Source: Phycisphaerales bacterium (lineage in GTDB: Bacteria > Planctomycetota > Phycisphaerae > Phycisphaerales > SM1A02). Taken from it: DNA of 64,000 nt. The DNA lies in assembly GCA_009691705.1 (NCBI GenBank), contig SIAR01000009.1, positions 1 through 64,000 on the forward strand, written 5' to 3'. Both the position numbers and the translations under genes were made by a program. Positions 1 to 64,000 of this stretch are shown here, piece by piece; positions within the stretch are counted from its first letter, which is position 1; each line of letters starts with the position of its first letter. The notes below the pieces were generated by a model, which was given only the letters and a program-made list of their open reading frames with translations, made no database searches and was not told the DNA's origin.

Positions 1-70
<70 letters not shown>

Positions 71-124
71 GTCAGGGCGGCAACTATAGCAGCAGGCGGC
101 GGCGCGTCAACAGTGCGAACATCT

Positions 125-442
125 ATGCTCGCCTTTCGTCAATCACTTCAACCGTACCCACTGGACCTCACTATGACACCTGAAACCGCCGCTGCATTCA
201 AACAACTTCATCACGCAGCGCTCGCCGCGAACGTGCTCGACACTAAGACGAAAGAGCTCATCGCAGTCGCCTGCGGCATCTCGCGGCTCTGCGAAAATTG
301 CATCATCCATCATGTGAAAGCCGCCAAGACTGCTGGCGCCACACTTCAAGAACTGCACGAAACACTTGACGTCTGCACGCTGATGAATGGTGGACCAGCA
401 ACCGTGTATGGCAAGAAGGCGATCGAGGCCTACGGCGCGTGA
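125..442 (+). CDS. carboxymuconolactone decarboxylase / AhpD-like protein
   Basis: Small helical protein of the CMD/AhpD-like family. The core has the family pattern KTKELIAVACGISRLCENC followed by IIHH, so the CxxC redox pair and the nearby His of AhpD-type proteins are present. A GGP-x-x-Y segment lies near the C-terminus. Family members are peroxidase-linked thiol reductases or decarboxylases; the substrate cannot be told from sequence. ATG at 125 keeps the N-terminal YP segment seen in relatives; GTG at 113 and ATG at 173 are alternatives. The stop overlaps the GTG start of the next gene by 4 bases, so the two are probably co-transcribed. Confidence 0.8.
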   Translation: MLAFRQSLQPYPLDLTMTPETAAAFKQLHHAALAANVLDTKTKELIAVACGISRLCENCIIHHVKAAKTAGATLQELHETLDVCTLMNGGPATVYGKKAIEAYGA

Positions 443-1977
443 TCGTGCCGCGCGCGCGACTGAGAACGACTTGTCTTTCGACGACTTGTCTTTTCTGGAT
501 CACCACACTCGCGATCTTTCTCGCGTGGTCACTGGGCACGCTTGCGACCCAAGGAAACCTTCCACTCGATCACATTGACATTCTCGCGTGGGGCCCGAGT
601 TGGCAACTTTGTTACTGGAAGCATCCACCACTTCCTGCATGGATCGCAGAAGCACTGAGCGTCGCAACCGATCGCGCGATTTGGCCCCAGTTCTTTCTCG
701 GCCCCGCGATGACAGCGATCGCCACTTGGATCGTCTGGCGCGCTGCGCTTGAAGTTGTCGGTCCGTGGCGCGCACTCATCGCCGCGCTCTTCGTGCAAGG
801 ATGCATCTTCTATAACCAAGGTTGCGATGTCTTCAATCACAACTCGGTGCAGTTGCCATTTCTGGCCGCGGCAATGTGGGCTGGATGGCGCGCGATCAAT
901 GGATCCCTTCTTGGCTGGATCGCCTTTGGATTCTTCAGTGCCGTGGCGGTGTATGGAAAGTATTCCGCTGCACTTCCTGCGGGAGCGGTGGTGCTCTTCA
1001 CACTCACGAGCCGCGAACGCCGCGCCCTCTGGAAGGGGGCGGGACCGTGGCTTGCGATCCTGGTAGGGCTCGTCACGATCGCTCCCCACGTGTATGGCAT
1101 GTGGCAGATCGACTTCTCACCTCTGCGAACTCCCTTTGCGCGGCAACACGAGCCCGAACCTTGGTGGGGACGCTTCACCTCTCCGCTGGAGTTTCTCATC
1201 GCAACCATCGGCGCACTCTGCGGCGTGTGGCTCTTCCTCTTTGTGCTCTTTTCTGGCGCGCCGAACAAACGCGGTGATGCGACCATCGAAGCGGGGCCCA
1301 TGACACGGGCGAGTGCGGGTGCGGGTGGGTACTACGCGTTCGTGATCATCGTTCCCGTGGCGATTGCGATGGCGCTCTCTGCGCTACTCAACTTGCGCTT
1401 GCTGGGACTTTGGGCTCTGCCGTGGTTTCCGTTCATTGGACTCGCCGGCGTGCTCTTCATCACCCGTCCGATCCTCGCTGGCGGACTTCGCGCGATGTGG
1501 ATTACTTGGATTCTCTTCGCGGGTGGAATGTTGCTCTTTGCGATGAGCCGCAACATAGTGCGCCCATACATCAGCGGCTACATCGCGAATGTGAAGCATC
1601 CGGGAGAAGCGCTGGCTCGCGCGGCTGAAGACTTTTGGATAGCAAACGCGGGGGTGACTGCGGGTGGCAATCCTGCCCCGCTCACGATTGTCATCGGCGA
1701 CATGTTTAGCGCAGGAAACATCGCCGTTTATGGAAATTTCCATCCCGATGTCTTGGTCGATGGAATCCCGGCGCGTTCACCTTGGATAGACCTGGCACGA
1801 ATCAAGAGTGAAGGTGCGCTGCTCGTCTGGCGCGGAAAGGGCGGCGCGCCCACTAATCTTGCCAAACTCGGAGTGGTCACGGCAACCAAGTCCATCGCAC
1901 TGCCGCCACGGACGGCCGCCCCGGTGCCAGCCATGGATTATGGGCTCGCAGTTATCTCGCCAAAAATCGCCGAATGA
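439..1977 (+). CDS. GT39-type membrane glycosyltransferase (PMT_2/ArnT-like)
   Basis: A 512-residue polytopic membrane protein with about ten hydrophobic segments. Acidic residues follow the first membrane segment (LDHID, residues 43-47), and the KHPPLPAW motif at residues 61-68 is characteristic of the dolichyl-phosphate-mannose/ArnT-like GT-C family. Such enzymes transfer a sugar from a polyprenyl-phosphate donor to lipid or protein on the outer face of the membrane. The GTG start at 439 overlaps the upstream gene by 4 bases. Donor and acceptor are unknown; nearby genes do not specify a pathway. Confidence 0.8.
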   Translation: MIVPRARLRTTCLSTTCLFWITTLAIFLAWSLGTLATQGNLPLDHIDILAWGPSWQLCYWKHPPLPAWIAEALSVATDRAIWPQFFLGPAMTAIATWIVWRAALEVVGPWRALIAALFVQGCIFYNQGCDVFNHNSVQLPFLAAAMWAGWRAINGSLLGWIAFGFFSAVAVYGKYSAALPAGAVVLFTLTSRERRALWKGAGPWLAILVGLVTIAPHVYGMWQIDFSPLRTPFARQHEPEPWWGRFTSPLEFLIATIGALCGVWLFLFVLFSGAPNKRGDATIEAGPMTRASAGAGGYYAFVIIVPVAIAMALSALLNLRLLGLWALPWFPFIGLAGVLFITRPILAGGLRAMWITWILFAGGMLLFAMSRNIVRPYISGYIANVKHPGEALARAAEDFWIANAGVTAGGNPAPLTIVIGDMFSAGNIAVYGNFHPDVLVDGIPARSPWIDLARIKSEGALLVWRGKGGAPTNLAKLGVVTATKSIALPPRTAAPVPAMDYGLAVISPKIAE

Positions 1978-2043
1978 ACGAAACCAATTGCGAATCGGTG
2001 CGAATATGATGGGGTCAGTCACTCGCACCCCCTAAGAGAACCG

Positions 2044-2355
2044 ATGATCAAAGACGTTATTCGCATTCGTAAGTACCCAAATCGCCGTCTCTATGACACC
2101 AGTCGCAGTGCGTTCATAACCGCCTCCGAACTGCACGAAACCGTTCGCAGTGGACGGCATGTCGAAGTCGTTGATAGCGCCACAGGCGTCGATATCACGA
2201 ACATTATTCTCCTCAATTCGATCATTGAGCGTGACCCGGCTCGCATATTGGCGATCCCATCAGCTGTCTTTCACGCGATGATCAATGGAGACGAGGCGAC
2301 CGTTCAAGCGTGCTGCGGTGCCCGCGAATGCGCGGCCTCGACCAACAACCACTGA
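2044..2355 (+). CDS. PHB/PHA accumulation regulator DNA-binding domain protein (PhaR-like)
   Basis: A 103-residue protein whose N-terminal two thirds match the PHA/PHB accumulation regulator DNA-binding domain. The signature is RIRKYPNRRLYDTSRSAFIT, followed by a segment ending in an IIERDP motif. PhaR binds DNA and polyhydroxyalkanoate granules to control storage-polymer genes. Here the protein is little more than the DNA-binding domain, and no pha synthesis genes are in the window, so a role in PHA control is uncertain. Convergent with the MFS gene downstream. Confidence 0.8.
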   Translation: MIKDVIRIRKYPNRRLYDTSRSAFITASELHETVRSGRHVEVVDSATGVDITNIILLNSIIERDPARILAIPSAVFHAMINGDEATVQACCGARECAASTNNH

Positions 2356-2371
2356 GTCTTCGAGTCACTGA

Positions 2372-3613
2372 TCACGTCGTCTGATCGGGCTCTTGCTGCA
2401 CCATCGTTCGTAGTTTTCTGATCTCTGGAAATAGACCAGCGATCGATCCAACCACGATGAGTGTGCCGATGCCGCCACTAACAACGCTCACGACTGGTCC
2501 AAAGAATCGCGCAACGAGTCCGCTCTCGAATGCTCCGAGTTCGTTGCTGCACTCAATGAAGAGCGAGTTGACCGCGCTCACCCGTCCTCGCAACTCATTT
2601 GGAGTGCGTGTCTGCACGAGTGTGTGACGGATGATCACGCTGACGTTGTCGACTGCGCCTGAGATGAAGAGCGCGAGCATGCTCACCCAAATCGATGTCG
2701 AGAGTCCAAAGACAATCATGCACGCGCCGAAGACTCCCACGCTGAGCAGCAGTGCCGGACCCGCGTAACGCATGCGCGGCCGCGCGGCGATCCAAACTGC
2801 CATCAGGAATGCGCCGATGTACGGTGATGCTTTGAGCCAGCCAAGAAGCATTGGACCGCCCCCAAGTATCTCATCCGCGTAGATCGGTAGTAGCGCAGTT
2901 GCCCCGCCCAGGAGTACCCCAAACAGATCGAGCGTGAGCGTTGCCAAGATCGCGCGCTCTTTATAAATGTGACTCATGCCAGCGAGCAGCGAGCGCACTG
3001 TGAGCGTGGCATTCGCACGCGCCTCTTCGCGCGGATTCAGTTGCAGCGCGAGCACTCCCATCACTGCGATGAGCGCGCCGCAGATAAGAAAGATCACCCA
3101 ACTTGGGACTCCCAAACCGAGAAGTGCACCCGCCGTGACAGGACCAAGCACCGCCGCCGCTTGAAAGATGCCGCTATTCCAGGTGACCGCATTCTCGAAG
3201 TTTTCAGGTCGCACGAGCAGAGGCAAGAGCGAACTGCGGCTAGGACCGTTGAAACTGCGCACGCATCCCGAGGTGACTAGCAGCGCGTACCAAACCCACA
3301 TCGGTGCCTGCATCGAACTTGCCAACGCAAAGGCACCGCAGACGACGACGAATCCAGCTTGTGTGAGCGCGATGATGCGCTTGCGACTGTGGCGGTCGGC
3401 TACATGACCCGAGACGAGGGCAAGCACAACAACCGGAAGTGCGCGGGCGAGTCCCGCCATCCCAAGCACCAACGCATCGTGCGTGCGCAGCCAGAGATCC
3501 CACAGGATGACAGTCGTGAGCATTTGCAGACCGAATCCCGAAAAGGCGAAGCCGACCGCGAATATCGCATAGTTGCGTTCGCGTATCGCGCGGGTCATCT
3601 GAGAGCTCTGCAC
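2372..3613 (-). CDS. MFS transporter, EntS/MFS_3-like
   Basis: A 413-residue major facilitator with about twelve hydrophobic segments. The loop GHVADRHSRKR after the second helix is the usual MFS motif (G-x-x-x-D-R-x-x-R-R). Overall character (N-terminal RNYAIFAVG; internal NGPSRSSLLPLLV) matches the enterobactin-exporter/MFS_3 group, which exports small molecules. ATG at 3598 is an alternative start. It is divergent from nagZ across a 64-base gap. Substrate unknown. Confidence 0.82.
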   Translation of the reverse strand: MQSSQMTRAIRERNYAIFAVGFAFSGFGLQMLTTVILWDLWLRTHDALVLGMAGLARALPVVVLALVSGHVADRHSRKRIIALTQAGFVVVCGAFALASSMQAPMWVWYALLVTSGCVRSFNGPSRSSLLPLLVRPENFENAVTWNSGIFQAAAVLGPVTAGALLGLGVPSWVIFLICGALIAVMGVLALQLNPREEARANATLTVRSLLAGMSHIYKERAILATLTLDLFGVLLGGATALLPIYADEILGGGPMLLGWLKASPYIGAFLMAVWIAARPRMRYAGPALLLSVGVFGACMIVFGLSTSIWVSMLALFISGAVDNVSVIIRHTLVQTRTPNELRGRVSAVNSLFIECSNELGAFESGLVARFFGPVVSVVSGGIGTLIVVGSIAGLFPEIRKLRTMVQQEPDQTT

Positions 3614-3677
3614 GTCCTATCTCTACAACAAATTCGCTCAGCGCGATTATCGGTGCGCGGCGGTTACCTTTCGCGCC

Positions 3678-4676
3678 ATGGCAACAGCAGCAGATCGCAG
3701 GATGGCAGCGCGCCTTTTGTGCGTGGGTTTTGACGGGCCGGTCGTCAACGATGCAGCGCGCGAGATGATTCACGCGGGTGTGAGCGGCGTGATTCTCTTT
3801 GCGCGCAATGCAACGAGCCACGCTGCACTGGCAACGATTGCGGCCGCGGTCAAGGAGTGCGCGCGCGAGGTCGCAGGCGGCAAGATATTCGTCTCAATCG
3901 ATCACGAAGGTGGACGGGTGGTGCGGTTGCGAGAAGGGATGACTTCGGTCGCAGCGATGCGGGAGATTGGATCGGCCGGCGCTGCCGAGGCCGCGCGCGT
4001 TGGTGGCGTGTTCGCGCGCGAGTTGCGCAGCGCGAACATCGATCTTGACTTTGCACCGGTTGTTGATGTCGATAGCAATCCAGCAAATCCAGTTATTGGA
4101 GAACGGTCGTTCAGTCGCGATTCTTCGGTGGTCGCCCAGTGCGCGGTCGCGTTCATCAGCGCGCTGCAGGCGGGTTCAGTTGCGGCGTGCGCGAAACACT
4201 TTCCTGGTCACGGCGATACAGATGTTGACAGCCATCTGGCGCTTCCTAGGCTCTCTCATGCGATTGAACGTCTGCGCGCCATCGAGTTGCCGCCTTTCAT
4301 CGCTGCGACGCGCGCGCAGGTCGCCTCGATCATGACCGCCCACGTCGTCTTTGAGGCGATTGATGCCGGTGTTCCCGCAACCATGAGTCGCAAGGTCATC
4401 GAGGGAGTGCTGCGCGAAGAGCTCGGCTTCGAAGGGGTCGTCTTCAGCGACTGTCTCGAGATGGAAGCAATCGCCGGAACGATGGGTACCGGCGAAGCGG
4501 CGGTGCGGGCGATCGAAGCTGGAGTCGACTGCCTCTTGATCTGCCACCGACTCGATCGACAGCGCGATGCGATTGAGGCGTTGGCGATGGCGCTCGCCAG
4601 TGGACGGTTACCGCGCGCGCGGGTGCTGCAGGCAACTGCGCGAATCGACGTGATGATGCAGAAGTTCGGGCGCTAG
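3678..4676 (+). CDS. nagZ: beta-N-acetylhexosaminidase, glycoside hydrolase family 3 (NagZ-like)
   Basis: A 332-residue single-domain GH3 enzyme, the usual NagZ length. It has SIDHEGGRV (residues 73-81), the substrate-binding KHFPGHGDT loop (173-181) that supplies the His/Asp general-acid pair, and FSDCLEM with the nucleophile Asp at about 258. NagZ removes N-acetylglucosamine from muropeptides in the cytoplasm during peptidoglycan recycling. No signal peptide is seen, which fits. The last four bases overlap the convergent mntR-like gene. Confidence 0.9.
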   Translation: MATAADRRMAARLLCVGFDGPVVNDAAREMIHAGVSGVILFARNATSHAALATIAAAVKECAREVAGGKIFVSIDHEGGRVVRLREGMTSVAAMREIGSAGAAEAARVGGVFARELRSANIDLDFAPVVDVDSNPANPVIGERSFSRDSSVVAQCAVAFISALQAGSVAACAKHFPGHGDTDVDSHLALPRLSHAIERLRAIELPPFIAATRAQVASIMTAHVVFEAIDAGVPATMSRKVIEGVLREELGFEGVVFSDCLEMEAIAGTMGTGEAAVRAIEAGVDCLLICHRLDRQRDAIEALAMALASGRLPRARVLQATARIDVMMQKFGR

Positions 4677-5098
4677 GCGCGGGCGAGAAAGCGGCGCATC
4701 GCGCGCAGGGTCGTCGCGCTTGTGTGGTGTTCGATTCCCTCGGCATCGCGCAGAGCCTGCGTTAGCGGCACCCCGATGGCTTGCAGAATCGCAAGCACGG
4801 TCGCATGGCGCGCTCGGGCGGCGCGAGCGAGGCGGATGCCAGCGGGGGTGAGTGTGATTGGGCCGTGGCGATCCTTTATCGCGAAGCCTTCCGTGACGAG
4901 TCTGCGCACGATGCGCACCACCGTGACGTGCGAAACGCGCATGAACAGCGCCAAATCGCGCACGCGGCAAGTGCCAGACTTGCCGCATATCTCGTCGACC
5001 GCCTCGGTGTAGTCATCGAAGGTCTCGGTCGCATGATCGCTGCGGGTCTTGATGAATCGCTCTCTTGCTGCTGTGGTTGGCATTGGATTGCGCGCCAT
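4673..5098 (-). CDS. mntR: MntR-type DtxR-family metal-dependent repressor
   Basis: A 141-residue protein with a winged helix (residues about 30-80) and the short MntR-type dimerisation domain. The manganese-ligand positions known from Bacillus subtilis MntR appear to be present: Asp and Glu in DDYTEAVDEI, His in RARHATV, and Glu, Glu, His in DAEGIEHH. It is expected to repress Mn(II) uptake genes when manganese-loaded. It is divergent from the uptake operon with only 37 bases between start codons, so it very likely controls that operon and itself. ATG at 5083 is a possible alternative start. Confidence 0.9.
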   Translation of the reverse strand: MARNPMPTTAARERFIKTRSDHATETFDDYTEAVDEICGKSGTCRVRDLALFMRVSHVTVVRIVRRLVTEGFAIKDRHGPITLTPAGIRLARAARARHATVLAILQAIGVPLTQALRDAEGIEHHTSATTLRAMRRFLARA

Positions 5099-5127
5099 TG
5101 TTGCAGAGATCGTGCGACATGCCTAGG

Positions 5128-5145
5128 ATGTAGCCATGGCTACAT
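5128..5145. promoter_or_regulatory. 18-bp perfect palindrome over the start codon of the metal-binding protein gene; candidate MntR operator
   Basis: ATGTAGCCATGGCTACAT is a perfect inverted repeat with no spacer. It lies at the right edge of the 37-base gap between mntR and the uptake operon and contains the ATG (5136-5138) of the binding-protein gene. A second short palindrome, CCTAGG, is just upstream at 5122-5127. MntR and other DtxR-family repressors bind palindromes of about 18-22 bp, so this is the best operator candidate in the locus. Binding is an inference. Confidence 0.5.
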
Positions 5146-6119
5146 TTGCCAATGGGCGCGCTTGGGTGACGGCAGCGTTGGCACTGCTGATCCTGATCGC
5201 ACAGCTCGGATGGCAGCAGAGCGCTGCGAAACTTCAGATCGTGGCAACCACCGGAATGATCGGCGACATGGTGCAGCGCATCGTGGGTGACCGCGCCGAT
5301 GTCACGACACTGATGGGCGAGGGGGTCGATCCCCATCTTTACAAAGTGACTGTTTCTGATGTTCGCGCGCTCGCCGATGCCGACGTGGTGATTGCCAACG
5401 GACTCATGCTTGAAGGACGCATGGGCGACGTCTTTGCAAAGTTGCGCAGACGAGGTCGACTTGTGATCGAAGCGGGGGCAAGTCTCACCCAGACGCAGCT
5501 GTTGCACAGCGACGGCTCGCACGGTCATCCCGATCCACACATCTGGATGGATCCCACAATCTGGTCGCAGTGCGCGGCGCATGTTGCAGACGAACTCTCG
5601 GTGCGCGATCCTGCAAATGCATCGCTCTATCGGGCCAATGTCGCGGCTCTCGGGCGCGAGTGGATCGATGCTGACCGAGCGATCGCGCAGGCGATTGCCT
5701 CGGTTGAACCAAAGCGCCGCGTGCTCGTGACGGCTCACGATGCGTTTGCCTACTTCGGTCGCCGCTACGGCGTCGAAGTCACTGGAATCCAAGGCATTTC
5801 GACCGAAAGCGAGTCTGGTCTTGATGACATACGTCGTTTGATCGATCTGCTCGTGACGCGAAATGTGCCTGCAGTCTTTGTTGAGACGAGCGTCTCAGAC
5901 AAGAATGTGCTGGCCCTGGTCGAAGGGGCGCGGGCCCGCGATCACACGATCATCATTGGGGGATCGCTCTACTCAGATGCGATGGGTGAAGCTGGCACTC
6001 CCCAAGGCACGTACACGGGCATGATCAAGAAGAATGCCCACACGATCGTTGCCGCGCTTGGCGGCGATGCACACAGACTTACAACATCGCCAGCCGAATC
6101 GGAAGGGAACACCAAATGA
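5136..6119 (+). CDS. Mn/Zn ABC transporter substrate-binding protein (TroA/MntA/ZnuA family)
   Basis: A 327-residue cluster A-I metal-binding protein. An N-terminal hydrophobic segment (residues 10-25) works as signal or anchor, and there is no lipobox Cys. Likely metal ligands are His67 (GVDPHLY), His135 (HPDPHIW), His201 (TAHDAFAYF) and Asp281 (LYSDAMG). This His-His-His-Asp set is like TroA, which binds Zn or Mn. It lacks the long His-rich loop of ZnuA, which together with the MntR neighbour favours manganese. It is first in a four-gene operon and overlaps the ATPase gene by 4 bases. Confidence 0.92.
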   Translation: MATFANGRAWVTAALALLILIAQLGWQQSAAKLQIVATTGMIGDMVQRIVGDRADVTTLMGEGVDPHLYKVTVSDVRALADADVVIANGLMLEGRMGDVFAKLRRRGRLVIEAGASLTQTQLLHSDGSHGHPDPHIWMDPTIWSQCAAHVADELSVRDPANASLYRANVAALGREWIDADRAIAQAIASVEPKRRVLVTAHDAFAYFGRRYGVEVTGIQGISTESESGLDDIRRLIDLLVTRNVPAVFVETSVSDKNVLALVEGARARDHTIIIGGSLYSDAMGEAGTPQGTYTGMIKKNAHTIVAALGGDAHRLTTSPAESEGNTK

Positions 6120-6931
6120 CCACCGCAGATCAGCCAGCGTCCGCCCACCCAACTGGGTGTGAACACTCGAGCACGAGTCCGCTCTCGATTCATGCGTTGA
6201 CTGTGGCATATCACCGCCGACCAGTGTTGTGGGATGTCGACCTCGACGTACCAGCGCAATCAATCGTTGGCGTGATTGGTCCAAACGGCGCTGGCAAGAG
6301 CACACTCTTGAAAGCCTGTCTCGGACTCATTCCAATCTCGTCGGGCAAAGTGCGCGTCTATGGCAAGCCTTACGAAGAGCAGCGTGCGCTGGTTGGGTAT
6401 GTGCCACAGCGCGAGAGTGTCGACTGGGACTTTCCTGTCACCGCGTTGGAGGTCGTCATGATGGGAACATTCGGTCGCCTTGGATGGTTTCACCGCGCAG
6501 GCAAGCAAGAGCGCGCGAAGGCACGCGAAGCGCTCGACAGTGTTGGACTCGCAGATGAATCGCATCAGCAGATCGGACAGCTCTCTGGTGGACAGCAACA
6601 GCGCGTCTTTCTGGCGCGCGCGCTGGCCCAATCGGCGCAGCTATATCTGATGGACGAACCTTTCGCATCAGTCGATGCCGCCACCGAGCAAGCGATCATT
6701 GCTGTGCTGCGACGCATGCGCGGTGAGGGACGCACCGTGATAGTTGTGCATCACGACCTCGAAACTGCGCGCGAGTATTTCGATTGGGTGATCCTGTTGA
6801 ACACGCGCGTGGTTGCCAGTGGACCGACCGCAACGACGATGACCCATGAACGACTGCGCCAAACGTATGGCGGCCGCCTCACACTGCTCGACGAAGCTGC
6901 GCAGCGCATGCAGAAGGCGCAACTGGGATGA
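6116..6931 (+). CDS. Mn/Zn ABC transporter ATPase (MntB/ZnuC/SitB family)
   Basis: A 271-residue ABC ATPase with Walker A GPNGAGKST (55-63), signature LSGGQQQR (156-163), Walker B LYLMDEP (176-182) and the switch His in VVHHD. QRESVDWDFPVTALEVVMMG is the pattern typical of manganese/iron cluster A-I transporters. It energises import through the two membrane proteins encoded downstream. The ATG overlaps the preceding stop (ATGA), and the stop overlaps the next start the same way, so translation is coupled. Confidence 0.93.
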   Translation: MTTADQPASAHPTGCEHSSTSPLSIHALTVAYHRRPVLWDVDLDVPAQSIVGVIGPNGAGKSTLLKACLGLIPISSGKVRVYGKPYEEQRALVGYVPQRESVDWDFPVTALEVVMMGTFGRLGWFHRAGKQERAKAREALDSVGLADESHQQIGQLSGGQQQRVFLARALAQSAQLYLMDEPFASVDAATEQAIIAVLRRMRGEGRTVIVVHHDLETAREYFDWVILLNTRVVASGPTATTMTHERLRQTYGGRLTLLDEAAQRMQKAQLG

Positions 6932-7815
6932 TCGGGTTGGATTACAACACGCAAGTCGTCGCTGCCGCAACGGCACTGCTCGGCGGCGCAGCGGGAGTCG
7001 CTGGATGTCTGCTTCTCTTGCGTCGCCGCGCACTCATGGGCGATGCACTGGGACACGCCACACTTCCTGGAATTGCTGCGGCATATCTGGTCTCTGTTGC
7101 GATGGGTGGAACAGGCAAAGAACCGTGGATCTTGCTGGCCGGCGCCGCAGTTGGCGCGATTGCCGGAGTCATCGCAGTGCTTGTGATTCGGCGCGGCGCG
7201 CGGGTGAGCGACGAGACGGCGATGGCAATCGTGCTTGGCGCATTCTTCGGTCTCGGCACGGCGCTGCTGACGGTGATTCAAGCCTCGCCCAAAGGACACC
7301 AAGCGGGGCTCTCGAGTTTCATTCTCGGTCACGCCGCATCAATGGTGGCGAGCGACCTGCGCGCAGCGTCGATTGTGGCGCTTGCCTGCGTCGCGCTCGT
7401 GGTGTTGCTCACCAAAGAGTTGCGGTTGCTTTGCTTCGACGAATCGTTCGCCCGCACGATTGGCCGTCCTGTGCGCTGGCTTGATGCACTCGTGCTGCTG
7501 ATTGTCACAGCAGTTGTGATTGCAGGATTGCAAGCGGTCGGGCTGATACTGATTCTTGCGCTCCTCATCTTGCCCGCAACTGCAGCGCGCCTATGCACCG
7601 ATCGATTCGCCACGTTGCTGCCACTCGCAGCAGCGCTGGGTGCAGTCAGCGGCGTCGGAGGCACACTCGTGAGCTCGTCCGCGCCAAACCTTCCCACTGG
7701 TCCATGCATTGTGCTCTTCGCCGCGGCACTCTTCGCGGTCGCGCTGATCTTCGCTCCGCGCCGCGGGTTGCTAGCGCGGGCAAGCGCGTCGCGCGTTCGA
7801 GGGTCACCCTCATGA
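6928..7815 (+). CDS. Mn/Zn ABC transporter permease (ABC-3 family), first of two
   Basis: A 295-residue ABC-3 family membrane protein with about eight hydrophobic segments. It has the early motif RRRALMGDALGHATLPGI and the cytoplasmic segment ELRLLCFDESFARTIGRP typical of this family. It forms half of the transmembrane channel, probably as a heterodimer with the next gene product. It starts inside the stop of the ATPase gene and ends inside the start of the second permease gene. Confidence 0.92.
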   Translation: MIGLDYNTQVVAAATALLGGAAGVAGCLLLLRRRALMGDALGHATLPGIAAAYLVSVAMGGTGKEPWILLAGAAVGAIAGVIAVLVIRRGARVSDETAMAIVLGAFFGLGTALLTVIQASPKGHQAGLSSFILGHAASMVASDLRAASIVALACVALVVLLTKELRLLCFDESFARTIGRPVRWLDALVLLIVTAVVIAGLQAVGLILILALLILPATAARLCTDRFATLLPLAAALGAVSGVGGTLVSSSAPNLPTGPCIVLFAAALFAVALIFAPRRGLLARASASRVRGSPS

Positions 7816-9161
7816 ACGCATGGACATGGGCAGTCGATGGATGGATCATCGCCATCGGTGCGCTCAGTGCAATTGCGTGCGCTGTGCCAGGCGCATTTCT
7901 TGTGGTACGGCGCACATCGATGGTCGCCGATGCGATCTCGCACGCGGTCTTGCCCGGAATCGCAATTGCATTTCTGCTCTCGGGGACACGCGATCCACTC
8001 TTCATGTTCCTGGGTGCGGCCGCGGCAGGAGTGTTCGCGACACTTGCCTCGGCGTCGCTCGCGCGTTTTGCCCGCATCGACTCTGGCGCGGCACTCGGCA
8101 TCGTCTTCACCACGATGTTCGCCCTCGGACTCCTCTTGATCGTGCAGGTCGCCGACCGCGTCGACCTTGATCCATCGTGCGTGCTCTATGGTGCGGTCGA
8201 GTTAGCGCCACTCGACTCGATACTGATTGCGGGTAGCGAGATACCGCGGGCCGCGCTCGTGCTTGGCGCAGTCACGCTGCTCAACATCGCCTTGGCGTTC
8301 ATCTTCTGGAAGGAACTCAAGTTGATGGCGTTCGACCCCGCGCTCGCGCGCACACTCGGTTGCCGTCCCAAGTTGATGGAGTCGATAGTTCTTGGGATGG
8401 CCGCCGCGACGTGCGTCGCAGCGTTCGAGTCGGTGGGCAGCATTCTCGTTGTGGCGATGATGATCATTCCAGCGGCTGCGGCACGACTTTTCAGCGACCG
8501 ACTCGCGGGAGTCATCGTGGGCGCGATGATCGTCGGCATTGTTGGCGCGGTGCTCGGGCACTGGGTTGCCACATCACTCGCCCCGGGACTAGTGACGGGT
8601 GGTCGTGATGCATCAAGCGCTGGATCAATCGCCGCAACTCTTGGCGCGCTGCTTGTGGTGTGCATCATCATCTCGCCGCGCCGAGGAATCGTGGTGCGTC
8701 TCGCGCATCGGTGGCTGCTCACGCTGCGCATCGCACGAGAAGACGCCCTTGGATTGCTCTGGCGGCTTGATGAAGATGGTCGGGCAGTCGATGTGGCGCA
8801 ACTGCGCGGATTGCTCGTGCGGGGCAGTGCGATTCCAAACTGGTTGGCGCGCGCGGCGATCGCCCGCCTCGTGCGGGATGGCCGCGTCGAGTGTGCCGGA
8901 AATGTTGCGCGACTCACCGCGCATGGCCGAGTCGAGGGAGCATCGCTGGTGCGGTCCCACCGACTATGGGAGATCTATCTCATGCAGCGCCTCGCCATCG
9001 CGAAAGATCACGTGCATTCCACTGCGATGGTGCTCGAACATATCACCGACTCTGCGATGCGCGACAAACTTGCGCGTGAAGAGGGCGGTGTTGGCGATCA
9101 CTCGCAACCGCTTGCAGATCCGCATGGCCGCGCAGTGCCAGAAGCGCCGGGCGAAAAGTAG
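7812..9161 (+). CDS. Mn/Zn ABC transporter permease fused to a C-terminal DtxR-like domain
   Basis: A 449-residue protein. Residues 1 to about 295 are a second ABC-3 permease (RRTSMVADAISHAVLPGI; KELKLMAFDPALARTLGC). Residues about 305-430 form a cytoplasmic DtxR-like module: a winged-helix-like segment beginning EDALGLLWRLDEDG, then RSHRLWEIYLMQRLAI and HVHSTAMVLEHITDSAM. These two segments align with the DtxR metal and dimerisation region and keep the equivalents of His79, Glu83, His98, Glu105 and His106, with Met where DtxR has Cys102. ATG at 7812 overlaps the previous stop (ATGA). The domain may sense cytoplasmic metal and gate or regulate the transporter; that is an inference. Confidence 0.9.
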   Translation: MNAWTWAVDGWIIAIGALSAIACAVPGAFLVVRRTSMVADAISHAVLPGIAIAFLLSGTRDPLFMFLGAAAAGVFATLASASLARFARIDSGAALGIVFTTMFALGLLLIVQVADRVDLDPSCVLYGAVELAPLDSILIAGSEIPRAALVLGAVTLLNIALAFIFWKELKLMAFDPALARTLGCRPKLMESIVLGMAAATCVAAFESVGSILVVAMMIIPAAAARLFSDRLAGVIVGAMIVGIVGAVLGHWVATSLAPGLVTGGRDASSAGSIAATLGALLVVCIIISPRRGIVVRLAHRWLLTLRIAREDALGLLWRLDEDGRAVDVAQLRGLLVRGSAIPNWLARAAIARLVRDGRVECAGNVARLTAHGRVEGASLVRSHRLWEIYLMQRLAIAKDHVHSTAMVLEHITDSAMRDKLAREEGGVGDHSQPLADPHGRAVPEAPGEK

Positions 9162-9165
9162 CGGG

Positions 9166-10134
9166 TCAGTGGTCAACCGCTGGCACCGCTGGCACCGCTG
9201 GCACCACCTCAACTCGCGCCGTAAATGGGGCTTTCGACAAGTTGAGCGCGGCAAGTGCGACGAGTTGCGCGGTCTCGGCGGCGAGGGCTGGATCGATTTT
9301 CGCAACCTCATCTGAGACCTTGTGATAGTCAGCGTGATCTTCGACAGAGAAGAGCACGGCCGGCACCTTCTTTGCCAGGAACGGCCCTTGATCGCTGCGA
9401 TCAAGCCAATCTGGATGTTCATTTAAACGAAGTTTCATGCCAATGGTTTCGTTGGCAACTTTCAGTGCCTCGACCACTGGTGCGCCAATGGGTCCACCAT
9501 CGATGAAAATCTCGCGAGGGGGTCCGCGTGAAATCATGTCCATATTGAATACCCCGCGAATCTCGCCCAGCGGCACGGTGGGCGACTTCACAAAGGCGCG
9601 CGATCCCAGAAGCCCTGCCTCTTCGCCGTTGAAGGCGACAAACAGAATTGTGCACGATGGCGCCTCACCTTTGGCGATGAGTTCTTTCAGCGCCTGTGCA
9701 ACTGCGAGCATTCCACAAACACCCGAGGCGTTGTCATCGGCTCCGTTGTAAATGCGATCTTCGCCGGTGCGCTTGGGGCGCAAGTGGTCATAGTGCGCGC
9801 TCACGATGATGTATCCCGTGCCGCTACCGGCCAGGGTCGCAATGAGATTTGGACCGCTCTCAACATTCTTGTCGATCGCTTGCCGATAGCTCTCTTTCGT
9901 CGCACCCTTTGCCAGTGCCAGAGCATCGAATCGCGCCTCGATCCACTTCGCTGCTTTTTCGGCGAATGGACTGCGGTAGAAGCGTCCACCCATTTCGTCG
10001 CTCGATAGTTCTGCGACGGCGGCGCGCATGGCATCAGCGGTAATCACGGCGCGAATGATTTCAATGGGCTTGGGCGCATCGCCGCACGGCGCGGCAAATG
10101 CGGCGAGACTCAGCAGAACGAGCCCTGTTTTCAC
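9166..10134 (-). CDS. M28-family zinc metallopeptidase, secreted
   Basis: A 322-residue protein with an N-terminal hydrophobic signal-like segment (KTGLVLLSLAAFAAP). It has the M28 di-zinc set: HYDH, NGADDNASG, FNGEEAGL, FNMDMIS and the late DYHKVSDE. M28 enzymes are exported aminopeptidases or related hydrolases. The GTG start at 10134 overlaps the ATPase stop as GTGA, which decides the start. It closes a three-gene operon with a P1B ATPase and a DUF2892-like protein. The C-terminus is a low-complexity VPAVPAVPAV tail made by a 9-bp tandem repeat. Confidence 0.9.
   Translation of the reverse strand: MKTGLVLLSLAAFAAPCGDAPKPIEIIRAVITADAMRAAVAELSSDEMGGRFYRSPFAEKAAKWIEARFDALALAKGATKESYRQAIDKNVESGPNLIATLAGSGTGYIIVSAHYDHLRPKRTGEDRIYNGADDNASGVCGMLAVAQALKELIAKGEAPSCTILFVAFNGEEAGLLGSRAFVKSPTVPLGEIRGVFNMDMISRGPPREIFIDGGPIGAPVVEALKVANETIGMKLRLNEHPDWLDRSDQGPFLAKKVPAVLFSVEDHADYHKVSDEVAKIDPALAAETAQLVALAALNLSKAPFTARVEVVPAVPAVPAVDH
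9181..9214. repeat. 9-bp tandem repeat in the 3' end of the M28 peptidase gene
   Basis: Three full copies of TGGCACCGC plus a partial fourth copy. On the coding strand they encode repeated Val-Pro-Ala units just before the stop. It looks like a slippage-prone length-variable tail. Confidence 0.8.
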
Positions 10135-12059
10135 TTGGACTCCCTGTACAACAACAGGCGAAGCGCATTGAACGCGACGACCACTGTGCTGCCTTCGTGC
10201 AAGACGACAGCCAAACTCAGCGGCACGACCCCGAACAACGCACACGGAATCAACACCGCCACCACTCCAAGCGAAATGGTGACATTCTGCATGATCGTGC
10301 GCCGCGCGGCGCGACTCAGACCAACGGCAAAGGGCAGTTTCGACAGGTCATCTGCCATCAACGCGATATCTGCCGCTTCAAGGGCAACGTCAGTGCCCGA
10401 CGCTCCCATCGCGATGCCAACCGTTGCAGAGGCCAACGCCGGCGCGTCGTTGACGCCATCGCCGACCATGGCGACCGCCCCCCATGTCTTTATCAGCATC
10501 TGCACTTCAGCAATCTTGTGCTCAGGAAGCAATCCCGCTTTCACTTCATCGATGCCAAGCGGTGCGGCGACTGCCTGCGCAACCTTGGCGTTGTCACCAG
10601 TGAGCATGACGAGATGTCGAATGCCAAGAGACTTGAGTCGCGCGAAAATCTGCGCGACGTCAGGCCGCACTTGATCTGCCATCGCGATAGCCCCCACGCA
10701 CTGGTCGCCCAACGCAACCACTGAAACTGTGCGCGCCCGATCTTCAAGAAGATCGATCTGCGTCTGAAGCTGCCCTGAAATCGTGGCGGTTTCGCCCTTC
10801 GAAAATGCGCGGGGGCCAGCGATCAGGGCGCGGGAATCACCGATTACGCCTTCAACGCCGCGCCCAGGAATCGCGCGAATGTCGCGTATCTCACGCGCAC
10901 TCACTCCATCGCGTTTCGCACGCCGCACCACGGCAAGGGCAAGTGGATGCGATGAGTGTTGATCGAGCGCGAGCGCGATGGCAATCACATCGCGCGGGGT
11001 GAATCCATCCGCGGCAACAACATCGGTCACATCAGGACGCCCTTGCGTCACGGTGCCAGTCTTGTCGATGGCAATCGCCCGCACAATGCCGAGCGCTTCG
11101 AGATGCATTCCACCCTTGATGAGCACGCCACTGCGCGCGGCCTGCGCCACGCCAGCGAGCACCGCGCTTGGCGTTGAAATCACCAGCGCACAAGGGGATG
11201 CCCCCACCAGCACAGCCATCGCGCGCAGAAATGCATCAGCGAACGTCATGCCGAAGAATGATGTCAATACAGCGATGATCATCGGCACGCTCACTAGCAC
11301 GATGGGGGTGTAGATGCGCGTAAATCGTTCGGTGAGCCGCTGCGTGCGTCCCTTGTTTACTTGGCTCTCTTCGACGAGCTTCACCATGCGCGCCATCGTT
11401 GATTGCGATGCCAATCTGGTGGTGGCGACGAGCAGCAATCCATCGCCGTTGACTGTGCCGGCAAAGACATCGTCACCAACTTCTTTCACAATCGGCACGC
11501 TCTCGCCAGTGATGGGACTCTGATCGACCGCGCTGGTTCCCTCGCGCACATCACCGTCAACGGCAATGCGCTCGCCCGCCATCACGCGCACGAGATCGCC
11601 GACGGCGAGTTCTTCGACGGCAAGTTCAATATCGCGCCCATTTCGTACTACTCGGGCGACCTTTGGAGTCAACGTGCCCAGCGCGCGAATCGCGTTGCGC
11701 GCGCGATCGGTGGCGAGACCTTCGAGTCCATGTCCCAGTGAGAAGAGCAAGAGCAGGATCGCCGACTCTTCGAGTCGACCAATCAGTCCCGCCCCGATTG
11801 CGGCAACGAGCATCAGCAAGTCGACGTCGAACTGAAATCGCGCGAGTTGCGTCAGCGATCGAATGGTGACGTGCCATCCACCTGCTGCGCACGAGGCGAG
11901 CAGCAGTTGAGTCTCAACACTCGCTGGGGCACCATTGAAGTGCGCGAGCAATCCACCGCCGAGCAGTGCGCCACACGCCACCGCCGAGAGCAGATCGGCA
12001 TTGCACAGTGGATGGGTCGAACCAGATGTGGGTTTCGAGTGGTTGTGATTACACGACAT
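10131..12059 (-). CDS. P1B-4-type metal-exporting P-type ATPase (CoaT/CtpD/PfeT-like)
   Basis: A 642-residue heavy-metal P-type ATPase with a short His-containing N-terminus (SCNHNHSKP) and no CxxC metal-binding domain. Motifs are ITGES (183-187), SPC at 288-290 in the transport helix, DKTGT (332-336), GDGVNDAPAL, and HEGST near residue 621 with a following NALRLL. SPC instead of CPC plus the HEG-x-T signature place it in the P1B-4 class, which exports Co, Fe(II) or Zn. ATG at 12059 is chosen because the longer frame adds an Arg-rich, non-conserved extension that would overlap the upstream gene. Confidence 0.9.
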   Translation of the reverse strand: MSCNHNHSKPTSGSTHPLCNADLLSAVACGALLGGGLLAHFNGAPASVETQLLLASCAAGGWHVTIRSLTQLARFQFDVDLLMLVAAIGAGLIGRLEESAILLLLFSLGHGLEGLATDRARNAIRALGTLTPKVARVVRNGRDIELAVEELAVGDLVRVMAGERIAVDGDVREGTSAVDQSPITGESVPIVKEVGDDVFAGTVNGDGLLLVATTRLASQSTMARMVKLVEESQVNKGRTQRLTERFTRIYTPIVLVSVPMIIAVLTSFFGMTFADAFLRAMAVLVGASPCALVISTPSAVLAGVAQAARSGVLIKGGMHLEALGIVRAIAIDKTGTVTQGRPDVTDVVAADGFTPRDVIAIALALDQHSSHPLALAVVRRAKRDGVSAREIRDIRAIPGRGVEGVIGDSRALIAGPRAFSKGETATISGQLQTQIDLLEDRARTVSVVALGDQCVGAIAMADQVRPDVAQIFARLKSLGIRHLVMLTGDNAKVAQAVAAPLGIDEVKAGLLPEHKIAEVQMLIKTWGAVAMVGDGVNDAPALASATVGIAMGASGTDVALEAADIALMADDLSKLPFAVGLSRAARRTIMQNVTISLGVVAVLIPCALFGVVPLSLAVVLHEGSTVVVAFNALRLLLYRESK

Positions 12060-12082
12060 CGTGATCTGTCTTGGTCGGCGCT

Positions 12083-12316
12083 TTACACCGAAGTGTTGAC
12101 CCCCAGCGCACGAACGACGCACCATCCGAGCGCCCCTTCGAGAATCAAAAACATTCCAAGAAACACAGCGCCGCCGCCGACAAACCATGGCCAGTCGCCC
12201 GAGAGAAAATCAGTGAATCGAAGCGCAAGCACGATCCATCCCGGGCCCTCAATGAGTACGCCGGCGATGAGTCGAAGCATCCGTCCACGTTGATTAATAT
12301 TGCATTGGATAGCCAT
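12083..12316 (-). CDS. DUF2892-like small membrane protein (YgaP-type transmembrane domain)
   Basis: A 77-residue protein with two hydrophobic segments. It begins CNINQRGRMLRLIAGV, close to the NxGxxxRxxR start typical of DUF2892 proteins. It ends 23 bases before the P1B-4 ATPase on the same strand, so it is likely the first gene of that operon. Function is unknown; the domain often occurs alone or with a rhodanese domain near metal or sulfur genes. Confidence 0.7.
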   Translation of the reverse strand: MAIQCNINQRGRMLRLIAGVLIEGPGWIVLALRFTDFLSGDWPWFVGGGAVFLGMFLILEGALGWCVVRALGVNTSV

Positions 12317-12339
12317 GTGTTGCTCGCTTCACGGCTCTC

Positions 12340-13050
12340 TCAGCCGGGAGGTGGACGCAAGCGCATCTGCTCTGAGACGATGAAGTCCATCGTGATGAGT
12401 TCGTCTTGCGACCATGTCTTTCCAGAGACGTAGCTATCCATTCTGTCGCCGACCTTGCCGATTTGTTGCTGGACGGCGGCAACTGCAGCTTGCTGCGCGT
12501 CGGTGGCGACGACTCCCCGCATTTCGAGGCGAAGTTGTGAAGCGCGCAATTGCAGAGTGTGTCGCTCGGCGGCAAGCGCGGTGAACTCGCGAAACTTTGG
12601 AGTTGCCGCCAGCGCTGCGTACTTTTGTAACTCAGGTGGAACATCCGAAGCAGGGGCGGTTACAACAACAGGCTCAGCAACAGGATTTGGTTCTGGCTCG
12701 ACCGTTTTGGCAACCGCGGGCTTCCTCTTCGAAGGCTTGGCGGGCTTAGCCGGCGCAACTGTGTTGTCGATCGCAACGGGTGTGGTTGCATCGGGCTCTT
12801 TGGCGACCGATGATGTGCCGGTCGCGGGCGCACCTGATTTCTCAGGCGTTTTTACAGCTGGCGGCTTTGCAACAGTCGTGGTGACGACGGGCGTAGTGGC
12901 AACTGGCGTAGTGGCAACTGGCGTAGTGGCAGCAGGAACTTTCTCAGTCGCCTGAGGCTGCGATGGTGGTGGGGCTTGTGCAGCAGGTTGCGAGTCGTCG
13001 CAGGCCACGAGCACAGCGCACGAAACAAGAATGGTCAGGAGTTTTTTCAT
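12340..13050 (-). CDS. putative lipoprotein with Thr/Pro/Ala-rich linker
   Basis: A 236-residue protein starting MKKLLTILVSCAVLVAC, a clear lipoprotein signal with lipobox LVAC. A low-complexity region rich in Thr, Pro, Val and Ala follows; part is encoded by a 15-bp tandem repeat giving ATTPV units near 12890-12940. The C-terminal about 80 residues look helical (AALAATPKFREFTALAAERH). No family recognised. The start is only 26 bases from the divergent pseudopilin start, so both promoters must overlap. Confidence 0.7.
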   Translation of the reverse strand: MKKLLTILVSCAVLVACDDSQPAAQAPPPSQPQATEKVPAATTPVATTPVATTPVVTTTVAKPPAVKTPEKSGAPATGTSSVAKEPDATTPVAIDNTVAPAKPAKPSKRKPAVAKTVEPEPNPVAEPVVVTAPASDVPPELQKYAALAATPKFREFTALAAERHTLQLRASQLRLEMRGVVATDAQQAAVAAVQQQIGKVGDRMDSYVSGKTWSQDELITMDFIVSEQMRLRPPPG

Positions 13051-13076
13051 GGTGTCGAGGATACCCTCTTGCAACG

Positions 13077-14111
13077 ATGAATCGCCCAGCGGTTGCTTTC
13101 AGAGGTCGTTCACAGGCGCACCTGCGTGGGTTCACCGTCACCGAACTTCTCGTGGTCGTGGCGATCATCGCCTTGCTCATTGCGCTTCTCATCGTCGGGC
13201 TCGACAAGGCGCGAATGATGGCGAGAACTGCCTCTTGCCTCTCAAATCAGCGGCAGATTTCGCTCGGACAGACGAGTTACGCCACCGATAACGGCGGCGC
13301 ATACGCCAGCAATCGAACCTCCAATGGCCCCTTCTCGTTCACGCTCACCAATACATGTGGATCGTTTCCCATCCTAATCAACAAGGGAAACACTGTGCCT
13401 GAGTCGTACCACAGTTGGACATCTTCCTACGGCGCGAACATGAATGGCGCGTCCGAACTCGAGGGCGCAGTCACCAAGGGAAGGCTCTTTCCATACGTTG
13501 GATCGACTCCCGTCTACAAATCTCCGCTCGATCCAACGAGCCGCCTTCGCAGCTACTCGCTCAGCGGATTTGTTGGAGGAACGGTTCCTGAAGATTCAGA
13601 AGAGTGGGCAAACAAGTGGGATGACTGGTTCTGCACGCAATCCGTGACACCGCGCGAGTGGGTGACGACCCATGTGAACCATCACAAGTTTCCATCGCAG
13701 ACAATCATGTCGATCGTTGAAGATGACAACGACGGTTTCAACTTCAACAATCAGGGATGGGTCATCGATCCGCGGCCGCCGCTCGGTTCGCCGCCACCTC
13801 CAGGCACGCCAACTCCAGGGTCGTGGGCCAACTCTGGTGGATGGGAAGGGTGGATCGATTGGCCTGCGTTTTGGCATCCATCGGCGATCACATACAGCTA
13901 TGTCGATGGGTCGACTGAGTCGTATTCTATGCAGAACGAAAAGATTGTCAGTGCGATTCAGGGTCCTCCAGGAGTCGGTCTCGGACATCGCTACGCACAA
14001 CCAGCGGACAATCTTGCGACCGGACCTTGGCGTCGCGACTGGATGCACATTCGCGACCGCATGCTGCCGGGAGTCATCCCACCGATGACGCCGCGCTATC
14101 AAGGCCAATGA
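13077..14111 (+). CDS. pseudopilin-like protein, prepilin N-terminus with H-X9-DG motif (pair 1, gene 1)
   Basis: A 344-residue protein. It opens with a type II secretion/type IV pilin signal: GFTVTELLVVVAIIALLIAL, with cleavage expected after Gly and Glu at position +5. An extracellular domain follows. HPSAITYSYVDG is an exact H-X9-DG motif, the hallmark of the large planctomycete prepilin-like family. It was probably exported by a type II secretion-like machine. It overlaps the next paralogue by 4 bases. The native role of these proteins is not known. Confidence 0.88.
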   Translation: MNRPAVAFRGRSQAHLRGFTVTELLVVVAIIALLIALLIVGLDKARMMARTASCLSNQRQISLGQTSYATDNGGAYASNRTSNGPFSFTLTNTCGSFPILINKGNTVPESYHSWTSSYGANMNGASELEGAVTKGRLFPYVGSTPVYKSPLDPTSRLRSYSLSGFVGGTVPEDSEEWANKWDDWFCTQSVTPREWVTTHVNHHKFPSQTIMSIVEDDNDGFNFNNQGWVIDPRPPLGSPPPPGTPTPGSWANSGGWEGWIDWPAFWHPSAITYSYVDGSTESYSMQNEKIVSAIQGPPGVGLGHRYAQPADNLATGPWRRDWMHIRDRMLPGVIPPMTPRYQGQ

Positions 14112-15151
14112 AAACTAGAATTAATTATCGTCGTGGCTTCACCGTTACCGAACTCTTGGTGGTCATCGCAATCATCGCGCTGCTCATCGCACTGCTCATC
14201 GTTGGAATCTCGAAGGCACGGTTGCTCGCGCAGGTCGCGTCATGTCTCTCGAATCAGCGCCAGATCGCACTCGCGCAGGTGACATACTCGGTTGACAATG
14301 GCGGGGCTATGGCGAGTCCTCGCACGTCGATTCCTGGCGATCTCTATCACGTCTACAACCTTCCCTGTGGAAGTTTTCCAATCTCGATCAACAATGGAAA
14401 CACGGTCGAGACGTCCTATCACTCATGGGTTGCTTCCTACGGCGCAGGGCTCGTGGGTGGCGTCGAGTACCAGTATGGCGTCAACAGCACGGTTGTGAAT
14501 GCGAAGGCTCTTTCAGGTGGACGGCTCTACCCATACATGGGATCGGCTCAGCTCTACAGGTCGCCACTTGATCCAACGACTCGCATTCGCAGTTACTCGC
14601 TGAGCGCATTCGTCGGCGTCATGACACCACACGACAATTTCGGTTTCGGTCAAACGTGGGCGCCGTGGTTCTGCGCGCAAGGAGTCACGCCGCGCGAAAT
14701 GATCACCTCGCACACCAAGCACATCAAACAACCATCGCAGACGCTGCTATCGATTGTTGAATCGGATGGCACCACCGGACTCAACTACAACCAGCAACCA
14801 TGGGTCATCGATCCGCGTCCTCCTGTTGGGACGCCGGCACCCGCGGGTGCTCCCAATCCTGCCGCGTGGGGCACCACTGGCGGATGGCAAGGATGGATCG
14901 ACACTCCCGCATTCTGGGAGCCCAACTACATCACCTACAGCTACGTCGACGGGTCGACTGAGAGTTACTCGCTGCAGAACTCGCGCCTTGTCGCGCTGGT
15001 CGAGGGTCCGCCAGGCGGCGGCTACGGTCCCTTTTACGCGCAGCCCGCCGACAACCTCACAACTGGCTCGTGGCGGCGCGATTTCATGCACTTTCGAGAT
15101 CGACTCTTGCCTGGCATCTTTCCGCCAATGATGCCACGCAATCAGCAGTGA
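14108..15151 (+). CDS. pseudopilin-like protein, prepilin N-terminus (pair 1, gene 2)
   Basis: A 347-residue paralogue of the upstream gene. It has the same prepilin signal (RRGFTVTELLVVIAIIALLI), the same order of blocks (SCLSNQRQIAL, SYHSWVASYGA, SPLDPTTRIRSYSLS, WVIDPRPPVGTP) and the same C-terminal DFMHFRDRLLPGI segment. The H-X9-DG motif is altered: Glu stands where the first protein has His (EPNYITYSYVDG). The start overlaps the preceding stop (ATGA). The two arose by tandem duplication and are probably co-expressed. Confidence 0.87.
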   Translation: MKTRINYRRGFTVTELLVVIAIIALLIALLIVGISKARLLAQVASCLSNQRQIALAQVTYSVDNGGAMASPRTSIPGDLYHVYNLPCGSFPISINNGNTVETSYHSWVASYGAGLVGGVEYQYGVNSTVVNAKALSGGRLYPYMGSAQLYRSPLDPTTRIRSYSLSAFVGVMTPHDNFGFGQTWAPWFCAQGVTPREMITSHTKHIKQPSQTLLSIVESDGTTGLNYNQQPWVIDPRPPVGTPAPAGAPNPAAWGTTGGWQGWIDTPAFWEPNYITYSYVDGSTESYSLQNSRLVALVEGPPGGGYGPFYAQPADNLTTGSWRRDFMHFRDRLLPGIFPPMMPRNQQ

Positions 15152-15167
15152 GCTGCTGGGCGCGCGT

Positions 15168-16580
15168 TCAGAACTCGCAACTCTTTGGCGTGCGGGCAAA
15201 CGGGATGACATCACGCACATTCGCCATGCCGGTCGCGTAGACGATCGTGCGCTCAAATCCAAGTCCGAAGCCCGCATGCGGAACGGTGCCATACCGACGC
15301 AGGTCGCGGTACCAACTGTATGCATTGCGATCGAGCTTCATCTCGTCGATGCGCTTGTCGAGCATGTCGAGTCGTTCTTCGCGTTGACTGCCGCCGACGA
15401 TCTCACCAATTCCGGGTGCGAGAATGTCCATCGCCGCCACCGTCTTGCCATCATCGTTCATGCGCATGTAAAAGGCTTTGATGTCTTTGGGGTAGTTCAT
15501 CAAGATCACAGGACGCCCCACGAGTTGCTCAGTTAGATATCGCTCATGCTCGCTCTGCAAGTCTGTCCCCCACGAAACTGGATACTCAAACTTGTGACCC
15601 TTGGCGATGGCGGCTTCGAGATGACGAATTCCGTCGGTGTAATCCATCCGCTCGAATGGGGCCTCGACCAATTTCTGCACGCGTGTGATGCACTCCTTGT
15701 CGATGCGTTCGGCGAAGAACTTCATGTCGTCGCCGCGTTCGTTTAGCAGCGCAGACAGCATGTATTTCAGCAAGTTTTCAGCGAGTTGGGCATCTTCATT
15801 GAGAGTCGCAAAGGCGATCTCAGGTTCGATCATCCAGAACTCGCTCAAGTGACGACTGGTATTCGAATTCTCGGCGCGAAATGTTGGGCCAAAGGTGTAG
15901 ACCTTGCTCAGCGCGGCGCACCAAGTCTCGACGTTGAGCTGTCCTGAGACTGTGAGATGGGTCTCTTTTCCGAAAAAGTCTTGTGAGAAATCAACCTTGC
16001 CATCCGGGGTGCGCGGAAGGTTCGCAAGATCAAGCGTCGAAACGCGAAACATCTGTCCGGCTCCTTCACAGTCACTGCCGGTGATGATTGGTGTGTGGAT
16101 CCAATAGAACCCTTGATCACTGAAGAAACGATGCACCGCCATGGCGAGGCAGTGGCGTACGCGACCAATTGCGCCAAAGGTGTTGGTGCGGGGACGCAAA
16201 TGCGCGACCTCGCGCAGATACTCAAACGAGTGCGGCTTGGGTTGAATCGGATAGGTGTCTGGATCTTCGACCCATCCCACCACTTCGACGCTCGTCGCTT
16301 GCATCTCGACTGACTGTCCCTTGCCTTGGCTCGCGACGATCTCGCCAATGGCGATGATCGAGCAACTTGCTGTGAGCTTCTGAATCTCACTCGCATAGTT
16401 AGGCATCGAGTTTGCCACGACCACTTGCGCGCTGTCGAAGCACGACCCATCGCTCAGCTGAATAAACGAGATGCCAGCCTTCGAGTCGCGCCGGGTGCGC
16501 ACCCATCCTTTGAGGCGAACGTTCTTGCCTAGGTAGGTCGCAGAGTCACGAAAGAGTTGGCTGACTGAAACGTCGATCAT
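15168..16580 (-). CDS. asnS: asparaginyl-tRNA synthetase
   Basis: A 470-residue class IIb aminoacyl-tRNA synthetase of normal AsnS length. An N-terminal OB-fold ([14 protein letters not shown]) binds the anticodon. The catalytic domain has [14 protein letters not shown], motif 2 ([21 protein letters not shown]) and motif 3 ([10 protein letters not shown]). The GAGQMF segment and the lack of an AspRS insertion separate it from AspS. It charges tRNA-Asn in the cytoplasm. It is convergent with the pseudopilin pair. Confidence 0.95.
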
Positions 16581-16732
16581 TCTGCCAAGGTATATGGGGC
16601 GGTCGCGATCGGCGGGGTACCGCCAATTTGGCAGATTTCACCCCAAAACCTCTCTTAAGGCATGGTGGATGGGTATGAGGGCGGGGGGGTCCGTTTCTGG
16701 GATGGCACGCGGTTTGCTCTACGGTGCCGCTC

Positions 16733-17242
16733 ATGGTTGCGTCTTTGCACCAACATCTCGATTCGCAGGCCGCCGCGGCATCGCTAGGCGCAGGTGGATC
16801 GCATCGCCTGAACCTGCTTTTGGCGTATGCGGGATGGCGCGAAGACTCATTCGCTGACCAGTTGCCGCCACTGCTGCAACCAATGGGCATCCGCTGCATC
16901 CGCAGCCGCACTGCGCAAGAGGCGCGAAGTGTCATCCTGCACAACCGCGTTCATATCGCCGTGATCGATCTTTCGACCCCAGCGGATGATTCCGAGGTTG
17001 CGCAGAACGAAAAGCTCGGCGGGCGCGTCTTGCATTTGCTTCGGGCGATGAGTCCAGTGCCACCGATGGTGGTGGTGCGACCGCGCCAAGTCTCTGCGCG
17101 CGAGTCTGAGCGCGGTCTTGCTGAGGCACTGCGCGAAGGCGCATTTTCAGTTCTTGAGCGTCCCGTCCCGCTGGAGTCCATGTTGGAAACTCTCCGGCGG
17201 GTCGTTCAACGTCACTACGCGGGTCATTGGCCAGCGTATTGA
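16733..17242 (+). CDS. response-regulator receiver-like protein upstream of groESL
   Basis: About 169 residues. The fold pattern resembles a CheY-type receiver: an LLLAYAGW strand, VHIAVIDLSTP carrying the candidate phosphoacceptor Asp, VPPMVVVRP, and EGAFSVLERPVPLESMLETL. The usual Lys before the last Pro is Arg, so normal phospho-signalling is uncertain. No output domain is present. It ends 40 bases before groES on the same strand. A GTG at 16724 is an alternative start. Confidence 0.65.
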   Translation: MVASLHQHLDSQAAAASLGAGGSHRLNLLLAYAGWREDSFADQLPPLLQPMGIRCIRSRTAQEARSVILHNRVHIAVIDLSTPADDSEVAQNEKLGGRVLHLLRAMSPVPPMVVVRPRQVSARESERGLAEALREGAFSVLERPVPLESMLETLRRVVQRHYAGHWPAY

Positions 17243-17282
17243 GTCCAGTTTCTGACAGCAGTTTTTTAAGAAAGGCACACAC

Positions 17283-17573
17283 ATGAAAGTTCGACCACTC
17301 GGAGACAAGATCATCGTCAAGCGCAATGAGGCGCAGACCAAGACCGATTCAGGCATCTTCCTTCCAGAGACCGCCAAAGACAAGCCAAAGCAGGGCAAGA
17401 TCGTGGCACTCGGATCGGGAATCCTCAACAAAGACACTGGCAAATACATGCCGTTTTCAGTGAAGAAGGGCGACACCGTGATCTTCACTAATTACTCCGG
17501 CACCGAAATCAAGATCGACGGCGAGACACTGCTCATCATGACCGAAGAGGATGTCCTGGGCGTCATCGACTAA
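17283..17573 (+). CDS. groES: co-chaperonin GroES
   Basis: A 96-residue Hsp10. It has the N-terminal VRPLGDKIIVKR, the mobile loop around residues 17-35 (NEAQTKTDSGIFLPETAKDK), and the conserved KKGDTVIFTNYSGTEIKIDGE and ILGV-like ending. It forms the heptameric lid of GroEL. An AAGAAAGG ribosome site precedes the ATG. groEL follows on the same strand. Confidence 0.97.
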   Translation: MKVRPLGDKIIVKRNEAQTKTDSGIFLPETAKDKPKQGKIVALGSGILNKDTGKYMPFSVKKGDTVIFTNYSGTEIKIDGETLLIMTEEDVLGVID

Positions 17574-17650
17574 ATCTGTGCACTAAGCCTTAATCAAGTT
17601 CAACTCACCAAACTCACTCACTCACACATCAATCCATATTGGAGTCATCA

Positions 17651-19285
17651 ATGACCGCAAAACAAATTAGTTATGACAATGACGCGCGCGAGCGCATTCT
17701 TCGGGGCGTGCAGAAGCTCGCCAAGGCCGTCAAGGTCACGCTCGGACCATCTGGTCGCGTCGTGATTCTTGAGAAGTCGTTTGGTGCACCAACCGTCACA
17801 AAGGACGGCGTCACTGTTGCCAAAGAAGTCGAACTCGAAGATGCCTATGAAAACATGGGCGCCCAGATGGTGAAAGAAGTCGCCAGCAAGGCCAGCAAAG
17901 ATGCTGGCGACGGCACCACCACCGCCACGATCTACGCCGAAGCGATTTTTGCGGAAGGTCTCAAGAACATCACCGCAGGTGCCAACGCGAACATGGTTCG
18001 GCGGGGCATCGAAGCGGCTGTTCGTGAAGTCGTTGCTGAACTGCAGCGCCTTTCTAAGCCGGTGAAGAACTCGAAAGAGATTTCACAGGTCGGAACCTGC
18101 TCGGCTAACCATGACGTGCAAATCGGCGCGATCATTGCCGAGGCGATGGACAAGGTCGGCAAAGATGGCGTCATCACCGTTGAAGAAGGCAAGAGCCTCG
18201 AGACCGAAGTCGAATTGCTCGAAGGAATGCAGTTTGACAAGGGCTATCTCAGCCCTCACTTCGTGACGAATCCCGCCGCGATGGAGTGTGTGCTTGAAGA
18301 CGCAGTCGTGCTCGTGTACGAGAAGAAGATGTCGTCGGCCAAAGATCTCTTGCCAATTCTGGGCAAGGTCGCTGAAGCTGGACGTCCACTGCTCATCGTT
18401 GCCGAAGACATCGACGGTGAAGCACTCGCGATGCTCGTGGTGAACAAGTTGCGTGGAGTTCTCAAGGTCTGTGCAGTCAAGGCTCCCGGATTTGGCGATC
18501 GCCGCAAGTCGATGCTCGAAGACATCTCGGTGCTCACTGGCGGCAAGCCAATCATGGAAGAACTCGGCATGCAGCTCGAAAACGTCACAATCGCCGATCT
18601 CGGTCGCGCGAAGAAGATCACAGTCGACAAGGATAATTGCACAATCGTCGAAGGCGGCGGCAAGACCAAGGACATCCAAGGTCGCATTGAGCAACTCAAG
18701 AGTCAGATCGAAGCCGCAAGCAGCGACTATGACCGTGAGAAGATTCAAGAACGTCTCGCGAAGCTCGCTGGCGGAGTAGCGCAGATCAACGTCGGCGCAG
18801 CGACCGAAGTCGAGATGAAAGAGAAGAAGGCACGCGTCGAAGATGCATTGCACGCTTGCCGTGCCGCAGTCGAAGAAGGCATTCTTCCCGGCGGCGGCGT
18901 TGCAGTACTTCGCACGCGCAAGGCTCTCGAGAAGTTGAAGAAGACACTCACCGGCGACGAACAGGTCGGCGTCGACATCGTTCTGCGGGCACTCTCTGCC
19001 CCAATCAAGCAGATCGCTGCAAACTGCGGACTCGATGGATCGATCGTCGCACAGAAGGTCGAAGAGTCGAGCGACCCTTCGTTCGGATTCAACGCATCGA
19101 CGGGCGTCTACCAAGACCTCGTCAAGGCCGGCGTGATCGTCCCAACAAAAGTTGAGCGCGTGGCTCTGCAGAATGCGGCGAGCATCGCTGGATTGCTGCT
19201 GACCACCGATTGCGCGATCACTGACATCAAGGAAAAGAAGTCGAAGGCGCCAGCAGCTGGCGGCGAAGACGATATGGATTATTGA
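17651..19285 (+). CDS. groEL: chaperonin GroEL
   Basis: A 544-residue Hsp60. It has [17 protein letters not shown], the ATP-binding [13 protein letters not shown] loop with its conserved Asp, the apical [15 protein letters not shown] segment, and [11 protein letters not shown]. The C-terminus ends GGEDDMDY rather than the usual Gly-Gly-Met repeat tail. ATG at 17651 gives MTAKQISYD, the standard GroEL start. No CIRCE inverted repeat was found upstream of groES or the receiver-like gene, so HrcA control is not evident. A strong terminator follows. Confidence 0.97.
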
Positions 19286-19347
19286 TCGATTCGACTCTGT
19301 TTGCGGCACAGGGGCGTCTCCCTTACTGCCGCAATGGGTCGACTTGC

Positions 19348-19384
19348 AAGACCCCACCCAGAAACGGGTGGGGTCTTTTCTTTT
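19348..19384 (+). terminator. rho-independent terminator after groEL
   Basis: AAGACCCCACCC and GGGTGGGGTCTT form a 12-bp perfect stem with a 6-base loop, followed by TTTTCTTTT. It lies 63 bases after the groEL stop and just upstream of the next gene. Confidence 0.93.
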
Positions 19385-19419
19385 GTCATCGCACCGATTC
19401 CATCCGTACGATCAGGTGC

Positions 19420-20748
19420 ATGAGCGCAGAGCGAACAACAGCGAACATCGCAACCATCGCGGGTGCCGCGCTCGGGCTGGCGCTCGCCTGCACGAACTTT
19501 GTGGGGGCACAGCAGAGTGATCCGGCGAAGAAGAAGTCGCCGTCGAGTTGGAAGTTTGTGCCATCCAAGTCAGCCCCTGCCGAGGGCGGCGAAGGCGACT
19601 CGCCGGTGCAGGGCGCAACAGAGGTTCAATCTGATGCCGATGCTGCGGCAGCGGTTGCGATGGAGCACGCCACGCGCGTTGATTCGGCACGACGTGGAAC
19701 TGTCGGCGCATGGTCTGACTCGGTGCAGCTCTATTACACGCAATCGACAGAACTATTCGCGCCATCTGTTTTTGTGGGCGCCTCATCGCCAACACTCGTC
19801 GCACTCGCCCCCGACTTGATCGTGATGTTCGTGCGGCAATTCCCAGTGAACGATCCACCAGCATTCGGTTCGATCGCCCGCGCAACTAGCGCAGATGGTG
19901 GAGTGAACTGGAGCGAACTTCAAACCTGCCAGATGCAAGGATTGCCCGCGACGATGGATGGCCCGGATCATCCCTGTGTCTGCACCACGGCAGCAGGCGA
20001 GCTGCGCATGTACTTCATCGCCCGTGACTTCACGGCAGTTGATAAGCCGCGCAGTCTGATGTCTGCACTCTCAACCGATCAAGGATTGACATGGCGCGTT
20101 GAGCCAGAGAAGAAGATGCCACTCGATGCGCGTGTTACAAACGAGACAGAGGTGATCGATCTGTCGGCGGCGAGTATCGGCGCGACGGCGCACATTCTGC
20201 TGGCACTATCGAGCGAAACCGAGCCAGTCATTCATGCAGCAGCGATCGCCGATGGCACTGCGGTCATGCGCCCGAAGTTCACCGCGACCGCAGGTGGATC
20301 GTGGCGCGGATCTGCCTCGGGCGACAAGAACCAGATCGTCTTTACTGGAATGGCTACAAAACAAGCCGAATTCGTGCGCGCCAGCAGTCACGCTGGACGG
20401 GAGTGGAAATCGCAACTCATTGAGGCGAGCGCACGACCACCTGCCGATGGTGCGATTGACGTGGCGTGCTTTGTCAGTGCTGCCCTAGGTCGCCAGCTTT
20501 ATGCAGTTGTCACGCGCGACGAAAATCCGCTTGCCCAGAGTCCTCTGGCAACTTCTCCGGCGGCATCTCCCGACGCTCCGCTAGTGACACCCGATGCCGT
20601 CGGCCCAGAGATCGCGCCGACAGGCCGTCAAAGGGTCGATCCTGTTGCCGCGCCAACCGCTCCAAACGTTCTTCCTCTGGGAGGAAAGAAGTCATCACCG
20701 GTTGGAGCGCAAAAAGGTCCCACCACTCCTGGCCTAGGTAGTCCGTAG
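19420..20748 (+). CDS. secreted BNR/Asp-box (sialidase-like propeller) protein
   Basis: A 442-residue protein. The N-terminus has a hydrophobic export segment (NIATIAGAALGLALACTNF). Asp-box motifs are visible at SADGGVNWSE and STDQGLTWRV, with a third degenerate copy at SSHAGREWKS; these occur in sialidase-type six-bladed propellers. The C-terminal 60 residues are Pro/Ala-rich low complexity. Catalytic sialidase residues cannot be confirmed, so exo-alpha-sialidase activity is not claimed. ATG at 19420 lies after the groEL terminator, which excludes the longer upstream frame. Confidence 0.72.
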   Translation: MSAERTTANIATIAGAALGLALACTNFVGAQQSDPAKKKSPSSWKFVPSKSAPAEGGEGDSPVQGATEVQSDADAAAAVAMEHATRVDSARRGTVGAWSDSVQLYYTQSTELFAPSVFVGASSPTLVALAPDLIVMFVRQFPVNDPPAFGSIARATSADGGVNWSELQTCQMQGLPATMDGPDHPCVCTTAAGELRMYFIARDFTAVDKPRSLMSALSTDQGLTWRVEPEKKMPLDARVTNETEVIDLSAASIGATAHILLALSSETEPVIHAAAIADGTAVMRPKFTATAGGSWRGSASGDKNQIVFTGMATKQAEFVRASSHAGREWKSQLIEASARPPADGAIDVACFVSAALGRQLYAVVTRDENPLAQSPLATSPAASPDAPLVTPDAVGPEIAPTGRQRVDPVAAPTAPNVLPLGGKKSSPVGAQKGPTTPGLGSP

Positions 20749-20767
20749 GGCGGTTCCTAAAAAAGCG

Positions 20768-21904
20768 TTACTTCGCCCCCACAACGTCGCGACCTTGAAT
20801 GCCATCAGTCGTGAGCACGTGAAACGCAGTGTTTACAAGTTGGTCGTACGCCTGCGCCGTGTAGTAGGCGTTGAAGTTGCCGCCCAGTGGCGTACCGCGA
20901 TGCCAGAGACCTTTTCCAGTCGCTGAGATGTTTGTATTAGATGCGTTCTGACCAGAGACGCGCGCGTCTGCTTCCATCGCATCAGCAACTCCAGTCATCT
21001 GAACGTGTCCGTCGAAAAACATACAGACTGGAGCGGAGTTGTATCCCTGGTTGTAGAGCCACGGAGATTGCGGACTGAATGCGTTGCAGTACTCGCCTCC
21101 TTCGCGGTTTTGCAGCCAAATGCGCTCAATCATGCGCGTCTTGAGATCGGGGTAGGTCGCCATTCCTGCACCGGGCGCTCGGTAGGCACCGGGACCGCAC
21201 TGATTTGGCTTTCCTGCATTTGGTGAGTCGGCAATCGTTGACGAGATCACGTCAGGCGCCCACAGCGCTGCGGGACTCCATACATACGTCGAACGAATCG
21301 AACTTCCACCTGTCGATCCTGGCGGACAAAACTCTCCTGGATAGGCGAGGGCGGGGGCGGCACTCTCGAGATTGATGCGATCTTTTGGCGCCCAAAAAAC
21401 TCGATCGTAGTACTTGCCGTTGAGGTAGTCGTTGAAGGCCTTGTAGTTGCAGAGGCGCCACGATCCGAAGACTCCGTTGGCGTAACTCCACTCGTTGGCT
21501 ATGTAGACCGGGATGTTGCCGCAGTTGCCAGGAAATCCAGCGGGGCAGAGGCTTCCCGCAATCCAGAATCCCCAGAGACCGCCCGTCGCATCCCAACCAG
21601 CAATCATCTGTGGAAGGCATGCGACCTGTGACTGATAGATCGCGCAGTTTCCGTTTGCTGGCGGCGAACCGAAATCATCAGGAATCGCAGTGAACTGTCG
21701 GTCTTGCCAATCTGCGCCGTAGGTGGCATTCGCCTTCGCGAGATTGTTCAGGTTTGCCGCGCTCTGCGTGACGAGCGCCGCTTCTTTGGCCTTGCCAATC
21801 GCTGGCAAGAGAATCGCGATGAGCAATGAGATGATCGCAACCACTACCAACAACTCCACGATTGTGAATGCGCACCGAAGTGCGGGTGTCGCTGCATGCT
21901 TCAT
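20768..21904 (-). CDS. pseudopilin-like protein (pair 2, gene 2)
   Basis: A 378-residue protein with the prepilin signal CAFTIVELLVVVAIISLLIA followed by ILLPAIGKAKEAALVTQSA. An extracellular domain rich in Trp, Tyr, Gly and Cys includes NSAPVCMFFDGHVQM, the DG-containing end block of this family. It is a close paralogue of the next gene to the right (shared TYGADWQDRQFTA, LTTDGIQGRDVVGAK). A terminator lies between the two genes, so this copy probably has its own promoter. Confidence 0.86.
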   Translation of the reverse strand: MKHAATPALRCAFTIVELLVVVAIISLLIAILLPAIGKAKEAALVTQSAANLNNLAKANATYGADWQDRQFTAIPDDFGSPPANGNCAIYQSQVACLPQMIAGWDATGGLWGFWIAGSLCPAGFPGNCGNIPVYIANEWSYANGVFGSWRLCNYKAFNDYLNGKYYDRVFWAPKDRINLESAAPALAYPGEFCPPGSTGGSSIRSTYVWSPAALWAPDVISSTIADSPNAGKPNQCGPGAYRAPGAGMATYPDLKTRMIERIWLQNREGGEYCNAFSPQSPWLYNQGYNSAPVCMFFDGHVQMTGVADAMEADARVSGQNASNTNISATGKGLWHRGTPLGGNFNAYYTAQAYDQLVNTAFHVLTTDGIQGRDVVGAK

Positions 21905-21950
21905 TCAAGGAAGGCTACAAACTAGCCCCTCGTTTCTGCGCGCATTCGCT

Positions 21951-21984
21951 AAAAAAAGGCGGACGCCGCAGGGCGCCCGCCTTT
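21951..21984 (-). terminator. rho-independent terminator after pseudopilin pair 2, gene 1
   Basis: On the minus strand AAAGGCGGGCGCC and GGCGTCCGCCTTT form a 13-bp stem (one G-U) with a 4-base loop, ending in TTTTTTT. It lies 22 bases past the stop of the gene ending at 22007. Confidence 0.9.
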
Positions 21985-22006
21985 AGATCATGAAAGAAAC
22001 TGGTCT

Positions 22007-23110
22007 TTACTTGGCGCCAGTGACGTCGCGTCCCTGAATACCGTCGGTTGTCAGGATGTGGTAGTTGGTCGAAACCAACATGTCATACCCGATGTTGCTG
22101 TAATACCCCGTGCTACCCATTGGTGTACCAGTGTGCCACAGGCCCTTCGCAGCCGCGCACATGTTCGAATTTGCAGCATTCTGCCCCTTCGCTCGGGCGT
22201 TCGCTTCCATCGCGTCAGAAACGCCGGCGATTGTGACGTGACCGTCGAAGTAGAGGGTTGCAGGAGCCGAGTTGTATCCCTGATTGAAGATCCAAGGAAC
22301 TTGGCCGGCGAATCCTGGGTTGTACTCGCCGCCTTCCTTGTTCTGCAGCCACTGATGCTCGATCATGCGCGTCTTGAGATCAGGGTAAGACGCCTGACTC
22401 GACGCTGGGGAGCGCCATGCTCCTGGTCCGCACTGTTGTGGCTTTCCGGCATTTGGGCAGTCAAGAGTCGTTGAACTCAAGACGTCCATTGCCCACATCG
22501 CAGCGGGGCTCCAGCAATACGTTGAGTAGATCGGAGGATTCGGTGGAACTGAAAACTCGCCAGGATTTGCAAACGCATCGGCAGCCTTTTCGAGATAGAC
22601 CTTGTCCTTGGGAGCCCAGTAGACCTTGTCGTAGAACTTGCCATTGACGTAGTCGTTGAACGCCTTGACGTTTGGCATGCGCCATGCGCCGAAGAATCCA
22701 TTTGTAGAGGCCCATTCCTGCGGCCAGTAGACGATCCAATTGCCGCAGTTTCCTGGGTAGTTTCCTGGACAGAGACCTCCACCAAGCCAGTATCCCCACA
22801 GACCGCCGCTGGAATCCCAGCCGAGAATCTGCTGCGCTGGACAAGCCACTGAGGTGGTGTACGTCGCGCAATTACCGGCGACGGCCCCGAAGTCATCGGC
22901 GCATGCGGTGAACTGGCGATCTTGCCAATCGGCACCATATGTGGCATTGGCCTTGCCCAAGTTGTTCAGGTTGGCGATGCTCTGTGTGACGAGCGCTCCA
23001 TCTTTCGCCTTTCCGATGGCAGGCAAGAGGATGGCGATCAGAAGCGAAATGATCGCGACAACGACGAGCAACTCGACGATTGTAAATGCACGGTGTGTGA
23101 GACTCTTCAT
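22007..23110 (-). CDS. pseudopilin-like protein (pair 2, gene 1)
   Basis: A 367-residue paralogue of the gene to its left. It has the prepilin signal RAFTIVELLVVVAIISLLIA, TYGADWQDRQFTA, a SAPATLYFDGHVTI block and the terminal ILTTDGIQGRDVTGAK. These proteins resemble major structural pseudopilins or surface-exposed prepilin-like proteins of planctomycetes; the target is unknown. The promoter must lie in the 404-base region to the right, which also holds the 22-bp repeats. Confidence 0.86.
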   Translation of the reverse strand: MKSLTHRAFTIVELLVVVAIISLLIAILLPAIGKAKDGALVTQSIANLNNLGKANATYGADWQDRQFTACADDFGAVAGNCATYTTSVACPAQQILGWDSSGGLWGYWLGGGLCPGNYPGNCGNWIVYWPQEWASTNGFFGAWRMPNVKAFNDYVNGKFYDKVYWAPKDKVYLEKAADAFANPGEFSVPPNPPIYSTYCWSPAAMWAMDVLSSTTLDCPNAGKPQQCGPGAWRSPASSQASYPDLKTRMIEHQWLQNKEGGEYNPGFAGQVPWIFNQGYNSAPATLYFDGHVTIAGVSDAMEANARAKGQNAANSNMCAAAKGLWHTGTPMGSTGYYSNIGYDMLVSTNYHILTTDGIQGRDVTGAK

Positions 23111-23234
23111 ATGGTGGTGACCTTGGGAAAGACTGTGAAAACCGTCTAGTGAAAACCGTTGATCTGGAACGCTGAACCGACACCCCTAAGAACCTGATCC
23201 TGAATACTACTCAAAACTTCGGCTGAAATGCAAC

Positions 23235-23344
23235 CAACTGCTGATAGGCAATCACGCAACTGCGGATAGGCAATCACGCAACTGCGGATAGGCAATCACG
23301 CAACTGCTGATAGGCAATCACGCAACTGCTGATAGGCAATCACG
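23235..23344. repeat. five tandem copies of a 22-bp direct repeat
   Basis: Five head-to-tail copies with period exactly 22 bp. Each begins CAACTGC, then T or G, then GATAGGCAATCACG. Copies 1, 4 and 5 have T at the variable base, copies 2 and 3 have G. There are no spacers, so it is not a CRISPR. It lies between divergent genes (a pseudopilin and an asparaginase) in the 404-base non-coding stretch 23111-23514. The 22-bp period is about two helical turns, as in iterons or multi-site operators. Confidence 0.95.
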
Positions 23345-23407
23345 ACGCAACATCTTGCATTCATGATAAGGAACTCGCGGGCGGGGAATCGCGCGGGGAA
23401 TTCGCTC

Positions 23408-23536
23408 ATGAAGCAGAGACAGATACGCATCCCCGGCCTGTTCGGCAACGGGTTTCTGATCTTTTTGTGCAAGAGGATCGACGGGTTGCCTAGCGACTAC
23501 GCTCCATTCGATCTATGGCAGCGCTTCCCCCGATGA
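23408..23536 (+). CDS. possible small ORF, 42 residues
   Basis: An ATG-started frame between the 22-bp repeats and the asparaginase gene, overlapping the latter's start by 22 bases. It includes a PGLFGNGFLIFLC segment and ends LWQRFPR. No family was recognised and coding character is uncertain; it may be a leader or a chance frame. Confidence 0.2.
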   Translation: MKQRQIRIPGLFGNGFLIFLCKRIDGLPSDYAPFDLWQRFPR

Positions 23537-24438
23537 TGCTCGCAACCTGGAGTTTTTCGACGCGTGGGTGCGTCGCGGCGTGGCCCGCCTTGGCAGGTGG
23601 TGGGTCGTCACTTGATGCCGTCTGCGCGGCCGCGCGCGAGGCGGAAGCAGATCCGACTGTAGATTCCGTCGGTTTTGGGGGGTTTCCTGACGATTCCGGA
23701 ACGATCAGCCTCGATGCGTGCGTGATGTTGGCGCCAGAAAGATGTGGATCGGTCTGCGCAGTAACGCGCCATTTGCACGTGACCGATCTTGCGCGGCTCG
23801 TGATGGAGCGCACCAACCATGTAATGATCGCTGGTGAAGGAGCAGACGGTTTCGCAGATGCTTCGGGGATGGCGCCAGCGGAGTTGCTTTCGGCTGATGC
23901 ACAAGCAGCATGGCAAAAATGGAAGTCCGGCGAGGTTGCGGCAGCGCCGGCTCGGGTTGCGGCAGCGCTCGGTGAGATTCACGTGCCCCACGACACAATT
24001 GGAGTGCTAGCGATCGACGCCAAGGGAGTGATGGCAGGGGCGTGCTCGACGAGCGGGCTTCCATACAAGATGGTTGGACGGGTTGGCGATTCACCGATTC
24101 CTGGTCACGGGCTGTACGTCGATCCTGAAGTAGGTGGTGCCGTCGCGACGGGCAATGGCGAACTCATCATGGGAGTGAGTGGATCGTTCCTCGCAGTCGA
24201 GTGCCTGCGCCGCGGCGCGACACCCATCGAAGCAGTGCGCGAAGTGCTCGAACGCATCGAGCGCCGGTTTCATCCGAGTGCCAACCAGCAGATCGGAGTG
24301 ATCGCGCTCTCAAAGTGCGGCGCGTGGAGTGCCGGGGCGCTTCGCAAGGGATTCGTCGTCGCGGTGGCCGATGCCGCTGGTACTCGGGCGGTCACACCAG
24401 AATTCATTATGCACAAAGAAGAGGAAACGACCACATGA
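23515..24438 (+). CDS. N4-(beta-N-acetylglucosaminyl)-L-asparaginase / isoaspartyl peptidase family (Ntn hydrolase)
   Basis: A 307-residue member of the T2 asparaginase family. The autocleavage site is HDTIG, with Thr161 as nucleophile of the beta chain after self-processing. The N-terminal SVGFGGFPDDSG block and the later GELIMGVSGSF fit the aspartylglucosaminidase branch. It splits Asn-linked GlcNAc or isoaspartyl bonds. No signal peptide is evident. Its stop overlaps the ATG of the adenosyltransferase gene (ATGA), an odd operon partner. Confidence 0.88.
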   Translation: MAALPPMMLATWSFSTRGCVAAWPALAGGGSSLDAVCAAAREAEADPTVDSVGFGGFPDDSGTISLDACVMLAPERCGSVCAVTRHLHVTDLARLVMERTNHVMIAGEGADGFADASGMAPAELLSADAQAAWQKWKSGEVAAAPARVAAALGEIHVPHDTIGVLAIDAKGVMAGACSTSGLPYKMVGRVGDSPIPGHGLYVDPEVGGAVATGNGELIMGVSGSFLAVECLRRGATPIEAVREVLERIERRFHPSANQQIGVIALSKCGAWSAGALRKGFVVAVADAAGTRAVTPEFIMHKEEETTT

Positions 24439-25001
24439 AGCTCTACACCAAGACTGGTGACGATGGATCAACGGGACTCTATGGATCGGGTCGCGTGATG
24501 AAGCATCATCCGCGCATCGAAGCGTATGGAACCGTGGATGAGTTGAACGCGTGGCTCGGAATGTGTGTGATTGCGGGCGCGGGCGAGAATGAAGTTGAGA
24601 GTCGAATGCGCGCAATACTGATTCACTTGCAGTCGCGACTCTTTGATCTGGGTGCAGATCTCGCGACTCCGGCAGGGTCGGCAGGCGCCGCGAAGGTGGC
24701 GCGGATTGCGGCGCGCCACGTGGCAGAGGTTGAGGCCTATATCGATGAGATTGACGGCGCAAACGAGCCCATTCGGGTGTTTGTGCTGCCCGGTGGCACG
24801 ACGCTCGCGGCGCACTTGCACGTCGCGCGCACAGTCTGTCGGCGCGCCGAGCGACTGCTGGTCGCATTCAATGAGAGCGAGCCCATTGGCGGAGAGAGCA
24901 TCCAATTCTTGAATCGATTGAGCGATTTGTTTTTCGCGATGGCACGGCGGGCCAATGGCGCGCGCGGCATCGCGGATGTCGCGTGGCAGAAGGATGCGTG
25001 A
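24435..25001 (+). CDS. cob(I)alamin adenosyltransferase, PduO/MMAB type
   Basis: A 188-residue protein with the ATP-binding N-terminus YTKTGDDGSTGLYG, then YGTVDELNAWLG, and a late INFLNRLSDLFF-like segment (QFLNRLSDLFFAMARRAN), the standard PduO-type signatures. It transfers the adenosyl group of ATP to cob(I)alamin to make coenzyme B12. The ATG at 24435 overlaps the upstream stop by 4 bases, which rules out the longer reading frame. A BtuF-like protein occurs at 54.8-55.7 kb, so the cell probably takes up or remodels corrinoids. Confidence 0.93.
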   Translation: MKLYTKTGDDGSTGLYGSGRVMKHHPRIEAYGTVDELNAWLGMCVIAGAGENEVESRMRAILIHLQSRLFDLGADLATPAGSAGAAKVARIAARHVAEVEAYIDEIDGANEPIRVFVLPGGTTLAAHLHVARTVCRRAERLLVAFNESEPIGGESIQFLNRLSDLFFAMARRANGARGIADVAWQKDA

Positions 25002-25035
25002 GAGCGCGGCGCGGCGGCGTTCTCGGCTAGCACGA

Positions 25036-25680
25036 TTAGCCAGTGCCGTAGCAACGATCGCCAGCATCGCCCAGACCAGGGCGAATGTATTTGTTGCTGT
25101 CTAGTTCGCGGTCAAGCGCCGCGGCGTAGATGCGCACAGTTGGATGGTCGCGGGTGAGGCGCGCGACTCCCTCAGGTGCAGCGACGAGGCAAACGACACG
25201 AACATCGCAGCACTTCGCTTCGCGCAAGAGCGTGATTGCGTGGGCGCATGACCCGCCCGTGGCGAGCATTGGATCGACGAGAATCACAGGACCCGCCGCA
25301 ATGTCTGCCGGAAGTTTGGTGTAGTAGCCGATGGGAAGCGCCGTCGATTCGTCGCGGCGGATGCCGATATGCCCCACGCGCGCTTCGGGAAGCAGTTCGA
25401 GCACTCCGCGTGTCATCCCAAGACCCGCCCGCAGAACTGGCACGAGCGTGATCGGCGCGGCGAGTCGCCGCACAGTGGTTCGCTCGAGTGGAGTATCGAC
25501 CTCCGCTGAGACCGTCGCAAACTCGCGGCAGACTTCGTAAGTCATCAGCGTGGCGATTTCAGAAAGCAGGCGGCGAAAGTCGCGCGTGTTTGTCTGACGA
25601 TCGCGAATGTACGAGAGCTTGTGGTGAATGAGCGGATGATCGAAGATGTGCAGATTCGCTGGCGTCGTGACGTTGTTCAT
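25036..25680 (-). CDS. upp: uracil phosphoribosyltransferase
   Basis: A 214-residue UPRT. It starts with HPLIHHKLSYIRDRQTNTRDF, has VPVLRAGLGMT, the PRPP loop VILVDPMLATGGS and the C-terminal GLGDAGDRCYGT uracil-binding segment. It makes UMP from uracil and PRPP in pyrimidine salvage. It follows argS by 3 bases on the same strand and is likely co-transcribed with it. Confidence 0.96.
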   Translation of the reverse strand: MNNVTTPANLHIFDHPLIHHKLSYIRDRQTNTRDFRRLLSEIATLMTYEVCREFATVSAEVDTPLERTTVRRLAAPITLVPVLRAGLGMTRGVLELLPEARVGHIGIRRDESTALPIGYYTKLPADIAAGPVILVDPMLATGGSCAHAITLLREAKCCDVRVVCLVAAPEGVARLTRDHPTVRIYAAALDRELDSNKYIRPGLGDAGDRCYGTG

Positions 25681-25683
25681 AGT

Positions 25684-27561
25684 TCACATCCGGGATGGGG
25701 CGGTAATCGCCATGATTGAAAGCGCATCGGCCAGCACGCGCCGGGTGAGATCGCACAGGTGCAGTCTTGATGCGCGCGTCGACTCGTCGGCGCCGCGAAG
25801 AACCGGGCAGGCTTGGTAGAACGCATTGAAGGTGTTGGCGAGTTCGAATATGAACGCGGCAATCCTGTTTGGTGCGAGTTGCGACGCGGCATCCTCGATT
25901 GCGCCGGGGTAGCGCAGCAAGTTGAGTGCGAGTGAACGCTCTTGGGGAGTCGCGATCACGAGCGCCCCCGCGGCGGCCCCTTGCGCTGATGCTTTGGCGA
26001 GTATCCCAGCAATGCGGGCGTGCGCGTACTGCGCATACGGACCAGTGTCGCCTTCGAACGAAACCATCCGGTCGAGATCGAACACGTAATCGCGACTTAC
26101 ATCGCTCGAGAGATCGGCGTACTTGATCGCGGCGATGCCGACGGCCTGTCCAATCGCATCGAGCTCAGCGGGCGAGAGTGCGGCCGTTGGTGCGTCGGGC
26201 GATGCGGCGCGGGCGTGCACCTCGCGACGACCCCGTGCAATCGCCTCGTCGAGTAGCGCCTTGAGCGTGAAGTTTTCGCCGCTGCGCGTTTTTAGTGGCC
26301 GTTTGTCGCTGCCGAGTACCGCACCAAATGGAACATGCACGAGCGATGCTTCACGGCCGTCGGCGCGTTTGGTCCATCCGATGAGTGCGACCGCGTCAAA
26401 GACGTCATTGAAGTGATCGCGTTGTCGCGCATCAACGCAATAGACGACGAGTTCACTGCCAAGGTCTTGAATGCGGTATCGCGCTGCGGCGAGATCGGTC
26501 GTTGCGTAGAGCGACGTGCCATCAGACTTCTGAATCAGCAGGGGACGCTCCCGACCTTCGAAACGCACTACGAGTGCGCCAGCATCGCGCACAGCGAGGT
26601 TGGCGGCGACGAACGCGTCGACCGTCGGGGTGAGGCGATCCCGAAAGAAACTCTCGCCACGATTGTGTTCGGGCTTGAGATCAACGCCGAGCAGTTGCGC
26701 TGTTTCGTAGACCTCGTGCATTGTGACATCGATGAGTTTCTGCCAGTCGGCCACAACGGCAGCGTCGCCCGACTGCAACCGCCGAAGGGTGTCGTGGGCA
26801 TCGGCCAGCGCGGCAGCGGCCCCCTCGTGTTGCGCTTCAAGTTCAGCTATGCGGTGAGGTCCCACAGCAGTTGCGTGTGCGGCAGCGAGGCCAGCCTCGT
26901 CGTCGCGACCCTCCGCTTGCGCGCGGCGATACGCCCTGTTGAGGTCGTCGAGCGTTACACGGGCGATATCAACCTTTGCTCGGCGCAGTGCCGCGAGAGT
27001 CATCGCGATGGGGAGTCCCCAGTCGCCGAGATGATTCTGTCGGTGCACATTCCATCCGAGGCGTTCGAAAAGTCGCGCGATGGTGTCGCCGATGATTGTT
27101 GCGCGCAGATGGCCGACGTGCATTTGCTTTGCGACGTTGACTCCGCAGAGGTCGACGGCGACCGTGTGTGTCTTGTTGTCGTTAGAGACGCCGAGCGTCG
27201 CGCTGTCCATCGCGGTCAGTGCGTTGGCGATGCTCTCAGGACGCAGGCGAATGTTCACGAAGCCCGGTCCTGCTATCTCAAATGGTTCGCAGAGATCGCG
27301 CAGTGACGGCGGTGCAGCGTCGACGACTTGTTGCGCAACTTCGCGCGGATTCTTGCCAAGCGACTTTGCAAGGCTCATAGCAAAGTTGGCTTGAAAGTCG
27401 CCAAATTTTGGATTCGCAGCGGCCTTGATAAGGGGATCGATCGGCGCACTGTTCACACTTGCGTAGTCGCTGAGAGCTGCCGCAATCGCGGTGCGAAATC
27501 CCGCATCGATGCGCGATGCAAGGTCGTTGGTTCGTGAAGTACGCGCGTGGTTCTGCGACAT
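25684..27561 (-). CDS. argS: arginyl-tRNA synthetase
   Basis: A 625-residue class I enzyme. It has the N-terminal additional domain (NPKFGDFQANFAMSLAK), the HIGH-type HVGH in AKQMHVGHLRATIIGD, and the C-terminal DALR-type anticodon domain (HARIAGILAKA; NAFYQACPV). The KMSKS loop is represented by LKTRSGENFTLK, the KxRxG-type variant common in ArgRS. It charges tRNA-Arg. It is upstream of upp and downstream of the M42-like peptidase, which ends 30 bases away on the same strand. Confidence 0.95.
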   Translation of the reverse strand: MSQNHARTSRTNDLASRIDAGFRTAIAAALSDYASVNSAPIDPLIKAAANPKFGDFQANFAMSLAKSLGKNPREVAQQVVDAAPPSLRDLCEPFEIAGPGFVNIRLRPESIANALTAMDSATLGVSNDNKTHTVAVDLCGVNVAKQMHVGHLRATIIGDTIARLFERLGWNVHRQNHLGDWGLPIAMTLAALRRAKVDIARVTLDDLNRAYRRAQAEGRDDEAGLAAAHATAVGPHRIAELEAQHEGAAAALADAHDTLRRLQSGDAAVVADWQKLIDVTMHEVYETAQLLGVDLKPEHNRGESFFRDRLTPTVDAFVAANLAVRDAGALVVRFEGRERPLLIQKSDGTSLYATTDLAAARYRIQDLGSELVVYCVDARQRDHFNDVFDAVALIGWTKRADGREASLVHVPFGAVLGSDKRPLKTRSGENFTLKALLDEAIARGRREVHARAASPDAPTAALSPAELDAIGQAVGIAAIKYADLSSDVSRDYVFDLDRMVSFEGDTGPYAQYAHARIAGILAKASAQGAAAGALVIATPQERSLALNLLRYPGAIEDAASQLAPNRIAAFIFELANTFNAFYQACPVLRGADESTRASRLHLCDLTRRVLADALSIMAITAPSRM

Positions 27562-27591
27562 GAGGGGAGGATGATCGTAGAGAGTTGCGCC

Positions 27592-28854
27592 TTAGCCGCC
27601 CAGCACCTGCGAAGTGCGCTCGTAGAGATCTTCCATGAGTGCGAAGTGAGTTGGACGGGCAGGCTTTGTTTTCGAGGTCGTCGAGGCTGCCTTGGCGAGC
27701 GCGAGCGTCGCTACCAGCAGCATCTCGATGAGCGCGTGAAAGTCACTAACTGCAACGAACTCACAGTCGATGACCGCGGGGCGTTTGCCCGCCGCAACGC
27801 CGTCGATGTCTTTCATGTTGTGATAGTTGCCCAGTGGAAGGCAGAGGCAGGTCGACTCGAATCCGTAGGCGGCGAATGCCGTCGCTTCGCACGCGCCTCC
27901 CGCCATCAGTTTGCGTTGCCACTGGAAAGCGGGAGTCTTCTTCGCGTGCGCTGTGAAGCACTTCGAGAGCTCGTTTGTGAGAGTCGGAGTGAAAACGCTC
28001 AGGCGATCTCCTACACGCATGATCGCGCCAGCGCCGATGGGCGAATCGTTTGGAAAACTGCGCGAGTTTTCGAGGCAAATGAGTCGGGCATTCTTGGGGA
28101 TGAACTTGCTGCGCGCCGCATGAATTGCGCCGATGAATCCAACTTCTTCTGCGACCGTGAAGAGCAACCCGAGATTGGCGGCGGCTTTGTTCTTGAGCAG
28201 GCGATCAAATGCCGCGCAGGCTGCGGCGACTGCGGCGAGATCATCGCAGGCGTGCGTTTCGATGACGCGTGTGAGTCGGTTGGCACCCGCGGTGGCGAGT
28301 GGAGGAAGTTCGCGCATCGCAATGCGCACCGCTGGCAGCAGCCAGCGACCAATGTCGCCAACTGCAATCGTGTTTGGCGCGGGAGGTGCGTCGAATCGCA
28401 CGGTGACGCGTTTGAAAGGCTTGGCGGCCGCGTCGAGAGTCGTGATTGTTGCCGCGTGGCGCGATCCCGAATAGTCGATGACTTCGATGCGCGCCTTGAC
28501 GAAGTATGGGTCGTTCACCCCACCGCGAAACTCGAGTTGCGCGGTGCGGCGAGCTGCTGCGCTGCCGATAGTTGATGGGGCGGTCACCACGACAAACGCG
28601 GGGTGATCCAAATGGGCAGTGAAGATGATCGGTTGAGCGGTGCGCGAGCGATCTTTGCGTTGAATCAGAAAATTGCCCGCATCATCACGTCGAATATCGA
28701 GGCGCGCGCGGCGCGGCGCGAGCCACTGGTCGATCCAAACCATCACCCGTTCTTCGCGGCCGGCGGCGGTCGGAGTGCTGGTGAGTTCGAGAAGCCAGAG
28801 TTCGTCGCGGCGGGTGGTGCGGTCAGCGGGAGATCGTCGTGGTGCGGGAGGCAT
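27592..28854 (-). CDS. M42-like metallopeptidase (glutamyl aminopeptidase/FrvX family)
   Basis: A 420-residue cytosolic peptidase. Metal and catalytic positions are visible as FTAHLDHPAF (His, Asp), HACDDLAAVAA (bridging Asp), VAEEVGFIGA (catalytic Glu pair), LENSRS (acidic ligand) and LGNYHNM (His). M42 enzymes are dodecameric aminopeptidases working on peptides from protein breakdown. ATG at 28854 is chosen because longer starts run into the divergent ribBA-like gene at 28880; ATG at 28877 remains possible. Confidence 0.78.
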   Translation of the reverse strand: MPPAPRRSPADRTTRRDELWLLELTSTPTAAGREERVMVWIDQWLAPRRARLDIRRDDAGNFLIQRKDRSRTAQPIIFTAHLDHPAFVVVTAPSTIGSAAARRTAQLEFRGGVNDPYFVKARIEVIDYSGSRHAATITTLDAAAKPFKRVTVRFDAPPAPNTIAVGDIGRWLLPAVRIAMRELPPLATAGANRLTRVIETHACDDLAAVAAACAAFDRLLKNKAAANLGLLFTVAEEVGFIGAIHAARSKFIPKNARLICLENSRSFPNDSPIGAGAIMRVGDRLSVFTPTLTNELSKCFTAHAKKTPAFQWQRKLMAGGACEATAFAAYGFESTCLCLPLGNYHNMKDIDGVAAGKRPAVIDCEFVAVSDFHALIEMLLVATLALAKAASTTSKTKPARPTHFALMEDLYERTSQVLGG

Positions 28855-28879
28855 GGTTGAAGGATAAAGTGAACCATCC

Positions 28880-30085
28880 ATGATGAACTTCTCGCCTATT
28901 CCTGAGATTCTTGATGCGCTTCGCACTGGAGGCACGATTGTGCTGGTCGATGATGAACAGCGTGAAAACGAGGGAGATTTGGTCTGTTGCGCAGAATCAG
29001 TGACGCCAGAAATGGTGAACTTTCTCACGCGCGTCGCGGCCGGATATCTGTGCGTCGCGCTCGATGGCGAGACGTGCGACCGACTTGCGCTTGCGCCGCA
29101 GGTTGGGGCAAACTCGAGTCTGCGCGGCACAGCGTTCACGGTGTCTGTCGACGGTCATCCCCGTCATGGAGTCGGAACTGGAATCAGTGCCCGTGATCGG
29201 GCAACAACGATTCGCCTGCTGGCGGATGGCGCGACGCGTCCCGACGATCTTGTGCGACCAGGGCATATCAATCCACTGCGGGCTCGGGATGGCGGCGTTC
29301 TTGTGCGCACTGGACAAACCGAGGGCTCGGTTGATCTCTGTCGGCTTGCTGGGATGAAACCCGCGGCGTGCATTATTGAAGTCGTGCGCGAAGATGGCGA
29401 AATGGCGCGCATGGATGATCTGAACGTGCTTTGCGCAAAGCACTCCCTGAAGATGTGTTCGGTTGAGCAGATCATCGAGTATCGCCTGCGACAAGAGACG
29501 CTTGTCACGCGCATCGAACCCCTCGCGGGCGTGCCGATCGAAACGCCAGAGGGCATGTTCACGCTTTACGCGTGGCACAGTTCGCTCGATCCTCAGCCGC
29601 ATTTGGCGCTGTGCTTGGGTGGAATTGGCGCGCTGCACTCTAATGGGTCGCCCATCGCGCAGAACGAGGCGGTGCTCGTGCGCATGCACAGACGCGACAT
29701 CTTGGGCGACATCTTCGCGACAACGCGCACTGCTGGCGAGCGCACCGGGCAAGAGACTGTGCGCGCATCGCTACGCGCGATTCGCAAAGCGGGTCGGGGA
29801 GCGCTCGTGTATCTGCGCAGCGAGCCAGAGGGTGGCGCACTAACCGACCTGATTCACCAAGTGCGGCGGGGCGGCAGCGATGATGTGAATGCTCCGGATC
29901 TCACGCGGCCCGGTGGCATTGGCGCGCGCGCGCAGCCGATGGACCAACGAGAGTTTGGAATTGGCGGACAGATTCTGCGCGATCTTGGATTGACTCGTCT
30001 CATCGTGTTGACCGATCGACCCAAGGCGCTGCCGGGCTTGCACGGATTCGGTCTCGAGATCGTCGATCAAGTGCCAATAGAATGA
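28880..30085 (+). CDS. RibBA-like protein with substituted DHBP-synthase and GTP cyclohydrolase II residues
   Basis: A 401-residue hybrid. Residues 1-205 match 3,4-dihydroxy-2-butanone-4-phosphate synthase: DDEQRENEGD (24-33), GISARDRATT, RPGHINPLRARDGG. The usual GHTEA reads GQTEG, with Gln146 where E. coli RibB has its metal-ligand His. Residues 206-401 have the GTP cyclohydrolase II fold, but the three zinc cysteines are gone: Asp273, Thr284 and Gly286 stand at those places. The second domain is therefore probably inactive, as in RibBX-type proteins. Riboflavin synthesis is the likely context; no other rib gene is in the window. Confidence 0.88.
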   Translation: MMNFSPIPEILDALRTGGTIVLVDDEQRENEGDLVCCAESVTPEMVNFLTRVAAGYLCVALDGETCDRLALAPQVGANSSLRGTAFTVSVDGHPRHGVGTGISARDRATTIRLLADGATRPDDLVRPGHINPLRARDGGVLVRTGQTEGSVDLCRLAGMKPAACIIEVVREDGEMARMDDLNVLCAKHSLKMCSVEQIIEYRLRQETLVTRIEPLAGVPIETPEGMFTLYAWHSSLDPQPHLALCLGGIGALHSNGSPIAQNEAVLVRMHRRDILGDIFATTRTAGERTGQETVRASLRAIRKAGRGALVYLRSEPEGGALTDLIHQVRRGGSDDVNAPDLTRPGGIGARAQPMDQREFGIGGQILRDLGLTRLIVLTDRPKALPGLHGFGLEIVDQVPIE

Positions 30086-30105
30086 ACAGGAAAGCAGACC
30101 GGCGA

Positions 30106-31023
30106 ATGAACACACTTATCTTGCTGCTGTTGATTGGATGCCAAAGCGCGCCACCAGTTTCGCCGGCAGTTTCGCCGGCAGTTTCGCCACCAGTTTCGCC
30201 GGCAGTTTCGCCGGCAGTTTCGCCACCAGTTTCGCCGGCAGTTTCGCCGGCAGTTTCGCCGGCAGTTTCGCCGGCAGCACCAACGGCGGACGTCGAGAAA
30301 GTCTTGAATCAACTCGAAGAGCAGGGGCGCACGCTGCGAGACTTTACGGCATCGGCGACGATGGAGAAATTTGAAGCGCTCACTGAAGAACGCGAGATTC
30401 GACGGGGTCGCGTTGTTGTGGTTGGTTCATCCGGCGCAGAGCGACAGATAGCGATCATCTTCGACGAGACGATTGACAGTACGGGCCGTGGTTCGACTGA
30501 TTCGCGCCGTTTCATTTTTTCTGCGGGATGGTTGAGCGAATTCGATGTCGAGCGCAAACAGTTGATTCGCAGGCAGCTCGCGCGGGCTGGAGAGGCGTTC
30601 GATCCGCTGCGGGTTGGCGAGGGGGCGTTTCCGGTGCCACTAGGTCAGCCCAAAGCCGATGTGCTGCGCGAATTCGCGGTGACCAATGCGGCGGTTCCTA
30701 GTGCGCCGTTCTTCAAGTCGTTGCATGCGATTGCGAGCGGCGCTGAGGGTGCAAGACCTGCGGCTGAAGGCGCACTCGTCGCGCTGCGTCTTGTGCCGCG
30801 CCCTGGCACTGCGATGGCGCGCGACACCGCGGCGATTGTGATAGTGCTCGACAATGGGTCGCTTGCGCCTAGAGCGGTCGAAGTTGAAGCAGTCAATGGC
30901 GATCGCACGCGCGTGCTCTTGCGAAATGGCAAACTGAATGTTGGACTCGACAGTGCTGCCCAAGGGCTTCTCGCGGCGCCATCCACGGATGGATGGAAGA
31001 TCGATATCAGACCGCTGGGATGA
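30106..31023 (+). CDS. LolA-like lipoprotein with VSP repeat linker
   Basis: A 305-residue protein. It starts MNTLILLLLIGC, a short lipoprotein signal with Cys as mature N-terminus. A 40-residue linker of ten VSP(A/P) units follows, then a beta-rich domain from about residue 60 (TLRDFTASATMEKFEAL; RRFIFSAGWLSEFDVERKQ). That domain resembles the LolA/LolB-type half-barrel that carries lipoproteins or lipids. The assignment to LolA-like is by pattern only. It is 20 bases after the ribBA-like gene and probably co-transcribed. Confidence 0.65.
   Translation: MNTLILLLLIGCQSAPPVSPAVSPAVSPPVSPAVSPAVSPPVSPAVSPAVSPAVSPAAPTADVEKVLNQLEEQGRTLRDFTASATMEKFEALTEEREIRRGRVVVVGSSGAERQIAIIFDETIDSTGRGSTDSRRFIFSAGWLSEFDVERKQLIRRQLARAGEAFDPLRVGEGAFPVPLGQPKADVLREFAVTNAAVPSAPFFKSLHAIASGAEGARPAAEGALVALRLVPRPGTAMARDTAAIVIVLDNGSLAPRAVEVEAVNGDRTRVLLRNGKLNVGLDSAAQGLLAAPSTDGWKIDIRPLG
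30157..30276. repeat. ten in-frame copies of a 12-bp repeat (VSPA/VSPP linker)
   Basis: The unit GTTTCGCCGGCA or GTTTCGCCACCA is repeated ten times in register with the reading frame. The two variants alternate in a 2:1 pattern for the first part. Each copy adds Val-Ser-Pro-Ala or Val-Ser-Pro-Pro. The near-identical DNA suggests recent expansion by slippage. Confidence 0.95.
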
Positions 31024-31112
31024 CCTCGATTTGGCGAGTGTGATTTGGCGAGGCTAGGTGTGACTGCGGCGCGTACCGCACGCGCAGCCGCGACCCAACG
31101 ACAAACATGAAC

Positions 31113-31523
31113 TCACCCGCCGCTCAGTCTGGCGCGAATCGCTAGCGGAATCGGGATGCTCCGCATCGTGCCTTCAACAAGCGTGCAGCATGCGATGGTC
31201 ATCGAACCGCGCGCGATCAGTTCGCCATGCACGGTGAAGGTCACTTCGTGCGTGATCGATCCTTCGCCGATGCGTTGCACGGCGAGTTCGCAGCGCACCT
31301 CGTCCTCAAATCGCGCGGGATGCATGAAGTCGCACGTCGCGTTCACGCGGGGCCATCCAATGGTTGCTCCGTTGTGTGTTATGGAAACGCCCACTCCAAC
31401 GCTGCGCAAGAACGCGTGTTCGGTCTCTTCCATCCACCGAAAAAAGTTCGAGAAGTGTGCGACTCCAGCCATGTCGGTTTCGCTGAATTGCACTCGATGT
31501 GTGACAGAAAACGTGCTGGTCAT
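31113..31523 (-). CDS. acyl-CoA thioesterase, hotdog fold (4HBT/YbgC-FadM type)
   Basis: A 136-residue hotdog protein beginning MTSTFSVTHRVQFSETDMAG. The VQFSETDMAGVAHFSNFFRW segment carries the Asp of the 4-hydroxybenzoyl-CoA thioesterase family, and the FxDEVRCELAVQRIG strand pattern is present. Family members hydrolyse acyl-CoA thioesters; YbgC-type ones sit with the Tol system, but no tol genes are here. ATG at 31523 is chosen because conserved sequence starts right after it. Confidence 0.82.
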   Translation of the reverse strand: MTSTFSVTHRVQFSETDMAGVAHFSNFFRWMEETEHAFLRSVGVGVSITHNGATIGWPRVNATCDFMHPARFEDEVRCELAVQRIGEGSITHEVTFTVHGELIARGSMTIACCTLVEGTMRSIPIPLAIRARLSGG

Positions 31524-31683
31524 GGCTGTTCGCTGAGGGTAAACGATATCGTCTATGGGATGGCGCACGCGCTTGGTGTGATTGGGCGAGTCGGTTTCGC
31601 CCGCCCCGTCGGACGCAGCGAGGCTCGCTTGTCATGCGACGATGTCTGAGAAACTGCCAACCGCATCCCGCTACGCTCGTCGC

Positions 31684-34410
31684 ATGAACCCAAGCGGTCG
31701 CAGAAAGATCTGGCAAGTCAGTGGGGCATCTTCTGTTGGCACCATGTTCGAGTGGTGCGACCTCTACATCTTTCGATGCCGCGCAATCATCATCGCACTG
31801 GCGATCGGTGTTGGGTGCGTCAACGCGAACGCGCATTTGCCGCAGGGATCGGCTGTCCCACAGTCAGTTCAGCCATCCGCTGCTGCGACTACCTCAGTCA
31901 ACGCAGCATGGCGAAGCGAAGCAGACCGCGCCAATGCCCGCGTGCAGCATGGGCAGTGGACCTCGGCAGATCTCAGCGATCCTGCGCGCCGGGCTCGCGC
32001 TGCGATTGACGCAGGCATTCCAAATGCGGTCACGACGACAGCAATGGTTCCGGCGGGGGTGCCTGCGCTACTCGCCGCTGAGGCGCTGCTTGATCAAGGT
32101 CAATGCGTCGCTGCGCTCCAAGTGCTCACCGATTTGCCAGGAGCATCCGCCGCATCGCTGCGGGCCGCGGCGTTCGAAGCACTCGGTCAACTCGACGAGG
32201 CAGCCATGGCGGCCGCAGAGTCGGTGCGCGATCTCGCCGATGGAAAGGCCATTGCAGTCGCCGATCTCGTCATGGTCGCGCAGGCAATGCAAGTACTCGC
32301 TCGGGTGCGCGCGGCCGATGCGGCGGCATGCGATGCGATTATGAAAACGCTTGCTGACGCACGCGAACTCGACCGACTCGACTGGCGAGGACGAGTCGCC
32401 GAAGCACGTTTTCTCATCGAGAAGCACAACGCAGAAGAAGCGGTGGCAGCGCTGCGCGAGGCGCTCGCGCTAAACCCTCGTGCCGCTGATGCGTGGCAGT
32501 TGCTCGGCAAAGTCGCCCTGATGGGATTTGATTTTGACGGCGCCGAGCGCGCAGCTCAGCAGATTCAGTTGGCGGCAGACACCGTGGATGGCATCGAACC
32601 CTGCGCGCCCGCGGCGTTGCTGCGCGCCGAAGCGGCGTGTTTTCGCTTCGATGCCGACGAGGCACTCGCAATTCTCGCGCCGATTCGAACGGCGTTTCCC
32701 GCGCTTCCTGAAGCGATCGCGCTCGAAGCTTCGGCGTATGGATTGAAGTACGACTTTGATGCGATGCGCGCCGCGCTTGCCGTGGCCGACGCCCGCGCAC
32801 CTATGAGCGGTCGCGCGCACTGGCAGGCTGGACGTTTTCTGGCGCTCGCGCGGCAGTATGCCGATGCCGCAGTCTTGTTGGGTGAAGCGGCGAAACGCGA
32901 ACCCAACTGGAGCGTTCCTCGCAACGAACTCGGCCTCTTGCAGATGCAAGCCGGCAACGATGCCGAAGCACTCGCCGCGCTTACCGAGGCGGCGCGACTC
33001 GATCCATATGACAAGCGCGTTGCCTTCAGCAAGTACCTCCTCGAAGAAATGGCGGGATGGAAAGTATTCACAAGCGCGCACTTTCGCGTGCGATGCCGCG
33101 CTGGCGTCGATGAGATTCTCGCCGCGAGCATGCCCGCACAACTCGAGGTGATGTACCGCGAGGTCTGCGATCACTATCGACACGAGCCCAAAGCGATCAC
33201 GACCATCGAGTTGATGCCCGACCACAAACATTTCGCGGTGCGCGTGACGGGAATGCCGCAGATTCACACGGTTGCCGCGAGCACTGGTCCTGTGATCGCG
33301 CTCGAGCCTCCGCGCGATGGCGCGTCGAGCAAGTCGTTGGGGCGATTCGACTGGCTCGACACGATTCGCCATGAATTCGTGCACACCGTTACGCTCGATC
33401 GCACGAGCAACCGCATTCCGCACTGGTTTACAGAGGCTGCGGCTGTTGACATGGAGCACCGGGCGCGCGACTGGGAGACCTATCAACTGCTCGCCCGCAC
33501 GCTGCAGAAAGATGAGCTCTTCGATCTCGATGGCATTAAGTGGGCGTTTGTGCGTCCCAAGAAAAAACAAGATCGCGCGCTTGCCTATGCGCAGGGGCAT
33601 TGGATGGTGCAGTTCATGCGCGAGTCCTACGGCAAGGGTGCGGTGGTGAACTTGCTCGATCACTACGCGCGTGGCGAGACAGAAGTGAAGGCATTCACCG
33701 CAGTGCTCGGGATTTCGCGCGAGCAATTCATGAGCGAGTTCAAGGCGTGGGCAACGGCACAGGTTGCGCAGTGGGGGCTCGCGGCTGTGCCGTCGATTGA
33801 GTCAATCATTGAAGGGGCACGATCGAAGGATGATCCAGAAGCGCCGCTGAGCGAGGCGACGATCGCGGCGCTGCTCGTTGCGCATTCGACCCATCCCGAT
33901 GTGCTTGAATTGGCCGCCCGGCGCAGTGTCGCGCGCAGTTCTGCGCTCGATGCCGCCGCCGCGCCTGGCGGAATCGACGACCCAACCGCGCAGTTGCTCA
34001 CCCGTTATTCGGCGAGCCGTCCACTCGATCCTTGGCCGCATCAGCGGATGGCTGCTCGCGCCCTCGCGCTGGGCGATGCCGCCGCGGCGGTCGTTAACCT
34101 AAAGTTTCTCGACGCGCGCGCAGATAACGATCCGACGTTTGCGCTCGCCATCGCGCGCAGCACACGCGCGCTCAAGGATGCCCCAACCGCTCTTGTTGCG
34201 GCAGAGCGGGCGGCGCGAATCGATCCGTATGACGCTGCGACGCGTGAACTCGCCGCAGCGTGTGCGATCGAAGCGGGGAATCTCGCAGCGGCGCGGGATC
34301 ACATCTTGGCGTTGACGCTCATCGAGCCCGAGCGCGAGCAACACAAGCGTCGACTCGAGCGCATCGACGCGCTCATCGCCGAGCGAGTGCCTGCCGCTTC
34401 GTCGCCGTAA
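31684..34410 (+). CDS. TPR-containing gluzincin metallopeptidase (peptidase MA-like)
   Basis: A 908-residue protein. An N-terminal hydrophobic segment (IIIALAIGVGC) acts as signal or lipoprotein-type anchor. Residues about 70-440 are tetratricopeptide-like helical repeats (AWQLLGKVALMGFDFDGAE; PRNELGLLQMQAGNDAEAL). The catalytic domain contains HEFVH (563-567), with a downstream Glu in PHWFTEAAAV (about 584), the gluzincin set. The C-terminal 200 residues return to TPR-like helices. It may cut or handle envelope proteins; the substrate is unknown. ATG at 31684 is the best start among several in-frame choices. Confidence 0.8.
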   Translation: MNPSGRRKIWQVSGASSVGTMFEWCDLYIFRCRAIIIALAIGVGCVNANAHLPQGSAVPQSVQPSAAATTSVNAAWRSEADRANARVQHGQWTSADLSDPARRARAAIDAGIPNAVTTTAMVPAGVPALLAAEALLDQGQCVAALQVLTDLPGASAASLRAAAFEALGQLDEAAMAAAESVRDLADGKAIAVADLVMVAQAMQVLARVRAADAAACDAIMKTLADARELDRLDWRGRVAEARFLIEKHNAEEAVAALREALALNPRAADAWQLLGKVALMGFDFDGAERAAQQIQLAADTVDGIEPCAPAALLRAEAACFRFDADEALAILAPIRTAFPALPEAIALEASAYGLKYDFDAMRAALAVADARAPMSGRAHWQAGRFLALARQYADAAVLLGEAAKREPNWSVPRNELGLLQMQAGNDAEALAALTEAARLDPYDKRVAFSKYLLEEMAGWKVFTSAHFRVRCRAGVDEILAASMPAQLEVMYREVCDHYRHEPKAITTIELMPDHKHFAVRVTGMPQIHTVAASTGPVIALEPPRDGASSKSLGRFDWLDTIRHEFVHTVTLDRTSNRIPHWFTEAAAVDMEHRARDWETYQLLARTLQKDELFDLDGIKWAFVRPKKKQDRALAYAQGHWMVQFMRESYGKGAVVNLLDHYARGETEVKAFTAVLGISREQFMSEFKAWATAQVAQWGLAAVPSIESIIEGARSKDDPEAPLSEATIAALLVAHSTHPDVLELAARRSVARSSALDAAAAPGGIDDPTAQLLTRYSASRPLDPWPHQRMAARALALGDAAAAVVNLKFLDARADNDPTFALAIARSTRALKDAPTALVAAERAARIDPYDAATRELAAACAIEAGNLAAARDHILALTLIEPEREQHKRRLERIDALIAERVPAASSP

Positions 34411-34420
34411 CGCGGCCGCG

Positions 34421-35689
34421 TCAACTCTCGCAGTAATCCAAGTCGCGTCCGTAGGTCTCGCTCAGCGTGCTCAGGGCAATCGCCGCGAGGCCGAAGCAAC
34501 TCGCACCTGTGATCGCTGCTGCCCAGACGCCGCCGGTCGATCCTGTGAGTGAAGTGAACAGAATCGTCACTGGCACCGCGCTCACGCGAATCAAGTTTGG
34601 AACCATCGTCGTCACAGTGGCGCGAACGTTGGTTCCAAAGAGTTCGCTCGCAGTTGTGATAACGACAATCCAGTAGCCGCTGAAGAATCCCATCACGATG
34701 GTTGCAACTCCGTACCAGTAGGCGCCATGGGCGCCGAGCGTGAGCACGAGGACGCATCCCACGGCCGTGCCCGCCATAAACACGCCCATTGCACGTCGGC
34801 GCGACTTCAGCCACTGCGAGAGAAATCCGCTTGCGAGATCGCCAAAGAGTGCGCCGCCGTAGTAGAGCGCGACGAGCGTGCCAGTTTTCGGCGTGGGAGA
34901 AACACCCATCGCCTGGGCGATTGTGGGAGCGAGTCCAACCAACACTGAGAGTGTGAACCAGATCGGCATGCCGACGACAACGATCATGAGCAATCTCAGT
35001 GCGAGCGCGGGCGAGCGAGCAATCGGGATGAGCCCGCGCGCAACTCCGGCAGACTCGCGCTTGAGTGCATTGAACATTCCGCTTTCGACCACGCCAATTC
35101 GTAGCGCAAGAAGCGCGAGCCCCATGACGCCGCCGAGCGCGTACGCCATGCGCCATCCCGCAAACTCGCCGACGAATCCAGCAACAACTGCGCCAACAAC
35201 TCCCACCGCGCCGATGATCGTGACGGCGATGCCGCGCCCCTGACGCGAGGTCAGTTCTGCCACGAGCGTCACGCCGGCGCCTAGTTCGCCAGCGAGTCCA
35301 ACGCCAGCAATAAATCGCAAGACCACGTAGGCCGTGATCGCATCGAACGAACTCATGAATGCAAGTGGACCGCTCGTGGCGCCGACTCCCGCGTTCAGGA
35401 GATTCGCGACCGAGTACAGGATGATCGATCCAAAGAGCACCGAGAGTCGGCCGCGCAGGTCACCGAGCACTCCCCACACCACGCCGCCCACGAGCATTCC
35501 GATGAGTTGGATATTCAATAGCCAAACGCCAGTGGTTGTCGCGGCGGATTTGTCGAGTCCGAGATCTGCGAGGCTCTCCCCGCGCACGACGCTGAAGAGG
35601 ATTATGTCGTAGACGTCAACGAAGTACCCAAGTGCGGCCACCGCGATTGCAAGGCGCGTTACTGTCGTCATTGGCGTTGCGGCGTTCAT
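34421..35689 (-). CDS. MFS transporter, metabolite:H+ symporter-like
   Basis: A 422-residue twelve-helix transporter of the sugar/metabolite:H+ symporter type. It begins ALGYFVDVYDIILFSVV, has the loop GVLGDLRGRLSVLFGS (the G-x-x-x-D-x-x-G-R-R-x family signature) and the mid-protein LAGELGAGVTLVAEL. Members import organic acids or sugars. It is convergent with the TPR peptidase, 10 bases apart. Substrate unknown. Confidence 0.85.
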   Translation of the reverse strand: MNAATPMTTVTRLAIAVAALGYFVDVYDIILFSVVRGESLADLGLDKSAATTTGVWLLNIQLIGMLVGGVVWGVLGDLRGRLSVLFGSIILYSVANLLNAGVGATSGPLAFMSSFDAITAYVVLRFIAGVGLAGELGAGVTLVAELTSRQGRGIAVTIIGAVGVVGAVVAGFVGEFAGWRMAYALGGVMGLALLALRIGVVESGMFNALKRESAGVARGLIPIARSPALALRLLMIVVVGMPIWFTLSVLVGLAPTIAQAMGVSPTPKTGTLVALYYGGALFGDLASGFLSQWLKSRRRAMGVFMAGTAVGCVLVLTLGAHGAYWYGVATIVMGFFSGYWIVVITTASELFGTNVRATVTTMVPNLIRVSAVPVTILFTSLTGSTGGVWAAAITGASCFGLAAIALSTLSETYGRDLDYCES

Positions 35690-35718
35690 TCAGTGTCCAA
35701 TCTTCGACTGCGTTTGCG

Positions 35719-36690
35719 TCACGAGTTGGCGCCAAAGAGTTCCACCAACAATTGCGGGTCAATATTGCCACCACACAGCACAACACCTGCGCGGTGAAAA
35801 TCGCTGCGGTTTCGCAGAGAACCGAGCGCCGCGGCGACTCCAACGGCAGCACTTGGTTCGATCACAATCTTCATCCGTTCGTACACGAGTCGAAGCGCAC
35901 GCTTGATCTCATCTTCTGAGACTGTCACCACAGAGTCGACAAGATCGCGCACAACGGGCCACGTCAGATCTCCAAGCGACGTGCGCAGTCCATCGGCGAT
36001 GGTGACGGCGCCGGTCGCTGCTTGTCGCGCGCCCATCCGCTTCGACTCTGCAGCATCGCCGACGGAGGTTGGTTCGACACCGATGATGCGAATGTCAGGA
36101 CGCAGCGCGCGCGCCGCGATCGTAATGCCAGAGATCATTCCGCCGCCGCCAACTGGAACAATGATCGCATCGAGGTCGGTGACTTGCGCGAGCAACTCGA
36201 GTGCGATCGTTCCCTGTCCGGCGATGACATCAGGATGGTCGTAGGGAGCGATAAACGTCGCGCCGGTCTCTTGGCAGACGCGTGCCGCAGTCGTCGCGCG
36301 TGATGCGAGGTTTGGTTCGCAGTCGATTACCCGTCCTCCATAACTTTCGACAGCGCTGCGCTTTGATTGCGCCGAATCTGTTGGCATCACAACATGCGCT
36401 GGAATGCCACGAAGACGCGCCGCACATGCCAGTGCCTGCGCATGGTTTCCAGACGAGTGCGTGGCAACGCCGCGTGCCGCCTGTGCATCAGTGAGAGCCC
36501 AAACAGCGTTGGATGCCCCGCGAAACTTGAACGATCCCGTGCGTTGAAACATCTCGCACTTGAAGTGCAGTGGGCGATTCGCCAACTTGTCGAAGTGACT
36601 ACAGCGCATAATCGGCGTTGTGTGGATGTATGGTGCTATGCGCGCCGCTGCCGACCGAATGTCGCTGAGAGTTGCCGCGAATTGCGCCAT
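35719..36690 (-). CDS. serine racemase / threonine dehydratase-like PLP enzyme
   Basis: A 323-residue fold-type II PLP enzyme. It has SFKFRGA with the Schiff-base Lys at 55, THSSGNHAQA for cofactor phosphate/carboxylate binding, and the VPVGGGGMISG glycine loop. At this length, without an ACT regulatory domain, it fits serine racemase or catabolic threonine/serine dehydratase. Adjacent to an Lrp/AsnC-type regulator on the same strand, suggesting amino-acid-responsive control. ATG at 36690 gives the usual N-terminus. Confidence 0.88.
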   Translation of the reverse strand: MAQFAATLSDIRSAAARIAPYIHTTPIMRCSHFDKLANRPLHFKCEMFQRTGSFKFRGASNAVWALTDAQAARGVATHSSGNHAQALACAARLRGIPAHVVMPTDSAQSKRSAVESYGGRVIDCEPNLASRATTAARVCQETGATFIAPYDHPDVIAGQGTIALELLAQVTDLDAIIVPVGGGGMISGITIAARALRPDIRIIGVEPTSVGDAAESKRMGARQAATGAVTIADGLRTSLGDLTWPVVRDLVDSVVTVSEDEIKRALRLVYERMKIVIEPSAAVGVAAALGSLRNRSDFHRAGVVLCGGNIDPQLLVELFGANS

Positions 36691-36752
36691 GCGCCGAGAA
36701 TAGTCAAGTCTCACCCCAAATCTTGCACCAAGTCTCGCTCAGCAGGCGAGAT

Positions 36753-37808
36753 TCACAGGTCTGTGTCGCTCGACCAGTTGAATGTCTGCTTGTAGACCGC
36801 TGAGAATGGCCGCGATGAAACTGAGAGGACATCGGCAATCTTGTTTATCTCGCGCTGCCAACGAAAGAGTTCATCCTCGCCACCAACGGAAGCCTCGACG
36901 ACAATCTGGTCGCCCTGCAGGCAGAGAAAAATCCAGTCGGGGTTTAGCGTCTTGGCGACTGTCTGCGCCACCTTTTCGATGCTGTTGCGAACTTGAATGC
37001 TGAGCTGCACACTGAGTGACCGCCCCAGAAAACGCGGATCTACAACCACGATGTGATGAATGATGCCCTCAGCGATCATCTCTTGCAAGGTCGCAGATGC
37101 GGCCGGAGCAGATAGATCGGCCGCCTCACTCAACGCCGAAAATGTCGCCCGAAAATCACTCTGCAAGGCTCGGATGAGTTTCTGTTCTATCTGCTGTTGA
37201 CGTGGCGTGAGCGCGCTCTTGCGCGGCACGCCAACCTGCGCGCGGGCTTGACGCGCTTCGCATGGGGGAATGATCGCCAATACCGCGCTGGCGCTCTCAA
37301 CATGCGCCGATCCCGCTGCGGCCAGCACCGCGTCGATTTCTGCAAGCAGTTGCCCGTTGTCGCGCGCGACGACGAGTGCAACGACTTCGCTTCGGCCCGC
37401 CACGGTTGCGACTCGATGAAAGAGGGGGCGCTGCGCGAGAAGTGTTGCGAACGCTGCGGGGGCATCTTCGGTCGAGAAGCGAATCATTGACATGGCGTGA
37501 CAGCCACACGCGAGTGGATCGCGGTATCCGCAGACCCGCACCAGCGCCGCCGCTTCAAGCGCGCAAAGGCGCCTGCTGACCGTGGCTTCGGAGAGATCAG
37601 TGGCCGCTGCGAAAACGCGACCAATGGCGCGCCCGTTGTCTTGTAGAATCGCCATGATCTTGCGATCAGAATCGCTCGCAGTTCGATCGACTGAAGCACG
37701 GCCAGCAATTTGTGTCTTGATCAAGTACGGGACCTCGTGCGAACTAAAAAAATTGCCGACGAGGGTGGGAAAAGGCGGGACCCCCAGCTCCTGCGGAGTT
37801 TCACTCAC
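36753..37808 (-). CDS. double-module Lrp/AsnC-type regulator
   Basis: A 351-residue protein built of two Lrp-like halves. The first winged helix is near residues 45-90 (SDRKIMAILQDNGRAIGRVF; SEATVSRRLCALEAAALVRV), with a RAM-like ligand domain after it. The second helix-turn-helix is near 200-255 (QKLIRALQSDFRATFSAL; SAPAASATLQEMIAEGII), again followed by a RAM-like domain. Lrp family members sense amino acids. It lies 62 bases upstream of the PLP enzyme gene and in the same direction, so it probably controls it. A shorter start inside the first 40 residues is possible. Confidence 0.78.
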   Translation of the reverse strand: MSETPQELGVPPFPTLVGNFFSSHEVPYLIKTQIAGRASVDRTASDSDRKIMAILQDNGRAIGRVFAAATDLSEATVSRRLCALEAAALVRVCGYRDPLACGCHAMSMIRFSTEDAPAAFATLLAQRPLFHRVATVAGRSEVVALVVARDNGQLLAEIDAVLAAAGSAHVESASAVLAIIPPCEARQARAQVGVPRKSALTPRQQQIEQKLIRALQSDFRATFSALSEAADLSAPAASATLQEMIAEGIIHHIVVVDPRFLGRSLSVQLSIQVRNSIEKVAQTVAKTLNPDWIFLCLQGDQIVVEASVGGEDELFRWQREINKIADVLSVSSRPFSAVYKQTFNWSSDTDL

Positions 37809-37961
37809 TCGCGAGCAGCCAGACCAACGCAGTCCCGGATATCAGTGAATGAGCGATCCTAGCAAGTTCTCAAGCACGGTGCGCCTATACTTTCGCCCCG
37901 TCGCTCGTGGCAGGACCACCCTCACCAGTGCAGCGAATGTTTCAATAGAAGGAGAACAACC

Positions 37962-39785
37962 ATGAGCACATTCGTTCCGCCAGCTCCATCGTCGAATTGC
38001 ACGAATCCAGGCAGTTTCGCCAACGCGCCGCAAATCGGGGGCCCACTTGCATTTAGTTCTCCTGATACGCCGGGGATGCCACAGCCAAGTTCAAAAACAG
38101 CGTGGGATTTTCTACCAGTGGGCTGGTCCATCGCCTCTGCCGACTCGCCCGCCTCTGGTTGCGCCGGGCACGGTACGAGTGTGAACGGAGAGTTCATTCG
38201 ATGCATCGCCCCCGCCGGATTTGCGCCGATCACGCAACTTGAACACGCGCGCCTCGGAGTGGTCACCCCCCAGATGCAGCGCGTCGCCGACCGCGAGGGC
38301 CACTTGTCGGCGTGGCAGGTTCGCGACGAGGTCGCGGCTGGACGCATGGTGATTCCTGCCAATCGAGTGCACTTGAAGTATCGACTCGATCCGATGGCGA
38401 TTGGTCGCGCGTCGAAGACGAAGATCAATGCCAACATGGGGGCGAGTCCAGTGAGTTCGGGCACCGCGGAAGAAGTCGAGAAACTTCAGTGGGCAGAGCG
38501 GTGGGGCGCTGACACCGTCATGGATCTCTCGACTGGTGGCGACCTCGATGCGTGTCGTGACGCGATCGTGCGCAACAGCACGGTGCCGATTGGAACAGTG
38601 CCGATCTACTCGATGATCATTGGCCGCAAACTCGAAGAACTAGATGAGCAAATCGTGCTCGAGACGCTCGTGCATCAAGCCCAGCAAGGGGTCGACTATT
38701 TCACTATTCACGCGGGCGTTCTCAAGGAACACCTGCCGCTCATTCGCAAGCGCCTGATCGGCATCGTGAGCCGTGGCGGAAGTCTGCTCGCGAAGTGGAT
38801 GCTCGTGAACAACCAACAGAATCTCATGTACACGGGGTGGGAGCGCATCTGCGATGTGATGCGCGAATACGACGTGACCTTTTCAATTGGTGATGGACTG
38901 CGCCCCGGCGGTCTCGCCGATGCAACCGACGCTGCCCAACTCGCCGAGCTCACCACATTGGGCGAACTCACCGAACGCGCTTGGAGAAAGGGTGTGCAGG
39001 TGATGGTCGAAGGCCCTGGTCATGTGCCATTCGATCAGATTGAATACAACATGAAACTGCAGCGCACGCTTTGCCACGGCGCACCGTTTTATGTCCTTGG
39101 ACCGCTGGTCACAGACATCTTTCCGGGCTACGACCACATCACGAGCTGCATTGGCGCAACTGCGGCGGGTTATCACGGCGCAAGCATGTTGTGCTACGTC
39201 ACTCCCAAAGAGCATCTCGGGCTTCCAAAGAAGGATGACGTCAAGCAGGGGTGCATCGCTTACAAGATCGCGGCGCATGCGGCTGATATCGCCCTGGGAA
39301 TTCCCGGCTCGCGCGACCGCGATGATGAACTCACCAAGGCGCGCGCTGCGCTCAACTGGGAGAAGCATTTCGAATTGTCATTCGATCCAGACACTGCCCG
39401 GGCGTATCACGATGAAGATCTCGACGTCGACACAGACTTCTGTGCGATGTGTGGTCACGACTGGTGCAGTGTGCGCATCAGCAAAGAGATTCAAGAGTTT
39501 GCCAGCGGAAAGGAAGAGGAGTATCAGCGCGGAAAGCCCGCCCGCAGTGCCGCGCTCACCGCCGAGCAGCAAGAGATTCTTTCGAAGCGGGGCGTGCTCT
39601 CGCCCGACGAGATTCATCGCTTGGCCTCAAAGACCAAGGCAACTGTTGAATCTAAAGATGGCAAGTCAACCTGTCACAGTGACTATGTAGATCCGAGTGC
39701 GGCGCGGGCGATTCAGGGTGGCAAACTTATGCAACTGAACACCGCTCCCGCGCACAATGTGCCGTCCCATGATTCGGTGATCTGA
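37962..39785 (+). CDS. thiC: phosphomethylpyrimidine synthase ThiC
   Basis: A 607-residue radical-SAM-superfamily enzyme making the HMP-P half of thiamine from AIR. Conserved blocks include [47 protein letters not shown] and the C-terminal cluster site [14 protein letters not shown], which holds the CxxCxxxxC cysteines. A strong ribosome site (AAGGAGAAC) precedes the ATG. No TPP riboswitch could be found in the 153 bases upstream, although thiC is commonly preceded by one. Confidence 0.97.
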
Positions 39786-39799
39786 GATTCGTATCATCG

Positions 39800-40243
39800 A
39801 TGGTCATGATGAGAGAGACAGAGCCCGACCAGCGAAAGGCGGCGGTGAATCAAGATTCACCCGCGACTCACCCGCGGCTTGTTCCGGCTCCGCGCCCACG
39901 GTTCTTGGGCTGTCCAGCGCTGCGATATCAGGACGAGTATGTGTGGTTCATCTTCTTTGCGGCGATGGACATCATGCTGACGTGGTACATCTTGGAACGC
40001 CGCGGTGGTGAAGAGGTGAACCCCGTCGCGGACGCGGTGATCGCCTCGTGGGGATTGTGGGGAGCGATCGGATTCAAGTTCAGTCTTGTGCTTTTCGTGA
40101 TCATCGCCTGCGAATGGATCTCGCGCGACCGCCCCGTTGTCGCGCATCGCCTTGTGTGGACGGGAATCGCGATTTCAGCGGTGCCAGTGTTCTATTCGTT
40201 GTCACTCTTGCTCTATCACTGGCAGTATCCGATCAATTCATAG
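39800..40243 (+). CDS. DUF5658-like small membrane protein
   Basis: A 147-residue protein with a soluble N-terminal 45 residues and three hydrophobic segments. FIFFAAMDIMLTWYILERRGGEEVNPVADAVI matches the DUF5658 pattern, including the Asp in the first helix and the NPVA loop. Function unknown. It follows thiC by 14 bases on the same strand. ATGs at 39806 and 39809 are alternatives. Confidence 0.75.
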   Translation: MVMMRETEPDQRKAAVNQDSPATHPRLVPAPRPRFLGCPALRYQDEYVWFIFFAAMDIMLTWYILERRGGEEVNPVADAVIASWGLWGAIGFKFSLVLFVIIACEWISRDRPVVAHRLVWTGIAISAVPVFYSLSLLLYHWQYPINS

Positions 40244-40260
40244 CGCGCCGAGCAGCGCAG

Positions 40261-41463
40261 TCATTTGGGGATCGCAGCGGTCAGCACTTTGGGGGCGCCG
40301 CGGGTGACAAGAATGTCATCCTCGATGCGCACTCCCAGCGACTCTTGCGGAATGTAAATGCCAGGCTCAACAGTGATCACCATGCCCGCTTGCAGCGGCG
40401 TGGCGGGATCTGCGTCGTGCACCTCGAGACCGAGGTGGTGTCCGATACCGTGGATGAAGTAGTCGCCGAATCCGGCCGCGGTGATTACTTTGCGTGCGGC
40501 GCTGTCGACATCGTTCATGGTTGCTCCGACCCGGCATGCCTTGATCGCCGCGAGTTGCGCCTTGAGCACGGTGGAGTAGACCAACTGTTGTCGGGCAGTG
40601 AATCGACCCGCAACCGCGAACGTGCGCGTTACATCGGCGGCGTACCCAGCGAAACTAGCCCCCGAGTCGAGCACTAGCAACTCACCCGCTGCAATGGGAT
40701 TCTTGTTCGCGTGGTAGTGCAACACGGTCGCGTTGAATCCGCTGCCGGCAATTGTGCGGTATGCCGTCTCGCGCGCTCCGGCGGACTTGTACGCATGCTC
40801 GACTGCCTCTTGCACGTCGAACTCAGTTTGCCCAGGTCGGGCTGCGCGCAGTGCCGCGGCAAATCCCAGCGCGGTGATGTCTGCGGCGCGTTGCATCTGC
40901 GCGATCTCAGCGGCGCTTTTCACGGACCGCATTGCGGGCAAGAGATGGGTGAGATCAGTGATCGTCGCGCCAGGAATGCGCAGCGCGCTCTCGCGAAAAA
41001 TAGCGAGATCAGCAGATATCGGCGCGGTGTGCGCCGCAAGAGCGTGCAAGCACGCAAATCGCTTGGCACGCTTGGCACTCTCGAGCAACGCGCGCGCGAA
41101 GCCGGTGTTACGCAGGATCGTCGCGATGCCATACTGCCCCTTGAGTGCGGTCGAGACTTGCGCGCGAAAGCCATCCCACTTTTCTAGTTCGGGATTCAGT
41201 GGGCGCAGAAACAACTGCACGCGCTTTGATTTCACTGGATGGGCTGGATCGAGCAAAAGGATCGCACTCGCCTCATCAGTGATCCCAGTGAGGTATTCAA
41301 AGTTCGGGTTCGGTCGCCAACTGTGCGAGAGTGAAGCGTCGGCATCACCCGCCAAAATGAGACCGATCGCGTTGCCATCGCGTTTGAGTTGCGCCAGCAA
41401 CCGGGCGCGTCGAGCCGCGAACTCAGCAAGAGAAATGGCGGGGGCGGGGTTCGCCATCGTCAC
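40261..41463 (-). CDS. Xaa-Pro aminopeptidase, M24B
   Basis: A 400-residue pita-bread metallopeptidase. The N-terminal creatinase-type domain contains RPNPNFEYLTGI. The catalytic domain has the five metal ligands in the expected blocks: LDSGASFAGYAADVTRTF (two Asp), GIGHHLGLEVHD (His), VEPGIY (Glu) and RIEDDILV (Glu). It removes N-terminal residues before proline. Its start overlaps the phenylalanine hydroxylase stop by 4 bases, so the two are translationally coupled. Confidence 0.92.
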   Translation of the reverse strand: MTMANPAPAISLAEFAARRARLLAQLKRDGNAIGLILAGDADASLSHSWRPNPNFEYLTGITDEASAILLLDPAHPVKSKRVQLFLRPLNPELEKWDGFRAQVSTALKGQYGIATILRNTGFARALLESAKRAKRFACLHALAAHTAPISADLAIFRESALRIPGATITDLTHLLPAMRSVKSAAEIAQMQRAADITALGFAAALRAARPGQTEFDVQEAVEHAYKSAGARETAYRTIAGSGFNATVLHYHANKNPIAAGELLVLDSGASFAGYAADVTRTFAVAGRFTARQQLVYSTVLKAQLAAIKACRVGATMNDVDSAARKVITAAGFGDYFIHGIGHHLGLEVHDADPATPLQAGMVITVEPGIYIPQESLGVRIEDDILVTRGAPKVLTAAIPK

Positions 41464-42335
41464 GCGCCTACCGCCACATTGCCATTGAGAAGGCGAAGTG
41501 CATAGGTGTTCATTGCATCGCGCAATTGATCGAAGCTCTCAAGCACGTAGAGAATCGGCTGATAGTGATCGATTTCGAACGAAGTCGCACAGACCGTTTC
41601 GAGATCGAATGGTCGACGCTCGACATCTTTGCTCTCGAGCGCGTGACGACTCTCGCCAGGGCTAGAAATGAGTCCCGATCCGTACAACTTGATCGTTCCA
41701 CCTTCGCGAATCAATCCAAACTCGACAGTGAACCAGAAGAGTCGCGCGAGTCGTTCGACGTGTGAGTCGTCGTTGGTTGTCGAAGCAGCGCGCCCATAGG
41801 TTTGCAAGAAGTCTGCAAAGACTGGATCGGCGTGCAGTGGCACATGGCCAAAGACATCGTGAAAAATGTCAGGTTCAGGCAAGTAGTCGAGCGATTCCTT
41901 AGGACGAATCACGACGGTCGTTGGAAACTCGCGCCGCGCGAGGCAGGCGAAAAAAGCTTTGGCGGGCAGGTAGCCAGGAACCGCGCAGCTTTGCCATCCC
42001 GTGAGTCGCTTGAGATATGTGTTGATTGACTGGGGGCCTTCGAGATAGGGAATGTGATCCCGAACAAGTCGGATGGACCGCGCCCCCGATAGGTACACCT
42101 CTGATGCGCATGCTTCGAGATACGCCATCTGACGGTCGTAGAGAGTCTGCCAGCACTCTTGATTTTCGGCTGAGTATCCCTCGTAGTGCTGCGCGACATA
42201 GATGTGCGCGGTATCGCAATATCCGGGCTCGCCAAAGCGATTGGCGTACTGCTGCGCCGCGACCCCCTCGGGACCATCGATCATTGCGCTGTTCAAACTG
42301 CCTGCGAACTTTTGTTTGCCGTCGTGTTGTGCCAT
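41460..42335 (-). CDS. phhA: phenylalanine 4-hydroxylase
   Basis: A 291-residue monomeric aromatic amino acid hydroxylase. The non-heme iron ligands are His159 and His164 (DIFHDVFGHVP) and Glu205 (WFTVEFGLI). It uses tetrahydropterin and oxygen to make tyrosine from phenylalanine. There is no N-terminal ACT domain, as usual in bacteria. It is coupled to the Xaa-Pro peptidase gene by a 4-base overlap. No pterin-recycling dehydratase is in the window. Confidence 0.93.
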   Translation of the reverse strand: MAQHDGKQKFAGSLNSAMIDGPEGVAAQQYANRFGEPGYCDTAHIYVAQHYEGYSAENQECWQTLYDRQMAYLEACASEVYLSGARSIRLVRDHIPYLEGPQSINTYLKRLTGWQSCAVPGYLPAKAFFACLARREFPTTVVIRPKESLDYLPEPDIFHDVFGHVPLHADPVFADFLQTYGRAASTTNDDSHVERLARLFWFTVEFGLIREGGTIKLYGSGLISSPGESRHALESKDVERRPFDLETVCATSFEIDHYQPILYVLESFDQLRDAMNTYALRLLNGNVAVGA

Positions 42336-42352
42336 GGTGTTCCTTAGAATTG

Positions 42353-42976
42353 CTAACTATTAGCCAGCGATTCGAGTGCTTTTAGTGCCGATGCCTCATC
42401 CGACACCACGCCATCGGTCGGAGTGCGAAGTCGCAAGATATCAAACTGTCGGCGCACGTCAAAACCGTCTGCGTCGACCCCGACAACGAGCGGATCTTCG
42501 GCGTCGGCGCGAAACTGCTGAAAAATCGCCGTGCGCACCAGATCGCGTTTCGTTCGGTTGATCGCGCGGCATATTGGTGACTCTTGCGTCCCCAGCGCGT
42601 TTGGTCGCACGAACACTTCACCGTCGATGAAGTGTCCATGAAACTTGACCGCGTCGATCGTGATACGTGCCCAGTTCACATCTGGCGGATCACCGTGGTA
42701 GGTGCGCCAGCGATCTGCGCAGCCACTGGTGTCGTCGCGTTCATCGAACTTCTCGAGCGAGACCATCAAATGCAGGTCATCTTCGCCATCATCTGGAAGT
42801 TCGAGGACGGTGTCTGCCGCCATGAGCATCGCGACCATCACAGGGGCGACAAATGTTCCATCGGCCATCGGTGCGATCTTGATCGCGATGCGCTCCCCGT
42901 CGAATCGCAGAAATCCCCCCAAATGTCCCCGCAACCACTGGTACGCATCCTGTTCGATCACGATGTCGTTGTCCAT
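42353..42976 (-). CDS. hypothetical protein, 207 residues
   Basis: No family recognised. It is acidic and soluble with no signal peptide. The middle carries an ELPDDGEDDLHLMVSLEKFD block and the end a VVGVDADGFDVRRQFDILRL block. Its stop is 17 bases upstream of phhA on the same strand, so it may be the first gene of that operon. Confidence 0.6.
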   Translation of the reverse strand: MDNDIVIEQDAYQWLRGHLGGFLRFDGERIAIKIAPMADGTFVAPVMVAMLMAADTVLELPDDGEDDLHLMVSLEKFDERDDTSGCADRWRTYHGDPPDVNWARITIDAVKFHGHFIDGEVFVRPNALGTQESPICRAINRTKRDLVRTAIFQQFRADAEDPLVVGVDADGFDVRRQFDILRLRTPTDGVVSDEASALKALESLANS

Positions 42977-43043
42977 TCTCCGATGCTATCGACGGGGTCG
43001 CGGCGCGCTGACATGATTAGCGTCGCTGCGTACTCTTTGCAGC

Positions 43044-44612
43044 GTGACGTTCATTGCGATTGCAATTCCAGTCGCGCGAACCGATGCGGTGAGCAGGGCG
43101 CTCGATTGTGCGCGACTCGCCAAGTCGCACGGCGCTGACATTGTTGAATGGAGAGTCGATACTCTTGCGCAAGACGCTGGCGGTCCTGCTGCAGTGGCAC
43201 GACTCGTAGCCGAATCGCCGCTGGCGTGCATCGTGACTGTGCGCGATGAAAACGAAGGCGGGTCATTCGCAGGAAGCGATGACGAGCGCATTGCCGCGTG
43301 GCAGGCAGCCAGCGCGGCATTGCCAGCATGCGCATACATCGATGTCGAGCTGTCGACCTATCACCTGCGCCAGCCCATCCAAGATGCAGTGAAGAGGATT
43401 GCCCATGCGGGTGAGCGAACCGCCCAAGAGCGTCCGCGGGTGATCCTCTCGTTTCATGATTTTCGAGGGCGCCCCGCAGGGCTTTCGGCGCGGGTCGCAG
43501 AGATGTGGGCAGATCCGGGAAGCGCGATCGCCAAAGTTGTCTGGACCGCTCGAACCGTGCGCGACAATCTTGAGGCATTCGAACTGCTCAAGATGCGCGC
43601 GAAGCCGACGATCGCGCTTTGCATGGGCGAACATGGACTGATGAGCCGGGTGCTTTCCGCTAAATTTGGCGGGTTTCTCACCTACGCGCGCGCCGATGAG
43701 CATGGCACGGCTCCAGGACAGCCGACCATTCACGAACTCATTGAAGAGTGGAATTTTCGTGCGATCAACTCACGAACGAAGGTGTATGGCGTGGTGGGTT
43801 ATCCCATCTCGCAGGCCCGCTCGCCCGCGGTGCACAACGCCTGGTTTCGCGCCGCGAATATTGACGCCCGCATGTTCGCACTCAGTGTTGCACCCATGTG
43901 GGAGGCGTTCAAGGCGACACTCGCAGAGATGTTTGGATCGCCACTGCTCGACTTCTACGGCGCAGCGGTGACCATGCCGCACAAGGAAAACGCGATTCGA
44001 TTTGTCGAAGAGGGAGGCGGAAGCGTCGAGGCCAGTGCGAAGCGCATCGGCGCGGCAAACACAATAGGTCGGGCAGCCGACGGCACGCTCTTCGCCGCGA
44101 ACACAGATGCTGACGCCATTGTTGTCGCGCTCGGCGGTTCCACGGTTGCTGGAAAGCGCATCATCGTGCTCGGGGCCGGAGGCGCGGCTCGCGCGGCGGC
44201 GTGCGGTCTCGCAAGTGCCGGTGCATCGGTCGTGATCGCAAATCGCACGGTGGCGCGAGCGAAACGCATCGCCGAAGAATTCGCAAAGGCGGATGGCGAA
44301 TCGCCCGCGCTCGATGTGCGGGCAATGTCTCTCAGCGCCCTCGCCAAGCACAGCTTCGACGTCGTCGTGAACTGCACGAGTGTTGGGATGCAAGGGGGAG
44401 AGGCACCTGATGACGATCCGCTGCCAGATGCGGTAAAGCTCGACGATCAATCAATCGTCTTCGACGCAGTTCACACCCCCGCGCAGACGCCACTCTTGCG
44501 CCGCGCCGCACAGGGTGGATCGCGCTGCATCGGTGGCAGTGAGATGTTTCAGGCGCAAGCGCGCCTGCAGTTCAAACTATGGACGGGTTCGCTGCCTCCG
44601 TCATCTCTCTAG
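43044..44612 (+). CDS. aroDE: bifunctional 3-dehydroquinate dehydratase / shikimate dehydrogenase (AroD-AroE fusion)
   Basis: A 522-residue fusion. Residues 1-240 are a type I dehydroquinate dehydratase: VEWRVD, VTVRDENEGG, catalytic His in LSFHDFRG and Schiff-base Lys in IAKVVWTA. Residues about 250-522 are a shikimate dehydrogenase: YGVVGYPISQARSPAVHN, TMPHKENA, AANTDADA, and the NADP loop VLGAGGAARAA with a following VIANRTVARA. It catalyses two consecutive shikimate steps. aroC follows 10 bases later on the same strand. Confidence 0.95.
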   Translation: MTFIAIAIPVARTDAVSRALDCARLAKSHGADIVEWRVDTLAQDAGGPAAVARLVAESPLACIVTVRDENEGGSFAGSDDERIAAWQAASAALPACAYIDVELSTYHLRQPIQDAVKRIAHAGERTAQERPRVILSFHDFRGRPAGLSARVAEMWADPGSAIAKVVWTARTVRDNLEAFELLKMRAKPTIALCMGEHGLMSRVLSAKFGGFLTYARADEHGTAPGQPTIHELIEEWNFRAINSRTKVYGVVGYPISQARSPAVHNAWFRAANIDARMFALSVAPMWEAFKATLAEMFGSPLLDFYGAAVTMPHKENAIRFVEEGGGSVEASAKRIGAANTIGRAADGTLFAANTDADAIVVALGGSTVAGKRIIVLGAGGAARAAACGLASAGASVVIANRTVARAKRIAEEFAKADGESPALDVRAMSLSALAKHSFDVVVNCTSVGMQGGEAPDDDPLPDAVKLDDQSIVFDAVHTPAQTPLLRRAAQGGSRCIGGSEMFQAQARLQFKLWTGSLPPSSL

Positions 44613-44622
44613 CATCGCCCCG

Positions 44623-45798
44623 ATGTCACAACTGACCTACCGAACCGCTGGCGAATCGCATGGACCCGCGCTGATTTCGCTTATCGAAGGAATGCCATCT
44701 GGCGTCACGATTGACGCAACGTTTGTTGACGCCGAACTGCATCGTCGTCAAGGTGGATATGGCCGCGGGGCACGGCAGCGCATTGAAAGTGACCGCGCAA
44801 CATTTCTCTCGGGTCTGCGCCACGGCGAGACAATTGGATCGCCCATCGCAGTGCAGATTGCCAACGCTGATTCGCGCTTGGACGACAATGAGAAGACGCC
44901 GCCGGTCTTTCGCCCTCGGCCTGGCCACGCCGATCTGGCGGGAAGCATCAAATGGTTGACGACCGACTGCCGCGCGACTCTCGAGCGCGCGAGCGCACGC
45001 GAGACTGCGGCGCGCACAGCGGCCGGTGCGATTGCGCAGTGCCTGCTGCGTGCCTTTGGAATCGAGTGCTTCGGATTCGTGCGCGGCGCACTCGCCGCGA
45101 CGAGTTCCGTCGCACCGACCCACGCGACACTCTCACAGTTGCGCATCGCCCGCGATGCGAGTGAGGTGTATTGCCCCGATGTGGCGGCATCCACTGCGAT
45201 TGTGCAGTCGATTCATCAAGCAAAGATCGACAAAGACACTGTGGGTGGAGTGTGTGAAGTGCATGTGTTTGGCGTGATTCCAGGACTCGGCTCGTGCGCT
45301 AGCAGCGACCTGCGGCTCGACGCGCGACTCGCAGGCGCGGTGATGGGAATCCAAGCCTTCAAGTCGGTCGAAATTGGACTCGGTCACGAAGTCGCACGAC
45401 GCACGGGTAGTCAGGTGCACGATGCGATTCACTTCGACGGCGCGAGAACTGGCGAGTCGCACCTCGGATTTGTTCGTCCAACGAATAATGCCGGAGGACT
45501 CGAAGGCGGTATGACCAACGGCATGCCCATTGTCGTGCGCGGCGCGATGAAGCCAATTTCAACTCTCTTGCGCGCACTACCCAGCGTCGACTTGCGCACC
45601 CACGAACCAACGCAGAGTCAGTACGAACGGTCAGACATCAGCGCCATCGGCGCAGCAAGCGTGGTGATGCAGAGTGTCGTCGCGTTCGAAGTCGCGCGCG
45701 CCCTCCGCGAAAAGTTTGGCGGAGACTCGCTTGGTGAGATGCGCGCTAACTACGAGGCGTTTCTCACTGCGGCCCGCGCGCTAGGCGCACCAAGGTAA
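44623..45798 (+). CDS. aroC: chorismate synthase
   Basis: A 391-residue enzyme with the three family signatures: GESHGPAL, GRGARQRIESD and the C-terminal NNAGGLEGGMTNGMPI. It uses reduced FMN to turn EPSP into chorismate. ATG at 44623 gives MSQLTYRTAGESHG, the normal N-terminus, and excludes the longer frame that reads through aroDE. Pairs functionally with aroDE in the shikimate pathway. Confidence 0.96.
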   Translation: MSQLTYRTAGESHGPALISLIEGMPSGVTIDATFVDAELHRRQGGYGRGARQRIESDRATFLSGLRHGETIGSPIAVQIANADSRLDDNEKTPPVFRPRPGHADLAGSIKWLTTDCRATLERASARETAARTAAGAIAQCLLRAFGIECFGFVRGALAATSSVAPTHATLSQLRIARDASEVYCPDVAASTAIVQSIHQAKIDKDTVGGVCEVHVFGVIPGLGSCASSDLRLDARLAGAVMGIQAFKSVEIGLGHEVARRTGSQVHDAIHFDGARTGESHLGFVRPTNNAGGLEGGMTNGMPIVVRGAMKPISTLLRALPSVDLRTHEPTQSQYERSDISAIGAASVVMQSVVAFEVARALREKFGGDSLGEMRANYEAFLTAARALGAPR

Positions 45799-45801
45799 GC
45801 G

Positions 45802-46827
45802 TCAGGGAATCAGTTTCTTCCAGGCAGCGTCATCGAGGGTTATGATGAGTCGGTCCTCAGCCTGCACCATCGTTAGCGCCGCGGCCATGTCGCTGAATGT
45901 CTTTGGATCGATTGCCTTCTCGCCCTTGACGTTTCCTGCCGCCATCATTCCAACCATCGAAAACACACTGCGCGTTGTGGTCGCCCACGCTTGATTGAAC
46001 TCGCCGGCCGACTCTTTGGTTGCGAACGTCATCGCCATGCGAACGGTTGGGTTGGGTCCAAAGTTAACGGCAGCCGAAACTGTTGTGAGTTGCTCGAGCG
46101 GCTCCATGAATCCGCCCAGAAACATAGCCATTCCCGAAGTGTCACTGTCAAATGCGGTGGCGCAAGCCGCCTTGATTTCAGTCGTGACGCGCATACCGAA
46201 AGAGACCGCTGAGCCAGAAAGTGCGTTGAGGGCACCGTCGAGTTTCTGCGCGCCGATCAGATCAGGAACAGCAGGAAGTTTCTCATCTGGATTCGCCTTC
46301 AGCCAATACCAACCCTGTCCGAGACTCTCAACGATCACCGCGACGTCGAACGCCTTGGCGACCACACTTTGAATGTCCCCCTGCGAACTGGCGCTTGTGG
46401 TCTGCACGAGAATCATGATGCCATCCTGTTCAATAGGAAGCACGGTGTATGACTCGAGCATCTGCTCTGCCGCGGTGCCATCGACAATCACATAGATGGC
46501 CTTGGCATTGATCTGTCGCAGCGACGCCATCGTCTCGTCGAGTCGTCGCATGTCTTGGTTGTTGGCTGGTTCAAGTTTTGCCGCTTGCTCGTTGAGGACC
46601 TCTGTACCCTGCGCCAATGCCGAAATTGTCGACTGCGACAACATTGTGGCGAACGCCTTGGTCGTCTGTCGCAGCGATTCGCTGCTGAGTCCGCTCGTCG
46701 AGATGCGTACAACTCCGGCAGTTGTCGCGCTCACGGCCGCCACGGGGAAATTGTCAGATACTCCGCACGCCGTCAGCGCAAGAAGAGTGATCGAGGTCAG
46801 CAGCGCACGGATGGGTGAGATGTGCAT
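45802..46827 (-). CDS. putative lipoprotein, 341 residues
   Basis: It has an N-terminal lipoprotein signal with lipobox LTAC at residues 18-21, then a soluble domain rich in Ala, Thr and Ser. Blocks such as VAVIVESLGQGWYWLKANPD and TTVSAAVNFGPNPTVRMAM suggest an alpha/beta domain, but no family was recognised. It is convergent with aroC, 3 bases apart, and divergent from asnB by 49 bases. Confidence 0.68.
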   Translation of the reverse strand: MHISPIRALLTSITLLALTACGVSDNFPVAAVSATTAGVVRISTSGLSSESLRQTTKAFATMLSQSTISALAQGTEVLNEQAAKLEPANNQDMRRLDETMASLRQINAKAIYVIVDGTAAEQMLESYTVLPIEQDGIMILVQTTSASSQGDIQSVVAKAFDVAVIVESLGQGWYWLKANPDEKLPAVPDLIGAQKLDGALNALSGSAVSFGMRVTTEIKAACATAFDSDTSGMAMFLGGFMEPLEQLTTVSAAVNFGPNPTVRMAMTFATKESAGEFNQAWATTTRSVFSMVGMMAAGNVKGEKAIDPKTFSDMAAALTMVQAEDRLIITLDDAAWKKLIP

Positions 46828-46876
46828 CGACCAAGTCTAGCGTTGCGCAGGCGCGAGCGACTCGTATGCTTCTTGT

Positions 46877-48781
46877 ATGTGCGGCATTGCGGGCTTCATC
46901 GACCGAAGCGGTCTCTCTCGCGATGCGGGTTTGATACTGCGCGCAATGGGTGGGCAATTGGCGCACCGCGGTCCTGATGATTCTGGGTTCTGGTGGGACG
47001 AGAAGGCGCGCATCGGTTTCGCCCACCGCCGACTATCGATTGTCGACCTCACTGCGGCGGGCCATCAACCGATGGCGAGTGCCTCTGGCCGTTTCATGCT
47101 CGTGACCAACGGCGAGATCTACAACGCCCCGCAACTTCGCGCAGAACTTGCGAATCGCGGCGCGCACGCGTGGCGCGGTCACAGTGATACCGAAGTCATG
47201 CTCGCAGCCTTCGACGCGTGGGGAGTCGTCGATGCAACCAAACGTTTCGAAGGAATGTTCGCGTTCGCGGTCTACGACTTTGCAGAGCAAGTACTGCAGT
47301 TGGTGCGCGATCGCATTGGAGAGAAGCCGCTCTACTACGGATGGATCGAAGGCAACTTTGTCTTCGCAAGCGAAATCGATTCATTGCGGGCTGGGTCGAC
47401 GGCGCACCTCGAGATCGACCGTGACGCGGCCGCAGCGATGCTGCGATTTGGACATGTGCCGGCACCACTCTCGATTTACCGTGGCATCTCGAAGTTGCTG
47501 CCGGGTCACATTGCAACCTGGCGCGTCACTCCGGCGCTGGTGCGTTCAACACCGCCGACCCTCGAGCAGTATTGGAGCGCAGCAGCAGTCGCTGAGTTCG
47601 GGTGTGCGAATCCGCTTTCAGATTCGATTGATTCGCTCGTCGATCAGTTCGAGGTGCGCCTTGAGCGCGCTGTGCGCGCGCGCATGATCTGCGACGTTCC
47701 ACTCGGCGCGTTTCTCTCAGGTGGAATCGATAGCGCGCTCGTCGTCTCGATGATGGCGCGCATGAGCAAGTCGCCACTCGAGACGTTCACCATTGGATTC
47801 GAAGACGAGGCCTACGACGAGAGTGCGGGAGCACTCGAGGTCGCTCGTGCGCTCGGCACAAAGCACCACAGACTGCGGGCAACGGCGCGTGATGCCGTGG
47901 CGATCGTGCCAACTCTCAGTCAGATCTACGACGAGCCATTCGCCGATAGCAGTCAGATTCCCACGGCGATGTTGAGTGTGCTCGCGCGATCGCGCGTCAC
48001 CGTCGCACTCTCAGGGGATGGCGGCGACGAGGTCTTTGGCGGATACGACCGCCACGTCTTCGCTCCCCAGATTTGGAAAGCCACCCACCGCCTGCCGCGC
48101 TTTGCGCGAAAGCTCTTAGCGCTGCTCTTGCGCGAGCGTAGTGGTCTCGAAAGAGTCTCGCGCATGGCATCCATTCTTGAAGCATCAAACTTCGCTGAGG
48201 TCTGCCGGGCGCTGGCAGCGACCAGCTACCGCTGCGATGGGCTCGTGATTGGCGCAGGACACCCGCCGCACTGCGCGGGCAACGCACTCTTCAGCGCGGG
48301 TCTCACCGACCTCACAGCACAGATGATGCAGGGCGATCTTGTTTCCTATCTCGTCGATGACGTCTTGGTCAAAGTCGACCGCGCCTCGATGGCCGTGGGA
48401 CTCGAGGTGCGCTGTCCAATGCTTGATCACCAACTCATCGAATGGGCGTGGCGCGTGCCGATGCGAGCAAAGGTCGGCAAGCTGCAAGGCAAACTGATTT
48501 CGCGCCGACTCGCGGCTCGGCTCTGCCCACAAACCACTTCAACTCGTCCAAAGCAGGGCTTTGGCGTTCCACTCGCGCAGTGGATGTGCAACGAACTGCG
48601 ACCGTGGATCGAAGACCTGCTTGCCCCCGACCGGATCGCGCGCGATGGGCTTCTCGATCCCAAGCGGGTGCGCGCGTTGTGGGAGGCATTCCTCGCCGAA
48701 GACAACAGCGATCGCCACTTGATTTGGGCGATCGTGATGTTTCAGAGTTGGCTCGACCAGACGCGCGCGCCGCGCACCTAA
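46877..48781 (+). CDS. asnB: asparagine synthase (glutamine-hydrolysing)
   Basis: A 634-residue enzyme. Cys2 of MCGIAGF is the glutaminase nucleophile, with HRGPDDSGFW, GHQPM and TNGEIYNA in the class II amidotransferase domain. The synthetase domain has the ATP loop FLSGGIDSALV and LSGDGGDEVFGGYDRH. It makes asparagine, or amidates a cell-surface precursor, from glutamine and ATP. The neighbouring flippase allows a surface polysaccharide role, which is an inference. Ends 4 bases into the convergent flippase gene. Confidence 0.93.
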   Translation: MCGIAGFIDRSGLSRDAGLILRAMGGQLAHRGPDDSGFWWDEKARIGFAHRRLSIVDLTAAGHQPMASASGRFMLVTNGEIYNAPQLRAELANRGAHAWRGHSDTEVMLAAFDAWGVVDATKRFEGMFAFAVYDFAEQVLQLVRDRIGEKPLYYGWIEGNFVFASEIDSLRAGSTAHLEIDRDAAAAMLRFGHVPAPLSIYRGISKLLPGHIATWRVTPALVRSTPPTLEQYWSAAAVAEFGCANPLSDSIDSLVDQFEVRLERAVRARMICDVPLGAFLSGGIDSALVVSMMARMSKSPLETFTIGFEDEAYDESAGALEVARALGTKHHRLRATARDAVAIVPTLSQIYDEPFADSSQIPTAMLSVLARSRVTVALSGDGGDEVFGGYDRHVFAPQIWKATHRLPRFARKLLALLLRERSGLERVSRMASILEASNFAEVCRALAATSYRCDGLVIGAGHPPHCAGNALFSAGLTDLTAQMMQGDLVSYLVDDVLVKVDRASMAVGLEVRCPMLDHQLIEWAWRVPMRAKVGKLQGKLISRRLAARLCPQTTSTRPKQGFGVPLAQWMCNELRPWIEDLLAPDRIARDGLLDPKRVRALWEAFLAEDNSDRHLIWAIVMFQSWLDQTRAPRT

Positions 48782-50391
48782 GCCAGCGCATCGGGCGGCT
48801 GATGATCGTCGTTGATCACGAGCAGTTTGCAGACAATGCGACGTGCTTTGACAGGCAGCAAAAAGAGCAGCGCTTTCAAATTATTGATGTAAGCAAATCG
48901 CAAAAGTGTGAGGCTGATGAGGCTATAGATGAGCACCGACATCACAAGTTCAACTCCCGCGCTGGTTGTTAGCGAGCCCGCGATGCTTGAAGTCACCCCA
49001 TGTGTTGCGACGACCGCAAGAATGGCGTAGAGCGGCGTCGCCCACAACTCGTAGTGAACAACATCACGGTCAGCCCCAGACTGCAGCATGAGCTTGCGTG
49101 TTTGGATGTACGCAGAAATCGAACTGGTCGCTCCGACGCCGACCACCAACGCGATTGCAATTGTGGGACCGGTGAGCGCGAATGCGTTCACCGCAATGAT
49201 TGCGAGAAACGCGCCGATGACTTTCGCTGCAGTGCGCCAACTGAGCAGTTCGAGGTAGCGCGCCCAGCGGCGCATGCCAAGCACCGGTCCTTCGACCACC
49301 CCCTGCACCGTCGGATAGGCCAAGAAAACGGCGCTCAACATGACAGGCCAAATGCTGTGCTGCCACTTCTCTCCCCAGACCAGCCGCTCGAGGCTGGGGT
49401 AGAACGCCGCAATTGAGAGCACAAACAGTGGTGCGAAGATGATGCCGGCGTTGAACGCTGCGGCGAGGTTGGCATCTTCTAGCTTCTTGTTGCCGCGCGC
49501 GAGCGCGCCGTAGGGGGCGAGCACTCCTGCGATCGTGCCAGTCAGCATCCGCATCGGTTGCGTCACCATTTGAACAGAGAAGTAGTACACGCCGAGCGAT
49601 GCGATTGGAACGAACAGACTTGCGATAAACGAATCGACCTGATCCATCAGAGAGATCATCACACTGATTCCTAGCGGGTATCTGACGAGCGCAAAGGTCG
49701 GCCCAATCCAGAGGGCTGGCACGGCGAAATCGCTGCGATGAAAGTCAGCCCAGATGCAAGTGAGCGACGCCTGCAAGAGAATCGCGACCACCTGAGCAAT
49801 GACAAAGGTCATCGCCCCGTATCCGTTCTTGGCGCAGTAAAAGGCAGTGCCCAATTTCACAACTGCCCCCAAGACGTCGATCCATGCGATCGTTGTGAAT
49901 CTCAAACTCGAAACCAACTTCGCGCGGGGGTAGAACGACAACTGCTGTATCAGCGAAAGGCCTGCCATCCAGAGCAGCAGCCATCCAAGCTGTTTCTGCT
50001 CGAAGTACCACTCGGCGGGCATCGCAGCTCCCGATGTGAGGAGCGCGCCCAGCGTGGCAAAGATGATCGATGTTCGCAACAATCCGCCGCCAACGCTGGC
50101 GTACTCCTCTCTCTTCATCGACTGAAAAACGATGCCGGTGCCCCCGCCGCGCATCACAAGTGTGAAGGCGGTTATCCCAAGTGCGATGGCGTACAGACCA
50201 AACTCGTCAGCGGTGAGATACCAAGCTGTAATGAACTGCGTAATGAGCCCACTGAAGCGGGCCGCAATACTCGCTAGGATCGAAACTACGATGTTGATAG
50301 TTCTGGATCTGGACAAGCGGTCCTGCTCCCCAGAATGATTGAAAAGAGGCGGCGCGGGGCAAACTGTTCGCTCCGTTTCTGCACAAAGCAT
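48778..50391 (-). CDS. polysaccharide flippase, Wzx/MOP family
   Basis: A protein of 512-537 residues with about twelve to fourteen hydrophobic segments. The order of helices and the PLGISVMISLMDQVDSFIAS and SVQMVTQPMRMLTGTI blocks match O-antigen/teichoic-type flippases. These move lipid-linked sugars across the inner membrane. ATG at 50391 is the longest frame; TTG at 50316 with a GGAGCAGG ribosome-site candidate gives a more typical N-terminus (LSRSRTINIVVSILAS). The gene tail overlaps asnB by 4 bases. Confidence 0.82.
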   Translation of the reverse strand: MLCAETERTVCPAPPLFNHSGEQDRLSRSRTINIVVSILASIAARFSGLITQFITAWYLTADEFGLYAIALGITAFTLVMRGGGTGIVFQSMKREEYASVGGGLLRTSIIFATLGALLTSGAAMPAEWYFEQKQLGWLLLWMAGLSLIQQLSFYPRAKLVSSLRFTTIAWIDVLGAVVKLGTAFYCAKNGYGAMTFVIAQVVAILLQASLTCIWADFHRSDFAVPALWIGPTFALVRYPLGISVMISLMDQVDSFIASLFVPIASLGVYYFSVQMVTQPMRMLTGTIAGVLAPYGALARGNKKLEDANLAAAFNAGIIFAPLFVLSIAAFYPSLERLVWGEKWQHSIWPVMLSAVFLAYPTVQGVVEGPVLGMRRWARYLELLSWRTAAKVIGAFLAIIAVNAFALTGPTIAIALVVGVGATSSISAYIQTRKLMLQSGADRDVVHYELWATPLYAILAVVATHGVTSSIAGSLTTSAGVELVMSVLIYSLISLTLLRFAYINNLKALLFLLPVKARRIVCKLLVINDDHQPPDALA

Positions 50392-50469
50392 AGCGAGGTC
50401 AATGCGATGTTGCAGCCGAGGGTCGCATTCAACTCGTAGGGACTGTGCGTAGTACCCTTGGCGCGAGTA

Positions 50470-50952
50470 ATGAGTGCACTTCCAAAGAATTGGACGGCAG
50501 AATTGAATGGATGCGCCAACGTTGCAGAATCACTCGCCGTGGTCGTTCGTGCGTTCGGCGGGGATACGGGAACGCTGCATCTAAAGTGGCCCGATGGTCT
50601 CTTACACCTTGAAGCGGTCGTGGGCGCTTTCCCGCCGCCTGTGATGGATGCGATTCGCACTATTCCAATCGGCAAGGGGATGGCCGGCCTCGCTGCACAA
50701 CGGCGCGAGCCTGTCACGGTTTGCAACCTGCAGAGTGACACTTCCGTAAACGTGCGACCGGGAGCCCGCGCCACTGGAGCGGAAGGGGCGATCGCGAGTC
50801 CATGCTTTGGTGGAGTCGATGGCAATGAGGTCGTCGGCGTGCTTGGCGTTGCGAACTTTGCGCCGCGCGAGTTCTCACCGATCGAGCACCTTGCTCTGCT
50901 CGAGTGCGGACGCGCGCTGTGCGGTCGCTGGTCGAATCAGGCGCGGTGCTGA
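50470..50952 (+). CDS. GAF-domain protein
   Basis: A 160-residue single-domain protein. The patterns TGTLHLKWPDGLLHLEAVVG, PIGKGMAGLAAQRREPVTV and GVLGVANFAPREFSPIEHLAL match GAF domains. GAF domains bind small ligands or mediate signalling; no output domain is fused. ATG at 50470 gives the natural start. It marks the left border of an accessory island containing transposase relics. Confidence 0.75.
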   Translation: MSALPKNWTAELNGCANVAESLAVVVRAFGGDTGTLHLKWPDGLLHLEAVVGAFPPPVMDAIRTIPIGKGMAGLAAQRREPVTVCNLQSDTSVNVRPGARATGAEGAIASPCFGGVDGNEVVGVLGVANFAPREFSPIEHLALLECGRALCGRWSNQARC

Positions 50953-50974
50953 TGCGCAGACGTTGGGCGACGCG

Positions 50975-51266
50975 CCTGCGTTGTCCCCGCAGTCGCCACT
51001 CTCGCTCATGGCGTGTCCAACAACCCGTCGTGAAAACAGATCGATCATGGCGGCCATGACAAAACATGTACGCAAATCCTTCGCTCGCATGAATCGCTTT
51101 CGCATCGGTGACCCACTCGCGTAGTGCGTTCTCGCCAATGTCGAGATCAGACGCGACGCGGAAGGATCGGGCGATCCCTGATCTGGCAGAGCCGAACGGC
51201 CTCTGCTTTGAACTCGGGCGTTAAGGATCGACGTGGGCGCTTGGCCCGTCTCGATGCTTTGACCAT
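50975..51266 (-). pseudogene. IS3-family transposase relic (OrfA start joined to an OrfB core fragment)
   Basis: Minus-strand translation from 51266 gives KRPRRSLTPEFKAEAVRLCQ, the start of IS3-type OrfA, then a frame change to SDLDIGENALREWVT, still OrfA. After an internal loss it continues as AMIDLFSRRVVGHAMSES, the DDE core of OrfB. No intact frame remains. The fragments are in the order expected for an IS3 element, with most of OrfB missing. Confidence 0.8.
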
Positions 51267-51351
51267 GAAACACTCACCTTGCGAGCATTCTCGCTAATTT
51301 GGGTGTCCACAACATCGAGGCAAGGTCAAACTACACGCAGCACAACAAGTC

Positions 51352-51735
51352 TCACTTAATCAGAAAGTCTTCTTTCTTCTTGCCGGATTTTAGTTCGGCG
51401 ACCATCCAGCGTGGCGGCTTGCCACGACCAGCCCAAGTCTCACCCTTCTTGTTGCGATACTTCGGCTTGACCTTCAGTCTCTTGTCGTTTGCCTTTAGGG
51501 TCTTTCCTGCCTTCGCTGTCGCCTTGCCAACTTTCATTATGGATTGTCCGACGAATGCTTTCATCGTTTGCCCGGCTGCACTCAAGTGAGCAACGGTCAA
51601 GCCGTGCGTGCGCATTGTCGCCTTGATCGATTTAACCGCCTTCTCAATTTTGGCGGTTTCTTCGGTGCGGAGTTTTTCAGCCCGCTTAGTGAGGCTGGCG
51701 ATTCGTTGCATGACTGTTTGATAACTGGTTGGCAT
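51352..51735 (-). CDS. H-NS-family nucleoid protein
   Basis: A 127-residue basic protein. The N-terminal half is helical or coiled-coil (MQRIASLTKRAEKLRTEETAK). The C-terminus is the H-NS DNA-binding motif: PKYRNKKGETWAGRGKPPRW, with the W-x-G-R-G-x-x-P core. H-NS binds AT-rich DNA and silences foreign genes. ATG at 51735 is preferred because TAGGAAA precedes it; GTG at 51753 is possible. Such proteins are typical of proteobacteria, and this gene sits between transposase relics, so horizontal acquisition is likely. Confidence 0.85.
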   Translation of the reverse strand: MPTSYQTVMQRIASLTKRAEKLRTEETAKIEKAVKSIKATMRTHGLTVAHLSAAGQTMKAFVGQSIMKVGKATAKAGKTLKANDKRLKVKPKYRNKKGETWAGRGKPPRWMVAELKSGKKKEDFLIK

Positions 51736-51780
51736 TGTTTGTTTCCTATTCACCCGGAATGGGACTGGTCAAGTTAAAGA

Positions 51781-51797
51781 TGGTTTAACGTAAACCA
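51781..51797. promoter_or_regulatory. inverted repeat upstream of the H-NS-like gene
   Basis: TGGTTTAACGTAAACCA has 7-bp perfect arms around ACG. It lies 46 bases upstream of the H-NS-like start codon in an AT-richer stretch. It could be an operator or autoregulatory site; no direct evidence. Confidence 0.35.
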
Positions 51798-51853
51798 CCT
51801 TACCTAAGATTAACTACTCCTGGGTTGGGGAGTGAGCTTACCACACTTTCGTG

Positions 51854-52005
51854 GACAGGTTGACTATACCGCGAGTTGGCAGGATTGCCATCGCAGTGCC
51901 AACGTAATCGGGCTGACACATCCGTTGGCTGAGTGCGCCCGCTGATGATTACAAAAGTTCTCAATGCATTCACTGACGGCGTGCCGAGCATGCGTTTGTG
52001 TCGCG
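51854..52005 (-). pseudogene. IS3-family transposase OrfB C-terminal relic
   Basis: Minus-strand translation reads RRFATQTHARHAVSECIENF then CNHQRAHSANGCVSPITL, ending in a stop at about 51866. It matches the usual end of IS3 OrfB transposases (Y-I-E-x-F-Y-N-x-x-R-x-H-S-A-L-G-Y-x-S-P). No upstream OrfB sequence precedes it; the clpB 3' end starts 94 bases away. It is upstream of the H-NS-like gene, so it is not colinear with the other relic. The rest of 51736-52098 shows no gene. Confidence 0.75.
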
Positions 52006-52098
52006 AACCTGCGCCACGCGAACGATGCCCGTCGCGCCGTCCGCTGACGCGCAATACCCATCCTGCGCAAACAGCCTGCTCGCCTCCCGTGCCGCTGC

Positions 52099-54723
52099 TC
52101 ACCGCACGGGTGACTCGCTGGGCATCTTGCGATCTTTGTTGAACGTGAAATTCTGCGAAGTGAAATCGACCGTAACGCTGTCGCCGTCGCTGAACTCTCC
52201 ACCCAAGATTCCCGACGCGATCGCATTCTCGATGCGCTGCTGAATCACACGCTTTAGCGGTCGTGCGCCAAACTGCGGGTCGTAACCCTCTGCGGCAAGC
52301 GCCGCGAGCGCAGCGGGGGAGATCGTCAATCCGATCCCGCGCTGCACGAGTCGTCGGCGCAGTAGGCCGAGTTGAATCTCGACGATGCCAGCAAGATGCG
52401 TGCGGTCGAGTTGATGAAAGACAACCGTCTCGTCAATGCGATTGAGCAACTCAGGACGCATCTGCTTCTTGAGTATGCCGCGCACGTGCGCTTCGATCAC
52501 CGCGTCTGGCTGTCCAGCCTCGGAAAGTTCGAGGATCGCACTCGATCCAATGTTGCTGGTCATCACGATGAGTGTGTTGGCAAAGTTCACGGTGCGACCT
52601 TGACCATCGGTGAGCCGTCCATCATCGAGCACTTGCAAGAGCACGTTGCTCACATCAGGATGCGCCTTCTCGAATTCGTCAAAGAGAACAACGCAGTATG
52701 GACGGCGGCGAACTGCTTCTGTCAGTCTTCCACCCTCGTCGTATCCGACGTAGCCAGGAGGGGCGCCGATCAATCGCGCCACCGCGTGCTGCTCCATGTA
52801 CTCGCTCATGTCAATGCGCACCATCGCATCCTGTGAATCGAAGAGCAACTCTGCGAGTGCCTTGCAGAGTTCAGTCTTGCCAACACCAGTGGGACCCAAA
52901 AAGAGAAACGATCCAATGGGACGGTTGACCTCGCCCAGCCCAGCCCGACTTCGCCGCACAGCTTGCGCTACCGCGCGCACGGCCTCCTCTTGCCCGATCA
53001 CCCGTCGGCGCAACGCATCTTCGATGTGCAGCAGTTTCTCGCGCTCGCTCTCGACCAGTTTCGATACTGGAATTCCAGTCCATTTCGCGACAACCTCTGC
53101 AATCGCCTCTGGATCGACCTCTTCCTTTACCAGCGCTCCACCAGCCGCAATGCGGGCGCGAAGCGATGCCGCCGCATCGGCCTTGCGAAGTTCGAGATCG
53201 CGAATCTCGCCATGTTGAATGCGCGCAGCGCGTTCGAAATCTCCGCGCCGTTGCGCTTGATCAAAGGCGACGCGGCGCGACTCGATCTCGCGGTCGATCC
53301 CTTTGATCGTGTCGAGGTCTTTCTTTTCGATGTTCCACTGCTCGGTCATCGTGCGATCTTGCTCGCGTTCGCCGGCAAGTTCTTGATCGACGCCGGCCAG
53401 AAGCTTGGCGCTCTGGGGGTCTTTCTCCATCTGAAGGGCAGCCTTTTCAATCTCAAGACGGGTGATGTTGCGGCGGATCGCATCGAGCGCAGCAGGCATC
53501 GAATCGTTTTCAATACGCAGTCGACTCGCCGCCTCATCGAGCAAATCAATCGCTTTGTCGGGCAGAAAACGATCGCTGATGTATCGGTGCGAAAGTTCGA
53601 CGGCAGTCACGAGCGCTGCGTCTTGAATGCGAACGCCGTGGTGCGCCTGATATCGCTCTTTGAGCCCGCGCAGAATCGCAACAGTGTCTTCGAGCGATGG
53701 TTCGCCGACAAATACGGGGGCAAAACGCCGCTCGAATGCCGCATCTTTCTCGACGTGTTTGCGGTACTCGTCGAGCGTTGTTGCTCCGATGCAGTGCAAC
53801 TCGCCGCGGGCGAGGGCCGGCTTGAGCAACTGTCCAGCGCCGACCGCACCTTCCCCTTGACCGGCGCCAACAATAGTGTGCAACTCGTCGATGAAGAGAA
53901 TGATCCGCCCATCACTAGAAGCAACTTCGCGCAGCACCGCCTTCAGTCGCTCTTCAAATTCGCCGCGATACTTCGCACCTGCCAGCAACTGTCCAACATC
54001 GAGCGTGATGATGCGCGACGCGCGCATCGATTCGGGGCAGTCCCCATTCACGATGCGCTGGGCGAGTCCCTCGGCGATCGCCGTCTTGCCAACGCCTGGC
54101 TCTCCAATCAGCACGGGATTATTCTTCGTGCGCCGCGAAAGCACTTGCATGCAGCGGCGAATCTCTTCGTCGCGACCGATGACAGGATCGAGCTTGCCCG
54201 CCGCCGCGAGTTCGTTGAGGTCTTTTCCGTACTTCTTGAGCGCCTCATACGAACTCTCGGCTCCTGGATCGTGGATGCCTTGCACTCCGCTCGCCTTGCG
54301 AATCTCGCGCGCGGCGTTTTCGAGCATGCGTGCGTCGACTCCAACGGCGGCGAGTACATCTTTGCCTGCTCCGCGCGTCTCGGCGATTGCCACGAGCAGG
54401 TGATCGCTCGAGACGTAACTATCTTTCATCTTCTGGGCGAGCCGCTGCGCCGCGCCGATGGTCTCGGTGAAATCGCGACCAGCCGCCGCAGATGCCCCTT
54501 GCACGCGCGGTTGTCGCGACAACTGCGCAGTTGCGGTCGCAGCGATGCGCGCGGCATCGAGCCCCGCCTTCGAAAGCACGCTTGCCGCGGGACTTTCTTT
54601 CTCACTCAACAGCGCGCTGAGCAAGTGAAGCGAACTCACTTCGCTGTGTTGATCGCGCACTGCGAGCGCCTGAGCTTGCGAGAGAGCCTGTTGAGCGAGT
54701 GTTGTGAATTTGTCGAAGTTCAT
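52099..54723 (-). CDS. clpB: ATP-dependent disaggregase ClpB
   Basis: An 874-residue Hsp100. The N-terminal Clp_N repeats cover residues 1-150. The first AAA domain has GEPGVGKT and [14 protein letters not shown]. The middle coiled-coil domain (about 405-525) separates ClpB from ClpA and ClpC. The second AAA domain has [14 protein letters not shown], the pore loop [13 protein letters not shown] and [14 protein letters not shown]. With DnaK it rescues aggregated proteins under heat stress. The C-terminus (residues about 850-874) is adjacent to the transposase relic but appears complete. Confidence 0.96.
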
Positions 54724-54781
54724 AGGTCTGGTTTCAGAGCAATACTCGTGCCATCACCATGCAGCTTGGATTGCTGGGGAA

Positions 54782-55654
54782 TCACACCATTTCAGCAGGG
54801 AATCCAGGCGGAATCAACTCTGGACGGTTGTTGAGCCATCCCGTGAGCCAACGAAAGGCATCGACCAAGCGCGGCCCAGGACGGTTGAACATCTGATTGC
54901 CATCAACGAGTGCGACTCGCCCCGACCCTGCGAGATTCGCTGGCAACAGGGGCCACCAGCGCTGACTCTGCAGTCCGGCCAATTCAGAACGAATCGCGGG
55001 AATGCCATATCCGCAGGGGCACAAGATGATTCGCTCGGGAGCGGCCTCCAATATCTCTTCTGGCGTCAGGCGGCGACTCTTCGCCCCCGCACCGTTGATG
55101 GCATGGCGCGCCCCGGCGGCGCCGATGAGTTGCGCAGTCCAGTGGCCTGCGCAGATTGGCGGATCGAGCCACTCGAGAAAGAGCACCTCAGGACCCTCAA
55201 CGTATGGATTCACAAAGTCGACAGCGGTCCACCAACCCTCGCGCAGTTCAACCATCGCCCGTTCGGCTTGGTGCGCGCAACCAACTGCGGTTCCTACGCG
55301 CAGGCAATCGTCAAGCACATCCCAAATCGACTTGGGACTCAGCGCGACAATTTCAGGTGCAGGATGCATCGTCGCAGCGATGCCACGCATCGTGGCGAGA
55401 TCGATCGAACAGCCATCGCGCAGGTCTTGCGTGAGAATCACATCTGGGCGCAGTTCACGCAGCAGCTCAACATCTAGCGTGAAGAGCGCCGCGCCGCCGG
55501 CAAGCTGCGATGGTGTTCGCTGCGAAGTCACCGCGGGGCGATCGAGAATGCTCGGCGGCCAATCACACGCCTGACTTCGTCCCATAAGCAGACTCTCGCC
55601 GCCGATTCGGCAGAGGATCTCGGAGGCCGAAGGTGAGAGACTCACAACGCGCAT
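54782..55654 (-). CDS. BtuF-like cobalamin-binding protein without signal peptide
   Basis: A 290-residue periplasmic-binding-protein-like fold of the TroA/BtuF superfamily. It begins MRVVSLSPSASEILCRIG, has RPDVILTQDLRDGCSID, and EVLFLEWLDPPICAGHWTAQ and a late LVDGNQMFNRPGPRLVDAF, the standard BtuF-like blocks. No hydrophobic export signal is present before the domain, unusual for a transporter subunit and suggesting a cytoplasmic relative. No btuCD genes are adjacent. Confidence 0.82.
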   Translation of the reverse strand: MRVVSLSPSASEILCRIGGESLLMGRSQACDWPPSILDRPAVTSQRTPSQLAGGAALFTLDVELLRELRPDVILTQDLRDGCSIDLATMRGIAATMHPAPEIVALSPKSIWDVLDDCLRVGTAVGCAHQAERAMVELREGWWTAVDFVNPYVEGPEVLFLEWLDPPICAGHWTAQLIGAAGARHAINGAGAKSRRLTPEEILEAAPERIILCPCGYGIPAIRSELAGLQSQRWWPLLPANLAGSGRVALVDGNQMFNRPGPRLVDAFRWLTGWLNNRPELIPPGFPAEMV

Positions 55655-55689
55655 GGGTGGTCAAAATAGCGGCAGACCGCCTTGTAGAA

Positions 55690-55760
55690 TTGGGGATCCT
55701 AGATTCGAACTAGGACAAACAGAGTCAGAGTCTGTTGTGCTACCGTTACACCAATCCCCA
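55690..55760 (-). tRNA. tRNA-Gln (CTG)
   Basis: Minus strand. Acceptor TGGGGAT pairs with ATCCCCA, the anticodon arm is ACAGA-CTCTGAC-TCTGT with anticodon CTG, and the T-arm is CCTAG-TTCGAAT-CTAGG. CCA is not encoded. It lies between the BtuF-like gene and a lipoprotein gene. Confidence 0.93.
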
Positions 55761-55816
55761 AAGTGACTGGCTTTTCATACTAGCGAAGAGTCGTTCTTTT
55801 TACACTCCCTTCAACG

Positions 55817-56815
55817 ATGCGTTTTCAACTTCATTGCTTGATGGGCGTAGTGCTCAGCGCAGTGCTCGCAACGCAACTGGGATGTGTTCACAAACCGATC
55901 AAGATTCGAACGCTCGATGGTGCGACAGGTGCATCAGTCGAAGGCGCCGATGTTCGCCAGCACAGCGCGCGATTATTCGCATTCTTTCCATCAACTGCAC
56001 CAGCACCGAAAACCAGCGCCGCCGGCGAAATCGATCTCGTGCTCAACGCCCGCGGCACAAATCTCGCGATTCTTCGACCGGGGTACGTGCCGACGCAAGT
56101 GGCGATCGTGCCTGAGCCGAGTGGTCGCGCGTCCGCGCCGCCAAGCGAATGTCCGACGCTTGATGTCTCGCCGAGCAATTGTGTCGAGTTCGAGAGACTC
56201 GCCAAGGGAACGACCATTGAGGTGCACTTGACGCCGACCGTTCCAAGAACCGTGCGGGTCTGTGTGCGAAGTGAACTTGCGCTGCCACTCGCCGACGCCG
56301 AGGTAATCGCGCACGCTGGACTGTTTCTTCCCAAAGATGGAGTCGAGGCGCAGTGGGGGTTGCCTGCTCTGCAGCGCACTTCGACAAATGCCCACGGGTG
56401 CGCCGAGGTCACTGTGCACGGCGGACTGCGCAACTATCTATATGTGCGCGCCGCTGGGCGGGTCAGTGAGCGGCTCTCGCTAGACGCATTCGCTGCCCAC
56501 GCGCAGATTGACGTGACGTTGCGCGTGGCAGAGTTCAAGGCCGCAGTGGTGCGGGTGATCGATGACGCCACGGGCTATCCCATCAAGAATGCCAGGGTCG
56601 AACTCGGCAAAGAATTAGATGGCATCGCGCGCGATCCCAATGGTTGGTCTGTTCAGACGGATACCAATGGATGCACCCCCGCAGTGCTGCTTCCCAACGC
56701 CAACAGTCTTTCGGTGAGTGCATCATGCGAGCGGTTTCGGTCGAGCCGAAAGATGATCGCGTGGCAGTTCGTTCGCGCTGGCAATCCAATCGAGATATTG
56801 CTCAAGCGCAAGTGA
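55817..56815 (+). CDS. putative lipoprotein with carboxypeptidase-regulatory-like repeats
   Basis: A 332-residue protein with an N-terminal lipoprotein signal ending in LGC at residue 23. The rest is beta-rich. Blocks such as IKIRTLDGATGASVEGADV and VVRVIDDATGYPIKNARVEL look like carboxypeptidase-regulatory-like (Ig-type) domains that occur in many surface proteins. Function unknown. Confidence 0.68.
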   Translation: MRFQLHCLMGVVLSAVLATQLGCVHKPIKIRTLDGATGASVEGADVRQHSARLFAFFPSTAPAPKTSAAGEIDLVLNARGTNLAILRPGYVPTQVAIVPEPSGRASAPPSECPTLDVSPSNCVEFERLAKGTTIEVHLTPTVPRTVRVCVRSELALPLADAEVIAHAGLFLPKDGVEAQWGLPALQRTSTNAHGCAEVTVHGGLRNYLYVRAAGRVSERLSLDAFAAHAQIDVTLRVAEFKAAVVRVIDDATGYPIKNARVELGKELDGIARDPNGWSVQTDTNGCTPAVLLPNANSLSVSASCERFRSSRKMIAWQFVRAGNPIEILLKRK

Positions 56816-56848
56816 GCAAAACGCAAGGCATGCGTCTAATCTCATGGC

Positions 56849-57253
56849 ATGACTCTTACTGCCAACAAGACCCTCGGTTCTGAAGCGCTGACAGAAGGCA
56901 TGCACGTCATTGTCGTGCCGAGCTTTGTCGAAACACACTCCGACATCGAGCGTGGACGTTTCATCTTCGCCTACCACGTTCGCATGACAAATGAGGGAAC
57001 GCAGTCCGCCCAATTGACTAGTCGCTCGTGGCAAATCGTTGACGCAGACGGAGCGCGTCACGATGTCGATGGACCAGGCGTTGTCGGTCAGCATCCCAAC
57101 CTCGCGCCAGGCGAGTCGTTCGAGTATTCAAGCTATTGCCCGCTGCCAACAGCATGGGGAACGATGGAAGGTCACTTCGTATTCGTGCGCCCCGACGAGC
57201 GCACATTCAACGCGCGTGTTGCTCGCTTTTATTTTGCGGCTCCAACTGCGTGA
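56849..57253 (+). CDS. apaG: ApaG (DUF525) protein
   Basis: A 134-residue single-domain protein of the ApaG fold. HVIVVPSFVETHSDIERGRF and FAYHVRMTNEGTQSAQLTSR are typical, as are the RSWQIVDADG strand and the VVGQHPNLAPGESFEYSS segment. ApaG has been linked to divalent cation resistance but its biochemical role is unclear. It precedes the peptide export operon by 40 bases, same strand; a functional link is not evident. Confidence 0.9.
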   Translation: MTLTANKTLGSEALTEGMHVIVVPSFVETHSDIERGRFIFAYHVRMTNEGTQSAQLTSRSWQIVDADGARHDVDGPGVVGQHPNLAPGESFEYSSYCPLPTAWGTMEGHFVFVRPDERTFNARVARFYFAAPTA

Positions 57254-57293
57254 CCGCATCCGCATTCGACGCTTCGCGGTAGTCTTTCAATCC

Positions 57294-58163
57294 ATGACCC
57301 CCAGTGGTGAAGGTGAGCCAAAACTGTTTCGCAAGATAGCGCTCGAGTCGATGGGTGGTCGCAATCGCCTAAACACGCTGAGCCCGCTGATTTCGCCGCA
57401 AATGTGGATCGTCACAGCGTCGCTCGCGTTTCTTCTCACGGCGGTCGTGACGTGGGGATTCGTCGGGCGTATTCCCGTCACCGTGCTAGGCAGTGGAATC
57501 TTTTTGCGCGGCGAACGTCTTGACACGGTCAATTCGCCGATGGAAGGACTGATTCACGAAATGCGCAAGAGCGATGGCGATCATGTGCTGGCCGGCGAAT
57601 GCATCGCCATTGTTTCGGCGAGTGCTTCGGCCGCCGACGCGTCGACTCAGGTGCTCGCGTCTGCCGATGGAACCATCGTCTCAGTCGAAACCGAAGATTG
57701 GGACTTTGTCACAAAGGGGCAGATCATCGCGCTCATCGCCACCGGCAGCGACGCTCCAACCTGCATCGCATTCGTGCCACTCGCTGAAGGTAAGCGCATT
57801 GAGATTGGGATGCCAGTGCGCGCCGCATTCAGCAACGTCAATTCCTATGGTGGTGGGCAGGCAATTGGACAAGTTTCAGCGATCGATGGATTCGTCACCG
57901 ATCCAGATCAGATGTTTGGACGGGTGCCGAGTGCGGGGGTGATCGAGTCGATCCGTGAACGCTTCGGAACAGTCACCGCATTCGTGGTTGCAATTGATCG
58001 CGACCCCAACGGACACGGTGGTCTGCGCTGGACCACATCATCGGATCGATCGACTGCAGTCACCAATGGCACTCTCTGCGACATCGAAGTCACCGTCGGC
58101 CAAGTTCGACCCATCGCACTGCTCTTGCCTGGCCTGGGAGAGATCGCTGGTTCATCGCCATGA
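57294..58163 (+). CDS. membrane-fusion (HlyD-like) protein of NHLP-type peptide export system
   Basis: A 289-residue protein with a single N-terminal membrane helix (MWIVTASLAFLLTAVVTW, about residues 40-57). A barrel-sandwich/biotinyl-lipoyl-like domain follows (EGLIHEMRKSDGDHVLAGE; ASADGTIVSVETEDWDFVTK), the layout of HlyD/NHLP secretion proteins. It would join the inner-membrane transporter to the outer layers of the envelope. ATG at 57294 excludes the frame running through apaG. It overlaps the next gene by 4 bases. Confidence 0.86.
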   Translation: MTPSGEGEPKLFRKIALESMGGRNRLNTLSPLISPQMWIVTASLAFLLTAVVTWGFVGRIPVTVLGSGIFLRGERLDTVNSPMEGLIHEMRKSDGDHVLAGECIAIVSASASAADASTQVLASADGTIVSVETEDWDFVTKGQIIALIATGSDAPTCIAFVPLAEGKRIEIGMPVRAAFSNVNSYGGGQAIGQVSAIDGFVTDPDQMFGRVPSAGVIESIRERFGTVTAFVVAIDRDPNGHGGLRWTTSSDRSTAVTNGTLCDIEVTVGQVRPIALLLPGLGEIAGSSP

Positions 58164-60382
58164 GCGGCGAAGAGTCGCCCGAGGTCGAAGCAGACGCGCC
58201 CGATGAATTGTTTGAGTTTCCGCCGGGAAAGGCGCGTTGTGTTCGAGTTCCAACAACGATGCAGGTTGTCGCCGCGGAGTGCGGGGCGGCGAGTTTGGCC
58301 AGTGTCTTGGCGTACTACCACGCCTATCGGCCACTCGAAGAAGTGCGCGAAGCCGTGGGTGTCGACCGCGATGGTGCGAATGCGTTGCGCATCGCGCGGG
58401 CGGCGCGCCACTTTGGGCTAGATGCTGAAGGCATCAAGTGTGAGATCGAAGACTTCGCTGATGTCACACTTCCGGCAATTCTGTTTTGGGGTCTCAATCA
58501 TTTCGTGGTACTCGAGGGGTGGAACAAGCACGGCTACCGCATCATGGATCCGGCAACGGGACGACGCCTTGCCAGCGCCGAGGAGTTCAACCACGAGTTT
58601 TCTGGCGTCGTCTTGCAGATGCATCCCAGCGAAACTTTCGATGCCTCTGGAAGCGCCCCATCATCGTTGACCCTCGTCATGGCATGGTTGCGCGGTGGGG
58701 GCACGGCAATCTGGCTGACGGTCTTCGTTGGAATGTTGCTGGCGGTTCCGATGGTTGCGGTCCCAGGGATTGCCGCGGGATATGTCGACAACGTGCTCGC
58801 CACGGCTCGCACAGATTGGATGAAGTGGATTCTGTTTGGAGCCATCGCCGCACTCATTCTCGAGAGTGGACTCATGCTCTTGCAGCAACTAATTCTTGCC
58901 CGCCTCGAGCAGCAGCTGTCACTCGAACGCACTTCTGATTTCTTGCAGCAGCTCTTTCGACTGCCGACGACTTTTTTTGCGCAGCGCTATCCCGGAGACA
59001 TTGTCGAACGGGTGCAGAGCAATGATGCCGTCGCCGCGCTGCTCGCTAGCAAATTCGCCCCAGCAATCGTGCAGGTTCTAACCCTGCTCGCATTTCTCGC
59101 TGCGATCGCCTGGATCAATATTCCCATGGGAATCATCGCGCTCGCGGCGGTGCTTGTCACACTGGCGCTGCTCTTTGGAGTTGCGCGCGCCCGCGTCGAT
59201 CAGGCGCAGTCGTTGCAACAACAAGAGGGCATGAAGCAGGGTGCGATCATCGCGGGGTTGCTCACACTTGAATCGCTCAAAGCTGGCGGACGCGAGGCCG
59301 ATTTCTTTGGTCGCGCGATGGGATTCGTGGCCCGGGTCGGCGCCGCCCGGCAACGGGCGAACATTCTCTCGAATGCGATCAGCATTATTCCCTCGTGGTT
59401 TCAGGCCGTCGTCGTGTCGGTGCTAGTGCTCTCGTTCGGGGGATGGCAAGTCATGCAAGGAACGATGACAATCGGAACTCTGCTTGGACTTCAGATTCTG
59501 TTACTCGGATTCATGACCCCAGTTACGCAACTCGCCGAGTTGATTCGCGAGATTCAGACGATTCGCGCTGATCTTGGGCGACTCGATGACGTGATGTGCC
59601 ACGAGGTTGATCAACTCGCGATCGATCCTGAGGTCGATGATTCGCAGGCGATCGAGTACGCCGACGGCGATCTTGAACTGCGAAACATTACGTTTGGATA
59701 TGGTCATGGGCAGCGGCCACTCTTGGCAGGTTTCTCGCTGAAGGTCGTCGCGGGCGGTCGTGTCGCGCTCGTCGGCGGAACAGGATCTGGCAAGTCGACT
59801 GTTGCACGACTAGCGGCCGGACTACTTGAGCCGTGGGAGGGTGAGGTGCTGATCGACGGTCAGTTACTTCGCACCATCCCCCGACATGTGCGGGCCGCGA
59901 GCATCGCCGCTGTTTCGCAGCGCCCCGCGTTCTTTGAGGGCACCGTGCGCGAGAATCTTTCGTTGTGGAATCCAGATATTCCCGATGCGTGGATGGTCGA
60001 AGCGCTCGAAGATGCGCAACTCGCAGAACTAATCAGCGCGCGTGGTGGGCTCGACCAGCCCGTCGCCGAAGGAGGAGGTAATTTTTCTGGGGGCGAAGCG
60101 CAGCGGCTCGACATTGCGCGCGCGTTGTCGCGCCGCCCGGCACTGCTCATCCTGGATGAAGCGACGAGTGCGCTAGATCCGGTGGCCGAACTCGCGCTCG
60201 ATGGGGCGCTTCGTCGCCGCGGAGTGACTTGCCTCGTGATAGCCCATCGACTCAGCACGATTCGTGATTCGGATGAGATCATCGTCATGGACGATGGAGA
60301 GGTCGTCGAGCGTGGCACCCACGATCAACTGCTCGCGCTCGATGGCATCTACTGCGATCTCATCGCGGGAGAAGAGTCATGA
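58160..60382 (+). CDS. C39 peptidase/ABC transporter of NHLP-type peptide export system
   Basis: A 740-residue bacteriocin-processing exporter. The N-terminal C39 domain has the catalytic Cys41 (AAECGAASLA), His114 (NHFVVLEGW) and Asp130 (IMDPATG). Six membrane helices (about 185-460) are followed by an ATPase with Walker A GGTGSGKST near residue 540, an NFSGGEAQR signature and a LLILDEATSALDP Walker B. C39 domains cut double-glycine leaders as the peptide is exported. It starts within the stop of the membrane-fusion gene and overlaps the next gene likewise. Confidence 0.93.
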   Translation: MSGEESPEVEADAPDELFEFPPGKARCVRVPTTMQVVAAECGAASLASVLAYYHAYRPLEEVREAVGVDRDGANALRIARAARHFGLDAEGIKCEIEDFADVTLPAILFWGLNHFVVLEGWNKHGYRIMDPATGRRLASAEEFNHEFSGVVLQMHPSETFDASGSAPSSLTLVMAWLRGGGTAIWLTVFVGMLLAVPMVAVPGIAAGYVDNVLATARTDWMKWILFGAIAALILESGLMLLQQLILARLEQQLSLERTSDFLQQLFRLPTTFFAQRYPGDIVERVQSNDAVAALLASKFAPAIVQVLTLLAFLAAIAWINIPMGIIALAAVLVTLALLFGVARARVDQAQSLQQQEGMKQGAIIAGLLTLESLKAGGREADFFGRAMGFVARVGAARQRANILSNAISIIPSWFQAVVVSVLVLSFGGWQVMQGTMTIGTLLGLQILLLGFMTPVTQLAELIREIQTIRADLGRLDDVMCHEVDQLAIDPEVDDSQAIEYADGDLELRNITFGYGHGQRPLLAGFSLKVVAGGRVALVGGTGSGKSTVARLAAGLLEPWEGEVLIDGQLLRTIPRHVRAASIAAVSQRPAFFEGTVRENLSLWNPDIPDAWMVEALEDAQLAELISARGGLDQPVAEGGGNFSGGEAQRLDIARALSRRPALLILDEATSALDPVAELALDGALRRRGVTCLVIAHRLSTIRDSDEIIVMDDGEVVERGTHDQLLALDGIYCDLIAGEES

Positions 60383-63063
60383 GTGCGCCCGCCGAATCAA
60401 TCGTCGCCCTTGCGCTCGATCTCGGTGGCGAATCTTGCTATCTCGACCGGCGCAGCCAACTTCAGCTCACCCAGTGTGACGAACTGTTTGTTGTAGTGCG
60501 GGGATCGGTCGTGCTCTTCGCGCGACACCGGGCTGGCGGACGGCGCCACCGCATTGGAGTGATTCAAGCTGGGGCCGCGTTTGCCGGTCCTGCGGCTGGC
60601 ATCGAGGCGGTTGCGGTCAGCGAAGCTGAGTTTGTGCGCATTCGACGCGAGCCACTGGCGCGCGTCGTGGCTCAATCACCCACCGAGTATGCGCTTAGCG
60701 CAGGAATCGCCGCGACGCTCGCGGCTTGCGGCGCGTCGGTACCTCCACACGCAGATATCGCGACAGCGTGCGCGCACTGCGCCACGACACTTGCGCGGCG
60801 CGGCAACGCCACTATTGAAACATCATTCGCGCGGCACTTGCGGCGGCTCGTCAGTGTTGCAACTTCACGTCTCGCGTTTCCAGAAGAGTTGCAGTCGATG
60901 CTTGTTGATCGCCCACCAGGCGGCCGTGCGCACTTGCCCGACACCCGACTCCCTCCCATCGTTCGCGCGTGCATGCAGATCGCATACGACATTGGCACTG
61001 ATCCATCGGCCATTCCAACGAGAATCCCGCGTGACAACACCCGCCGACCCGAACAGATCTACGCGCACGTTGCTGGACTCGGCATTCGTCCAGTCTTTCT
61101 CGACCCAGGTTGGTGGCACAGTGGCGTGGGATCGCTGCTCGCCTTTCGCGCTCAAGATCATGCCCCCGTCGCGATCATCCCGACGCCTGCGGGGATGGTG
61201 GCTTACGTGCACTCGGGCGGAGCGACGATCGGTCCCGTGCCGGTCGATGCAGCCTTCGCGGCGCAATTGACAGCAACGGCGTCGCAGTTTCACCCCACTA
61301 TTGCGGCGCATCACGCGTCGATTTCGCAGTTTCTACGATTTGTAGTTCGCGGTTCTGAGCGAGACTTCTTGTACGCGTTTCTAGTTTCAGGGATTGCGAG
61401 CTTTGTGAATCTTGCGATTCCGCTGGCGACGGGGCTGCTCGTGACCCGTGTCTTGCCGAGCAATAATGGATGGAGCCTCTTCTATCTCGGGTGCGTGTTG
61501 CTCGGCACAACGCTGAGCGCCGCTGCGTGTGGATTTGTCGTTTCGAATCTGCTGTTGCGGGCTGAGTCGCGCATTGCCAGTCGGGCGCTTGGTGGAGTGC
61601 TCGATCGCTGCTTGCGTATGCCAACGCAAACATTTCGCTCATTCACCAGCGGCGATCTCGCCGATCGCATTTTCTCGGTGGGCGACATTCAAACGGTTAT
61701 CTCTGGTGCCGCAATCTCAGCGATCATGGCGGGAGTGTTTTCGCTGATGTATGTCGCGGTGATGCTCTACGTAAGCACGAACGCGGCTCTCATCGGGTGC
61801 GCATTACTCGTGGTTGCCGTGCTTTGGAGTGTCATTCTCAGCGCACTGCGCTCGCGACTCTCGACCACCGTTCTCGAAGGTCAGGGACGCCTCTCAACGA
61901 TGGCGTTGCAGTTCATCGGCGGGATCGACACGATTCGCAGTGCGGCGAGTGAGCACTACGCCACACTTCGCTGGATGGGTCCATTTCGTGAAACTAGGTT
62001 GGCGGCCATGCGAATTCGCACCCTCGAGCGACTCTTCGACGCATTCGCGACGGGCTTTCCTATGGTCTGCCTGATGATTTTCTGGATCGTCTTTCTGCCC
62101 GTTGGCGTAATGGGCGGAGTTGGGTTGTATGGGACAGCAGCCACAGACCGCATCGCGCAGTACCTCATGTTCAACGCGGCATTTGTCGCGGCGCTCTATT
62201 CGGTACTCGAGTTCGGCGAACATCTAGGCGACCTCTCGGCATTTCGTTCGACCTTGCGGCGCATCGAGCCGATCTTGAGCGCACCAACCGAACGCACTTC
62301 AGACCGCGAACAGCCAGGAGTGCTCGATGGAAAAATCGACATCGACGACGTGCACTTTTCTTATCCAGGGAGTGCCAACGAAGTGCTTCGCGGAGTGTCG
62401 ATGCACATCGCTGCTGGCGAGAGCGTCGCGATTGTGGGCGGTTCAGGCAGCGGAAAGTCGACTCTCATCCAGTTGATTCTCGGGATGCGCCGTCCCACTT
62501 CTGGCGAAGTCCTCTTCGATGGCAAGGCGCTTGGGCGACTCGATCTCGTCTCGGTTCGCCGACAAATTGGCGCAGTCGTTCAGAACACCCGCGTGGTGCC
62601 TGGATCGATCCTCGACAACATTGTTGGAAGCACCATGTTCACTCCCGTGGATGCAGAGGCGGCGATCGAGGCAGCGGGATTTGGTAAAGAAGTTGGCAAG
62701 ATGCCCATGGGTGTGCACACCTATGTCACCGACCAGACGCTCTCAGGTGGACAGGTGCAGAAACTCATGATCGCTCGCGCACTCGTGACGCGACCGCGCA
62801 TTCTGATCTTCGATGAAGCCACAAGCGCCCTCGATGAAATCTCGCAATCGCAGGTCGTGCGCAGTCTCGAGGCGTTGCAGACCACGCGCGTCGTGGTCGC
62901 CCATCGGCTCAGCACAATTCGTCGCGCCGACCGGATCTACGTGGTGGAACTTGGTCGCGTCGTGCAGTCTGGCAACTTTGCCGAATTGATGGCGGTCAAA
63001 GGACCGTTTCAAGAGATGGCGCACCGACAGCTCATCGACTTCCCAGACGAGACCGTCATCTGA
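60379..63063 (+). CDS. second ABC permease/ATPase of NHLP-type peptide export system
   Basis: An 894-residue protein. The first 95 residues look like a degenerate cyclic-nucleotide-binding-like barrel (QCDELFVVVRGSVVLFAR). A middle soluble part follows, then an ABC membrane domain from about residue 330 and an ATPase with GGSGSGKST (about 689-697), an LSGGQVQK signature and ILIFDEATSALDE. There is no C39 domain, as in the partner subunit of NHLP systems. It probably forms a heterodimer with the previous protein. Last gene of the operon. Confidence 0.9.
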   Translation: MSAPAESIVALALDLGGESCYLDRRSQLQLTQCDELFVVVRGSVVLFARHRAGGRRHRIGVIQAGAAFAGPAAGIEAVAVSEAEFVRIRREPLARVVAQSPTEYALSAGIAATLAACGASVPPHADIATACAHCATTLARRGNATIETSFARHLRRLVSVATSRLAFPEELQSMLVDRPPGGRAHLPDTRLPPIVRACMQIAYDIGTDPSAIPTRIPRDNTRRPEQIYAHVAGLGIRPVFLDPGWWHSGVGSLLAFRAQDHAPVAIIPTPAGMVAYVHSGGATIGPVPVDAAFAAQLTATASQFHPTIAAHHASISQFLRFVVRGSERDFLYAFLVSGIASFVNLAIPLATGLLVTRVLPSNNGWSLFYLGCVLLGTTLSAAACGFVVSNLLLRAESRIASRALGGVLDRCLRMPTQTFRSFTSGDLADRIFSVGDIQTVISGAAISAIMAGVFSLMYVAVMLYVSTNAALIGCALLVVAVLWSVILSALRSRLSTTVLEGQGRLSTMALQFIGGIDTIRSAASEHYATLRWMGPFRETRLAAMRIRTLERLFDAFATGFPMVCLMIFWIVFLPVGVMGGVGLYGTAATDRIAQYLMFNAAFVAALYSVLEFGEHLGDLSAFRSTLRRIEPILSAPTERTSDREQPGVLDGKIDIDDVHFSYPGSANEVLRGVSMHIAAGESVAIVGGSGSGKSTLIQLILGMRRPTSGEVLFDGKALGRLDLVSVRRQIGAVVQNTRVVPGSILDNIVGSTMFTPVDAEAAIEAAGFGKEVGKMPMGVHTYVTDQTLSGGQVQKLMIARALVTRPRILIFDEATSALDEISQSQVVRSLEALQTTRVVVAHRLSTIRRADRIYVVELGRVVQSGNFAELMAVKGPFQEMAHRQLIDFPDETVI

Positions 63064-63089
63064 GAAGCTGAACAAACCAAAGCACTTTC

Positions 63090-63144
63090 AAAAACGAAAA
63101 AGGAGTCAGCGACCGTTCAGGAGCAAAGAACGATCGCTGACTCC
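63090..63144 (-). terminator. rho-independent terminator of the leader-peptide gene
   Basis: Left arm 63102-63118 and right arm 63128-63144 form a 17-bp stem with one mismatch and a 9-base loop. On the minus strand the stem is followed by TTTTTCGTTTTT, so it ends transcription from the right. It lies between the converging transporter operon and the precursor gene, and its stem may also stop the operon's transcripts. Confidence 0.9.
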
Positions 63145-63194
63145 AAGGCATTCATTCACCTTGGTCATTGATGGTCGAAACGAGACACGCTGAA

Positions 63195-63344
63195 TTAGCG
63201 CTTCGGAGTCCGGGCGCGACGGGCGGCAGTTGAGTTGCGCGAAACGCGGGCGTTGGCGCCTCCGCTTGCCTTCTCGAGTTCTGCGTCTGTCAGTTTCACG
63301 GGCTTGGGTTTGCTCTTCGACGATTTCTCTGGCTTTGATGACAT
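63195..63344 (-). CDS. double-glycine leader peptide precursor (bacteriocin-like), 49 residues
   Basis: The leader (residues 1-29) is Lys/Ser-rich and ends LTDAELEKASGG, the classic double-glycine form (L-x-x-x-E-L-x-x-x-x-GG) cut by C39 peptidases. The core (30-49) is a 20-residue peptide with six Arg, one Lys, no acidic residue and no Cys, ending RRARTPKR. A good ribosome site (AGAGGAAA) precedes ATG 63344. It is convergent with the export operon, 131 bases beyond its stop, so it is its likely substrate. No modification enzyme is encoded nearby. Confidence 0.8.
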   Translation of the reverse strand: MSSKPEKSSKSKPKPVKLTDAELEKASGGANARVSRNSTAARRARTPKR

Positions 63345-63455
63345 GAAGATTTCCTCTAAAAAGCGAGTGATGCGGCGGTCTACACAACCGAGCCTCAATC
63401 GCATGAGCAACTTACGGTACAGTTGCGAAATGGCAAACGTGAGTAGTGATTTTTT

Positions 63456-64000
63456 GTGAAAAATTCGAAGATCGGTCGCGACTTCACCCTCGCAGTGGTC
63501 GGCGCAACCGGAGCGGTGGGCTCGGAATTCATCCAGTTACTGGTCGCGTGCGGAGTTTCTGCGAGTCGCGTGCGTCTCTTTGCGAGCGAGCGGTCGGCTG
63601 GCCGAACCATCTCGGTCGCAGACCGGGCGATTCCCATTGAGTCGCTGAAGCCGGGCTGTTTCGCGGGCGTTGACATCGCCTTTTTTTCGGCGGGAAAGGC
63701 AATATCGAAGCAGTGGGCCTCTCAAGCGGTCGCTTCTGGCGCATGGGTGGTCGACAATTCAAGCGCATTTCGGATGGACCCGAGTGTTGCGCTGGTGATC
63801 CCAGAAGTGAATGCGGACGCCGTTGACGGGCAGGGCGCGCCAGCGATTGTAGCGGTCCCAAATTGCTCGACAATCGTCGCACTCGTCGCGGCGACTCCGC
63901 TGCACCGTGTTGCGAAAGTTCGGCGCATGACCGTCGCGACCTATCAGGCAGCGAGTGGGGCAGGCGCCGCAGCGATGCGTGAACTTGAAGCGCAAGCCCA
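63456..64000 (+). CDS. asd: aspartate-semialdehyde dehydrogenase, cut by window end
   Basis: The frame runs from GTG at 63456 to the window edge (181 residues visible). It has the NADP loop VVGATGAVGSE, VVDNSSAFRMD, the catalytic Cys in VPNCSTI and QAASGAG. It reduces aspartyl phosphate to the semialdehyde for Lys, Met, Thr and diaminopimelate synthesis. It is divergent from the leader-peptide gene, 111 bases apart. Confidence 0.93.
   Translation, partial: MKNSKIGRDFTLAVVGATGAVGSEFIQLLVACGVSASRVRLFASERSAGRTISVADRAIPIESLKPGCFAGVDIAFFSAGKAISKQWASQAVASGAWVVDNSSAFRMDPSVALVIPEVNADAVDGQGAPAIVAVPNCSTIVALVAATPLHRVAKVRRMTVATYQAASGAGAAAMRELEAQA

What the first reader, a model, noticed from the sequence alone, without database searches (positions are those of the whole stretch)
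57294..63344. Peptide-export operon with a convergent double-glycine precursor encoding a cationic, Cys-free 20-residue core
Seen: HlyD-like protein, C39-ABC transporter (C41, H114, D130), a second ABC subunit of the NHLP type, all with 4-base overlaps, and on the other strand a 49-codon gene with the leader ending LTDAELEKASGG and a core of charge about +7. Known: C39 domains cut double-glycine leaders and NHLP-type two-ABC systems export peptides. Inference: this is a self-contained secreted-peptide system with an unmodified Arg-rich core, possibly antimicrobial, signalling or nucleic-acid-binding. No immunity gene or maturation enzyme is seen. This is the best candidate for an undescribed system here.
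Basis: partly seen in the sequence, partly recalled or inferred. Interest (0 to 1): 0.88.

Follow-up and report, generated by a model that had tools for sequence, protein, structure and literature searches.

The report
Exported polycationic peptide with dedicated exporter
A planctomycete carries a conserved gene for a tiny, strongly positively charged peptide beside the machine that should cut and export it, and relatives in three further genera have the same pairing, so this looks like a lasting part of their biology rather than a one-off toxin.

Summary
In detail: HlyD-like, C39-ABC and second ABC genes overlap by 4 bases, and a convergent 49-codon gene encodes a leader ending LTDAELEKASGG plus a 20-residue, +7, Cys-free core. 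The gene is real: 18 of 19 same-genus genomes match it, with purifying selection in frame and a conserved terminator hairpin. The pairing recurs in three more genera (7 of 7, 1 of 1 and 10 of 12 exporter-bearing genomes; two fragments unexamined). Cores differ between genera but share a composition: 27 distinct cores, 678 residues, no D, E, C, W or Y, net +6 to +9. YcaO occurs in 1 of 19 and LanC-like in 0 of 19 same-genus genomes. The exporter resembles NHLP-type systems but misses all three NCBI cut-offs; the precursor matches neither NHLP nor Nif11. New: the adaptor lacks the TolC-docking hairpin in this genus (9 of 9 aligned, BesA-like) and also the lipoyl domain in another (3 of 3), while two genera keep the hairpin. 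Best reading: a conserved, probably unmodified exported polycation that binds anionic polymers, perhaps reaching only the periplasm here. Antimicrobial or signalling roles remain possible. New variant of a known kind.

The parts
56849..57253 (+). apaG, upstream neighbour; housekeeping, not part of the system
   Evidence: NCBIfam PRK05461 134.4 bits over cut-off 106; Pfam DUF525
57294..58163 (+). HlyD-like adaptor, 289 aa: one TM helix, lipoyl halves joined by a short linker, barrel; no alpha-hairpin
   Evidence: best NCBIfam match NHLM_micro_HlyD 132.2 bits, below cut-off 156.2; alignment A6; AlphaFold model, mean pLDDT 77.2, pTM 0.60; the eight best Foldseek PDB matches are BesA chains, TM-scores 0.45-0.51
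58160..60382 (+). C39 peptidase-ABC exporter subunit; C39 domain residues 30-158, C41/H114/D130
   Evidence: NHLM_micro_ABC1 813.1 bits, below cut-off 853.3; Pfam Peptidase_C39 7.4e-32; motifs
60379..63063 (+). second ABC subunit, no Pfam C39 match; N-terminal cyclic-nucleotide-binding-like beta-roll (about residues 18-88)
   Evidence: NHLM_micro_ABC2 632.9 bits, below cut-off 709.4; Pfam cNMP_binding E 0.0014, 19.0 bits, below cut-off 27.5; AlphaFold of residues 1-340, pLDDT 80.3; Foldseek matches to CRP/PKA/PKG domains
63102..63144 (-). terminator-like hairpin between the convergent genes; the A-rich run 63090-63101 is U-rich in the minus-strand (precursor) transcript
   Evidence: z-score -4.30, 0 of 200 shuffles as stable; 6 of 16 pairs with double-sided changes among 12 of the 18 precursor loci
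63195..63344 (-). double-glycine precursor, 49 aa plus stop
   Evidence: translation; 18 of 19 same-genus genomes; pN/pS
63258..63344 (-). leader, residues 1-29, ending LTDAELEKASGG
   Evidence: alignment A2
63198..63257 (-). predicted mature core, 20 residues, net +7
   Evidence: alignment A2; composition
63350..63357 (-). Shine-Dalgarno-like AGAGGAAA upstream of the precursor ATG
   Evidence: sequence printed
63413..63436 (-). conserved element TTGCCAT-N10-TACCGTA in the divergent precursor/asd intergenic region; promoter-like by position only
   Evidence: exact pattern in 14 of 19 same-genus genomes; 15 sites, 14 at the precursor and one elsewhere (G017 C5)
63456..64000 (+). asd-like gene (aspartate-semialdehyde dehydrogenase), divergent neighbour, runs out of the window; housekeeping
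   Evidence: ORF at L001 1759-2793; named by eye from its likeness to the G087 gene, which matches Semialdhyde_dh and Semialdhyde_dhC

Best explanation
The small gene is the dedicated substrate of the neighbouring exporter. Its leader is recognised and cut after GG by the C39 domain, and the paired ABC subunits carry a short, disordered, probably unmodified polycation across the inner membrane. It is a conserved, probably vertically inherited product rather than an arms-race toxin, and most likely works electrostatically by binding anionic polymers of the envelope, matrix or surroundings (LPS, acidic polysaccharide, extracellular DNA). In this genus the adaptor has no hairpin of the kind that docks TolC, so delivery may end in the periplasm unless a BesA-like docking is used. 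Shown: gene reality, pairing, shared composition without acidic residues, missing hairpin. Inferred: cleavage, export, disorder, final location, target.
For: Pairing: precursor in 18 of 19 same-genus genomes, next to the second ABC gene on the same contig in 17. Three further genera whose ABC2 aligns over its full length have a convergent GG precursor: g18 7 of 7 and g2 1 of 1, g43 10 of 12, the other two being ABC2 fragments not examined. Selection: core pN/pS 0.23 in 14 genomes (bootstrap 0.12-0.34), variable core columns 9/7/18 of 20 by codon position in 18 genomes, core identity above ABC2 identity in 83 of 91 pairs. Composition: 27 distinct cores, 678 residues, 0 D/E/C/W/Y, 1 F, 2 H, net +6 to +9, FILMVW 7.8%. 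C39 residues intact. YcaO 1 of 19, LANC_like 0 of 19. Hairpin absent in 9 of 9 adaptors of this genus aligned (9 of 19 genomes given); hairpin and lipoyl absent in 3 of 3 g18 (3 of 7 given); hairpin present in 2 of 2 g43 (2 of 12 given) and 1 of 1 g2. BesA heads the PDB list. An OEP gene lies between ABC2 and precursor in 6 of the 10 g43 loci, 3 of them Pfam-tested.
Against: No experiment on cleavage, export or function; the polyanion-binding role rests on composition alone. OEP/TolC-family matches occur in 19 of 19 same-genus genomes, and the BesA pump is reported functional without a hairpin (PMC3807786, passages), so secretion to the outside is not excluded. The pN/pS interval of the core includes the values of leader (0.31) and ABC2 (0.33), so only identity sets the core apart; pN/pS is uncorrected for saturation. 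One antisense frame of the core also has a low pN/pS (0.25), though with stops in 5 of 18 sequences. G018 has GA, not GG. Cationic candidate precursors near such exporters are not wholly new: PMC3140520 (passage) says HetP and DUF37 candidates in cyanobacteria are opposite in charge to the mostly negative NHLP/N11P ones. Absence of enzymes is judged on draft genomes, 70-97% complete in this genus.
Confidence: 0.5

Rival explanations
1. A bacteriocin-like antimicrobial: the exported cation kills competitors, perhaps non-lytically through an intracellular target.
For: A GG precursor with a C39 exporter is the classical class II bacteriocin/microcin plan (recalled); net +6 to +9; the nearest named exporter models are called bacteriocin export.
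Against: Core conserved within the genus rather than diversifying; only 7.8% FILMVW residues, far below membrane-active peptides (recalled); no room for an immunity gene between apaG, exporter, precursor and asd; one match to the four-genus precursor profile in G000 at E <= 0.5, and only weak second matches (E >= 0.04) in G009, G014 and G018.
Confidence: 0.2
2. A cell-cell signal: the processed peptide is a pheromone sensed by a receptor encoded elsewhere.
For: ComA, a pheromone-exporting C39-ABC (recalled), is among the PDB relatives of the C39-ABC. A near-constant core within the genus that changes between genera would fit a genus-wide signal. In g43 an ECF sigma factor lies near the precursor in 2 of 2 loci Pfam-tested, followed by a Ser/Thr kinase in the one where that gene was tested.
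Against: No receptor or regulator between apaG and asd in this window; cores are low-complexity and nearly free of aromatic residues; across genera composition rather than sequence is what is kept.
Confidence: 0.2
3. A modified peptide (RiPP) whose tailoring enzyme is encoded elsewhere and was not tested.
For: Core rich in Ser/Thr/Arg; the NHLP-type exporters were first described with modified peptides (PMC2887384, passages); G016 does carry a YcaO.
Against: YcaO in 1 of 19 and LANC_like in 0 of 19 genomes of the genus, against 18 of 19 with the precursor (the LANC_like search rang in 1 of 14 control genomes, the YcaO search in 5); no enzyme in the neighbourhood; no Cys.
Confidence: 0.08
4. 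A cytoplasmic nucleic-acid-binding protein; the GG is accidental.
For: The whole precursor is basic and rich in Lys/Arg/Ser.
Against: GG-leader motif beside the same exporter in four genera, and in g18 with different genes around it.
Confidence: 0.03

Closest known systems
NHLP/Nif11 (N11P) peptide systems with the TIGR03794/03796/03797 exporter (PMC2887384, passages)
   Same: Three-gene exporter of HlyD, C39-ABC and ABC without peptidase; GG precursor nearby; these are the best NCBIfam matches
   Different: All three proteins score below the curated cut-offs; the leader is 29 residues, basic, and matches no NHLP or Nif11 model; precursor and core are positive, whereas NHLP/N11P precursors are reported mostly negative (PMC3140520, passage); no tailoring enzyme found
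HetP and DUF37 candidate precursors at cyanobacterial bacteriocin clusters (PMC3140520, passages)
   Same: Short candidate precursors near C39 exporters, said to be opposite in charge to NHLP/N11P
   Different: Not compared by sequence here; the window precursor matches no Pfam family at E <= 1
EbfG1-4/PteB of Synechococcus elongatus (PMC4997328, abstract start and passages)
   Same: Small GG proteins exported with the help of a C39 peptidase transporter and needed for biofilm formation, not for killing
   Different: Four co-transcribed ebfG genes there, one precursor here; sequence relation not tested
BesA, hairpin-less periplasmic adaptor of Borrelia burgdorferi (PMC3807786, passages; PDB 4kks/4kkt/4kku)
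   Same: Lipoyl halves joined by a short loop, no alpha-hairpin; top structural matches of the HlyD model
   Different: BesA serves an RND drug pump with its own outer-membrane partner BesC; here the partner is an ABC peptide exporter with no OEP gene beside it; 12-14% identity
Class II bacteriocins and Gram-negative double-glycine microcins (recalled)
   Same: GG leader, C39-ABC exporter
   Different: No linked immunity gene, few hydrophobic residues, core conserved across the genus

Membership tests
NHLP bacteriocin export system (TIGR03794/03796/03797) | Each protein scores over its curated NCBIfam cut-off | tested here: not met
   132.2 of 156.2, 813.1 of 853.3, 632.9 of 709.4 bits
NHLP bacteriocin export system (TIGR03794/03796/03797) | Gene trio of HlyD-like, C39-ABC and ABC without peptidase | tested here: met
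NHLP or Nif11-derived precursor (TIGR03793/03798) | Leader homologous to nitrile hydratase alpha or Nif11 | tested here: not met
   No Pfam family at E <= 1; only NCBIfam match NF046113 at 14.7 bits, cut-off 40
C39 double-glycine substrate | Short leader with a Leu-containing motif ending in GG or GA, beside a C39-ABC | tested here: met
   alignment A2, GG in 17 of 18 and GA in G018; neighbours
C39 double-glycine substrate | Cleavage after GG by the cognate C39 domain | not testable with these tools
   needs an in vitro assay
Class II bacteriocin | Linked immunity gene | tested here: not met
   gaps between apaG, exporter, precursor and asd hold no further gene that I could recognise; an unlinked one is not excluded
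Class II bacteriocin | Antibacterial activity | not testable with these tools
   needs a killing assay
TOMM / lanthipeptide RiPP | YcaO or LanC-like enzyme in the genome | tested here: not met
   G000 has neither; YcaO 1 of 19, LANC_like 0 of 19 in the genus; other tailoring enzymes such as radical SAM not tested
Hairpin-less (BesA-type) adaptor | Lipoyl and barrel domains present, alpha-hairpin absent | tested here: met
   A6, model, Foldseek; resemblance of architecture, not shown common descent
Type I secretion / tripartite exporter | Adaptor able to dock an outer-membrane TolC | tested here: inconclusive
   hairpin absent, but OEP matches in 19 of 19 genomes and the BesA precedent

The most novel reading that the evidence does not exclude
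A family of exported, unmodified polycations, selected for composition rather than sequence, that coat the planctomycete's own periplasm, surface or aggregate matrix. In two genera the exporter has shed its outer-membrane docking parts and become a periplasm-directed polycation pump, gated by a cyclic-nucleotide-binding-like domain.
Probability: 0.22. Interest if true: 0.78.

Novelty: new variant of a known kind. Interest (0 to 1): 0.56.

Why it matters
Double-glycine peptides are usually read as bacteriocins or modified peptides (recalled). Here one exporter clade, in four genera, has one regular companion: a short polycation with no acidic residues in any of 27 distinct cores and, in the genus tested, almost no sign of two common tailoring enzyme families. 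That makes a non-toxic role for such peptides directly testable. The difference between sister genera in the adaptor (hairpin kept, hairpin gone, lipoyl domain gone as well) gives a natural series for asking whether an ABC peptide exporter can be retargeted to the periplasm. A 49-codon precursor may also be easy to miss in annotation.

Tried and rejected
Leads that went nowhere or were not followed. (1) Genus precursor profile against 392 genomes of the phylum: only G000 convincing; G278, G447 and G557 at E 0.002-0.006 not followed. (2) Genus precursor against 201 relatives: 18 same-genus genomes, plus 19 others at E 0.003-0.1 taken as chance without further look; one of these, G087, was opened later and does hold a precursor. 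(4) Four-genus profile in 181 family genomes: matches in 74 at E <= 0.5; I followed the precursor loci of g1, g2, g18 and g43 and fetched G080 and G101 stretches (only G080 was read); most other matches at E > 0.01 were not followed. The G614 precursor alone found 9 of 181, weak ones not followed. (5) Regulon for the promoter-like element: 15 sites, 14 of them at the precursor, so local. (6) Rfam on 56500-64000: nothing. (7) Methylobacterium plasmid H1: convergent GG ORFs with acidic and aromatic residues in the cores, not the same system. (8) Eight more family genera have an ABC2 match at E <= 1e-90 that starts only at residue 140 or later; I looked at two, g7 and g14, which have a longer operon with OEP and DUF7005, without reading their small ORFs. 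(9) PMC6461901 on freshwater planctomycetes was read in passages; I did not show that this genus belongs to any group named there.

Considered and rejected: chance ORF and wrong frame; overlap artefact (the precursor lies between the exporter and asd). In one search the pN/pS values given for the C39-like and TMD+NBD parts of ABC2 were sliced out of frame and are wrong; one search replaces them. The 13 cores showed no His; the fuller set has two.
Full report
What is there. HlyD-like 57294-58163, C39-ABC 58160-60382 and second ABC 60379-63063 overlap by 4 bases at both junctions; C41, H114 and D130 and the nucleotide-binding motifs are present. The small gene, 63195-63344 on the minus strand, has an AGAGGAAA Shine-Dalgarno-like sequence. 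A hairpin at 63102-63144 is more stable than all 200 shuffles (z -4.30) and is kept with double-sided changes at 6 of 16 pairs in 12 of the 18 precursor loci; the A-rich side makes it terminator-like for the small gene. So the small gene looks like a transcription unit of its own, convergent with the exporter and divergent from an asd-like gene.

Is the small gene real? Composition is no proof: 20-mers with net charge +7 or more make up 3.5% in spurious ORFs inside genes and 0.04% in 36 likely genes of this window. Conservation is. Of 19 genomes of the genus, 18 match the precursor. The miss, G010, is 70% complete, and its second ABC match stops at query residue 580 at the contig end. In 17 the precursor lies beside the second ABC gene on the same contig; in G003 the two are on different contigs. 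In the core, changes fall on third positions (9, 7 and 18 variable columns of 20 each). pN/pS is 0.22 in 18 genomes and 0.23 in the 14 also used for ABC2 (bootstrap 0.12-0.34), against 0.31 for the leader and 0.33 for ABC2 in those 14. The other two sense frames and two of three antisense frames give values above 2; the third gives 0.25 but has stops in 5 of 18 sequences. Mean identity is 0.81 for the core, 0.74 for the leader and 0.66 for ABC2, and the core exceeds ABC2 in 83 of 91 pairs. The difference in pN/pS is within error.

Beyond the genus. In 181 family genomes, 12 of 45 genera have an ABC2 match at E <= 1e-90. In four of them (this genus g1, and g2, g18, g43) the full-length matches start near the N-terminus, at 39% identity or more; in the other eight they start at residue 140 or later. 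The precursor goes with the four. g18: 7 of 7 genomes with the exporter have a convergent 46-codon gene, core AKSRSTSTSSVGRTGPRKSTRGR or a near variant (for six, for all seven). g2: G019 has a 78-codon one between ABC2 and an asd-like gene, as in the window; G087 has one beside asd on a contig that ends there. g43: 12 genomes match; 10 were examined and all 10 have it; the other two are ABC2 fragments. In six of the ten an OEP-type gene lies between ABC2 and precursor, confirmed by Pfam in three; in four the precursor follows ABC2 directly. In a sample of 397 genomes of the class, matches at E <= 1e-110 came from these four genera, from G061 of the same family and from one genome of another family, G189.

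Composition. Twenty-seven distinct cores from the four genera (14, 3, 2 and 8) hold 678 residues with no D, E, C, W or Y, one F and two H; net charge +6 to +9, length 20 to 43, FILMVW 7.8%. They are related within genera and not independent. Sequence is kept inside a genus, composition across genera.

The exporter and where it leads. The nearest named families are the NHLP exporter models, but the three proteins score 132.2, 813.1 and 632.9 bits against cut-offs of 156.2, 853.3 and 709.4. The precursor hits no Pfam family and no NHLP or Nif11 model. Published NHLP and N11P precursors are said to be mostly negative, and HetP and DUF37 candidates the opposite (PMC3140520, passages), so cationic candidates as such are not new. 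The adaptor is telling. Two g43 adaptors (of 12 genomes) and the g2 adaptor are 420 aa with some 130-140 residues of hairpin; nine of nine adaptors of this genus that I aligned (of 19 genomes) lack it; three of three from g18 (of seven) are 211 aa and lack hairpin and lipoyl domain. The AlphaFold model (mean pLDDT 77.2, pTM 0.60) shows a TM helix, lipoyl and barrel strands and no hairpin, and its eight best PDB matches are BesA chains, the adaptor described as lacking the hairpin that recruits TolC (PMC3807786, passages). The BesA pump is reported functional, and OEP matches occur in 19 of 19 genomes here, so periplasmic delivery is a hypothesis, not a result.

The second ABC subunit begins with a cyclic-nucleotide-binding-like beta-roll: below the Pfam cut-off (E 0.0014), supported by model and PDB comparison. 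The ligand is unknown. Whether residues 193-305 are a degenerate C39 domain was not tested.

Function. YcaO is found in 1 of 19 and LANC_like in 0 of 19 genomes of the genus, so two common tailoring routes do not explain the peptide; other enzymes were not searched, and the genomes are drafts. Few hydrophobic residues, no linked immunity gene, conservation in the genus and a single match in G000 argue against a classical bacteriocin. EbfG proteins of Synechococcus show that GG proteins exported with a C39 transporter can serve biofilm formation (PMC4997328, passages). My reading is an exported polycation that binds anionic polymers; signalling and antimicrobial roles remain live.

Where it lives. 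Of the 17 named contigs of this genus, three titles name Lake Baikal; other habitats and the window's own source were not established.

Literature. Searches on double-glycine with planctomycetes and C39 (12 of 60 listed), NHLP with planctomycetes (11 of 11), Phycisphaerae with bacteriocin or NHLP (10 of 40) and arginine- or lysine-rich double-glycine peptides (10 of 154) listed no paper on such a system, judged by title and start of abstract. Five papers were read in passages (PMC6461901, PMC2887384, PMC3140520, PMC4997328, PMC3807786), none in full. Most subscription journals are not held.

Verdict. Observation confirmed, interpretation partly supported, new variant of a known kind.

Noticed in passing
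window 60430-60642: Second ABC subunit carries an N-terminal cyclic-nucleotide-binding-like beta-roll, so export could be gated by a small ligand.
   Followed up: partly
window 63413-63436: TTGCCAT-N10-TAYCGTA element in the divergent precursor/asd intergenic region, exact in 14 of 19 same-genus genomes.
   Followed up: partly
L156 848-1423 (+) and 474-656 (+): In G189, from another family of the order, beside and convergent to its ABC2, a 191-aa ORF holds several GG sites in repeated segments, like a multi-core precursor, with a second GG-type ORF before it.
   Followed up: no
L133 1961-3035 (-): g56 genome G080 has a row of four GG-type ORFs with acidic leaders, one of them long and NHLP-like by eye.
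   Followed up: no
L137 1193-2859 (+), L136 2757-3329 (+): In g43 an ECF sigma factor (Pfam, both loci) and, in L137, a Ser/Thr kinase lie near the precursor and point away from it; possible regulators.
   Followed up: partly
L057 8199-11143, L058 8647-11612 (+): g7 and g14 have a different export operon ending in OEP and DUF7005.
   Followed up: no
G016 C26 11904-12923 (L144): The only YcaO found in the genus (327.3 bits).
   Followed up: no
L054 6419-6709 and 7175-7516 (-): Methylobacterium plasmid pMRAD01 has GG-type ORFs convergent to its NHLP exporter, with acidic and aromatic residues in the cores.
   Followed up: partly
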